Origin: Bacteroidetes bacterium MED-G13
GTDB lineage: Bacteria; Bacteroidota; Bacteroidia; Flavobacteriales; Flavobacteriaceae
Length of the DNA: 38,086 nucleotides
Direction of reading: 5' to 3'
NCBI GenBank assembly: GCA_002457735.1
Contig: NTKO01000011.1
Coordinates: forward strand, 1-38,086
Part shown: in pieces, positions 1 to 38,086 of the stretch
Layout of the letters: each line of letters starts with the position of its first letter
Numbering within the stretch: position 1 is the stretch's first letter
Notes under the pieces: model-generated
Seen by the model: only the letters and a program-made list of their open reading frames with translations
Databases searched by the model: none
What the model was told of the DNA's origin: nothing
Made by a program: the position numbers and the translations under genes

Positions 1-1077
1 CAAAATATGATGGAAATTGCCTCCATAAATGGAAAATTAGAAGTTTTAGATTTTTCCTTTGACTTAGAAAATAGATATACAGTTTGGAGTGGTATAATTG
101 GAGGCACATTTCTAATGCTGTCCTATTTTGGAACAGATCAGAGTCAGGTCCAAAGATACTTGTCTGGAAAATCCCTCAGAGAAATGCAATTAGGAATGAT
201 ATTTAATGGAATGCTAAAAGTACCAATGCAATTTTTTATTTTATTCATCGGAGTAATGGTATTCGTTTTTTATCAATTTAATCTATCACCTTTGAACTTT
301 AATCCACAAGCAAACAATTTAATACATGGATCATCATACGAAAACGAATACAAAAGTTTAAATAATAAATTAAATGAAATTCACTTTGAAAAAGTTGGTA
401 AGATTAATGAGTTTATTGAAGATAATACTGAGATCAAAAAAATTGAACTTGTAAGATTAGAAAACGAAGAAAAAAAAATTAGACAAAAAGCAAAATCATT
501 AATTGAAAAAGCAGGAGCTGAAAAATCAAAAAAAATAGAAACAAATGATAAAGATTATATTTTTATAAATTTTATTTTAAACCATCTTCCCAAGGGGTTG
601 ATTGGGCTTATTATCGCTGTTATCCTTAGTGCAGCCATGTCATCAACATCAAGTGAAATTAATGCCCTAGCAACAACAACAAGCATGGATCTAATTAAAA
701 GAAACTACAGAAATATTGATGAAAAGAAAATAGTCTATTTGACTAAAGTTTTTACATTTTTTTGGGGAATTTGTGCAATTATTATTGCATGTGTTGCATT
801 TCTAGCAGATAATTTGATCCAACTTGTAAATATCATCGGGTCAATTTTTTACGGAAATGTACTTGGGATTTTTCTATTAGCTCTTTTTACAAAAAAAATT
901 CGATCTCTTTCGGTATTTACTTCTGCAATAATTACTCAAATTGCAATAATTTATATTTGGTGGATTGATATTATTCCGTTTCTTTGGCTAAATGTTCTTG
1001 GATGTTTTCTTGTAACTGCCCTATCAGCCATAATTGAACTTTTCATATCTATTTCAAATTTTTCCAGTTCTGAATAG
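1..1077 (+). CDS. Sodium/solute symporter (SSS family), 3' part, 5' end outside window
   Basis: The reading frame is open from the first base, so this is the C-terminal 358 residues of a larger inner-membrane symporter. The visible part begins in the membrane core (sequence like GTDQSQVQRYLSGKS, typical of the SSS family), then has two hydrophobic segments, a long lysine- and glutamate-rich stretch at about visible residues 100-182, and then NHLPKGLIGL and AAMSSTSSEINALATTTSMDL, which are characteristic of bacterial SSS transporters. Four or five further membrane segments follow. The charged insertion probably forms a helical hairpin outside the membrane; I recall similar insertions in flavobacterial homologues. 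The substrate cannot be told from sequence. The last 29 bases overlap the convergent DUF2911 gene. Confidence 0.85.
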   Translation, partial: QNMMEIASINGKLEVLDFSFDLENRYTVWSGIIGGTFLMLSYFGTDQSQVQRYLSGKSLREMQLGMIFNGMLKVPMQFFILFIGVMVFVFYQFNLSPLNFNPQANNLIHGSSYENEYKSLNNKLNEIHFEKVGKINEFIEDNTEIKKIELVRLENEEKKIRQKAKSLIEKAGAEKSKKIETNDKDYIFINFILNHLPKGLIGLIIAVILSAAMSSTSSEINALATTTSMDLIKRNYRNIDEKKIVYLTKVFTFFWGICAIIIACVAFLADNLIQLVNIIGSIFYGNVLGIFLLALFTKKIRSLSVFTSAIITQIAIIYIWWIDIIPFLWLNVLGCFLVTALSAIIELFISISNFSSSE

Positions 1078-1903
1078 AAGCTTTATTCATTTTAATATAA
1101 TTTTCATTTCCTGATTTTTCTGCCATTTTTAATGATTTTTTTGCAACCGAAATAGCTTTTTTGAGTAATTTATTTTCTGCTAAAATCAAGGAATATTGTC
1201 TCAATTGCCAGAATCTTGGATTTTCATTAGAATTCATTGCTAATTCCATGTATTCTAATGCTTTTTTTGCATCAATTTTTTGATCATTCATAAATACTGC
1301 AGCTTTATAATAGTCAGAAAATGTTGGGTTATTATTTAAAACCTCAGAAATTTTTAACATTACATTTTTGGTAGTTGGCACGGTAATGCGAACCGGAACG
1401 TAAGTGTTATCCCATAGAATTGCCATAACCGCAGCATCATTACTCAAATAATCAAAAGATATCTGTAAAGTCTCAGTTTTTATAGGCTCAGTTAAATTGT
1501 ATGCATCAACCCTCGTTTTTAAAACAACTTTGTTTTCATCCCAATTTCTTGGAACACCCCAGACATCAGTTTCAGCGTAAAAAATGATATCCCAAAAATT
1601 TTTATTGGGTATTGTATACAATGAATAAGTACCCGCTTTTATAGTAGTTGAGTTAATTAACACATCATCAGAAAATGAGATTTTTGTACTTTCATCAGCT
1701 CCAGTTCTCCAAATTTTGTCATAAGGTACTAGAGAACCAAAGATGTTTCTATTTTTCACAGAAGGCCTGGAATATTCAACACTAATTTCTGTCAAACCAA
1801 CTGTTTGAAACACCGTTGATTTTGGACTTGCAGCAGGGATTTCAAGCTGTGCGATTATCATGTTAAATGAAAGAAATACAAACAAATTGAATATGCGTTT
1901 CAT
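1049..1903 (-). CDS. Secreted DUF2911 domain protein with helical C-terminus
   Basis: A 284-residue protein. Residues 1-18 form a signal peptide with a likely cleavage site near A18, so it is exported. Residues about 22-170 match DUF2911, a beta-rich domain common in Bacteroidota; recognisable pieces are VEYSRPSVKNR, IWRTGADESTKI and AGTYSLYTIP. Residues about 185-280 are helical with TPR-like spacing (ALEYMELAMNSNENPRFW, then KAISVAKKSLKMAEKSGN). The function of DUF2911 is unknown. The 3' end overlaps the symporter gene by 29 bases, and the 5' end faces the photolyase operon across 48 bases that hold promoter-like boxes for both strands. Confidence 0.85.
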   Translation of the reverse strand: MKRIFNLFVFLSFNMIIAQLEIPAASPKSTVFQTVGLTEISVEYSRPSVKNRNIFGSLVPYDKIWRTGADESTKISFSDDVLINSTTIKAGTYSLYTIPNKNFWDIIFYAETDVWGVPRNWDENKVVLKTRVDAYNLTEPIKTETLQISFDYLSNDAAVMAILWDNTYVPVRITVPTTKNVMLKISEVLNNNPTFSDYYKAAVFMNDQKIDAKKALEYMELAMNSNENPRFWQLRQYSLILAENKLLKKAISVAKKSLKMAEKSGNENYIKMNKASIQNWKNLK

Positions 1904-1919
1904 ATTTATAAAGTTTTAT

Positions 1920-1927
1920 TAGTTTTG
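1920..1927 (+). promoter_or_regulatory. Putative -7 box for the photolyase operon
   Basis: TAGTTTTG fits the Bacteroidota -7 consensus TAnnTTTG and lies 24 bases before the aquaporin start, giving an expected leader of roughly 18 bases. No good -33 TTTG is seen at the standard distance, so this is only a candidate. It overlaps the region used by the opposing DUF2911 promoter. Confidence 0.4.
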
Positions 1928-1930
1928 TTT

Positions 1931-1938
1931 CAAATTTA
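1931..1938 (-). promoter_or_regulatory. Putative -7 box for the DUF2911 gene
   Basis: Read on the minus strand this is TAAATTTG, a full match to TAnnTTTG, 27 bases upstream of the DUF2911 start. Its spacing is right for a short leader. It stands head to head with the plus-strand candidate at 1920-1927. Confidence 0.4.
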
Positions 1939-1951
1939 ATGAAATAATATT

Positions 1952-2575
1952 ATGAACAAGTATATCACAGAATTTATAGGAACTTTTTTTCTAGTTTTAA
2001 TCATAGGTATTACAAATAATCCAATTGCAATCGGAATTGGTCTTTCGGTTCTAGTCTACATGGGTGCTCACATCTCTGGAGCTCACTATAATCCCGTGGT
2101 ATCATTGGCTATGTTTATTCAAAAAGAAATTAACAAATCGGAACTACTGTATTATATTATTTCACAGCTAACAGCATCTGTTGCTGCAACCTTTGCAATA
2201 CAAAATTTTGATATTAATTCATTTGAAGTTGTTGCAAATACGAGTAATAGAGCTTCTTTTCTTATGGCTGAAATACTTTTTACTTTTCTACTTGTTTTTG
2301 TAATATTAAATGTCGCATTGCACCCAAAACTAAAAAATAATCAATTTTATGGTTTTGCAATTGGTTTAACTGTAGCAGCTGGCGCTTTGACTGTTGGGAA
2401 TATTTCTGGAGCTGTATTTAATCCAGCTGTCAGTTTTGGACCCACATTTTTTGCAATATTAGATCCAAATGAGCTTTCATCAGCTGTACAGTCCAATGAC
2501 TTCTTTTTCTACTATTTAATTGCGACATTAATTGGCTCATTAATTGCTAGTTATCTCTTTAAAAGAGTGAATTAA
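1952..2575 (+). CDS. MIP-family channel (aquaporin-like) with altered filter residues
   Basis: A 207-residue inner-membrane channel with six hydrophobic segments and the two half-helix motifs of the major intrinsic protein family. The first is SGAHYNPVVS (NPV at residues 47-49 instead of NPA); the second is SGAVFNPAVSFGP (NPA at 157-159). The residue after the second NPA, which is arginine in classical water and glycerol channels and forms the ar/R selectivity filter, is valine here (V160). The pore is therefore likely wider or less polar than in AqpZ, and the substrate cannot be assumed to be water. It is the first gene of the eleven-gene operon, and its stop overlaps the next start (TAATG). 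Confidence 0.88.
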   Translation: MNKYITEFIGTFFLVLIIGITNNPIAIGIGLSVLVYMGAHISGAHYNPVVSLAMFIQKEINKSELLYYIISQLTASVAATFAIQNFDINSFEVVANTSNRASFLMAEILFTFLLVFVILNVALHPKLKNNQFYGFAIGLTVAAGALTVGNISGAVFNPAVSFGPTFFAILDPNELSSAVQSNDFFFYYLIATLIGSLIASYLFKRVN

Positions 2576-3198
2576 TGTTTTTTGATGAATACCAAATTGA
2601 AAAATTAGAAAAAATTTACAGGGTAAACCTAATGAATTCTTGTTCTGGTTACAAATCAGCAAATTTAATTGGAACAATTTCTAAAAATGGCCAATATAAT
2701 CTTGCAGTTTTTAGTTCGATTGTTCATTTAGGTTCTAATCCACCTCTTTTGGGATTTTTTCTTAGACCAACAGAAGTCGTTCCAAGACATACTTACCTTA
2801 ACATTAAGGAAAGGGAGTTTTACACGATAAATTCAGTTGATATATTGAATTTTGAAAAAGCGCACCACACATCTGCTAAATACCCCAGAGATATCAGTGA
2901 ATTTGATATCACAGGAATAAAGCCAAAAATTACCCATAATTTCCCAGCACCATTTGTTGATTCATCAAATATTAAAATTGGAATGAAGTTTGTAGAAGAG
3001 TTAAAAATCAAACATAACAGATCAAGGTTAATAGTTGGAAAAATAGTTAGTTTGGATGTAAAGGATGAAATGATAAACGATGATGGCTTTATAGACCTTT
3101 ATAAATCCCAAATAGCAACAATTAGCGGATGTGATGGTTATTCATTTCCTAAAAAAAATGAAAGAAAAGGTTACCAAAAGCCACGCAAAATCAAATAA
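2575..3198 (+). CDS. Flavin reductase-like (FMN-binding split barrel) protein
   Basis: 207 residues. The order of conserved segments fits the flavin reductase-like / flavoredoxin family: NSCSGYKSANLIGT near residue 21, then NLAVFSSIVHLGSNPPLLGFF (about 42-62), RHTYLNI, and an N-terminal-half barrel that binds FMN. Members reduce or carry flavin; a link to photolyase FAD supply or to flavin-dependent oxidation chemistry is inference from the neighbours only. The protein is cytoplasmic, with no signal peptide. It begins at the ATG that overlaps the channel gene stop, and its 3' end overlaps the DUF2256 gene by about 41 bases in another frame. Confidence 0.8.
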   Translation: MFFDEYQIEKLEKIYRVNLMNSCSGYKSANLIGTISKNGQYNLAVFSSIVHLGSNPPLLGFFLRPTEVVPRHTYLNIKEREFYTINSVDILNFEKAHHTSAKYPRDISEFDITGIKPKITHNFPAPFVDSSNIKIGMKFVEELKIKHNRSRLIVGKIVSLDVKDEMINDDGFIDLYKSQIATISGCDGYSFPKKNERKGYQKPRKIK

Positions 3199-3325
3199 AA
3201 GCTATTTACCGACAAAAGAATGTCCAGTTTGTAAACGTCCATTTACATGGAGAAAAAAATGGAAAAGAAATTGGGATTTTGTAATCTACTGTTCAAAAAA
3301 ATGTAAACAAATTGGAAGAGGTTAA
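3158..3325 (+). CDS. DUF2256 small zinc-ribbon-like protein
   Basis: About 55 residues from the ATG at 3158. An upstream ATG at 3131 is possible but would extend the overlap with the flavin reductase gene and add residues that family members lack. The sequence is diagnostic of DUF2256: a CPVC pair, then RPFTWRKKWKRNWD, then YCSKKC, giving four cysteines suited to zinc binding. The biochemical role is unknown. From memory, DUF2256 genes are repeatedly found next to photolyase/cryptochrome-family genes in marine bacteria, as here. Both ends overlap neighbours: about 41 bases with the gene before and 14 bases with the photolyase gene after. Confidence 0.85.
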   Translation: MKEKVTKSHAKSNKSYLPTKECPVCKRPFTWRKKWKRNWDFVIYCSKKCKQIGRG

Positions 3326-4790
3326 CATAATTTTACCTAATCAACTTTTTGAAAATAATCCACTTTTCAAATTAAACCTCCCAACCTTTCTCATAGAGGA
3401 AACTATTTTCTTTAAAGAATTCAATTTTCATAAACAAAAAATATTTTTCCACAGAATTGGCATGAAAAAATATGAAAAACATTGCAAAAAATTTTTGTCA
3501 GAAGTATTTTATTTAGAATCAAAAGACAAAAATGCAAATATTAGAGAATTAGTAATCTCACTAAAATTGAGTGGATTAAAAAAAATCAACCTAGTTCAAT
3601 TTGATGACAACTGGCTAAAAAAAAGATTAATTTCCGCCTCTGAGGGGATATCATTAAATTTCATTGAAACGCCACAATTTTTAAATACATTAGATCAAAA
3701 TAGTATTTTTTTTAAAAAAGATAAATCAAAATTTTTCCAAACAAGCTTCTATAAATCACAAAGAAAGAGACTCGATATTTTGATGACTAATAACAAACCC
3801 TGTGGTGGAAAATGGACATATGATGATGAAAACAGAAAAAAATATCCCGCAAAAAAAACTCCACCTGACATTAAGTTTCCAGCAATTAGTAATTCAAATT
3901 ATTATCATGATTCAGTTAAATATATTGATGATAATTTTAAAGATAATATTGGAAAGTTAAACGAAAATTTCACGTACCCCACAGATCATAACGAAGCAAA
4001 AATATGGTTTGAAAATTTTTTAAATGAAAGATTTCTTGAATTTGGAGATTATGAAGATGCTATTGTAAAAGAATCTTCCATATTAAATCACAGCTTAATA
4101 TCTCCTCTACTCAACTCAGGTTTATTAACACCTAAGTATGCAATCGAAAGAATTTTAACTTTTGCGGAGCAAAAAAATATACCTATTAATTCAAATGAAG
4201 GAATCATCAGACAAATTATAGGATGGAGAGAATTTATTAGAGGAATATACGTTGTAAAAGGTTCATATGAAAGAACACGAAATTTCTGGAATTTTAAAAA
4301 AGAAATGCCAAAATCATTCTACACTGGAAATACGGGAATTGATCCTGTTGATGATTGTATTAAGAAGCTACTAAATACTGGATATTTACATCATATTGAA
4401 AGGCTTATGGTGATCGGTAATTTTATGTTTTTATGTGAAATTAAGCCTGATGCTGTTTACAATTGGTTTATGGAATTATTTATTGATTCTTATGACTGGG
4501 TGATGGTACCAAATGTTTATGGAATGAGTCAGTATGCTGATGGTGGTTTAATGTCAACAAAACCTTACATAAGCAGCAGTAATTATATTATGAAAATGAG
4601 TAATTACAAAAAAGGGGATTGGCAACAAATATGGGATGCTCTCTATTGGAGATTTATTTCTAATAATACAGATTTTTTTAAGTCCAACCCCAGGTTGTCA
4701 ATGATGGTTATCACACTAAACAGAATGAATAAAGATAAACTAGACAACCACCATAAAATAGCAAATGATTTTTTAAATAATCTCAAATGA
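3312..4790 (+). CDS. Cryptochrome/photolyase-related protein (PhrB/FeS-BCP family), TTG start
   Basis: 492 residues of the DPRP/PF04244 family, which includes bacterial (6-4) photolyases such as PhrB. Diagnostic parts are NIILPNQLFENNPLF at the N-terminus, GWREFIRGIY, TGYLHHIERLMVIGNFM, MELFIDSYDWVMVPNVYGMSQ and GGLMSTKPYISSSNYI. The frame has a stop at 3282 and no ATG until about residue 50, so TTG at 3312 is the likely start; it keeps the first strand of the N-terminal domain. In PhrB the segment after KMS.Y carries CxxC and a further Cys for the 4Fe-4S cluster; here residues about 428-440 read MSNYKKGDWQQIW with no cysteine, so a cluster is unlikely. It presumably binds FAD and repairs UV photoproducts. 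Confidence 0.88.
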   Translation: MEEVNIILPNQLFENNPLFKLNLPTFLIEETIFFKEFNFHKQKIFFHRIGMKKYEKHCKKFLSEVFYLESKDKNANIRELVISLKLSGLKKINLVQFDDNWLKKRLISASEGISLNFIETPQFLNTLDQNSIFFKKDKSKFFQTSFYKSQRKRLDILMTNNKPCGGKWTYDDENRKKYPAKKTPPDIKFPAISNSNYYHDSVKYIDDNFKDNIGKLNENFTYPTDHNEAKIWFENFLNERFLEFGDYEDAIVKESSILNHSLISPLLNSGLLTPKYAIERILTFAEQKNIPINSNEGIIRQIIGWREFIRGIYVVKGSYERTRNFWNFKKEMPKSFYTGNTGIDPVDDCIKKLLNTGYLHHIERLMVIGNFMFLCEIKPDAVYNWFMELFIDSYDWVMVPNVYGMSQYADGGLMSTKPYISSSNYIMKMSNYKKGDWQQIWDALYWRFISNNTDFFKSNPRLSMMVITLNRMNKDKLDNHHKIANDFLNNLK

Positions 4791-5191
4791 TTTTTAATTC
4801 TACATACACTGACCCAGAAAAAGATCTTGAGGTTGATAAGATTATTGGAAAAAAATTTAATTTGATTGAATCAATTATTATGGGTGGAATAGGATCTAAA
4901 AGACTCATTTTAGACAGTTTCAGTGTAAAATTTGAAGATTATATTAAAGATGGCTTTGATTTAAATTATGTAAATATAGAACTCAGAAAAAAAGGAATTA
5001 AAGTTTTTATTACTAACAGGCAAAACCGAATTACCTGGGTTATTCCTTACTACAGACTGGTAATTTATAAAACCCCATTTTTTTCAATTCACTGTAACGG
5101 CAGTTTTCTAAAATTTAGCAACAAGCTAAACCACAAAGAAAATTTATCATTTTTTAGAAAGCTTGTTAAAATAAAATCTAATCAATTTTAA
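4787..5191 (+). CDS. Conserved-looking protein of unknown function in photolyase operon
   Basis: 134 residues, not recognised. The start overlaps the photolyase stop by four bases (ATGA), so translation is probably coupled. There is no signal peptide or membrane segment. The middle (about residues 45-110) alternates hydrophobic and charged residues as in a beta-rich fold, including ITWVIPYYRLVIYKTPFF; the C-terminus is basic. Placement between two genes of the photolyase-associated set suggests a role with them, but nothing in the sequence defines a chemistry. Base composition and lysine/asparagine-rich codon use match the neighbours, so there is no sign of recent transfer. Confidence 0.7.
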   Translation: MIFNSTYTDPEKDLEVDKIIGKKFNLIESIIMGGIGSKRLILDSFSVKFEDYIKDGFDLNYVNIELRKKGIKVFITNRQNRITWVIPYYRLVIYKTPFFSIHCNGSFLKFSNKLNHKENLSFFRKLVKIKSNQF

Positions 5192-5195
5192 ACAA

Positions 5196-5477
5196 ATGTT
5201 TAGAAAATTTAATGGCACAGATATTGATAGAATCATAGAAATGGCATGGGAAGATAGAACTACTTTTGATGCTATTTACAAAGACTTTGGATTAAGTGAA
5301 TCTAAGGTAATCCATTTGATGAGAATAAACCTAAAGCCGTCAAGTTTTAGGCTTTGGAGAAGAAGGGTTACTGGTAGAAAGACAAAACACTTAAAAAAAA
5401 GGGATTTTGCTGAAGGTAGATTTAAATGTAGCAGACAAAAGCACATTAGTTTAAATAAAATTAGTAAACGCAAATGA
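5196..5477 (+). CDS. TIGR03643/DUF2805 family protein
   Basis: 93 residues. The first 65 match the TIGR03643 (DUF2805) family, with pieces such as IDRIIEMAWEDRTTFDAI, FGLSESKVIHLMR and PSSFRLWRRRVTGRKTKH. The segment at about residues 24-44 has the look of a helix-turn-helix (alternating helix, GLSES turn, second helix), and the protein is strongly basic, so nucleic-acid binding is possible but unproven. From memory the family occurs next to DUF2256 and photolyase-related genes in many marine bacteria, matching this arrangement. It starts four bases after the preceding gene, and its stop overlaps the following start (ATGA). Confidence 0.82.
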   Translation: MFRKFNGTDIDRIIEMAWEDRTTFDAIYKDFGLSESKVIHLMRINLKPSSFRLWRRRVTGRKTKHLKKRDFAEGRFKCSRQKHISLNKISKRK

Positions 5478-5695
5478 AAATTATTGAAAAGGCAATTGAG
5501 TTTGAAAATAGAAAGCACACTTATAAAAGCACAAATGAAAAAATTGTTGCATCCAGAGAGGTTAAAAATCTCATTTTAGACTTAAACGAAGTTTATAAAA
5601 AAAATAAAGATTCTGAAATAATGGAAATGATGAAACGGCTTACTGCTATAAAGAGAAAAGTAGAAAAAAGATTAAAAGGTAGACCACAAGCTTAA
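5474..5695 (+). CDS. Small basic helical protein of unknown function
   Basis: 73 residues, not recognised. It is rich in lysine and glutamate, and two long helices are predicted by eye (about 2-15 and 28-66), the second ending in a very basic tail (KRKVEKRLKGRPQA). No cysteine, signal peptide or membrane segment is present. The start overlaps the preceding stop by four bases, and the stop abuts the next ATG without a gap, so it is almost certainly translated as part of the operon. It could be a nucleic-acid- or partner-binding accessory protein, but no function can be assigned. Confidence 0.65.
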   Translation: MKIIEKAIEFENRKHTYKSTNEKIVASREVKNLILDLNEVYKKNKDSEIMEMMKRLTAIKRKVEKRLKGRPQA

Positions 5696-6379
5696 ATGAA
5701 GAATATTGTAATAATTGGTGGTACTAAAGGAATTGGAAAAGCTATTGTAAATTCTCTTGTAACCAATAATAATATAACTTGTTTAAGCAGAAATAAATCT
5801 GATTTTTCTCATGACAACTACAGTCACATTAAATACAATTCTTTAGTAGATGAGTTGCCTGAAATTCAATCTGTTGATTGTTTGATATATTGTCCTGGCT
5901 CAATTAATTTAAAACCAATTACTAATTTAAGCATTGATGATTTTAGAGACGATTTTGAAATTAATGTTATCGGAGCCGTTAAGTGCATAAAAAAGTACTT
6001 ACCACAACTTAAAAGTGGTGATAAGCCATCTATATTGTTATTTAGTACGGTAGCCACCAAATTAGGTATGCCATATCACGCTTCTGTTTCTGTTGCAAAA
6101 TCTGGTATTGATGGACTTGTCAAAACCTTAGGAGCTGAATTGTCTCCAAAAATTAGAATTAATGCCATTGCTCCAACTATTACTGATACAGAATTGGCTT
6201 CAAAAATCTTAAGAAATGAAAAAGTTATTGAAAATTTGATTGAAAGACACCCACTAAAAAAAATATTATCTGCTGATGAAGTGTCAAAAATGGCAGAATT
6301 TTTAATATCTGATAAATCATCATCAATTTCAGGTCAAATTTTTAATATGGATGCAGGAATAGTTTCCTTCAAAAGTTAA
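5696..6379 (+). CDS. Short-chain dehydrogenase/reductase family protein, catalytic Tyr absent
   Basis: 227 residues with a classical SDR Rossmann fold: GGTKGIG at residues 8-14 binds NAD(P), then CLIYCPG, NVIGAVKC in mid-protein, and RINAIAP after the active-site region. In the active site, K135 is preceded by SVSVA, so the position of the YxxxK tyrosine (K minus 4) is V131; the only nearby tyrosine, Y127, is eight residues before the lysine. I recall related SDRs beside photolyase genes with a similar HASxxxAK arrangement, so this may be a subfamily trait rather than a defect. The reaction and substrate are unknown. The start abuts the preceding stop. Confidence 0.82.
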   Translation: MKNIVIIGGTKGIGKAIVNSLVTNNNITCLSRNKSDFSHDNYSHIKYNSLVDELPEIQSVDCLIYCPGSINLKPITNLSIDDFRDDFEINVIGAVKCIKKYLPQLKSGDKPSILLFSTVATKLGMPYHASVSVAKSGIDGLVKTLGAELSPKIRINAIAPTITDTELASKILRNEKVIENLIERHPLKKILSADEVSKMAEFLISDKSSSISGQIFNMDAGIVSFKS

Positions 6380-6383
6380 TTAT

Positions 6384-6947
6384 ATGGTAAAGATTGTTAG
6401 TATTTCGATGATTATGATTTTAACCTTCACAGGAATAAAGATGATTAATAGCCCTGAAAACAATTTTTCTGATATGAAATCTATTTATGAAATTCCCCTC
6501 AAAGATATTAAAGGGAATCCCCTTGATCTTAGTAAATTTAAGGGCAAATATATGTTGTTTGTAAACGTTGCTTCCAAATGTGGTTTTACAAAACAATACA
6601 AAGAATTACAGCAACTTTATGTTAATAATCAAGATAAAATAGTTGTCATTGGCGTGCCCTGTAACCAATTTGGCAATCAGGAACCGGGAAACGAAAAGCA
6701 GATATCTCTTTTTTGTTCTGAGAAATATAATGTTAGTTTTCCTTTGACAGAAAAAATAAAAGTCAGAGGTTCTGATAAGCACATGCTTTACACATGGCTA
6801 ACCTCCAAAGAGTTGAATGGAAGTAAAAACTCAAGTGTGAAATGGAATTTTCAAAAGTACTTGGTAAGCCCTGAGGGAAATTTAGTCGATTATTGGTATT
6901 CTCTAACTAATCCCTCCAGCTCTAAAATTACCAATTATCTAAGATGA
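6384..6947 (+). CDS. Glutathione peroxidase-family thiol peroxidase, exported
   Basis: 187 residues. An N-terminal hydrophobic segment (about residues 3-20) points to export or membrane anchoring, so it likely acts in the periplasm. The catalytic set is complete: C66 in NVASKCGFT, Q99 in NQFGNQEPG, and W154-N155 in WNFQKYL. C111 in ISLFCSEKYNVSFP sits where thioredoxin-dependent members carry the resolving cysteine, so the reductant is more likely a thioredoxin-type protein than glutathione. It reduces hydrogen peroxide or lipid hydroperoxides, which fits a photo-oxidative stress operon. The stop overlaps the next start (ATGA). Confidence 0.9.
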   Translation: MVKIVSISMIMILTFTGIKMINSPENNFSDMKSIYEIPLKDIKGNPLDLSKFKGKYMLFVNVASKCGFTKQYKELQQLYVNNQDKIVVIGVPCNQFGNQEPGNEKQISLFCSEKYNVSFPLTEKIKVRGSDKHMLYTWLTSKELNGSKNSSVKWNFQKYLVSPEGNLVDYWYSLTNPSSSKITNYLR

Positions 6948-7408
6948 AAATTTATTCTTTAAACAGGTCTATTAATATTCCTGTAACTAAATTAGAAGCT
7001 TGGAATTTCTTCAGTAATCCTTATAATCTTTCTGTAATTACACCAAAATCTATGAATTTTAAGGTTTTACAAGTAGACTCAGATAAAATTTACGATGGCC
7101 AGCATATACACTATAAAGTTTCTCCCCTATTTGGAATCAATTTGAAATGGACCTCACTTATTTCAGAGGTGGTCGAACAAAAATGTTTTACTGACACCCA
7201 GGTAAATGGTCCTTATAAATATTGGCATCACAAACATATTTTTAAAAAAATTAGTGGAGGTATTAAGATTATAGATGAAATTCACTACTCACTCCCATTT
7301 GGTCTTATTGGTAGTATTTTCCATCCAATTTTAGTTAAAAACAAACTTGACCACATTTTTAGATACAGAAATTCAAGAATTAAAGAAATATTTGGGGAAA
7401 TAAAATGA
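6944..7408 (+). CDS. SRPBCC-family (polyketide cyclase/ligand-binding-like) protein
   Basis: 154 residues with the START/SRPBCC signature: an N-terminal strand (SLNRSINIPVTKLEAWNFFS), NPYNLSVITPKSMNFKVL, then W-containing strands (GINLKWTSLISEV, GPYKYWHHKHIF) and a C-terminal helix. Such proteins form a hydrophobic cavity for lipids or small ligands. In many bacteria they lie next to CPD photolyase genes, as here. The ligand is unknown. The gene overlaps both neighbours by four bases (ATGA at each end). No signal peptide is seen. Confidence 0.8.
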   Translation: MKIYSLNRSINIPVTKLEAWNFFSNPYNLSVITPKSMNFKVLQVDSDKIYDGQHIHYKVSPLFGINLKWTSLISEVVEQKCFTDTQVNGPYKYWHHKHIFKKISGGIKIIDEIHYSLPFGLIGSIFHPILVKNKLDHIFRYRNSRIKEIFGEIK

Positions 7409-8694
7409 AAACCTTTTCAATTTTTTGGTTTAGAAGAGACATTAGAATAAAAGATAATATTGGATTATCTGAAGCTACAAAATCTAAATACCCTGTTATA
7501 CCAATATTCATTTTTGATGAAAAAATAACCGAAAATTTACCCAAAAATGACTCGAGAATTAATTTTATTCACAAAAATTTAAGAAAATTGAACAATTTAC
7601 TTGTCGAAAAATTTAATTCTAAACTTCAGGTATTTAAAGGAAATCCCATTGAAATAATTGATAAAATAGTAAAAGAGTATAATGTTAAAGAGGTTTATAC
7701 CAATCATGACTATGAGCCATATGCTATTAAAAGGGATAATTTTATTTATAATAATTTAAAAAGTAAAAAAATACCTTTCTACACTTTTAAAGATCAAGTT
7801 ATTTTTGAAAAAAATGAAGTACTTAAAGACAATGGATCTCCATATGTGGTTTTTACTCCTTACATGCGCAAATGGAAACAGAACCTCAAGAAAAATTATT
7901 CAGTTCTAGAGAATAACGAATTGTGCAATAATTTTCATAATCTAGATAAATACAATCTCAAAGAAATTAGTGAATATGGTTTTGAGAAGAACATTTCAGA
8001 AGTAATTAATTTTGATGTTTCGAAAAAAATAATTGAAGAGTACGAAAAAAAGAGAAATTTCCCGTCGCTAAATTCAACTTCTAAAATTGGCCCTTTCCTT
8101 AGGTTTGGAGTAATTAGTATTAGATCTCTTGTTAAATATGTTTTAAAATTCAGTAACGAAACATTTTTAAATGAACTTATTTGGAGAGAATTTTTTATGC
8201 AAATTCTTTTTCATTTCCCAAAAAGCTCAAAAAGTAGCTTTAAATCGAAGTATGATAATATAAAATGGGTCAATGATATAAAGATGTTTGAAGCATGGAA
8301 AAATGGTAAAACTGGTTTTCCAATTGTTGATGCTGGTATGAATGAGTTAAATAAAACTGGGTTCATGCATAATAGAGTCCGAATGATAACTTCTAGTTTT
8401 CTTTGCAAACAACTACTTATTGATTGGAGGTGGGGTGAAAAATATTTTGCATTAAAACTTAATGATTATGAAATGTCAAGTAATGTTGGAAACTGGCAAT
8501 GGGCATCTGGATCAGGGGTAGATGCTGCTCCTTATTTTAGAATTTTTAATCCTTATACCCAGATTGAAAAATTTGATAAAAACTATGATTACATTAACAA
8601 TTGGATAGACCTAAATAATAAATATCCTAAGGAAATTGTTAATCATAAACAAGCAAGAGAGAATTGTCTAAAAACGTATAAGATGTATGTCTAA
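7405..8694 (+). CDS. phrB: Class I cryptochrome/deoxyribodipyrimidine photolyase
   Basis: 429 residues with the class I photolyase plan: an N-terminal alpha/beta antenna domain starting at FWFRRDIRIKDN (about residues 7-18), and a C-terminal FAD domain with SKIGPFLRFGVIS, ELIWREFFMQIL, TGFPIVDAGMNEL and a region near residues 360-385 (NVGNWQWASGSGVDAAPYFR) that matches the FAD/electron-transfer core of E. coli photolyase. It most likely repairs cyclobutane pyrimidine dimers with blue light, although a cryptochrome role cannot be excluded. It is the last gene of the operon, and its stop lies one base from the convergent murA stop with no terminator hairpin visible. Confidence 0.88.
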   Translation: MKTFSIFWFRRDIRIKDNIGLSEATKSKYPVIPIFIFDEKITENLPKNDSRINFIHKNLRKLNNLLVEKFNSKLQVFKGNPIEIIDKIVKEYNVKEVYTNHDYEPYAIKRDNFIYNNLKSKKIPFYTFKDQVIFEKNEVLKDNGSPYVVFTPYMRKWKQNLKKNYSVLENNELCNNFHNLDKYNLKEISEYGFEKNISEVINFDVSKKIIEEYEKKRNFPSLNSTSKIGPFLRFGVISIRSLVKYVLKFSNETFLNELIWREFFMQILFHFPKSSKSSFKSKYDNIKWVNDIKMFEAWKNGKTGFPIVDAGMNELNKTGFMHNRVRMITSSFLCKQLLIDWRWGEKYFALKLNDYEMSSNVGNWQWASGSGVDAAPYFRIFNPYTQIEKFDKNYDYINNWIDLNNKYPKEIVNHKQARENCLKTYKMYV

Positions 8695-8695
8695 G

Positions 8696-10003
8696 TTAAA
8701 CTCTATCAATTTTTGCACCCAAAGCTTTTAGTCTTTCATCAATATTTTCATACCCCCTATCTATCTGCTCAATATTATGTATAATGGATTCACCTTTTGC
8801 AGATAAAGCAGCTATTAATAAAGAAATCCCAGCACGAATATCTGGAGAACTCATGACAGTACCCTTAAGAGTAGATTTAAAGTCATGTCCGATAACTGTA
8901 GCACGATGAGGATCACATAAAATAATTTTTGCACCCATATCAATTAATTTATCTACAAAAAAGAGTCTACTTTCAAACATCTTTTGATGAATCAATAAAC
9001 TTCCTCTCGCTTGGGTTGCAATAACCAATAATATGCTTAACAGATCGGGACTTAGACCAGGCCAAGGCGCATCTGAAATAGTAAGAACTGATCCATCAAT
9101 ATAATTTTTGATTTCATAACCATTCTCATGTTCATTAATCAAAAGATCATCATTTTCTTTAATTAAATTAATACCAAGTGATTTAAATGCATTAGGAATA
9201 ATACCAAGGTTTTCCCAGCTTACATTTTTTATTCTTATACTACTTTTGGTCATAGCTGCAAGTCCTATCCAACTACCAATTTCAATCATATCTGGAAGAA
9301 CCTTGTGATTTGCACCTCCCAGAGAATCAACACCATTAATTTTTAATAGATTAGAACCTAAACCAGATATTTTTGCACCCATAGAGATCAAAAGTTTACA
9401 AAGTTGTTGAATATATGGTTCACACGCAGCATTATAAATTGTTGTTTCACCTTTTGCAAGGGATGCAGCCATAATAATATTTGCCGTACCTGTAACAGAA
9501 GCCTCCTCCATCAAAATATAAGTTCCAACTAATTTTTTAGCTTTTACAGAATAAAAGCGACTTTCTTTATCATATGTGAAATGAGCGCCTAACTTAATTA
9601 ACCCACCAAAGTGAGTATCAAGCCTCCTTCTTCCAATTTTATCTCCACCTGGTCTTGGAATGCTAGCAATTCCAAATCTAGCTAGCAGTGGGCCAACAAT
9701 CATAATTGATCCTCTTATACTTTTGCCATCTGTCTTAAATTTTTCAGAACTTAAGGATTTTAAATTAATTTGTTCAGCTTTAAAGCTGTATTTATTAGGA
9801 TTAATTTTATTTACTTTAACACCAATTGATGAAAGAAGATTGATTAACTTATTAACATCTATAATTTCAGGAATATTACTTACAACTACCTCTTCAGATG
9901 TTAAAAGAGTAGCACATATAATTTGAAGAGCTTCATTTTTAGCTCCTTGAGGAACAACATCACCATTTAATTTGCTACCACCTTGTATTCTAAAAGTTTG
10001 CAC
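8696..10003 (-). CDS. murA: UDP-N-acetylglucosamine 1-carboxyvinyltransferase, Asp in place of active-site Cys
   Basis: 435 residues. It catalyses the first committed step of peptidoglycan synthesis: enolpyruvyl transfer from phosphoenolpyruvate to UDP-GlcNAc in the cytoplasm. The family marks are K22-N23 in GAKNEAL, RPGGDKIGRRRLDTHFGG (about residues 117-134), PGLSPDLLSIL and RAGISLLIAALSAKGES near the C-terminus. The residue matching Cys115 of E. coli MurA, the target of fosfomycin, is aspartate (D121). Asp at this site is known to keep MurA active but fosfomycin-insensitive. The gene follows DUF4290 at 11 bases and is probably co-transcribed with it. Confidence 0.95.
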   Translation of the reverse strand: MQTFRIQGGSKLNGDVVPQGAKNEALQIICATLLTSEEVVVSNIPEIIDVNKLINLLSSIGVKVNKINPNKYSFKAEQINLKSLSSEKFKTDGKSIRGSIMIVGPLLARFGIASIPRPGGDKIGRRRLDTHFGGLIKLGAHFTYDKESRFYSVKAKKLVGTYILMEEASVTGTANIIMAASLAKGETTIYNAACEPYIQQLCKLLISMGAKISGLGSNLLKINGVDSLGGANHKVLPDMIEIGSWIGLAAMTKSSIRIKNVSWENLGIIPNAFKSLGINLIKENDDLLINEHENGYEIKNYIDGSVLTISDAPWPGLSPDLLSILLVIATQARGSLLIHQKMFESRLFFVDKLIDMGAKIILCDPHRATVIGHDFKSTLKGTVMSSPDIRAGISLLIAALSAKGESIIHNIEQIDRGYENIDERLKALGAKIDRV

Positions 10004-10014
10004 ACTTTATATAA

Positions 10015-10647
10015 TTAAAATCTTTTACGACCCTTATTATTTTTCTTAAAATACTTCTTGTTAGAATATCTCTTTTTGGATCTTATTAAAACAGATGAAT
10101 CTAGTAAAGTTTCTTTGGAGTTTCGAAGATCAATTTTAGAATCTGATAATTCGTAGAGATGATCAAAAATAACTTGGTCTTCAACACTATCTTTATTCCA
10201 ATTTAAAAAGCATTTTTTCATATGATTTGCTATTGTATAAAGCAGTGCCTCTTTCTTATCTCCCGAATCCCATTTTACAGCTTCATCAATCATAATCTTA
10301 ATGTTGTTTCCATAAAATCTATACTTTGGAAAATTTTGAGGATAGGATAATGGATCTGGCTTAGCCAAAAGCTCTTCTTTTTTAGGTTTATCAAAAGGAG
10401 AATCAACATCTAAATCGAAATCAGACATTATAAAAAGTTGATCCCATAATTTATGCTGAAAATCAGATACATCTCTTAAATGTGGTTGTAAATTACCCAT
10501 CACAGAGATTATCGATTTGGCAATTTTATTTCTTTCATCTTTGGACTTCTGAGAAGATGCATGATGAATCATTTTTTGGATATGTCTTCCATACTCCGGA
10601 ATAATCAAATCTTCCCTTACTGAATTATATTCTAAATTATCTTTCAA
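10015..10647 (-). CDS. DUF4290 family protein
   Basis: 210 residues. The start (LEYNSVREDLIIPEYGRHIQKMIHHA) is characteristic of DUF4290, a family I know mainly from Bacteroidota. The rest is helical and charged, with a very basic tail (KKRYSNKKYFKKNNKGRKRF). No signal peptide or membrane segment is seen. The function is unknown. It sits directly upstream of murA, an arrangement I recall as common in flavobacteria, and is probably transcribed together with it. DUF493 precedes it by 55 bases. Confidence 0.85.
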   Translation of the reverse strand: MKDNLEYNSVREDLIIPEYGRHIQKMIHHASSQKSKDERNKIAKSIISVMGNLQPHLRDVSDFQHKLWDQLFIMSDFDLDVDSPFDKPKKEELLAKPDPLSYPQNFPKYRFYGNNIKIMIDEAVKWDSGDKKEALLYTIANHMKKCFLNWNKDSVEDQVIFDHLYELSDSKIDLRNSKETLLDSSVLIRSKKRYSNKKYFKKNNKGRKRF

Positions 10648-10702
10648 TTTTTTTTTATTAGGTGAATAATACTTCGCAAATTACAAAAAAATGTTTTGTA
10701 GA

Positions 10703-10990
10703 TTACAATAAAATCACATTTTCAGTTTTCTCTGAAACTTCTTCGTATTTTTTGATAATATAATCTGGATTTTCTACAATTAAGGAGACAGATAACGAAA
10801 TATATTTTCCATTTTTTGATAACTTAACAATAAATTCTGCAGATGAATTACTAAATATTTCCTTAATAATTTGACTTTGATCACCATCTTCACTAAAAAT
10901 AAATTTAAATATATATTTTGATGGCCATGAACTAGTTTCTTTTAAAAGTTTTTTCAGATTATGATAAAAAACTTTATTCTCGCTGCTCAT
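10703..10990 (-). CDS. DUF493 (YbeD-like) family protein
   Basis: About 95 residues from the ATG at 10990 (MSSENKVFYHNLKKLL). An in-frame ATG at 11029 would add 13 residues that the family lacks, so the shorter form is chosen. WPSKYIFKFIF, then a helix, then KYISLSVSLIVENPDYIIKKYEEV fit the small alpha/beta ACT-like fold of DUF493/YbeD. The molecular function is unknown. It is divergent from the AAA_28 ATPase gene, with 60 bases between the starts. Confidence 0.8.
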   Translation of the reverse strand: MSSENKVFYHNLKKLLKETSSWPSKYIFKFIFSEDGDQSQIIKEIFSNSSAEFIVKLSKNGKYISLSVSLIVENPDYIIKKYEEVSEKTENVILL

Positions 10991-11050
10991 ATTTTTATAA
11001 TAATTAAATTTACATATCAATTTAATCATAATAAACGAATTTTATACTAA

Positions 11051-11578
11051 ATGAGAGTTGTTATCACAGGAGGGCCTGGAACTGGAAAAAGTTCAATAAT
11101 TGAGTCCCTTAAGAAAATGAATTTTAATGTATTTAACGAGTCCTCAAGGGAAGTAACAAAAAAGTATAAAAACAATGATTCTGAGCAATATTTTTTATCA
11201 AACCCTATAGACTTTAGTAATATTTTGATGGATAAAAGAAAGAAGCAATTTGAAGAAGGATCAAAAAGTAAAAATGATTATTTTTTTTATGACAGAGGTA
11301 TCCCAGATATTTTAGCATACCTAAACTTTAAAAAAATTGAATATAAAAGTTCAATGATGAAAGAAATTTTAAAATTCAATTATGATACAATTTTTATTGC
11401 AGAGCCTTGGGAAGCAATATATACAAATGATTCAGAGAGGTACGAAACATATAATGAGTTACTAGAAATTGATTTTCATATTAAAAAAATGTATAAACAA
11501 TTAGGATATAAAATTATTATTCTTCCAAAAAAATCTGTAAATGACAGAGTAACATTTATATTAAAAACTGTACATTGA
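11051..11578 (+). CDS. AAA_28-type ATP-binding protein (nucleoside kinase-like)
   Basis: 175 residues. The Walker A motif is GGPGTGKSS (residues 7-15), FFYDRGIPDILAYL supplies the DRG-type lid or Walker B region, and AEPWEAIYTNDSERY matches the AAA_28 family of P-loop proteins related to NadR and thymidylate kinases. The substrate is unknown; phosphorylation of a small molecule is likely from the fold. The stop overlaps the TTG start of fmt, so the two are probably translationally coupled. This order (AAA_28, fmt, YqgE) fits what I recall of flavobacterial genomes. Confidence 0.82.
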   Translation: MRVVITGGPGTGKSSIIESLKKMNFNVFNESSREVTKKYKNNDSEQYFLSNPIDFSNILMDKRKKQFEEGSKSKNDYFFYDRGIPDILAYLNFKKIEYKSSMMKEILKFNYDTIFIAEPWEAIYTNDSERYETYNELLEIDFHIKKMYKQLGYKIIILPKKSVNDRVTFILKTVH

Positions 11579-12531
11579 AAAAAATAAAAATAAATATTAT
11601 TTTCATGGGTACATCAGAGTTTGGAGTACCAACCCTGAATCAAATTGCAAATAATTTTAATCTGTTAGCAATTGTTACAAACTATGATAAACCATCTGGA
11701 AGAGGCCTGAAAATTAGAAATTCTGCTGTTAAAAAATATGCCATAAGAAAAGATATTGAGCTTTTACAACCTAAAAATTTAAAGGATCCAACCTTTGTCG
11801 AAAAAATAAAAAAATTTAAACCGGATTTTATAATTGTTGTAGCATTCAGAATGCTACCTAAAGTTATTTGGAGTATTCCAAATCTTGGAACAATAAATTT
11901 ACATGCCTCACTGCTTCCTAATTACAGAGGTGCAGCTCCGATTAATTGGGCTTTAATTAACGGAGAAAAATATACAGGTGTAACTACTTTTTTTATTGAT
12001 GATAAAATTGATACAGGAGATATTTTATTGCAGAAAAGAATAAAAATCAACAAAACTGATAATGCTGAAGATTTACACAACTCCCTTAGTAAAATAGGCT
12101 CATTATTAATAAATGAAACAATTAATGGAGTGGTAAATAACAGTATTAAATCTAGTAAACAAGAACCCAATAAATCCTATAAAACTGCATATAAATTAAA
12201 TAAGTATAATATTAAAATAAATTGGAAAAGCAAAGCAATTGATATATACAATAAAATTAGAGGATTATCTCCATACCCTGGAGCAAGAACAACAATTATT
12301 GATTCTAATGACAACACAAAAAAAAATATTATAATCTATGATAGCGAATATAAACTTATAAATAATAAGCTTAACCCTGGACATATTATTATTTCAAAAA
12401 ATGATTTTAAAATAAACTGTATTGACGGTTATATTCAGTTGATAGATATTAAAATTGAGGGTAAAAAAAGAATGAAAATAAAGTCTTTTTTAAATGGTTT
12501 TAACATTAAAAATCATTTAACAGCAGAATGA
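11575..12531 (+). CDS. fmt: Methionyl-tRNA formyltransferase, TTG start
   Basis: 318 residues. It formylates Met-tRNAfMet using 10-formyltetrahydrofolate, allowing initiation. The catalytic region NLHASLLPNYRGAAPINWAL (about residues 106-125) and DKIDTGDILLQ are diagnostic, and the C-terminal domain starts at GLSPYPGARTTI. TTG at 11575 overlaps the preceding stop (TTGA) and keeps the first beta strand IIFMGTSEFGVP; the next in-frame ATG (11605) would cut that strand, so TTG is preferred. The stop overlaps the YqgE start by four bases. Confidence 0.93.
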   Translation: MKKIKINIIFMGTSEFGVPTLNQIANNFNLLAIVTNYDKPSGRGLKIRNSAVKKYAIRKDIELLQPKNLKDPTFVEKIKKFKPDFIIVVAFRMLPKVIWSIPNLGTINLHASLLPNYRGAAPINWALINGEKYTGVTTFFIDDKIDTGDILLQKRIKINKTDNAEDLHNSLSKIGSLLINETINGVVNNSIKSSKQEPNKSYKTAYKLNKYNIKINWKSKAIDIYNKIRGLSPYPGARTTIIDSNDNTKKNIIIYDSEYKLINNKLNPGHIIISKNDFKINCIDGYIQLIDIKIEGKKRMKIKSFLNGFNIKNHLTAE

Positions 12532-13085
12532 AAAAAATAAATCCAGGTAATTTATTAATATCAACACCAAATATTCTATCTGATTACTATTTTAAAAGAT
12601 CAATAGTTTTGATAACTGAAATAAATGATAAAGAGGTTATTGGATTAATTATTAATAATCAACTGGATTATAATCTTACGGATATAGATTCATCAGTTAA
12701 TGAAAAAAAAATAAAAGTCTTTTCTGGTGGTCCAGTTAATCAAGATAATTTATTTTTTATTCATAATGAACCAGGAATTATCAAAAACAGCAGATTTTGT
12801 TATGACAATATATATTTTGGTGGAGATTATGAGAAACTTGTTAAAATAATTAATAACAAAGCTTTTTATTGGAAAAATAAAGTAAAATTTTTTTCAGGTT
12901 ATTCAAGCTGGACACTTGATCAATTAAATGAAGAGATAAAAGAAGGAAGTTGGATTATTAAAAGTAAAAAAAACACCAATGTTTTTGAAAATAATGTAAA
13001 AAATTTATGGAAAAACGAAATTAAAAAATCTAATTCTGAGTTTAAAATATGGCTAAATGCGCCAAACGACCCGCAGAATAATTAA
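12528..13085 (+). CDS. YqgE/AlgH family protein
   Basis: 185 residues. The start PGNLLISTPNILSDYYFKRSIVLITE and the later SGGPVNQDNLFFIH and FFSGYSSWTLDQLNEEIKEG segments are clear YqgE/AlgH family marks (DUF179). The family is widespread but its molecular role is not settled. No signal or membrane segment is seen. The start overlaps the fmt stop (ATGA), and the 3' end overlaps the convergent START-like gene by four bases. Confidence 0.88.
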   Translation: MKKINPGNLLISTPNILSDYYFKRSIVLITEINDKEVIGLIINNQLDYNLTDIDSSVNEKKIKVFSGGPVNQDNLFFIHNEPGIIKNSRFCYDNIYFGGDYEKLVKIINNKAFYWKNKVKFFSGYSSWTLDQLNEEIKEGSWIIKSKKNTNVFENNVKNLWKNEIKKSNSEFKIWLNAPNDPQNN

Positions 13086-13471
13086 GTAGAGCCCAAAACC
13101 ATTTTTAAATCAGATATATGATTAGTCCACAACAATTTGGACTCCTCAACCTCATCCTCATCCTCTGCAAAATCTGTTACAATCAAAGATACATCTTTAG
13201 TAATTTCATCAAACTGAATTCTAAATTCAAAGAAATAATTTGTTGTTTCATCATCCATCCACTGAAATTTAATTTTTTCACCATTAGTTTTTTGTAATAA
13301 TTTTGCTTTTTCCTCTGAACCATCCCAGATAAAAATAAAAATTTCTCCTCTTGAATTCACATTATCAGCAAACCACTCAGATAATCCAGATGGAGTAGAT
13401 ATGTACTGAAAAAGCAGCTTTTGAGAAGCTTTTATGGGGAATTCCATTTCAAATTTTACTCTATCACTCAT
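13082..13471 (-). CDS. START-like domain protein of Bacteroidota
   Basis: 129 residues with an AHSA1/SRPBCC-like layout: FEMEFPIKASQKLLFQYISTPSGLSEWFADNV at the N-terminus, KIKFQWMDDETTNYFFEFRI in the middle, and a terminal helix LLWTNHISDLKMVLGS. An acidic cluster (residues about 103-111, EDEDEVEE) precedes that helix. Bacteroidota carry a conserved family annotated as START-like in this neighbourhood; its ligand and function are unknown to me. The 3' end overlaps the YqgE gene by four bases in convergent orientation. Confidence 0.8.
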   Translation of the reverse strand: MSDRVKFEMEFPIKASQKLLFQYISTPSGLSEWFADNVNSRGEIFIFIWDGSEEKAKLLQKTNGEKIKFQWMDDETTNYFFEFRIQFDEITKDVSLIVTDFAEDEDEVEESKLLWTNHISDLKMVLGST

Positions 13472-13552
13472 GTTAGTTTAATTTGATTGATGTTAATATA
13501 TACATTTATTCTTTTCAAAATAAAAAATAGGTAAATAATTTATTAGCATAAG

Positions 13553-13583
13553 TTGAATAAAAAAGATTATAACTTTATATTTG
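13553..13583 (+). promoter_or_regulatory. Putative promoter of tRNA-Met
   Basis: GTTG at 13552-13555, 20 bases, then TATATTTG at 13576-13583 match the Bacteroidota -33/-7 promoter (TTTG-N19/20-TAnnTTTG). The tRNA begins 15 bases after the -7 box, as expected for transcription from this site. The surrounding 127-base gap holds nothing else that I can support. Confidence 0.65.
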
Positions 13584-13598
13584 GCAACAATTTTAAAG

Positions 13599-13672
13599 GG
13601 CGAGATAGCTCAGTTGGTCAGAGCGTCGGATTCATAACCCGGAGGTCCCGAGTTCAAATCTCGGTCTCGCTA
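13599..13672 (+). tRNA. tRNA-Met (CAU), probably elongator
   Basis: A full 74-base cloverleaf can be folded by hand. The acceptor stem is GGCGAGA (13599-13605) with TCTCGCT (13665-13671); the D stem is GCTC/GAGC; the anticodon loop TTCATAA (13631-13637) gives CAU; the T stem is CCGAG/CTCGG around TTCAAAT. The discriminator is A at 13672 and CCA is not encoded. The first acceptor pair is G-U, and position 31-39 is an A-C mismatch at the top of the anticodon stem. The paired acceptor end and the lack of three G-C pairs in the anticodon stem argue against initiator tRNA. A lysidine-modified tRNA-Ile(CAU) cannot be ruled out by sequence reading alone. Confidence 0.9.
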
Positions 13673-13710
13673 CTAAAAAAATAATAAAAGAGATGATATA
13701 TAATTATAGT

Positions 13711-15081
13711 TTAACCGTTTTTCAATTTCGAAATCAATTGATCAAACGATAATTTTTCTTGATCACCACTTTTCATATGTTTTAGCGTAAAAATCTTGCT
13801 TTTTTTCTCTTCTTCACCATATAAAATAACAAATGTTATTTCTTTTTGGTTTGCATATTTTAACTGTTTTTTTAGAGGTATAAAATCAGGACAAAAATCA
13901 GAAATAATACCTGCATTCCTAAACGCAGTAGTAAATTTGATAATGTCTTCAGTAAAATCAGTTCCGAAATTTGTAAACAATACTTTTACCATTTTGCTCT
14001 TAAACTCAGGAAATAATTTTAATTCATCCAACGTTAAAAATATTCTATCTAAACCAAAACTAATTCCAATACCGCTTGTATCATTTACCCCAAATATTTC
14101 TGTTAAATTATCATATCTACCTCCCCCAGCAATAGAACCATAACTTTTATTTTTTTGAACTACCTCAAAAATAACTCCGGTATAATAATCTATTCCCCTA
14201 GCCAATGACATATCAAAAACTAGACTTGATATTAAGAGCTTTTGCTTGGAAAAATAATTGAAAATGAATTCCAACTCATGTAGACCCTGACTACCAATAA
14301 TAGATTTTTCAAAAAAATTCTTAAAATAATCCATATTTGAGTTAATATTATATGATTTTGCGATTAAATCAAAAATTGAATCAATTTGATTAGAAGAAAA
14401 CCCCTTAATTTTAAGATTATCTTTAATTTTTTTGCTTTCAACTTTATCGAGCTTATCCAACTGATTAACCAATATTGAAAATTTATCTTGACAATCTAAA
14501 ATTTCACATAAACCTAACAAAAGTTTCCTGTTATTTAACTTTATTATACAACCATTCAAATGAAGATCATTAAAGACATTATCGAACAAATAAATAAATT
14601 CAATTTCTTGCATCATGGATTTGGAACCAATAACATCAGCATCACATTGTAAGAACTCTCTGAATCTTCCTTTTTGAGGTTTATCCGCTCTCCAAACATT
14701 TTGAATCTGTGACCTTTTAAAAGGAAATATTAATTCATTAAAATTTTGAGATACATATCTAGCAAATGGGACTGTTAAATCATATTTCAAAGCTTTATCA
14801 CAAATGTTATTTGCAAGATTGGAAACATCTTCAAAATTTAATTTATCAGGATTTAACCCATTTAAAAAATTTCCTGATTTTAAAATCTTAAATATCAAAC
14901 GCTCACCCTCATCACCATATTTACCTAATAAAGTTGAAGTTTTTTCAAAACTTGGGGTTTCCAAAGGAAAATATCCGTACTTAGTGAAATTTTCTTTAAT
15001 TATATCAAGAATATAATTTCTCTTATAAATCTGGATTGGTCCAAAGTCTCGGGTTCCTTTGGCTGGGAGTGGCTTCTGCAT
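13711..15081 (-). CDS. hisS: Histidyl-tRNA synthetase
   Basis: 456 residues. A class II synthetase that charges tRNA-His. LPAKGTRDFGPIQIYKRNYI at the N-terminus, KYDLTVPFARYVSQN, the motif 2 region VWRADKPQKGRFREFLQCDADVIG, and the histidine signature ARGIDYYTGVIFE (about residue 290) followed by GGGRYDNL and GISFGLDRI are all present. The C-terminal anticodon-binding domain starts at about residue 365. The length is usual for Bacteroidota HisRS. It has 73 bases upstream, part of which is the terminator of the ribosomal protein operon. Confidence 0.95.
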   Translation of the reverse strand: MQKPLPAKGTRDFGPIQIYKRNYILDIIKENFTKYGYFPLETPSFEKTSTLLGKYGDEGERLIFKILKSGNFLNGLNPDKLNFEDVSNLANNICDKALKYDLTVPFARYVSQNFNELIFPFKRSQIQNVWRADKPQKGRFREFLQCDADVIGSKSMMQEIEFIYLFDNVFNDLHLNGCIIKLNNRKLLLGLCEILDCQDKFSILVNQLDKLDKVESKKIKDNLKIKGFSSNQIDSIFDLIAKSYNINSNMDYFKNFFEKSIIGSQGLHELEFIFNYFSKQKLLISSLVFDMSLARGIDYYTGVIFEVVQKNKSYGSIAGGGRYDNLTEIFGVNDTSGIGISFGLDRIFLTLDELKLFPEFKSKMVKVLFTNFGTDFTEDIIKFTTAFRNAGIISDFCPDFIPLKKQLKYANQKEITFVILYGEEEKKSKIFTLKHMKSGDQEKLSFDQLISKLKNG

Positions 15082-15101
15082 GATATAAATTTAATTAATT
15101 T

Positions 15102-15134
15102 AAAAAAAAAACACCTACAAAATGCAGGTGTTTT
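15102..15134 (-). terminator. Rho-independent terminator of the rpsF-rpsR-rplI operon
   Basis: AAAACACCT (15108-15116) and AGGTGTTTT (15126-15134) form a nine-base perfect stem with a nine-base interval that can add one more C-G pair. Read on the minus strand the stem is followed by a run of T (the A run at 15102-15110). It lies 21 bases past the rplI stop, so it ends that transcript before hisS. Confidence 0.85.
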
Positions 15135-15154
15135 AAAACTTATTTTAGATTTAA

Positions 15155-15607
15155 CTATTTTTTTTCTGCAATAACATCAAAGGGAACTTCAAATATCACA
15201 TCTCGATGTAATCTAATTTTAGCTTTGTATGAGCCTAACTGCTTAATATTATTTCCACTAATTATAATAGATTTTTTATCTAATTCTACTCCGTTATTAA
15301 TTAATTCTTTTGAAATATCATTATTATTTACTGAACCAAATAATTTAGTACCCTCACCTACTTTAGCTTTAATTTTAATTTTGATTTTTGAAATTGTTTT
15401 TTCTAACTCTTTAGCATTTTCAATAATTTTTTTATCCTTGACAACCCTCTGTCTCAGATTTTCAGCTAAAACTTTTTTTGCTGACGGAGTAGCTAGTATA
15501 GCTGAGCCATTGGGAATCAAAAAATTTCTTCCAAAACCATTTTTAACTTCAACTATATCGTCTTTAAAACCAACACCCTCAACGTCTTTTTTTAAAATAA
15601 TTTCCAT
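15155..15607 (-). CDS. rplI: 50S ribosomal protein bL9
   Basis: 150 residues. The N-terminal domain MEIILKKDVEGVGFKDDIVEVKNGFGRNFLIP is diagnostic for bL9, followed by the long lysine-rich connecting helix (about residues 45-80) and the C-terminal domain with GTKLFGSVNNNDI. It binds 23S rRNA at the base of the L1 stalk. It is the third gene of the rpsF-rpsR-rplI operon, 11 bases after rpsR, with a terminator just downstream. Confidence 0.95.
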   Translation of the reverse strand: MEIILKKDVEGVGFKDDIVEVKNGFGRNFLIPNGSAILATPSAKKVLAENLRQRVVKDKKIIENAKELEKTISKIKIKIKAKVGEGTKLFGSVNNNDISKELINNGVELDKKSIIISGNNIKQLGSYKAKIRLHRDVIFEVPFDVIAEKK

Positions 15608-15618
15608 AGTGATAAATT

Positions 15619-15915
15619 TTATTTTAGAAGATCAGCAACATATGGTAAAAGCGCAAGGTGTCTTGCTCTTTTTACCGCTACAGAAACTTTTCTTTGATAC
15701 TTTAACGAGGTTCCAGTAATTCTTCTTGGCAAAAGTTTACCTTGTTCATTAATAAATTGCAGCAAAAAATCAGAGTCTTTATAATCAACATATTTTATTC
15801 CATACTTTTTAAATCTACAATATTTTTTAACAGTTGAATTGTCAATATCAAGCGGGGTTAAATATCTAATTTCACCGCTTTTTTTACCAGATGCTTCTTC
15901 TTGAATTGTTGACAT
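15619..15915 (-). CDS. rpsR: 30S ribosomal protein bS18
   Basis: 98 residues. [39 protein letters not shown] and [14 protein letters not shown] are the bS18 core; the N-terminal 20 residues are a variable extension. It pairs with bS6 on the 30S platform, and its gene lies two bases after rpsF, consistent with coupled expression. Confidence 0.95.
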
Positions 15916-15917
15916 AA

Positions 15918-16259
15918 TTATACTTTTTTAGTTTTACTTCTTTCTCTTCTTTTTTCAGCCCAATGAACTGCATGCTTATCTAGTTTAACAGTTAAGTATC
16001 TCATGAACCTTTCATCTCTTCTAAACTCAAGTTCAAGATCGGAAATAATATTTGGATCAACAGTATATTCAAATAAGTGATAAAAACCACTTTTTTTATT
16101 TTGGATTGGATAAGCTAGTTTTTTTAAACCCCAATCCTCTTTTGAAATAAATTTAGCACCTTTGGATGTTAAAAACTTTTCATATGTCAGGACTGTTTCC
16201 TTTGTCTGTTCATCAGACAAAACGGGATTTAAAATGAAAACAGTTTCGTAATGATTCAT
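15918..16259 (-). CDS. rpsF: 30S ribosomal protein bS6
   Basis: 113 residues from the ATG at 16259 ([18 protein letters not shown]). The frame stays open upstream to 16346, but those 29 residues are absent from bS6 proteins and would run through the promoter, so they are left out. [21 protein letters not shown] and [12 protein letters not shown] are family marks, followed by [22 protein letters not shown]. First gene of the operon with bS18 and bL9. Confidence 0.95.
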
Positions 16260-16283
16260 TATTGTTTTTTTTATTAATGCGTG

Positions 16284-16291
16284 CAAAAATA
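16284..16291 (-). promoter_or_regulatory. Putative -7 box of the rpsF operon
   Basis: The minus strand reads TATTTTTG, a full match to TAnnTTTG, 25 bases before the rpsF start. No clear -33 TTTG is visible. The position in the 102-base gap between priA and rpsF is what an operon promoter would need. Confidence 0.4.
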
Positions 16292-16361
16292 TATAATTTT
16301 CTGATGTTTTGATAATTTTTTGTTCACTATTTTTAGGAGGGAACAAGGTATATTAAAAAAA

Positions 16362-18803
16362 TTAATAGGGATCAACATCTACAATTATCCTCACAGGCCT
16401 GAATTCTGAAATTGACTGCAAGGAATTAATTGATTTTTTAATTATATTTTTTACACCTGATAATGAATAATCATCAGGAATTTTTATCAAGACACTTTTC
16501 AAATATTTATTTCTGATTCTTGAAATATATGGAAACTCTGGGCCAAGAATATTAGATTTAAAATATGGGTATACCCTACGATGAAACCACTTAGAAGAAT
16601 TATTTACCTTATTAATATTCTGATGTTTAAATGTTATTTTTATAAGCTTTACGTATGGAGGATATTTAAAACTTTCTCTGTCCAATATTTGTTCTTGAAA
16701 GAAATTAGTTTCTTTTCCATAAATAATTTTCTGTAGTATTTGGTTATTTGGGTTATTAGATTGTATAATTACTTCTCCTTTTTCATCAGATCTTCCTGAT
16801 CTACCCGAAACTTGTTGAACAAGTTGAAAACAACGCTCATATGACCTAAAATCAGGATAATTTAATGAATTATCAATATTCATTATTCCTACCAAATTAA
16901 CATTTTTAAAATCTAAGCCTTTTGTTACCATTTGTGTTCCTATTAAAACATCAAATTCTAAATTTTCAAAAGATTGAATTATTGTCTTATAACTATTTTT
17001 TCCTCTAGTTGTGTCATGATCTAATCTTGCAACTCTCAAATCTGGGAAAAAATCTTTTAACTCTAATTCTACTTGCTCTGTTCCAAAGCCCTTGGAAATC
17101 AAATCTCTACTGCCACATTTTATGCAATTATTGATTGATTTTTCCTCAAATCCACAATAATGACATTTTAAGGAATTTTTTGATAAATGCAATGTGAGAC
17201 TTACATCACAATTTATACATCTTGGTACGTGATGACAATCATTACATTCTAATACAGGAGAGTAACCTCTTCTATTTTGAAATAATATAGTTTGCTTACC
17301 TTGCTTTTGACTTAATTTAATTTTTTGAAGTAAAATATCAGAAAATAATCCATATTTTTTCTTTTTATTCTTTTTTTCTAGCATGTCAACTAATTGAATT
17401 TCAGGCATAGGAATATTTTTATAGCGCTGGTTTAATTCAACATATGCAAACTTTTCTGTAATCTTTGCATTTAAATAACTTTCAACAGAGGGTGTAGCAG
17501 TGCCTAATAAAATATTAGCACCATGGATATTAGATAAAATTATTGATGCATCTCTGGCATTATACCTAGGAGATGGGTCAAATTGTTTATAAGAAACTTC
17601 ATGCTCTTCATCAACTATTATCAACTTTAGATTAGCAAAAGGTAAAAAAATTGATGATCTAGCACCAATAATAATTTTTGTTTTATTTGTAAAAATTAGC
17701 TCATTCCAAAGTTCTGCCCGTTGATTAATATTAAGGCCTGAATGATAAACAATTAAATTTTCAGAAAAAAACTTACTCAATCGTGTAACTAACTGCGTTG
17801 TTAAAGCTATTTCTGGCACTAAAAATAAAATTTGATTTGAGTCCTTTAAATATTTTTTTATTAGACTAATGTATATTTCTGTTTTTCCTGAAGATGTAAC
17901 CCCCTTAAAAAGGACAATATTGTTAGATTTAAACTTTAAATTAATTTCTTCAAGTGCTGTGTGTTGCAATTCACTCAAAACTATTTTTTTAGGTTTTGAG
18001 TTTACAAGCATTATATTCCTTTTAACTTCTTTTTCAAAAATTTCAAATATCCCTTTTTCTTCCATTTTTTTTAGAATAGATATATATGAAGATTTTAATA
18101 GCTTAAAATCAGAAATTTTAATATCGTCATTTGAGTTTATTTTTAATTGTTTATAATGCTCATAAAAAAGTTTTTGATTTGTTGACTTATTGATGAGTTC
18201 ATAAATATTTTTTTCCTTAATATTATATTTTAATCTAACATACTTAGCATATTTTAAACTGTACTTAGAGTATGTTTTTTCTTCAATTAAAAGAAAACCT
18301 TTTTCACTAAGAGCATGAATAATTTTAAAAATATTTCCTTTAGTTATTATTAATGAAGCTTGATCTACTGATAACTGATTATTTATTTCCAAAGCATCCA
18401 TTAATAAATATTCGGTATCATTAAGATTTGATTTAACAATTTTGGCGTTTGGATTTATGGAAATTACCGTTTCACTCTGGAGCAGTAAATTACTTGGTAA
18501 AGCTGCCTTTAAAACATCTCCAATTGAGCACATATAGTACTTTGAAATCCAATCCCAAAATTTTAATTGATCTTCATTTACAACCGGCCAATTATCTATG
18601 ATTTGATGAATTGATTTCAATTCAAAGGATCCTCTAAACTCTTGATGAACAGAATGAGCAATTGCGGTTAGAAATTTTGACTTTCCAAAAGGAACTATAA
18701 TACGCATTCCAGGCTTTATGAAATCAAATTCCTGCTTTGAAACAAAATATGTAAATTTTTGATCAAGGGGAAGAGGTAAGATTACTTCTACATAATAACT
18801 CAT
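16362..18803 (-). CDS. priA: Primosomal protein N' (replication restart helicase PriA)
   Basis: 813 residues. It reloads the replisome at stalled forks. The N-terminal DNA-binding domain (YYVEVILPLPLDQKFTYFV) precedes a superfamily 2 helicase core with Walker A GVTSSGKTEIY (near residue 302), the DEEH box VDEEHEVSYKQFDP (near 398), and LLGTATPSVES. Eight cysteines in four CxxC pairs at about residues 518-566 (CNDC, CINC, CHYC, CIKC) build the two-zinc site. GTQMVTKGLDF and QVSGRSGR are helicase motifs V and VI. The length is usual for Bacteroidota. Confidence 0.95.
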   Translation of the reverse strand: MSYYVEVILPLPLDQKFTYFVSKQEFDFIKPGMRIIVPFGKSKFLTAIAHSVHQEFRGSFELKSIHQIIDNWPVVNEDQLKFWDWISKYYMCSIGDVLKAALPSNLLLQSETVISINPNAKIVKSNLNDTEYLLMDALEINNQLSVDQASLIITKGNIFKIIHALSEKGFLLIEEKTYSKYSLKYAKYVRLKYNIKEKNIYELINKSTNQKLFYEHYKQLKINSNDDIKISDFKLLKSSYISILKKMEEKGIFEIFEKEVKRNIMLVNSKPKKIVLSELQHTALEEINLKFKSNNIVLFKGVTSSGKTEIYISLIKKYLKDSNQILFLVPEIALTTQLVTRLSKFFSENLIVYHSGLNINQRAELWNELIFTNKTKIIIGARSSIFLPFANLKLIIVDEEHEVSYKQFDPSPRYNARDASIILSNIHGANILLGTATPSVESYLNAKITEKFAYVELNQRYKNIPMPEIQLVDMLEKKNKKKKYGLFSDILLQKIKLSQKQGKQTILFQNRRGYSPVLECNDCHHVPRCINCDVSLTLHLSKNSLKCHYCGFEEKSINNCIKCGSRDLISKGFGTEQVELELKDFFPDLRVARLDHDTTRGKNSYKTIIQSFENLEFDVLIGTQMVTKGLDFKNVNLVGIMNIDNSLNYPDFRSYERCFQLVQQVSGRSGRSDEKGEVIIQSNNPNNQILQKIIYGKETNFFQEQILDRESFKYPPYVKLIKITFKHQNINKVNNSSKWFHRRVYPYFKSNILGPEFPYISRIRNKYLKSVLIKIPDDYSLSGVKNIIKKSINSLQSISEFRPVRIIVDVDPY

Positions 18804-18871
18804 TGAAAAAAAAGTAATTAAATTTATCGAATATTCCTAATACTTTATTATCTATACAATATTGATTTCAT

Positions 18872-19339
18872 ATGAATTTTAAAATAATATATATCAGCAG
18901 TGAGAAAAATAGTAATATAGAAATATTAGTTAACAATTATATCAAAAAAATAAAACATTTAGCAGAGATAGATTTATTTAAAATTCAGAATAAAAATAAA
19001 TCTAAAAAGAAAAATTTTAATATTGATTATGAATCAAAATTGATAATTAATCAATTATCAAAAAATGATATCAATATACTCATAGATGAAAAAGGAGATG
19101 AATATGAAACAATTAAATTTTCTAGTTTTATCCAAAAAAAATTCCTCTACACATCCAAGAAAATTGTTTTCATCGTTGGTGGAGCGTATGGGTTTAATGA
19201 AGAATTAAATAAAACTATTGAAAAAAAAATATCTTTATCAAAATTTACATATACTCACGATATGGCAAGGCTATTATTAATTGAACAAATTTATAGAGCA
19301 TTAACTATTATTAAAAATATTCCTTACCACAATCAATAA
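18872..19339 (+). CDS. rlmH: 23S rRNA (pseudouridine1915-N3)-methyltransferase
   Basis: 155 residues of the SPOUT-class RlmH family. It methylates pseudouridine 1915 in helix 69 using S-adenosylmethionine. The knot and SAM-binding region IVFIVGGAYGFNEELN (about residues 101-116) and the end THDMARLLLIEQIYRALTII followed by IPYHNQ are diagnostic. The stop TAA shares its last base with the ATG of the next gene. Confidence 0.94.
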   Translation: MNFKIIYISSEKNSNIEILVNNYIKKIKHLAEIDLFKIQNKNKSKKKNFNIDYESKLIINQLSKNDINILIDEKGDEYETIKFSSFIQKKFLYTSKKIVFIVGGAYGFNEELNKTIEKKISLSKFTYTHDMARLLLIEQIYRALTIIKNIPYHNQ

Positions 19340-19929
19340 TGGAAATATTATTTGCAACACATAATAAGAATAAACTCCTTGAAGTAAAAAAACTATTACC
19401 TAAAGAGATTACAATTTTAAGCCTAGAAGACATAAATTATTTTAAAGAAGTGATTGAAGATAAAAAAACAATATTAGAAAATTCTATAAAAAAAGCATCT
19501 GAAATTTATCAAATTACCACTAGAAATTGTTTTGCTGATGATACAGGCTTAGAAGTTGAAGAACTTGGAGGAAAACCAGGAGTTCTATCAAAAAGATTTG
19601 CAGGTACAAACGCAAATAGCAATGACAACATAAAAAAGCTATTAAAATTGATGGAAAATAAATCAAACAGGAAAGCGAGATTTGTAACAGTATTTTCATT
19701 AATTATTGATGGAAAAATAAAAAACTTTGAAGGAATATGTAACGGACATATAGCAAAAGAAAAAAAAGGAAATAAAGGTTTTGGATATGATTCTATTTTT
19801 ATCCCATCAGGTGAAAAATTAACCTTTGCAGAAATGGAAATAGATAAAAAAAATATGCTCGCTCACAGAGCAATTGCCGTTAAAAAACTTGTATTTTTTT
19901 TAACTAAGCAATTCAATGCAAATTCATAA
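19339..19929 (+). CDS. rdgB: XTP/dITP diphosphatase (RdgB/HAM1)
   Basis: 196 residues. It removes deaminated purine triphosphates (XTP, ITP, dITP) from the nucleotide pool. FATHNKNKLLEVKKLLP at the N-terminus, CFADDTGLEVEELGGKPGVLSKRFAG in the first third, and GNKGFGYDSIFIPSG are the family signatures. It overlaps rlmH by one base and is probably in one transcript with it and with the gene that follows at 30 bases. Confidence 0.94.
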   Translation: MEILFATHNKNKLLEVKKLLPKEITILSLEDINYFKEVIEDKKTILENSIKKASEIYQITTRNCFADDTGLEVEELGGKPGVLSKRFAGTNANSNDNIKKLLKLMENKSNRKARFVTVFSLIIDGKIKNFEGICNGHIAKEKKGNKGFGYDSIFIPSGEKLTFAEMEIDKKNMLAHRAIAVKKLVFFLTKQFNANS

Positions 19930-19959
19930 CTTGTTGGTAGAAAAAAATACTTTTAATAA

Positions 19960-20733
19960 ATGAGAAAATTATTTTTTTTATTTTTTTTAGTTGGCTTATT
20001 CATGAATGCTCAAGAAATGACCTCAGTGAAAGGAGTCATATTAAATTCCAAAACATCAAAGCCACTTGAGAATGTCAACATTGTGAACCTTAACAAAGTG
20101 ATTGGTACTTCAACAAATACGAGAGGAGAATTTGAAATAAGAGTACAAGCTGATGACACATTACATTTTTCTTATCTAGGATTTAAATCAATCAAAGTTA
20201 GAGTAACTAATGATTGGATTAAATTCGGATCAAATACAACAATCGAACTTACAGAAATGGCATTAGCTCTTGAGGAAGTTGTAGTTTCTGAATTAAAATT
20301 AACAGGTTATCTTGAAATTGATATTAAACAAGTACCAATTAATAATAATTACAGATATAGTATCTCTGGTTTGCCAAATGTTGGATATGAATCAAGTGTT
20401 AGACCAGAAAGCGCTGTTACCAAGGCTCTTAATGCTATTTTTAACCCCGTTGATTTTTTATATAATGTATTTGGAAAAGAACCTAACCAGCTAAGAAAGT
20501 TAAGAAGAATGAAGAAAGACGATCAAATTAGAAATGCTTTAGTAAACAGATTTGACAGGGAAATGCTAATTGAATTTTTGAATATTGACAAAAATGATTT
20601 AGAAATGCTTATCAATCAATGTAATTATTCACAAGATTTTATTAAAAATGCAAATGATTTACAAATTTTAGATGCAATTAGTGAATGTTATGAAGAATAT
20701 AAAGTTCTGAACAGATCGCTAAAGAATAATTAA
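19960..20733 (+). CDS. Exported carboxypeptidase-regulatory-like domain protein
   Basis: 257 residues. A signal peptide (about residues 1-17, MRKLFFLFFLVGLFMNA) precedes one CarboxypepD_reg-like beta-sandwich (about 20-105; VKGVILNSKTSKPLENVNI, STNTRGEFEIRV, LHFSYLGFKSIKVRV), the domain that opens TonB-dependent receptors and many Bacteroidota surface proteins. It has no TonB plug or barrel. The C-terminal half (about 150-255) is helical and charged and I do not recognise it. Probably periplasmic; role unknown. Its stop is two bases from the convergent DUF975 stop. Confidence 0.8.
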   Translation: MRKLFFLFFLVGLFMNAQEMTSVKGVILNSKTSKPLENVNIVNLNKVIGTSTNTRGEFEIRVQADDTLHFSYLGFKSIKVRVTNDWIKFGSNTTIELTEMALALEEVVVSELKLTGYLEIDIKQVPINNNYRYSISGLPNVGYESSVRPESAVTKALNAIFNPVDFLYNVFGKEPNQLRKLRRMKKDDQIRNALVNRFDREMLIEFLNIDKNDLEMLINQCNYSQDFIKNANDLQILDAISECYEEYKVLNRSLKNN

Positions 20734-20735
20734 AT

Positions 20736-21533
20736 CTAATTCTTAATTTGATTATAAAAAACAGCTGTTATCACGTAGCTTAATGGAATAAACCATAATA
20801 ATCCTATAAACAGAGTAAATATTGATGTTAAAACAGCTATAATCACTAAAACTATTTGAAGAATTAAGTATTTTCTTTTAAACCCTTTCATCATTTTTCT
20901 GCTTTTTTGAATTGCCTCCCAAGCATCTATTGAGTAGTCTTCAGCCATTATAAAGAAAGTCATAGAATATGGAAGAGATGCGATTATAAATGGAATTATT
21001 ATTGAGAAACAAAAACTGGCAATTAGAAAAAGAATAAAAAATATTAAATCAAAAAAATTACTTTCAAAGGAAAACAATTTAAATGGGGACAGAAGAGCAT
21101 TCCAATCATAATTTGTAGTAAAAGCTTCAAAGGATTGACTAAAGAAAAGATCTAAATAAAGTAAAAACAACAAAAAGTTAATTGAAAAAAATACAAATAG
21201 AATTAAAAACCCTACAAAAATAACAATTAGTGTAATAATCAAATATGCCAAAAGATTATTGCCAAAATTAAATTTAAATCCGTCAAATATATTTTCAACT
21301 TTTGGAAAGTTATCATTCATAATATTTAATGAATAGATACAGTAACCAACTGTTAAAGGGCCACTTATAATAAAACCAAGAATACCACCAACCGCAGGAA
21401 TCGATTGAATTAGAAACTGAAATATACCTGCAACTAAAAAAATACAGATTGCCTGAAACCACTTTTCCTTAAGCGAAAAAAAAGTTTGCTTGAACAAAGA
21501 ATTTAAACTGAAAGAAGCTTTATTATTTTTCAA
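20736..21533 (-). CDS. DUF975-like integral membrane protein, TTG start preferred
   Basis: 265 residues from TTG at 21533 (MKNNKASFSLNSLFKQTFF), or 284 from the ATG at 21590. The shorter form starts as DUF975-type proteins do; the longer form would cover the purB -7 box and leave eight bases between divergent starts. Five to six membrane segments are visible. The C-terminal region with DAWEAIQKSRKMMKGFKRKYLI followed by a final membrane hairpin and FYNQI is the DUF975 hallmark. Function unknown. Confidence 0.72.
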   Translation of the reverse strand: MKNNKASFSLNSLFKQTFFSLKEKWFQAICIFLVAGIFQFLIQSIPAVGGILGFIISGPLTVGYCIYSLNIMNDNFPKVENIFDGFKFNFGNNLLAYLIITLIVIFVGFLILFVFFSINFLLFLLYLDLFFSQSFEAFTTNYDWNALLSPFKLFSFESNFFDLIFFILFLIASFCFSIIIPFIIASLPYSMTFFIMAEDYSIDAWEAIQKSRKMMKGFKRKYLILQIVLVIIAVLTSIFTLFIGLLWFIPLSYVITAVFYNQIKN

Positions 21534-21568
21534 GGGACTAAAATTAATAATTAAAATAAATAATTGGT

Positions 21569-21576
21569 TAACTTTG
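21569..21576 (+). promoter_or_regulatory. Putative -7 box of purB
   Basis: TAACTTTG fits TAnnTTTG and lies 23 bases before the purB ATG. No -33 TTTG is seen. It falls inside the longest possible reading of the divergent DUF975 gene, which is one reason for choosing the shorter start of that gene. Confidence 0.4.
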
Positions 21577-21598
21577 CCATTCTTTAACATATAATTAT

Positions 21599-22942
21599 AT
21601 GTCGGAATTTAATTTAAATGCTATTTCACCAATAGATGGAAGATATGCAGCCATTACATCAGAGTTGCAAGATTATTTTTCTGAAGGTGCGTTAATTAAA
21701 TACAGAATAAAAGTTGAAATAGAATACTTTATATCTCTTTGTGAGTTTAATCTTCCACAGTTAAAGAATTTTAACAAGGCTTATTTTTCAAAATTAAGGG
21801 AAATTTATTTAGATTTTAATTTAAAAGATGCTTTAGATGTAAAATTAATTGAAAAGAAAACTAATCATGATGTCAAAGCTGTGGAGTATTTTGTTAAACA
21901 AAAATTTAATGACTTAAATATAAGTAAGTACTCAGAATTTATTCATTTTGGATTGACTTCTCAAGATGTGAATAATACAGCAATACCCTTGCTTGTCAAA
22001 GATATTTTACAAGAAGTGTATATTGATAAAATAGATAAGCTTCTAAAAGCTCTTGAAAATAAAATAAAAAAATGGAAAGATATTCCAATGTTGTCCAGAA
22101 CCCATGGGCAAGCTGCTTCACCGACTAAACTTGGAAAAGAGATAAATGTTTTTAAAATAAGAATCGATGAACAATTAGGTTTACTAAAAAAAATTCCCAT
22201 CTCTGCTAAATTTGGAGGAGCAACAGGGAACTTCAACGCTCACATCGTGGCTTATACAAAATATGACTGGTTAAAATTTTCTAAAAAATTCATTGAAAAA
22301 AAATTACAACTAAAGCATTCCTTTCCAACTACACAAATTGATCATTATGATCATTTGGCAGCAATTTTTGATAATTTAAAGAGAATCAATAATATTTTAA
22401 TTGATTTTAACAGAGACGTTTGGCAATATATTTCAATGGACTATTTCACGCAAAGTGTTAATAAAAATGAAGTTGGAAGTTCTGCTATGCCACATAAAGT
22501 AAACCCAATAGATTTTGAAAATAGTGAGGGAAATTTATCTTTTGCAAATAGCATATTTGAATTTCTTTCTAGAAAATTACCGATTTCAAGATTACAAAGA
22601 GATTTAACTGACAGTACTGTTTTAAGAAATATCGGTGTTCCATTTGCCCATACCATGATTGCATTGAATTCGATTAACAAAGGATTAAATAAAATTGAGG
22701 TTAATAAAAAAACAATTAGCGAAGATTTAGAAAATAATTGGGCAGTTGTAGCTGAGGCAATTCAAACTATTCTAAGAAGAGAAAATTACCCACAACCCTA
22801 TGAAGTACTTAAAAATTTAACAAGAACAGGTAAAAAAATTGATCAAAATAGTATTGAAAAATTCATTGAAAACCTTGATGTTAAAGAATCTTTAAAACAA
22901 GAACTAAAAAAAATAAATCCAAGTAATTACACTGGAATATAA
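21599..22942 (+). CDS. purB: Adenylosuccinate lyase
   Basis: 447 residues. It acts twice in purine synthesis, splitting SAICAR and adenylosuccinate with release of fumarate. NAISPIDGRYAAITSEL at the N-terminus, FIHFGLTSQDVNNTAIPLL, LSRTHGQAASPTKLGKEI and the superfamily signature SSAMPHKVNPIDFENSEGN (near residue 294) are all intact. The length matches the E. coli-type enzyme. The next gene follows at 12 bases. Confidence 0.95.
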   Translation: MSEFNLNAISPIDGRYAAITSELQDYFSEGALIKYRIKVEIEYFISLCEFNLPQLKNFNKAYFSKLREIYLDFNLKDALDVKLIEKKTNHDVKAVEYFVKQKFNDLNISKYSEFIHFGLTSQDVNNTAIPLLVKDILQEVYIDKIDKLLKALENKIKKWKDIPMLSRTHGQAASPTKLGKEINVFKIRIDEQLGLLKKIPISAKFGGATGNFNAHIVAYTKYDWLKFSKKFIEKKLQLKHSFPTTQIDHYDHLAAIFDNLKRINNILIDFNRDVWQYISMDYFTQSVNKNEVGSSAMPHKVNPIDFENSEGNLSFANSIFEFLSRKLPISRLQRDLTDSTVLRNIGVPFAHTMIALNSINKGLNKIEVNKKTISEDLENNWAVVAEAIQTILRRENYPQPYEVLKNLTRTGKKIDQNSIEKFIENLDVKESLKQELKKINPSNYTGI

Positions 22943-22954
22943 GTAATTTTTAGT

Positions 22955-24370
22955 ATGCGTTTATTAAAAAAATTTTTCTTACTTTTTTTTGCCTCATTAC
23001 TATTTTCTAGTTGTTTTGAAGACTTTGATGATAATGGTGCTTATGCAATTGAAATTAATGATTTTATTTGGAAAGGAATGAATCTAATGTATTTGTACAA
23101 GGAAGAAATTAGTGATTTATCAAACGATAGGTTCAATAACTCGGATGATTATGCTTCTTATTTAAACAGTTTTACTAGACCAGAAGATTTATTTGAATCT
23201 CTAATATATGAAAGACAAAATATTGATAAGTATAGCTATATAGTTGATAACTACGCAGAATTACAACAATCACAACAAGGAATCTCAATTTCAAATGGAA
23301 TGGAGTTCGGATTAGCTTATGTTCCTAACTCTTCATTTAATATTTATGGATTTGTAAGATATGTTCATCCTCAATCTCCAGCAGATGAAAATGGAATCAA
23401 AAGAGGAGATATTTTTACAGCAATAAATAATACAATTCTTAACAGTGATAACTATTTGGATTTATTAAATCTTGATTCATACTCTGTCAATTTTGCAAAT
23501 TATTTTGACAATAATTCAGAAACAACAAATGATGATATAATTGAATTAAATGAAATTGATATTAACTTAACAAAAATTTATTTAGAAAAAAATCCGATTT
23601 TTTTATCAAAAATATTTACCAACAACCAATCAAAAATTGGTTATTTAATGTATAATCGCTTTTTAACAAATTTTGAAAATAATTTAAATAGTATTTTCTC
23701 TGAATTTAAATCAAATGGTATTCAAAATTTGATACTTGATTTAAGATATAACCCTGGAGGTGCAATTGATAATGCAGTATTTTTATCGTCCCTCATAACT
23801 GGTCAATTTAACGAGGAAATTTTTAGCTCGGACCAATGGAATAATGAAATTCAAGAATTTTGGTTAAATAATAATCCTGAAAATTTAATAAGGAGATTTC
23901 AGACTTATGAAAATAGTTTATTTCTTAACAAAATTTATATCCTAACTACCAGAAGCACAGCATCTGCCAGTGAACTAGTTATTAATTCTTTGAACCCTTA
24001 CATAGATGTTATTCATATAGGTGAAACAACATATGGTAAATATCAAGGATCATTAACCTTATATGACTCAGAAAATTTTTCAATTGAAAATATTAATCCT
24101 ACACATAATTATGCACTTCAACCACTGGTATTTAAAATCCTAAATTCTATTGGTAATACGGATTATTATGATGGATTACAGCCAGATTATCTTTTTCAAG
24201 AATTTCCCGCAAATATGGGTGAAATTGGATATGAAAATGAGCCTTTACTCAACTTTACTCTAGATTTGATTAATTCAAAGGAAATTACATCCATAAGATT
24301 TCCAAATGTTAATTTCTTTGATGATAATTTTAGATTTGAGCATTTAAATAAAGAAATGTATATTGAATAA
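22955..24370 (+). CDS. S41-family (C-terminal processing-like) peptidase, lipoprotein
   Basis: 471 residues. The signal peptide ends in a lipobox (LLFSSC, Cys about residue 20), so it is a lipoprotein, probably facing the periplasm. A PDZ-like region (about 120-160; VHPQSPADENGIKRGDIFTAI) precedes the S41 catalytic domain (IGYLMYNRF, NLILDLRYNPGGAIDNAVFL, then TTRSTASASELVINSL near residue 337, with the nucleophile Ser in the TASASE segment). GETTYGKYQG supplies the usual lysine region. The substrate is unknown. It is close to purB but functionally unrelated. Confidence 0.88.
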   Translation: MRLLKKFFLLFFASLLFSSCFEDFDDNGAYAIEINDFIWKGMNLMYLYKEEISDLSNDRFNNSDDYASYLNSFTRPEDLFESLIYERQNIDKYSYIVDNYAELQQSQQGISISNGMEFGLAYVPNSSFNIYGFVRYVHPQSPADENGIKRGDIFTAINNTILNSDNYLDLLNLDSYSVNFANYFDNNSETTNDDIIELNEIDINLTKIYLEKNPIFLSKIFTNNQSKIGYLMYNRFLTNFENNLNSIFSEFKSNGIQNLILDLRYNPGGAIDNAVFLSSLITGQFNEEIFSSDQWNNEIQEFWLNNNPENLIRRFQTYENSLFLNKIYILTTRSTASASELVINSLNPYIDVIHIGETTYGKYQGSLTLYDSENFSIENINPTHNYALQPLVFKILNSIGNTDYYDGLQPDYLFQEFPANMGEIGYENEPLLNFTLDLINSKEITSIRFPNVNFFDDNFRFEHLNKEMYIE

Positions 24371-24371
24371 T

Positions 24372-24878
24372 ATGTTAAGAAATATCAATAACATAAATCG
24401 AAACTTAGTATTCATTATAATTTTTTTTGGAATTTTTTCTAGGATCCTCCCACTACCACCAAACTTCTCTCCTGTAATTGCTATCACTTTATTTGGTAGT
24501 TTATATTTTAAAGATAAAAATTTAGCATTTATTGCTCCTATTTCGATAATTCTCATATCGGATTTAATTCTTGGTTTTGTTCCAAACATTAATACTTATT
24601 TACCCTTAATATTTGTTTATTTTTTCTCAAGGAAAATAAACAGAATGAGTATAGTTAACTTGTTCATTGCCTCACTAATCTTTTTTCTAACTTCAAACTT
24701 TGGGGTTTGGCTTCTTTCTAGCTGGTATCCAAAAAGTTTTGCAGGTTTGATAATGAGTTATGAAGCAGCACTACCATTTTTTAGAAATACACTTCTTTCA
24801 ACTTTATTATTCGGGTTACTATTTAAAATTTCATTTGAAAGAACTTCAAATTTTATAATAAGCAAGATTAATAGTTAA
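24372..24878 (+). CDS. DUF6580-like membrane protein, possible transport component
   Basis: 168 residues from ATG at 24372; a TTG three codons earlier would overlap the protease gene. About five membrane segments are visible. FSRILPLPPNFSPVIAITLFGSLYF near the start and FGVWLLSSWYPKSFAGLIMSYEAALPFFRNTL later fit the DUF6580 family of putative transport proteins, which resembles the membrane unit of ECF-type vitamin transporters; that likeness is from memory. The substrate is unknown. The 3' end overlaps the convergent rmuC gene by four bases. Confidence 0.75.
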   Translation: MLRNINNINRNLVFIIIFFGIFSRILPLPPNFSPVIAITLFGSLYFKDKNLAFIAPISIILISDLILGFVPNINTYLPLIFVYFFSRKINRMSIVNLFIASLIFFLTSNFGVWLLSSWYPKSFAGLIMSYEAALPFFRNTLLSTLLFGLLFKISFERTSNFIISKINS

Positions 24879-25984
24879 TTAGTATCAGGCTTTTCAATCA
24901 TGCTAGATTGAAAGTCAATTGATGAGGACCCTGAAATTTTAATTATATCCTTATCAATTTTTTTAAACTCATTAGAGCTGTCATTAAAATGATTTACAGC
25001 AGTTCCTAAAGTATTTCCAAGTTTATCATGATATGTTTTATATGCATTTAAATGATTGGATAATTTCTCCACATTTTTTACTATATCGTTAATTGAATCC
25101 TCGACCTTCATGTTGTGTAAGGCTTTAACAGTTATTTGCAGCATAGGAAAAAGACTCATAGGGGAAACAATCATTACCTTTTTTTCGTAAGCGTAATTAA
25201 CAAGATCCCTTTGATTGATTTTTAATGATCCAACCCTGCTATTTAGTAGATCTTGGTATAAACCATCGGCAGGAATAAACATGTATGCATAATCTGTTGT
25301 TTTTTCATTTGGTCTGATGTATTTAGAAGTTTCATCAATTCTAGATTTAATATCTGCCTTAAATTTTTTTTCTAATTCTGCTAGCTCATCTTTTTTACTT
25401 GATTCAATCATTTTATTATAATTATCAAGAGAAAATTTAGCGTCAATTGGAATTATAAAATCTCCTACTCTTACAATGGCATCTACAGATTCTTTATTTG
25501 AAAATGTGTATTGCATTTGAAATAACTCTGGAGGAAGAACATTAGCCAATAAGTTTTCCAATTGAATTTCACCAAGAACTCCTCTTTGTTTTTGATTTCC
25601 AAGAATTTTTTCTAAAGTTTTCATTTGATTTGCGAAACTAAGTACCTGTTCATTAGTGCCTTTTATCTTTTCTAGCTCTGAGGTTACATCCTTAATTACT
25701 TTATTAGATTCTTTAAATTGTTGTGTAATTGAATCAGAGGATGACTTATGATAATCATTCAGTTGTTTATTGATATTATTTAGCTTGGACTCTATTTCTG
25801 CTCTATTATCTTTTGAATTTGAATCAATTTCTTTCCTAATCTCTTGGATCTGCGTGTTAAGATTATTCGAGAAATTCAAAAGATCTGACGCTTCGATTGA
25901 TTTATTTGAAGATTTTATATTAAATATTAAATAAATTAATATTAAAACAACGGTAACCAATAAAACTATTATGAATATTTCCAC
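24875..25984 (-). CDS. rmuC: DNA recombination protein RmuC family
   Basis: 369 residues. One N-terminal membrane segment (about 3-22) is followed by a long coiled coil (about 30-125) and the RmuC nuclease-like domain: LGNQKQRGVLGEIQLENLLANVLPP, then FIIPIDAKFSLDNYNKMIE, YAYMFIPADGLYQDLL and VMIVSPMSLFPMLQIT. The family limits inversions and is placed in the PD-(D/E)XK-like superfamily. It ends over the DUF6580 stop by four bases and lies 47 bases after carB. Confidence 0.9.
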   Translation of the reverse strand: MEIFIIVLLVTVVLILIYLIFNIKSSNKSIEASDLLNFSNNLNTQIQEIRKEIDSNSKDNRAEIESKLNNINKQLNDYHKSSSDSITQQFKESNKVIKDVTSELEKIKGTNEQVLSFANQMKTLEKILGNQKQRGVLGEIQLENLLANVLPPELFQMQYTFSNKESVDAIVRVGDFIIPIDAKFSLDNYNKMIESSKKDELAELEKKFKADIKSRIDETSKYIRPNEKTTDYAYMFIPADGLYQDLLNSRVGSLKINQRDLVNYAYEKKVMIVSPMSLFPMLQITVKALHNMKVEDSINDIVKNVEKLSNHLNAYKTYHDKLGNTLGTAVNHFNDSSNEFKKIDKDIIKISGSSSIDFQSSMIEKPDTN

Positions 25985-26031
25985 AAAATCAATTTACAAT
26001 TAAATTTTAAAAATTTGAATGATGAATCAAG

Positions 26032-28887
26032 CTATTTACTTAAATACATTTTTCTTCTTGAATATAATTCATAAAACTTATCATCTTGAAGTTTATCTAT
26101 AAATAAGATGCTTTCCCCTGTACTTTTCATTTCTGGTCCAAGTTTTTTATTTACATTAGGGAATTTACTAAATGAAAATACTGGTTCCTTAATTGCATAA
26201 CCTTTGTAAGTTGGTTTGAAATCAAAATCTTTAACCTTGTTTATTCCTAACATAACTTTAGTTGCATAATTTACATATGGCTCTTGAAAAGCTTTAGAAA
26301 TGAAGGGTACAGTTCTAGATGCCCTAGGGTTCGCTTCAATTATGTAAACTTTATCATTAACTATCGCAAACTGAACATTAATTAAACCAACTGTATTTAA
26401 AGCTTTAGCAATTTTTATTGTGTGGTCTTTGATTTGCTGTATAACTAAATCTCCAAGATTAAAAGGAGGTAAACAAGCATTACTATCACCCGAGTGAATT
26501 CCACACGGTTCTATGTGCTCCATGATCCCAATGATATATACATCATCTCCATCACAAATAGCATCAGCTTCAGCTTCTATTGCACCATCTAAATAATGAT
26601 CTAATAACAAGTTGTTATCAGGAATTTTTCTTAAAAGATCGATAACATGCTCTTCTAACTCTTGTTTATTAATAACAATTTTCATACCCTGACCACCAAG
26701 AACATATGAGGGTCTCACCAATATTGGAAAATCTAGTTTCTCGGCAACTGCAAGCGCTTCCTCTGCAGTTGATGCAGTATCAAACTTTGGATAAGGAATT
26801 TTATTTTTTTTCAGAAGAGTTGAAAATGAACCTCTATCTTCTGCCAAATCCAATGATTTATAATTTGTACCTATAATTTTGACTCCATATCTTTCTAATT
26901 TTTCTGCTAGTTTTAATGCGGTTTGGCCACCTAGCTGAACGATAACCCCTTCAGGTTTTTCATGTTGAATAATATCATAAATGTGTTCCCAAAACACAGG
27001 CTCAAAGTACAGCTTATCAGCAATGTCAAAATCAGTTGAGACAGTCTCTGGGTTACAATTTATCATGATGGTTTCGTATCCACACTCAGAGCTTGCTAAT
27101 ATTCCATGGACACAACAATAATCAAATTCAATTCCCTGTCCAATCCTATTTGGTCCTGAACCCAATACAATTATCTTTTTCTTATCTGAAACATGGCTTT
27201 CATTTTCTGAAAATCTAGTGCCTTCTTTAGATTCAATTTCATTTTCAAAAGTAGAGTAGTAATAAGGGGTAAATGCCTTAAATTCTGCCGCACAAGTATC
27301 AACCAATTTATAAACTCTGTTAATATTCATTTCTTGTCTCTTACTGTAAACTTCACTTTCTAAACATTTTAAAATATGTGCAATTTGCCTATCACCATAA
27401 CCTTTTTGTTTAGCTTCTAATAGTAAGTTTCTTGGAAGAGTATCAATTTTGAATTTAGATATTTCAATTTTTAAAATATGTAGCTCTTCATACTGTTTTA
27501 AAAACCACATGTCAATTTTTGTTAAATCATAAATTCTACTTAAAGGAATTCCAAGTTGAATTGCATCATAAATAACAAAAACTCTATCCCATGAAGCAAT
27601 GGATAATTTTGAAATTATTGTTTCGTAATCTTTTACCTCCTTACCGTCGGCCCCTAAACCATTTCTCTTAATTTCAAGAGATTGTGTAGCTTTATGTAGG
27701 GCTTCCTGAAATGATCGACCAATACCCATAACCTCGCCTACTGCCTTCATTTGAAGACCTAATCTTCTGTCACTACCTTCAAATTTGTCAAAATTCCACC
27801 TAGGAATCTTAACAATAACATAATCAAGTGTAGGCTCAAATAAGGCAGATGTTGATTTTGTAATTTGATTTTGTAATTCATCTAGATTATATCCAATAGC
27901 AAGTTTTGCGGCAACTTTTGCAATTGGATATCCTGTAGCTTTACTTGCAAGTGCGGATGATCTCGAAACACGCGGATTAATTTCAATGGCTATAATTTCC
28001 TCATTTTGATCTGGACTGACAGCAAACTGTACATTACAACCACCTGCAAAATCTCCTATACTTCTCATCATTTTAATCGCCATATCTCTCATACGTTGAT
28101 AACAAGTATCACTTAATGTCATCGCTGGTGCTACTGTGATTGAATCCCCCGTGTGAATTCCCATAGGATCCATATTTTCAATTGAACATATAATAACAAC
28201 ATTGTCATTTGAATCTCTTAAGAGTTCAAGCTCATACTCTTTCCAGCCGATCAAAGCTTTGTCAATCATAACTTCATGGATAGGTGATGTTTCAAGCCCT
28301 CTTGTTAATAATTCGTCAAAGTCTTTTTCTTCATACACAAAAGAAGCACCTGTACCTCCCAAGGTAAAAGAAGCTCTAATAACTAGAGGGAAACCAAATT
28401 TTTGTGCTATTTCTTTTCCTTTTAAATACGAAGTAGCCGTTTCTTGTGGGGCCATCGGGATGCCAATATCAAGCATCAGATTTCTAAATTTTTCTCTATC
28501 CTCTGTGATATTTATTGCACTTATATCAACACCTATAATTTTAACATCAAAATCATTCCAAATCCCTTTCTCATCTGCCTCGATACATAAGTTTAGTGCA
28601 GTTTGCCCACCCATTGTTGGCAAAACGGCATCAATATTTGGATGCTTTTTTAAAACTTCAATTATAGAAGAAGTATTTAAAGGAAGAAGATAAATATGAT
28701 CTGCCATTACTGGGTCAGTCATAATAGTCGCTGGGTTAGAATTAATTAATATTGTTTCAATTCCGTCTTCTTTAAGGGATCGTAAGGCTTGGGAACCGGA
28801 ATAATCAAACTCGCAGGCTTGACCAATAATAATAGGGCCAGAACCGATAATTAGAATTGATTTTAGGCTTGTGTCTTTGGGCATCAA
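26032..28887 (-). CDS. carB: Carbamoyl-phosphate synthase large subunit without C-terminal MGS domain
   Basis: 951 residues. It makes carbamoyl phosphate for pyrimidine and arginine synthesis together with CarA (not in the window). Two ATP-grasp halves are present: the first from SILIIGSGPIIIGQACEFDY, with the ATP-grasp signature FGFPLVIRASFTLGGTG, and the second from IIVLGSGPNRIGQGIEFDYC, with LDFPILVRPSYVLGGQG. The E. coli enzyme (1073 residues) carries a C-terminal MGS-like domain that binds UMP, IMP and ornithine; this protein ends about 30 residues after LGPEMKSTGES, so that domain is missing. I recall the same size in other flavobacteria. Confidence 0.95.
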   Translation of the reverse strand: MMPKDTSLKSILIIGSGPIIIGQACEFDYSGSQALRSLKEDGIETILINSNPATIMTDPVMADHIYLLPLNTSSIIEVLKKHPNIDAVLPTMGGQTALNLCIEADEKGIWNDFDVKIIGVDISAINITEDREKFRNLMLDIGIPMAPQETATSYLKGKEIAQKFGFPLVIRASFTLGGTGASFVYEEKDFDELLTRGLETSPIHEVMIDKALIGWKEYELELLRDSNDNVVIICSIENMDPMGIHTGDSITVAPAMTLSDTCYQRMRDMAIKMMRSIGDFAGGCNVQFAVSPDQNEEIIAIEINPRVSRSSALASKATGYPIAKVAAKLAIGYNLDELQNQITKSTSALFEPTLDYVIVKIPRWNFDKFEGSDRRLGLQMKAVGEVMGIGRSFQEALHKATQSLEIKRNGLGADGKEVKDYETIISKLSIASWDRVFVIYDAIQLGIPLSRIYDLTKIDMWFLKQYEELHILKIEISKFKIDTLPRNLLLEAKQKGYGDRQIAHILKCLESEVYSKRQEMNINRVYKLVDTCAAEFKAFTPYYYSTFENEIESKEGTRFSENESHVSDKKKIIVLGSGPNRIGQGIEFDYCCVHGILASSECGYETIMINCNPETVSTDFDIADKLYFEPVFWEHIYDIIQHEKPEGVIVQLGGQTALKLAEKLERYGVKIIGTNYKSLDLAEDRGSFSTLLKKNKIPYPKFDTASTAEEALAVAEKLDFPILVRPSYVLGGQGMKIVINKQELEEHVIDLLRKIPDNNLLLDHYLDGAIEAEADAICDGDDVYIIGIMEHIEPCGIHSGDSNACLPPFNLGDLVIQQIKDHTIKIAKALNTVGLINVQFAIVNDKVYIIEANPRASRTVPFISKAFQEPYVNYATKVMLGINKVKDFDFKPTYKGYAIKEPVFSFSKFPNVNKKLGPEMKSTGESILFIDKLQDDKFYELYSRRKMYLSK

Positions 28888-28916
28888 AAAAGTTTGTTAA
28901 ATGTACTAATCAAAAA

Positions 28917-28949
28917 AATAAAAAAAAAGGCGTTACATTAAGTAACACC
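28917..28949 (-). terminator. Rho-independent terminator after rpmH
   Basis: GGCGTTAC (28929-28936) and GTAACACC (28942-28949) flank a five-base loop; on the minus strand this is an eight-pair stem with one G-U pair, followed by a T run (A run at 28917-28928). It lies 30 bases beyond the rpmH stop and about 40 before carB, separating the two transcripts. Confidence 0.85.
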
Positions 28950-28978
28950 TGACTAAATATTAACAATTGTTAATCATT

Positions 28979-29137
28979 TTATTTTGGACTTTTTTCTGAT
29001 GAAACAGAAAGTTTTTTTCTTCCTTTTGCACGCCTCTTGGAGAGAACCTTTCTTCCAGAAGCAGAAGCCATTCTTTCACGAAAACCGTGTTTATTTTTTC
29101 TTTTACGCTTAGATGGTTGATAGGTTCTTTTGCTCAT
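28979..29137 (-). CDS. rpmH: 50S ribosomal protein bL34
   Basis: 52 residues, too short for many gene finders. The translation starts [20 protein letters not shown] and continues [25 protein letters not shown], which is unmistakably bL34. It has a complete Bacteroidota promoter 22-52 bases upstream and a hairpin terminator downstream, so it is transcribed alone. It is not next to rnpA or dnaA, where it often lies in other phyla. Confidence 0.96.
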
Positions 29138-29158
29138 AAAAAATGATTAAATCGGGGG

Positions 29159-29189
29159 CAAATATACGAAGAGTTTTTAGTTAAACAAA
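29159..29189 (-). promoter_or_regulatory. Promoter of rpmH, textbook Bacteroidota type
   Basis: On the minus strand TTTG (29186-29189), exactly 19 bases, then TATATTTG (29159-29166) reproduce the consensus TTTG-N19-TAnnTTTG of Bacteroidota housekeeping promoters. The expected start of transcription is near 29152, 15 bases before the rpmH ATG. Confidence 0.85.
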
Positions 29190-29248
29190 CCATTTATATA
29201 TATTATTAAAATTGTTTTTTTATTTTAGCTACAATAAATTTTTAATTA

Positions 29249-29809
29249 GTGTTTAATAAAAAATTCAAGTTAGTCATTGTTGTAATTTTAATTGCCTTTT
29301 CAGTTTATCAATTTTATGAAGGTTTTATCGGAAATGGTATTATGTATATATTCTTTTCATTATTTTTTTTACTAATCTATTTCAAAAACGAATTTTTAAT
29401 ACTTGCTTTTTTTCAGTTAAGAAAACAGAATATGATTGGTGCTGAAAGATGGTTAAATAAAATCCGTAATCCCAAAAGTGCGCTTACTACAAAACAACAA
29501 GGATATTATAATTATTTAAGAGGAATGATTATATCTCAGAATAACATGAATCAAGCAGAAAAGTTTTTTAGAAATGCCATTGATCTTGGACTAAATATGG
29601 ATCATGACCTAGCAATGGCAAAGCTAAATCTTTCAGGTATACTTTTTACAAAAAGAAGAAAAGTTGAAGCCCAAAAACTTTTGAAAGAAGCACAAGAGCT
29701 TGATAAACAGGGAATGCTAACGGAGCAAATTAAAATGATGAAAAATCAAATGAAAAGAGGAAATATGCCAAATCAGCACTACAATAGAGGTGGATTTAGA
29801 AGGCGCTAG
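29249..29809 (+). CDS. Membrane-anchored TPR-like protein, GTG start
   Basis: 186 residues from GTG at 29249; there is no suitable ATG before the first membrane segment. Two hydrophobic stretches (about 7-23 and 28-45, with a short polar link) are followed by a helical region (about 50-165) with TPR-like repeats: MIGAERWLNKIRNPKSAL, YLRGMIISQNNMNQAEKFFRN and AMAKLNLSGILFTKRRKVEA. The tail is basic and ends in GGFRRR. It resembles membrane TPR proteins common in flavobacteria, with no known function. Its stop abuts the stop of the convergent hydrolase gene with no base between. Confidence 0.75.
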   Translation: MFNKKFKLVIVVILIAFSVYQFYEGFIGNGIMYIFFSLFFLLIYFKNEFLILAFFQLRKQNMIGAERWLNKIRNPKSALTTKQQGYYNYLRGMIISQNNMNQAEKFFRNAIDLGLNMDHDLAMAKLNLSGILFTKRRKVEAQKLLKEAQELDKQGMLTEQIKMMKNQMKRGNMPNQHYNRGGFRRR

Positions 29810-30481
29810 TTAGCTAGTTGATAGTATCTTTTCCAGATTTTCATTAAACCATTTTGCTCTAATAATTATCATTTCATGATTCCCTCCTTCAACTTTAATA
29901 CAATTATCTATATTCTTAATTGGAAATATTTTGTCTTTTGTTCCGTGTATATGTATTAAATTAGGTTTCACAGTATCATTTTTCCATCTTAATAAATTAT
30001 CAACTGCCCACTTAAGGTAATATTCTTCTCTTTCTGTTAAGTATTTCTCAGCTAAATCTATTCTTTTATAAAATTTATTAAGTTTAAACTTCACTGAATT
30101 TTTTATAAGACTATCGAAAAGTGAGTATGGAATTGGCTTATCTAGATCATAATGCTTTGCAAGTTTAAAAAGTTTAGGAAATTCTTTGTGACTTTTTACA
30201 CTCGAAACAATGATAATTTTTTTTGTCTCCACAATTTTACTTAACTCTTGAACAATTATTCCGCCAAAAGAGACACCTAAAAATATTACATTTTTGTATT
30301 TGATCTTTATAGATAATCTTTTACAGTAATCCTTTAAATCTTCATTTAGCCTGGGTTTAATCCAATCAATTTTATGTAATTGATATCTGCGATTAGGAAT
30401 TTTGATATTTTCAAAAATTCGTGAATTTGCAGCCAAACCAGGCATCATATATATATGATCTTTAGGTTTATTATCGGACAT
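29810..30481 (-). CDS. Alpha/beta-hydrolase family protein
   Basis: 223 residues. The nucleophile elbow GVSFGG (S71), an acid candidate in HGTKDKIFP (Asp near 182) and GGNHEMI (His near 202) make a complete catalytic triad, and HIYMMPGLAANSRIF supplies the oxyanion-hole loop. There is no signal peptide, so it is likely cytoplasmic. The substrate cannot be deduced. A TATATTTG box lies 44-51 bases before the start. The stop abuts the convergent TPR gene. Confidence 0.8.
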   Translation of the reverse strand: MSDNKPKDHIYMMPGLAANSRIFENIKIPNRRYQLHKIDWIKPRLNEDLKDYCKRLSIKIKYKNVIFLGVSFGGIIVQELSKIVETKKIIIVSSVKSHKEFPKLFKLAKHYDLDKPIPYSLFDSLIKNSVKFKLNKFYKRIDLAEKYLTEREEYYLKWAVDNLLRWKNDTVKPNLIHIHGTKDKIFPIKNIDNCIKVEGGNHEMIIIRAKWFNENLEKILSTS

Positions 30482-30524
30482 CAGTTTAGCATTTATTAAT
30501 TTTTTTTTATTTTTGTGCTCGGAC

Positions 30525-30532
30525 CAAATATA
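30525..30532 (-). promoter_or_regulatory. Putative -7 box of the alpha/beta-hydrolase gene
   Basis: The minus strand reads TATATTTG, a full match to TAnnTTTG, in the 56-base gap between divergent starts. The 19-base upstream position has no TTTG, so the assignment is tentative. Confidence 0.4.
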
Positions 30533-30537
30533 TTTAC

Positions 30538-30822
30538 ATGCAAATTACTGATAATGATTTTCTTAGGCAATTTGAAGTTAAAGTTAATGATGGATTAGCT
30601 ATAATTGAGTATTCTTTTCAAGAAAGAAAAATATTTCTTACCAAAATAATTGTTCCTGAAATGTCAAATAAAGATAAGTTTACTGAAGAATTTCTTTCAA
30701 ATGTTTTGACAATGATCAGTGAAAAAAATGTAAGAGTAGTACCCACTGCATCCGTTATAACAAAATTCATTAGAAAAAATAGAAAATATAAAACTTTGTT
30801 ACCAGTTGGAATAAGAATATAG
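30538..30822 (+). CDS. Small GNAT-like protein (YjdJ type)
   Basis: 94 residues, the size of the minimal GNAT fold of the YjdJ/Acetyltransf_CG group. LAIIEYSFQERKIFLTKIIVPEM forms the central strands, EFLSNVLTMISEKNVRVVPTASVITKFIRKN the helix and last strand. The family is fold-level acetyltransferase, but substrates are mostly unknown. The last 24 bases overlap the convergent mtaB gene, so the ends of both messages are antisense to each other. Confidence 0.75.
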   Translation: MQITDNDFLRQFEVKVNDGLAIIEYSFQERKIFLTKIIVPEMSNKDKFTEEFLSNVLTMISEKNVRVVPTASVITKFIRKNRKYKTLLPVGIRI

Positions 30823-32163
30823 CTCCACTGTCTCTTTGATTTTTTCTTTAATTTTAACCTTCATAAAACCCTCCTCATCAATTTCAATAAGTTTAACCTT
30901 AATAATTTGATTACATAAATAAGGGTTCCATGGAATTTTAACCTTGATATAATTTTCGGTAAATCCATAGATATATCCTGATTTGTTTTCAGTTTCAAAT
31001 AAAACATATTTAATTTTATTGATTTGAGATTCATAGAAAATCCTCTTTTTCTTTTCAGAAAGGGCTCTTAACATTTTACTTCTTCTTGCTTTTACTTGGA
31101 TAGGAACAATATTATCCATTTTTGATGATTTTGTGTTGTCTCTTTCTGAATAGGTAAAAACATGTAAATATGAAATATTTAAATTCAGTAAAAAATTGTA
31201 AGTCTCTAAAAAATCATCTTCTGTTTCTTCTGGAAATCCAACAATTACATCAACACCAATACATGCATTTTTCATTTTATTTTTTACAGAATTTATTTTA
31301 TTTCTATACAATTCTTTTTGATATCTTCTTCTCATCAATCCTAAAATCTTATTAGATCCGCTTTGCAATGGAATATGAAAATGGGGTACAAATTTTTTGC
31401 TATTTGAAATAAAATCGATTATTTCATTTTTCAACAAATTAGGCTCAATTGAAGAAACTCTAAATCTATTAATTCCATCAAACTGATCTAGAGCTTTAAT
31501 TAACTCTAAAAAAGTATGTTTATGTTTTTTATCACCAAATTCACCTTTACCAAAATCTCCAATATTGACTCCTGTCAAAACTATTTCTTTAACCCCATTT
31601 TGAGAAATTGATTTAACATTATTAAATATATTTATCAAATTATCACTTCTTGAAACCCCTCTAGCAAGGGGAATTGTACAGTAAGAACATTTATAATCAC
31701 AACCATCTTGAATTTTTAAAAAGGACCTTGTTCTGTCATCAACTGAGTAACTGCTCTCATATAAATTAACCTCATTTATATTGCAAGAATGAATTATTGG
31801 CTTAGATGCAACTTCTAATGTATCTAAATAATTAACAATATTAAATTTTTCATTTGCCCCAAGAACTAGGTGAACTCCAGGTATTTTTGAAATTTCTTCA
31901 GGTTTCAATTGAGCATAACATCCAATAACAATATTTTTTGCTTTGGGATTTAATTTTTTTGCTTTATTCAGAAAGGATCTAAACTTCTTATCTGCATTTT
32001 CGGTAACAGAGCAAGTGTTTATAATGTAAAAGTCGGCTTTAGTGCTAAATGGGGTTAATATATATCCGTTTTTGGATATGGATCTTGAAATTGTTGAAGT
32101 CTCTGTGAAATTCAGTTTACAACCAAGCGTAGATAATGCTACTTTTTTTTGAACAGATTCCAT
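30799..32163 (-). CDS. mtaB: tRNA (N6-threonylcarbamoyladenosine(37)-C2)-methylthiotransferase
   Basis: 454 residues of the MiaB-like radical-SAM family. It adds the methylthio group of ms2t6A at position 37. Conserved N-terminal cysteines occur in TLGCKLN, INTCSVT and IGCYAQ (one iron-sulfur cluster), the radical-SAM triad in DGCDYKCSYCTIPLARG (about residues 152-168), and a C-terminal TRAM-like region (about 380-445). LGCKLNFTE distinguishes MtaB from MiaB. It is divergent from the oligopeptide-binding lipoprotein gene, with 47 bases between the chosen starts. Confidence 0.92.
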   Translation of the reverse strand: MESVQKKVALSTLGCKLNFTETSTISRSISKNGYILTPFSTKADFYIINTCSVTENADKKFRSFLNKAKKLNPKAKNIVIGCYAQLKPEEISKIPGVHLVLGANEKFNIVNYLDTLEVASKPIIHSCNINEVNLYESSYSVDDRTRSFLKIQDGCDYKCSYCTIPLARGVSRSDNLINIFNNVKSISQNGVKEIVLTGVNIGDFGKGEFGDKKHKHTFLELIKALDQFDGINRFRVSSIEPNLLKNEIIDFISNSKKFVPHFHIPLQSGSNKILGLMRRRYQKELYRNKINSVKNKMKNACIGVDVIVGFPEETEDDFLETYNFLLNLNISYLHVFTYSERDNTKSSKMDNIVPIQVKARRSKMLRALSEKKKRIFYESQINKIKYVLFETENKSGYIYGFTENYIKVKIPWNPYLCNQIIKVKLIEIDEEGFMKVKIKEKIKETVELYSYSNW

Positions 32164-32210
32164 TGATTAATTAAAAGGATTGTAAATTTACGAGTATTAA
32201 AAAAAAGTTG

Positions 32211-33797
32211 GTGAAAAATATTAAGTTATTTTCTTTTGTTTTTGTGTTTTTTTTAGCCTTTTCATGTGAAAAAAAAATTGAAATTGACAAAAAAACTGTA
32301 TTTAGATACAATGAAACAAAAAATATAAATTCTTTAGATCCAATATTTGCCAAAGACCTTTCAAACATTAAGGTTATTAATCAACTTTTTAATGGTTTAG
32401 TTGATATGAATTCTAAACTAGAAGTGATACCATCGATTGCTAAAAGTTGGAATATATCTAGCGATGGAAAAGTTTATACATTTATTCTAAGAAATGATGT
32501 ATTTTTTCATCCTCACCCAGATTTAAATGAAAGAAATGTTAAAGCTAAAGATTTTGAATATAGTTTTAAACGATTAATAAATCCAAATAATGCATCTCCA
32601 GGAAAATGGGTTTTTGATAAAGTTGATAATTTCAAAGCTATCAATGATACCGTTTTTAAAATTACTTTAAATCAACCATTTAATCCTTTTTTAGGAATAT
32701 TAACAATGAAGTATTGCTCTGTTGTTCCAAAAGAAGTTGTTGAATCTAAAAGTACTGAATTTAGATCCTCACCTATTGGTACTGGACCTTTTAAATTTAA
32801 AAGATGGGAGGAGAATATTAAGTTAGTTCTAAGAAAAAATGATAAATACTTTGAAAAAGATCAAAAAGGTGTAAAACTCCCCTATCTCGAAGCTGTTTCA
32901 ATAACTTTTTTTCCAGAGAAGCAAAGTGAATTTTTACAATTAATTAAAGATGAAATCGATATGATTTCTGGGATTGACAATTCATTTAAAGACGAAATTT
33001 TAGAAATTAGCGGGGAGGTAAAAAATAAATATAAGGAAAGTATAAAGATGCTCAAAGGACCTTTTCTTAACACAGAATATCTGGCTTTTTTTATGAATTC
33101 AATAAAAAAAGAAGTTCAATCTCCGTTGATAAGAAAAGCAATAAATATTGGATTTGATAAAAACAAAATGATAAAATTTTTAAGAAATGGAATTGGAAAA
33201 CCAGCAAATGGAGGAATTATTCCAATAGGGCTAAAAGGTTATAAACTAAATGAAAATAACTTATATAATCCTGAAAAGGCCAAAGAGTATATTGATGAAT
33301 ACAAGAAAATTACTAATGAAATTCCAAGCTTAAAACTAACAACTTCACCCGAATATGTAGTGTTTTGTGAATTTATTCAAAAAGAATTAGAAAAAATTGG
33401 GTTAAACATTTCTATTGAAGTAATTCCAGGATCATCTCTAAGAGATGCAAAAGCAAATGGGAAATTAGATTTTTTTAGGGCAAGCTGGGTTGCGGATTAT
33501 CCTAGTGCAGAAAATTATCTCTCCCTTTTTTACAGTAAAAATCTTTCTCCAAATGGTCCTAATTATACACATTTCAAAGATAATTTTTTCGACTCCACGT
33601 ATAATGAAATTATTAGTGAAAAAATTGAAAAAAATAATATCTTAAAATATCAAATATTGGATTCAATTGTAAACTCGAGATATGTAACCGTTCCCTTATT
33701 TTATGATGAGGTTGTAAGATTTATTTCAAAAAATATAACGGGAATGGAGCTTAATGCAATTAACACACTTGATCTTAAAAGAGTTGAAAAAAAATAA
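32211..33797 (+). CDS. ABC transporter substrate-binding lipoprotein (SBP_bac_5, peptide type)
   Basis: 528 residues from GTG at 32211; TTG at 32208 is the only other nearby start and no ATG exists in this region. The signal peptide ends in a lipobox (FFLAFSC, Cys near residue 19). NSLDPIFAKDLSNIKVINQLFNGLVDMN, IAKSWNISSDGKVYTFILRNDVFFH, IGTGPFKFKRWEEN and DFFRASWVADYPSAENYLSLFYS are clear marks of the DppA/OppA family. It would deliver peptides or a related solute to a permease that is not encoded here. Confidence 0.9.
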   Translation: MKNIKLFSFVFVFFLAFSCEKKIEIDKKTVFRYNETKNINSLDPIFAKDLSNIKVINQLFNGLVDMNSKLEVIPSIAKSWNISSDGKVYTFILRNDVFFHPHPDLNERNVKAKDFEYSFKRLINPNNASPGKWVFDKVDNFKAINDTVFKITLNQPFNPFLGILTMKYCSVVPKEVVESKSTEFRSSPIGTGPFKFKRWEENIKLVLRKNDKYFEKDQKGVKLPYLEAVSITFFPEKQSEFLQLIKDEIDMISGIDNSFKDEILEISGEVKNKYKESIKMLKGPFLNTEYLAFFMNSIKKEVQSPLIRKAINIGFDKNKMIKFLRNGIGKPANGGIIPIGLKGYKLNENNLYNPEKAKEYIDEYKKITNEIPSLKLTTSPEYVVFCEFIQKELEKIGLNISIEVIPGSSLRDAKANGKLDFFRASWVADYPSAENYLSLFYSKNLSPNGPNYTHFKDNFFDSTYNEIISEKIEKNNILKYQILDSIVNSRYVTVPLFYDEVVRFISKNITGMELNAINTLDLKRVEKK

Positions 33798-33802
33798 TTT
33801 AA

Positions 33803-34225
33803 TTAGATGTATTTTTTCATTAAAATACTGTCAACTTTAAATCCATTTCTAGAATAGAATTTTTCAAGTTTCTCTTTACAAAATAGTGTTATTCGATAAC
33901 AACCTTTTTTTTGCGCAATTCCTATCAGTTCTTTGATTAAACAAACTCCAACCATTTTTCCTCTGACCTCTTTATCAACTACAATATCCTCAATGTGGCC
34001 AGCAACTTCTCCTCTAATTTTATTTTCAATTATGATACTTCCATATGCAACTATTTTTTTATTAAAAACACCAACTATGGAATTCGAACTTGAGTTGGAG
34101 ATAAAACTATCCCAAGCGTTTTGTTTTTCAACAGAGTCAAAATCAATTTCTTTTAGCTGATTCAATAAGATAAAAACCTCATCTAAATCAGATTCTTCAA
34201 TATTCCTGAATTGAACTTTACTCAT
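33803..34225 (-). CDS. GNA1-like GNAT acetyltransferase
   Basis: 140 residues. The strands and the acetyl-CoA loop (VVDKEVRGKMVGVCLIKELIGIA) are those of a GNAT. The segments HIEDIVVDKEVRGK, GCYRITLFC and FYSRNGFKVDS closely resemble eukaryotic glucosamine-6-phosphate N-acetyltransferase (GNA1), in which the same order DVVV, RG..G, GCYK, C.....FY.K.GF is seen. The bacterial pathway normally uses GlmU, so the substrate here is open: glucosamine 6-phosphate or another amine. A TATCTTTG box lies 34-41 bases upstream. The stop is five bases from the convergent lipoprotein gene. Confidence 0.8.
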   Translation of the reverse strand: MSKVQFRNIEESDLDEVFILLNQLKEIDFDSVEKQNAWDSFISNSSSNSIVGVFNKKIVAYGSIIIENKIRGEVAGHIEDIVVDKEVRGKMVGVCLIKELIGIAQKKGCYRITLFCKEKLEKFYSRNGFKVDSILMKKYI

Positions 34226-34258
34226 TATATGAAATAAGAATTTGCGTTAATAAAAAAA

Positions 34259-34266
34259 CAAAGATA
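34259..34266 (-). promoter_or_regulatory. Putative -7 box of the GNA1-like gene
   Basis: The minus strand reads TATCTTTG, which fits TAnnTTTG, 34 bases before the start. No -33 TTTG is found at the usual distance. It lies in the 56-base gap after rpmE2, so the gene could also be read through from rpmE2. Confidence 0.35.
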
Positions 34267-34281
34267 AAGATACTTAGCTAA

Positions 34282-34536
34282 TTATTTCTTTTTAAACTTA
34301 GCGTACTTGGTTCTAAACTTATCAACTCTCCCTGCAGTATCAACAAGTTTAGCTTTACCGGTGTAATAAGGGTGAGAAGTTCTTGAAATTTCAAGCTTTA
34401 CTAAAGGGTAATCCGTACCATCAACAGATATAGTTTCATTTGTTGCGGCAGTAGATTTGGCTAAAAAAATATCATTATTTGACATGTCTTTGAAAGCAAC
34501 AACTCTGTAATTCTCTGGATGTATTCCTTTTTTCAT
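34282..34536 (-). CDS. rpmE2: 50S ribosomal protein bL31 type B
   Basis: 84 residues. MKKGIHPENYRVVAFKDMSN, YPLVKLEISRTSHPYYTGKA and VDTAGRVDKFRTKYAKF are the type B bL31 pattern. It has no cysteines, so it is the zinc-free form. A good Bacteroidota promoter lies 18-48 bases upstream of the start. Confidence 0.95.
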   Translation of the reverse strand: MKKGIHPENYRVVAFKDMSNNDIFLAKSTAATNETISVDGTDYPLVKLEISRTSHPYYTGKAKLVDTAGRVDKFRTKYAKFKKK

Positions 34537-34553
34537 TATTTATAATTGAGGTG

Positions 34554-34584
34554 CAAATTTATTGATTTTTTGAAATTAAACAAT
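34554..34584 (-). promoter_or_regulatory. Promoter of rpmE2
   Basis: On the minus strand ATTG (34581-34584), 19 bases, then TAAATTTG (34554-34561) match the Bacteroidota consensus with one change in the -33 box. The predicted transcription start near 34547 gives a leader of about 11 bases. Confidence 0.75.
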
Positions 34585-34609
34585 AATTGGTTAAAATTAA
34601 TTTAATTTT

Positions 34610-34635
34610 TTTGGATTAACCTTTTTGTATATTTG
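34610..34635 (+). promoter_or_regulatory. Putative promoter of the DUF4199 gene
   Basis: TATATTTG (34628-34635) fits the -7 consensus, and TTTG at 34610-34613 could act as -33, but the spacing is 14 instead of 19 bases. The start codon follows 17 bases after the -7 box, and two genes beyond it (the glycosyltransferase and perhaps pgm) could share the transcript. Confidence 0.45.
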
Positions 34636-34651
34636 AAAAAAATATTCAAAA

Positions 34652-35167
34652 ATGGAAACTAACATGAAAAAAAATACAATAGATATTGGAATTAAATTAG
34701 GGACATTATTATTTATAATTACAGCTTTGGTTTACGTGATAGATGTAAAACTTTTTACAAACCCATATTTAATGCTTTCATTTATGCTACCAACTATTAT
34801 TCTTGGTATCTATTCTGTAATTAGAGCAAGAAAATTACAAAATCAAGTTATTTCTTTCAAAGAGGCATTTGTAGCATATTTCTTATGTGTTGCTATTGGA
34901 TATTTTATCGCTACAATAGGAAATATTGTACTTTTTAAAATAATTGATCCATCAGCTGCTGACCTTATACATGAGGAAATTATGTTATTTTCAAAAACAA
35001 TGATGGAAAATTTTAATACGCCATCTGACATAATCAATGAAACAATGAATGAAATGCAAAACAACCATTCCTTTTCTTACAAAGCTATTTTTCAAAATTA
35101 TGCAAATGCACTTTTAAGAAACGCAATTTTTGGTCTCATTGTGGCTGGAATTTTAAAAAAATCCTAA
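34652..35167 (+). CDS. DUF4199 family membrane protein
   Basis: 171 residues from ATG at 34652; a second ATG at 34664 is equally good for the family (MKKNTIDIGIKLG). Four hydrophobic segments, with the spacing IKLGTLLFIITALVYVIDVKL, MLPTIILGIYSVI, ISFKEAFVAYFLCVAIGYFI and the terminal NALLRNAIFGLIVAGILKKS, match DUF4199 of Bacteroidota. A long extramembrane loop (about 105-145) is present. The function is unknown. The gene stands six bases upstream of a glycosyltransferase gene, an arrangement I recall as conserved in flavobacteria. Confidence 0.85.
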   Translation: METNMKKNTIDIGIKLGTLLFIITALVYVIDVKLFTNPYLMLSFMLPTIILGIYSVIRARKLQNQVISFKEAFVAYFLCVAIGYFIATIGNIVLFKIIDPSAADLIHEEIMLFSKTMMENFNTPSDIINETMNEMQNNHSFSYKAIFQNYANALLRNAIFGLIVAGILKKS

Positions 35168-35173
35168 TTATTA

Positions 35174-36121
35174 ATGCAAATTTCCATTGTTTTACCGCTT
35201 TTAAATGAAAGGGAATCTCTTATTGAATTAACTGATTCAATTGTTAATGTAATGAGATCTTATGATTTTTCCTATGAAATCATCTTTATTGATGACGGAA
35301 GTAGTGATAATTCATGGGAAATAATTCAACAAATTTCTCAAAGTAATGAGAACGTAAAAGCAATAAAATTTCAAAAAAATTACGGAAAGTCTCAGGCATT
35401 ACATGTTGGGTTTGAAGTGTGTAAAGGTGATGTTGTATTCACTATGGATGCAGATCTTCAAGATGACCCAAAAGAAATCCCAGAAATGTATGACTTAATC
35501 CAAAGCGATAATTATGATTTAGTTTCAGGTTGGAAAAAGAAAAGATTTGATTCATTGATTTTTAAAAATATTCCCTCTAAAATCTTCAACTTTGCTGCTC
35601 GTATGACATCAGGAATTAAACTAAATGATTTTAACTGCGGATTAAAAGCTTACAAAAAGAGCGTAGTAAAGTCCATCAATGTTTATGGTCAAATGCACAG
35701 ATATATACCAATTTTAGCTAAAAATGAAGGATTTATAAAAATTACTGAAAAAGTTGTAAATCACAAACCAAGAAAACATGGAAAAACAAAATTTGGACCA
35801 AGTAGATTTTTACATGGTTTTTTAGATTTACTAACTGTTTGGTTTATTTCCAGATTTGCAAGAAGACCAATGCATCTTTTTGGATCTCTTGGGCTTTTGA
35901 TGATCCTAACAGGATTAATATTTGCAATTTATTTAGGAGTTGATAAGTTGTTTTTAAACCCGATTGGAAGATTAATTACTGAACGACCAGAATTCTTTAT
36001 CAGTTTGGTAACCATGATTATTGGAAGTCAATTTTTTTCTATGGGATTTATTGGTGAATTAATGTTAAAAAATGCACATAGAAAACCGCAATACCAGATT
36101 TCAAAAAAATTAAATTTGTGA
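35174..36121 (+). CDS. Glycosyltransferase family 2, polyprenol-phosphate sugar transferase-like
   Basis: 315 residues. A GT2 catalytic domain (ISIVLPLLNERESLIELT, FIDDGSSDNSWEI, and the metal-binding DADLQDDP near residues 92-99) is followed by FNCGLKAYKKSVV, MHRYIPILAKNEGF and, at the C-terminus, two membrane segments (about 232-256 and 270-295). This matches GtrB/DPM1-like enzymes that transfer a sugar to a lipid carrier on the cytoplasmic face. Sugar and acceptor are unknown. DUF4199 lies six bases upstream. Confidence 0.88.
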   Translation: MQISIVLPLLNERESLIELTDSIVNVMRSYDFSYEIIFIDDGSSDNSWEIIQQISQSNENVKAIKFQKNYGKSQALHVGFEVCKGDVVFTMDADLQDDPKEIPEMYDLIQSDNYDLVSGWKKKRFDSLIFKNIPSKIFNFAARMTSGIKLNDFNCGLKAYKKSVVKSINVYGQMHRYIPILAKNEGFIKITEKVVNHKPRKHGKTKFGPSRFLHGFLDLLTVWFISRFARRPMHLFGSLGLLMILTGLIFAIYLGVDKLFLNPIGRLITERPEFFISLVTMIIGSQFFSMGFIGELMLKNAHRKPQYQISKKLNL

Positions 36122-36163
36122 TTTATTTAACAGATCAAAATAAACTAATGAATAGGCAAATCC

Positions 36164-36171
36164 TAATTTTG
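36164..36171 (+). promoter_or_regulatory. Putative -7 box of the phosphohexomutase gene
   Basis: TAATTTTG fits TAnnTTTG and lies 16 bases before the ATG. No -33 TTTG is seen at the expected distance. The 65-base gap it occupies has no terminator for the glycosyltransferase gene. Confidence 0.35.
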
Positions 36172-36186
36172 TTTTAATATCCGCAT

Positions 36187-37896
36187 ATGAGTAGTAATAT
36201 TCAAAAAAGAATTGAAGAGTGGTCCAAAGATCCATTTTGTAAAGAAACCATTCTAGAATTATCCAAGTTAAAAAAAGATCCAGAGTTATTATATGACTCC
36301 TTCTACAAAGAATTAGAATTTGGTACTGGGGGAATGCGTGGAATCTCAGGAGTAGGAACAAATAGAATTAATAAATACACTATTGGAAGAAATACTCAAG
36401 GAATAGCTAACTACATCAATAAAATTGAAAATGGCGTTAAAAATGTAGTTATTGCTTATGATTGTAGAAATGACAGTCAATATCTTGCTAAAGTAGTTGC
36501 AAATATTTTTTCAGCAAATAATATAAAAGTATTTCTTTTCACATCCTTAAGGCCCACCCCTGAATTATCTTTTGCAGTTAAAAAATTAAATTGTATTTGT
36601 GGTATTGTATTAACAGCTTCTCATAATCCACCTGAATACAATGGATATAAAGTTTATTGGAAGGATGGAGGGCAAATAGTTCCTCCTATTGATGGTATTC
36701 TCATATCAAAAATTATGAGTGTTAAGTTCAATGAAATCAATTTCAAGGGTAATGACAAATTGATCCAGTTGATTGACAAAGAGTTTGACAAATTATTTAT
36801 AGATGCATGCTTGAAAAATAGTTTTGATAAGCGTGTTAAAAAGAGATCAGATAAAAAAATTGTTTTTACTTCACTTCATGGGACAGCTTCAGAAATAATG
36901 CCAAATACATTCAAGAAAGCTGGATATACAACAGTAAAATATGTTGAAAGACAAATGATACCTAATGGTAATTTTTCAACAGTAAAATCTCCAAATCCAG
37001 AAGAAATTGAATCTTTTGAAATGGCACTAAAAATTGCAAAAGCAGAAAATTCAGAACTGGTAATTGGTACAGACCCTGATTCTGATCGTCTAGGAATTGC
37101 TGTAAGAGATCAAAATAAAAATTTACTACTTCTTAATGGCAATCAGCTCATGATAGTTGTTTTTGATTATTTACTTAATAAAATGAATGAAACTAAATCA
37201 TTGGATACAAGTTACTTTATAGCATCTACGATTGTGTCAACTCCAATGATTAAGAAAATAGGTAGATTTCATAATGTTGATGTAAAACTTGGCTTAACAG
37301 GTTTTAAATGGATCGCAAAAATGATAGAAGACTTTCCTGATCAAAATTTTGTTGCTGGAGGGGAAGAAAGTTATGGTATTATGATAGGATCAAAGGTTAG
37401 AGATAAAGATGCAATTTCAGCCTCATTATTAGTAAGTGAAATGATGTCATTTTATTCGGAAAAAAATTCTTCTGTTTTTGAGGAATTAATAAAAATTTAT
37501 CAAAAAATTGGTTTTTACAAGGAAAAACTAATTTCTATAAAAAAAACCGGAGAAAAGGGGTTAAATGAAATTAATGATATTATGACTAAGTTTAGAAATT
37601 ATCCTATAAAAAAATTAAATGAATCTAGGGTTAAATTAATTAAAGATTATAAAAATTCTGAAGAAAAAAATCTTATCACTAACAAAACTAATAAACTTAA
37701 ATTTCCAAAATCCAATGTTTTAGAATTTGAAGCAGAAAATGGCTATAAACTTATATTTAGACCAAGCGGAACTGAGCCAAAGATAAAAATGTATATTAGT
37801 GTAAATACCAACCTAAAAACGAAACAAGATTTTGAAAAAGCAGAAATTTTTTTGGAAAATGAAATTGATAAAATTATTAAAGAAATTAATTTATGA
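36187..37896 (+). CDS. Phosphoglucomutase/phosphomannomutase (PGM2-like)
   Basis: 569 residues of the alpha-D-phosphohexomutase family in its long, PGM2-like form. ELEFGTGGMRGISGVGTNRIN near the N-terminus, the phosphoserine loop TASHNPPEYNGYK (Ser near residue 146), the metal loop GTDPDSDRLG (near 295), the sugar-binding GGEESYG (near 394) and the phosphate-binding RPSGTEPKIKMY in the last domain are all intact. It interconverts hexose 1- and 6-phosphates; glucose or mannose cannot be told apart here. The stop overlaps the start of the ABC transporter gene by four bases. Confidence 0.92.
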   Translation: MSSNIQKRIEEWSKDPFCKETILELSKLKKDPELLYDSFYKELEFGTGGMRGISGVGTNRINKYTIGRNTQGIANYINKIENGVKNVVIAYDCRNDSQYLAKVVANIFSANNIKVFLFTSLRPTPELSFAVKKLNCICGIVLTASHNPPEYNGYKVYWKDGGQIVPPIDGILISKIMSVKFNEINFKGNDKLIQLIDKEFDKLFIDACLKNSFDKRVKKRSDKKIVFTSLHGTASEIMPNTFKKAGYTTVKYVERQMIPNGNFSTVKSPNPEEIESFEMALKIAKAENSELVIGTDPDSDRLGIAVRDQNKNLLLLNGNQLMIVVFDYLLNKMNETKSLDTSYFIASTIVSTPMIKKIGRFHNVDVKLGLTGFKWIAKMIEDFPDQNFVAGGEESYGIMIGSKVRDKDAISASLLVSEMMSFYSEKNSSVFEELIKIYQKIGFYKEKLISIKKTGEKGLNEINDIMTKFRNYPIKKLNESRVKLIKDYKNSEEKNLITNKTNKLKFPKSNVLEFEAENGYKLIFRPSGTEPKIKMYISVNTNLKTKQDFEKAEIFLENEIDKIIKEINL

Positions 37897-38086
37897 GTAA
37901 AAATTATTTTTCAAGAATTTTTAGTTACGCTTGGGTGTATAAAAAGTATTTCATTCTAAATATACTGTCTAATATATTCTATGCTTTTTTTGGAACTATG
38001 TCAATGATTTCCCTATTTCCAATGTTGAAAGTTTTATTTGATCAAACAGAAGCCATGACAACTCCCCCGGTTTGGAGAGGTGGATT
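37893..38086 (+). CDS. ABC transporter ATP-binding/permease (MsbA-like), 5' part only
   Basis: The first 64 codons are visible before the window ends. The ATG overlaps the phosphohexomutase stop (ATGA). MSKNYFSRIFSYAWVYKKYF, then ILNILSNIFYAFFGTMSMISLFPMLKVLF, is the beginning of the transmembrane domain of a flavobacterial half-transporter; the ATP-binding part lies outside. These proteins often export lipids, and MsbA-like annotation is usual in this phylum, but the substrate is unknown. Confidence 0.75.
   Translation, partial: MSKNYFSRIFSYAWVYKKYFILNILSNIFYAFFGTMSMISLFPMLKVLFDQTEAMTTPPVWRGG

Follow-up and report, generated by a model that had tools for sequence, protein, structure and literature searches.

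An eleven-gene photolyase and putative photo-oxidative stress cluster of a Bacteroidota bacterium, with Fe-S and Fe-S-free PF04244 photolyases alternating in one slot

The stretch of DNA studied here (the window, 38,086 nucleotides) belongs to a small-genome Bacteroidota bacterium which is probably marine. Eleven genes, all on the forward strand, follow each other closely between positions 1952 and 8694. The first ones encode a MIP channel of the aquaporin family (1952..2575; PF00230, 107.6 bits, cut-off 25), a flavin reductase-like protein (2575..3198; PF01613, Flavin_Reduct, 55.2 bits, cut-off 27), a small four-cysteine DUF2256 protein (3131..3325; PF10013, 68.9 bits, cut-off 25) and, with a TTG start, a PF04244 photolyase of an Fe-S-free lineage (3312..4790; 150.6 bits, cut-off 22.1). 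The central part comprises a 134-aa protein with a predicted PH-like fold and no family at E≤1 (4787..5191), the DUF2805 protein, identical with TIGR03643 (5196..5477; PF10985, 120.3 bits, cut-off 22.5; TIGR03643, 120.7 bits, cut-off 66.55), a basic 73-aa protein with no family over cut-off (5474..5695) and an atypical short-chain dehydrogenase/reductase (SDR; 5696..6379; PF13561, 121.6 bits). The set ends with a protein of the glutathione peroxidase (GPx) family (6384..6947), a possible SRPBCC-like protein (6944..7408) and a photolyase which we take to be class I-like, that is CPD-type (7405..8694). Matches over cut-off confirm what the original prediction had called MIP channel, flavin reductase-like, DUF2256 and TIGR03643 proteins.

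The predicted spacing of these eleven same-strand genes, from -41 to +4 bases, agrees with the open reading frames, all of which were recovered on the forward strand. According to their coordinates the gap between the MIP and the flavin reductase-like gene is -1, and the following one is -41 when DUF2256 starts at the ATG at 3158, or -68 when it starts at the GTG at 3131. DUF2256 and the PF04244 photolyase overlap by 14 bases (-14), and the remaining gaps are -4 (PF04244/134-aa), +4 (134-aa/DUF2805), -4 (DUF2805/73-aa), 0 (73-aa/SDR), +4 (SDR/GPx), -4 (GPx/SRPBCC-like) and -4 (SRPBCC-like/class I-like photolyase). Upstream, a divergent DUF2911 gene (1049-1903) begins 48 bases 5′ of the operon. 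The gap between them (1904..1951) is the presumed promoter region by its position only: it is too AT-rich for any promoter motif to be called, and an AT-rich stretch precedes the first gene in the genus-mates, too. Downstream, a convergent PF00275 gene (8696-10003), presumably murA, has its end one base past the operon. That no internal promoter or terminator can be supported also holds, as candidate sites from 1800 to 8900 on both strands stay at chance level: 46 promoter-like sites against a shuffled mean of 40.0 (sd 6.3; sigma-70 consensus, which may not fit this phylum) and 3 terminator-like sites against 2.6 (sd 1.8). Family matches reveal no regulator gene among the eleven.

One assignment had to be changed. 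The protein at 6384-6947, predicted to be a thiol peroxidase, falls into PF00255 (129.4 bits, cut-off 27) and is thus a member of the glutathione peroxidase family; a plain thiol peroxidase is rejected. The SDR is indeed atypical, because the tyrosine of the classical YxxxK motif, four residues before K135, is absent in 15/15 rows, while S117, H128, S130 and K135 are invariant in all of them; the tyrosine of a solved SDR aligns with a valine position four before K135. For the SRPBCC-like protein no Pfam family comes over cut-off (best PF03364, E 0.2), and its homologue at locus L088 has no Pfam match at E≤0.001. The best NCBIfam models for the class I-like photolyase, TIGR03556 (338.7 bits) and PRK10674 (307.5 bits), both remain under their cut-offs. 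Membership in a defence system was considered as well and rejected, five operon proteins giving no PADLOC match at E≤0.01.

The arrangement is conserved. All 14 genus-mate loci that were fetched have the eleven genes in the same order, which is beyond chance. Named Flavobacteriaceae carry a larger cluster in which extra genes are interspersed, namely those for a TetR-like regulator, an ABC1 kinase, a DASH cryptochrome, another photolyase, FolE and TspO; the eleven-gene set is a trimmed form of this flavobacterial cluster, which probably serves photoreactivation and the response to photo-oxidative stress. To look further, we used 80 DUF2805 loci, the best 80 of 589 matches listed, a choice that favours relatives of the window; some of these loci are cut by contig ends. 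Among these best 80 of 589, DUF2256 or a photolyase lies within 9 kb of DUF2805 in 59 loci, DUF2256 is near it in 41, SRPBCC-like homologues in 40 and the flavin reductase-like gene in 31, and an SDR gene on the same strand lies less than 2 kb away in 40. The MIP channel, found within 9 kb in only 8/80 of the same loci, is therefore a variable member. In another phylum, a plasmid of Acinetobacter sp. WY4 has TIGR03643, DUF2256 and a photolyase adjacent to each other, near genes for nudC, a lipocalin, a desaturase and a CFA synthase.

We therefore read the eleven genes, with a probability of roughly 0.75, as one transcription unit for surviving sunlight, trimmed from the larger flavobacterial cluster. 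They would be co-transcribed and induced by light or UV. The PF04244 enzyme probably reverses 6-4 photoproducts and the class I-like photolyase would reverse cyclobutane dimers; the GPx-family protein would remove peroxides, and the flavin reductase and the SDR may act as redox enzymes on substrates that we leave unassigned. The small proteins may be in contact with DNA or with a photolyase.

Related gene sets have been described in other bacteria. A proximity cluster of photolyase-related genes is enriched in proteorhodopsin-bearing Flavobacteriia (PMC5932025); like the set described here it unites a photolyase with photolyase-related genes in marine Flavobacteriia, whereas the small members are not named in the available text of that paper. 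A search for rhodopsin (PF01036) in the 82% complete genome of the window gave no match, and neither did the controls. The light-inducible LitR regulon of Pseudomonas includes phrB, cryB, folE and ufaM (PMC9758184). It shares with the flavobacterial genes a PhrB photolyase, the cryptochrome-like CryB and FolE, as well as an SDR in the pmlR1 region; in contrast, the eleven genes include neither a MerR/LitR gene nor a furan fatty acid synthase, and the available text on this regulon mentions neither DUF2805 nor DUF2256. In Rhodobacter capsulatus singlet oxygen induces an operon that encodes GPx, CryB and two hypothetical proteins; the rpoE-chrR (singlet-oxygen) response of Rhodobacter as a whole also includes PhrB, FolE2 and TspO (PMC7074977, available text). 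A sigma factor or ChrR is missing from the eleven genes.

In a sample of 198 Bacteroidota genomes, the window's own counted, the 134-aa family occurs in 8 (linked in 5) and the 73-aa family in 5 (linked in 3), and, apart from one broken match, both are confined to the window's family. The AF2 model of the 134-aa protein has a mean pLDDT of 89.4 and resembles PH/PTB/FERM domains (VIA Z up to 10.1, rmsd 3.4 over 117 residues), with a best Foldseek E of 0.015 and no credible solved relative by sequence (best E 0.84). A PH-like fold is thus predicted, and the protein is most likely a PH-like binding module. The 73-aa protein shows 19 invariant columns in a 16-row alignment, and its gene is present in tandem copies in some relatives.

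DUF2256 and DUF2805 are widespread, and we found no published function for either in the available text of the papers cited in this paragraph. DUF2256 has been placed in the Pfam TRASH metal-binding clan (PMC4047054, available text) and called frequent (PMC11796252, available text). DUF2805 was grouped with translation domains by its abundance in marine metagenomes (PMC3597751, available text), and its rare fusion to an NADH pyrophosphatase has been counted (PMC6856373, available text). Judged from its AF2 model, which is all helical (pLDDT 76.7) and gives weak HTH matches, DUF2805 is probably a small helix-turn-helix, DNA-binding protein; a search by sequence found no credible solved relative (best E 0.96). 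This fold, together with the SDR gene so often close by on the same strand, could suggest that DUF2805 is the operon's own regulator, dependent on light or damage. We consider this unlikely, because 54-67% identity to the window's protein in 14 Bacteroidota rows is a constancy unusual for a local regulator, and because the HTH matches are weak (Z about 5 at best) and Foldseek has none at E≤0.001.

If the set formed a functional module, the small genes should also go together with photolyases across genomes. Among the 198 genomes, DUF2805 is carried by 56, DUF2256 by 64 (63 over cut-off) and PF04244 by 65. DUF2805 and DUF2256 are found together in 49 genomes (Fisher p 2e-25), DUF2805 and PF04244 in 48 (p 4e-23) and DUF2256 and PF04244 in 58 (p 6e-35), all p values being optimistic as related genomes are treated as independent. 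Physical linkage, which contig breaks lower, is less frequent: the members of these pairs are at most 10 kb apart in 18/49, 10/48 and 27/58 genomes, respectively, in the last case always on the same strand and in 15 genomes within 160 bases. In 19/56 genomes, which span 13 genera, DUF2805 has DUF2256 or PF04244 as a neighbour at no more than 10 kb. The predicted linkage of small genes and photolyases hence stands as co-occurrence far above chance, but as close neighbourhood of DUF2805 only in those 19/56 genomes. Likewise, the idea of one module for light damage is backed by conserved gene order and co-occurrence, while exclusiveness has to be given up, since DUF2805 is often unlinked and also borne by phages.

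These exceptions would fit an explanation by genome streamlining and general stress housekeeping, with DUF2805, the PH-like protein and the SDR as unrelated members of a constitutive operon. DUF2805 has neither DUF2256 nor PF04244 within 10 kb in 37/56 genomes (contig breaks contribute); by the standard which the original prediction set for itself, this majority counts against the module. On the two plasmids inspected, one from Vibrio and the other from Nostoc, no annotated photolyase or DUF2256 lies within 9 kb of it (gene table incomplete), and its presence in phages and the variable MIP channel point in the same direction. However, named Flavobacteriaceae show this set again, with further genes interspersed, and DUF2805, DUF2256 and PF04244 co-occur even in genomes where they are unlinked, so that we regard streamlining as improbable and keep to the sunlight-survival unit.

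The PF04244 photolyase of the window has none of the four Fe-S cysteines at the aligned sites and hence lacks a hallmark of the FeS-BCP subtype; their absence from this enzyme is newly described here. In this it resembles the prokaryotic (6-4) photolyases without Fe-S cluster (subgroup M/PromaPL; PMC9178010, PMC9426592). The lesion repaired by Fe-S-free enzymes is disputed, CPD having been suggested for the picocyanobacterial form (PMC9426592, available text). Residues of PhrB, whose functional roles have been described (PMC4619345, available text), were equated by motif, PhrB itself not being part of the alignment. On this basis the equivalents of His366, Tyr424 and Tyr430 are kept in 40/40 rows including the window, and Trp390 is kept in the window's enzyme. 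The equivalent of Trp342, an electron-transfer residue (PMC4619345), is Trp in 20/20 Fe-S rows and Tyr in the window and in 18/20 Fe-S-free rows (by motif). Cysteine-free relatives were also reported to be without Tyr460 (PMC4619345); its equivalent by motif is Phe in 15/20 Fe-S-free rows and Tyr in the window.

In the alignment the same operon slot holds 20 Fe-S and 20 Fe-S-free enzymes, each locus showing one form. In the photolyase tree ('quick' search; the L082 fragment of less than 400 aa was left out of alignment and tree) they are the two sides of one branch. On trees of the companion genes ('quick' searches, concatenated genes assumed to share one history, L082 scored as Fe-S with its cysteines confirmed) the state changes at least four times with 26 rows (without L076 and the gene-poor L095 and L096) and five times with 29 rows, and a single Fe-S-free clade is rejected (delta lnL 648, AU p 1.2e-5). 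Two deep PF04244 lineages thus alternate in one slot, an alternation that the available text on subgroup M/PromaPL does not mention. Either one form could have replaced the other, or an ancestor could have possessed both genes and its descendants lost one or the other. Because the neighbours remain unchanged beside both forms, they are not dedicated to the Fe-S cluster; an Fe-S maturation role is rejected for the small proteins, which persist beside Fe-S-free enzymes, and the partner genes in general are unlikely Fe-S assembly factors. The function of the Fe-S cluster has been called unknown (PMC12082625, available text); this alternation is a natural experiment on its contribution.

A role of DUF2256 and DUF2805 in maturation of the PF04244 photolyase, or in supplying its cofactors, to which both would be dedicated, would agree with the close, same-strand DUF2256-PF04244 pairs, but we give it little credence, as both stay beside Fe-S and Fe-S-free enzymes alike, a photolyase was found in 0/22 searched phage records with DUF2805 (near-identical contigs counted), and in annotated but incomplete gene tables DUF2256 abuts a deoxyribodipyrimidine photolyase in Salinivibrio, and in Salipiger and Thioclava no photolyase lies within 8 kb of it.

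It is possible, if speculative, that the photolyase is a replaceable piece of the cluster, which would serve as its platform. One PF04244 form would be swapped for the other at the same position, possibly in step with iron supply, and a fixed core (DUF2256, the PH-like protein, DUF2805, the 73-aa protein and the non-tyrosine SDR) would exert an undescribed DNA-bound function in damage or light, while its putatively DNA-binding DUF2805 would have entered large phages, too. In any case, co-occurrence and gene order tie two widespread families, DUF2256 and DUF2805, to PF04244 photolyases.

DUF2805 was found in 79 IMG/VR contigs (near-identical contigs counted), whereas tblastn with the window's protein gave no match at E≤1e-3 in 50,697 records of cultivated phages. 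Its presence in large phages may point the way to viral genes that are connected with light or DNA damage. There, DUF2805 is often directly coupled to a gene for a flavodoxin-fold oxidoreductase, a partner type without match at E≤1e-3 in the 80 bacterial loci (best 80 of 589).

The eleven same-strand ORFs of the original prediction are present at 1952-8694, in the order MIP channel, flavin reductase, DUF2256, PF04244 photolyase, a 134-aa protein, DUF2805 (TIGR03643), a 73-aa protein, SDR, GPx, SRPBCC-like protein and class I-like photolyase. The gaps range from -41 to +4 bases; the value of -41 rests on a DUF2256 start at ATG 3158 and becomes -68 with the longest DUF2256 ORF. The last operon gene and a convergent PF00275 (MurA-like) gene stop one base apart (8694-8696), and no terminator-like site was seen between them. 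The host genome comprises 1.06 Mb in 32 contigs and is 82% complete. In the genus DUF2805 was found in 16 of 21 genomes, which are incomplete; besides the window's own locus 14 of 15 were fetched (G200 is a fragment), and all 14 carry the eleven genes in the same order. Four of them are probably the same sequences as L062-L065, loci of uncultured Bacteroidetes isolates of the AG-461 and AG-333 series, which are the nearest named loci among the matches listed and group beside the window in companion-gene trees. We infer a marine origin of the host.

Neighbouring families were counted within 9 kb of DUF2805 in 80 named loci (the best 80 of 589). The SDR is found in 48 of these, followed by class I photolyase (42), DUF2256 (41), PF04244 and SRPBCC-like proteins (40 each), the 134-aa protein and ABC1 (34 each), flavin reductase, the 73-aa protein, FolE and a second photolyase (31 each), TetR (30), GPx and TspO (29 each), NmrA-like/DUF2867 and DASH cryptochrome (28 each), a 58-aa protein (24) and MIP (8); in 21 loci DUF2256 and photolyase are both absent. 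The locus of Hyunsoonleella jejuensis (L088) runs in the order TetR, ABC1, flavin reductase, NmrA-like/DUF2867, DUF2256, DASH cryptochrome, PF04244, another photolyase and the 134-aa protein, followed by DUF2805, FolE, two 73-aa genes, SDR, GPx, the 58-aa protein, TspO, SRPBCC-like protein and class I photolyase. The window's operon is a trimmed form of this larger flavobacterial cluster, with a MIP gene added in front.

The PF04244 proteins of these clusters are of two forms. Aligned with solved enzymes, the window's protein lacks every one of the four Fe-S cysteines; 40 sequences (the window's and those of 39 loci) divide into 20 with the complete set of four and 20 without any of them, and the two sets lie on opposite sides of one long branch in the photolyase tree (SH-aLRT 100). 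The C-terminal stretch lacks the cysteines in 13 of the 14 genus-mates, the pattern being unmatched in locus L257. Equivalents of PhrB His366, Leu370, Trp390, Met410, Tyr424 and Tyr430, equated by motif, are kept in all 40 sequences, and that of Trp342, likewise equated by motif, is Tyr in 18 of the 20 Fe-S-free ones, the window included (residue roles after the accessible text of PMC4619345). In the literature the Fe-S-free type appears as subgroup M, together with PromaPL, and its lesion is disputed. As far as the consulted parts of the two papers go, PMC9178010 terms it a 6-4 photolyase whereas PMC9426592 suggests CPDs as the lesion of such a form.

Both forms occupy one slot. In the 28 named loci with PF04244, 134-aa, DUF2805 and SDR genes, PF04244 is flanked by DUF2256 or the cryptochrome on one side and by either the second photolyase or the 134-aa gene on the other, with the exceptions of L076 and of L082, which is cut on the upstream side. 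The forms alternate even within genera: in Polaribacter the P. porphyrae locus (L077) has the Fe-S-free form and L087, L094 and L122 have the Fe-S form, and in Winogradskyella the Fe-S-free form is seen in L071, L112 and L129 and the Fe-S form in L090. The tree of seven companion proteins demands at least five changes of state with 29 rows, four of them forced by starred branches, and at least four with 26 rows. A single clade of Fe-S-free rows on this tree was rejected (delta lnL 648, AU p 1.2e-5). The alternation is most simply read as replacement in place, but it may also stem from differential loss from an ancestor holding both forms.

The co-occurrence claimed for DUF2805, DUF2256 and PF04244 was borne out in 198 Bacteroidota genomes, where they are found in 56, 64 and 65 genomes, respectively, and together far above chance. 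The neighbourhood comparison proposed for the small proteins revealed a linkage that is real but partial, because DUF2805 has DUF2256 or PF04244 within 10 kb in 19 of its 56 genomes (13 genera), DUF2256 has DUF2805 or PF04244 within 10 kb in 36 of 64, and the 134-aa and 73-aa families are linked in five of eight and three of five genomes (a ninth 134-aa match has stops). Nine genomes of one related genus (G021, G025, G057, G068, G084, G142, G154, G170, G174) encode a divergent second DUF2805 paralogue (69-84 bits), which is the sole copy in G021, G025 and G170.

DUF2805 relatives are also encoded in 79 IMG/VR contigs (L142-L220). Of 22 viral records searched (68-380 kb, possibly fragments) 15 gave a terminase match, 14 over the cut-off, and none a photolyase FAD domain. 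A Flavodoxin_2 gene (PF02525) is present in 38 of the 79 loci and directly coupled to DUF2805 (-3 to +2 bases) in 18, near-identical contigs included. DUF2805 adjoins DUF2256 and PF04244 in L149 and the SDR in L148; these two contigs may be bacterial rather than viral. Because DUF2805 is found in viral contigs, with no photolyase in the 22 searched, it seems to have a role independent of photolyase.

DUF2805 (5196-5477) and the SDR (5696-6379) lie on the same strand at most 2 kb apart in 40 of the best 80 of 589 loci, and the pair is also found in L070, L074 and L093, loci without photolyase or DUF2256. In the SDR Ser117, His128, Ser130 and Lys135 are invariant and the YxxxK tyrosine is absent in 15 of 15 rows, therefore a non-classical reaction is likely as judged from sequence. 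The 134-aa protein (4787-5191) has a confident model, in which a C-terminal helix closes a fold rich in strands; most of its matches are PH, PTB and FERM domains (best Z 10.1; best Foldseek E 0.015). The model of DUF2805 is helical and of lower confidence (pLDDT 76.7) than that of the 134-aa protein, with low-scoring fold matches including LsrR, sigma factors and TrpR. DUF2256 is a member of the Pfam TRASH metal-binding clan, according to the accessible part of PMC4047054. A PF13532 2OG-Fe(II) oxygenase gene lies directly upstream of DUF2805 in Croceivirga (L113:9384-10279) and Maribacter (L131:3974-5021); it was not seen there in a further Maribacter locus (L127). This family includes AlkB, another direct-reversal repair enzyme, and the two genes are probably AlkB-like.

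The operon is probably a co-expressed repair and detoxification set, in which the photolyases would reverse UV lesions, GPx would remove peroxides, the redox enzymes might act on some substrate, and assistance might come from small proteins that bind DNA or serve as scaffolds. Gene content, conservation, linkage and alternation are observed; expression, substrates and contacts between the products are inferred. The operon itself was thus correctly observed, and its interpretation as one light-damage module is partly supported. As a kind such clusters are already known: the texts consulted in part describe related responses to light or singlet oxygen for Pseudomonas (PMC9758184), Vibrio (PMC5241685) and Rhodobacter (PMC7074977), and a proximity cluster of photolyase genes in Flavobacteriia that carry proteorhodopsin (PMC5932025). 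No prior account of the trimmed operon, of two photolyase lineages alternating in one slot or of DUF2805 in phages was found in the literature consulted.

On plasmids seven regions were viewed, from overlapping sets of 43, 133 and 3 matching records with incomplete gene tables. In Acinetobacter sp. WY4 (L237, typed mobilizable) TIGR03643, DUF2256 and a cryptochrome/photolyase are adjacent, with nudC, lipocalin, desaturase, FAD oxidoreductase, DUF1365 and CFA-synthase genes nearby, lipid-modification genes among them; beside this nudC we set the rare DUF2805-NADH pyrophosphatase fusion mentioned in the part of PMC6856373 consulted. On other Acinetobacter plasmids the TIGR03643 and DUF2256 matches are about 36 bases apart. 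In the incomplete gene tables neither a photolyase nor DUF2256 is annotated close to DUF2805 on one Vibrio and one Nostoc plasmid, no photolyase near DUF2256 in Salipiger or Thioclava, and a related SDR on a Spirosoma plasmid (Bacteroidota) is without these neighbours. In Salinivibrio DUF2256 adjoins a deoxyribodipyrimidine photolyase gene, and in Thioclava an SOS response-associated peptidase gene (L242:7986-8782) lies next to DUF2256.
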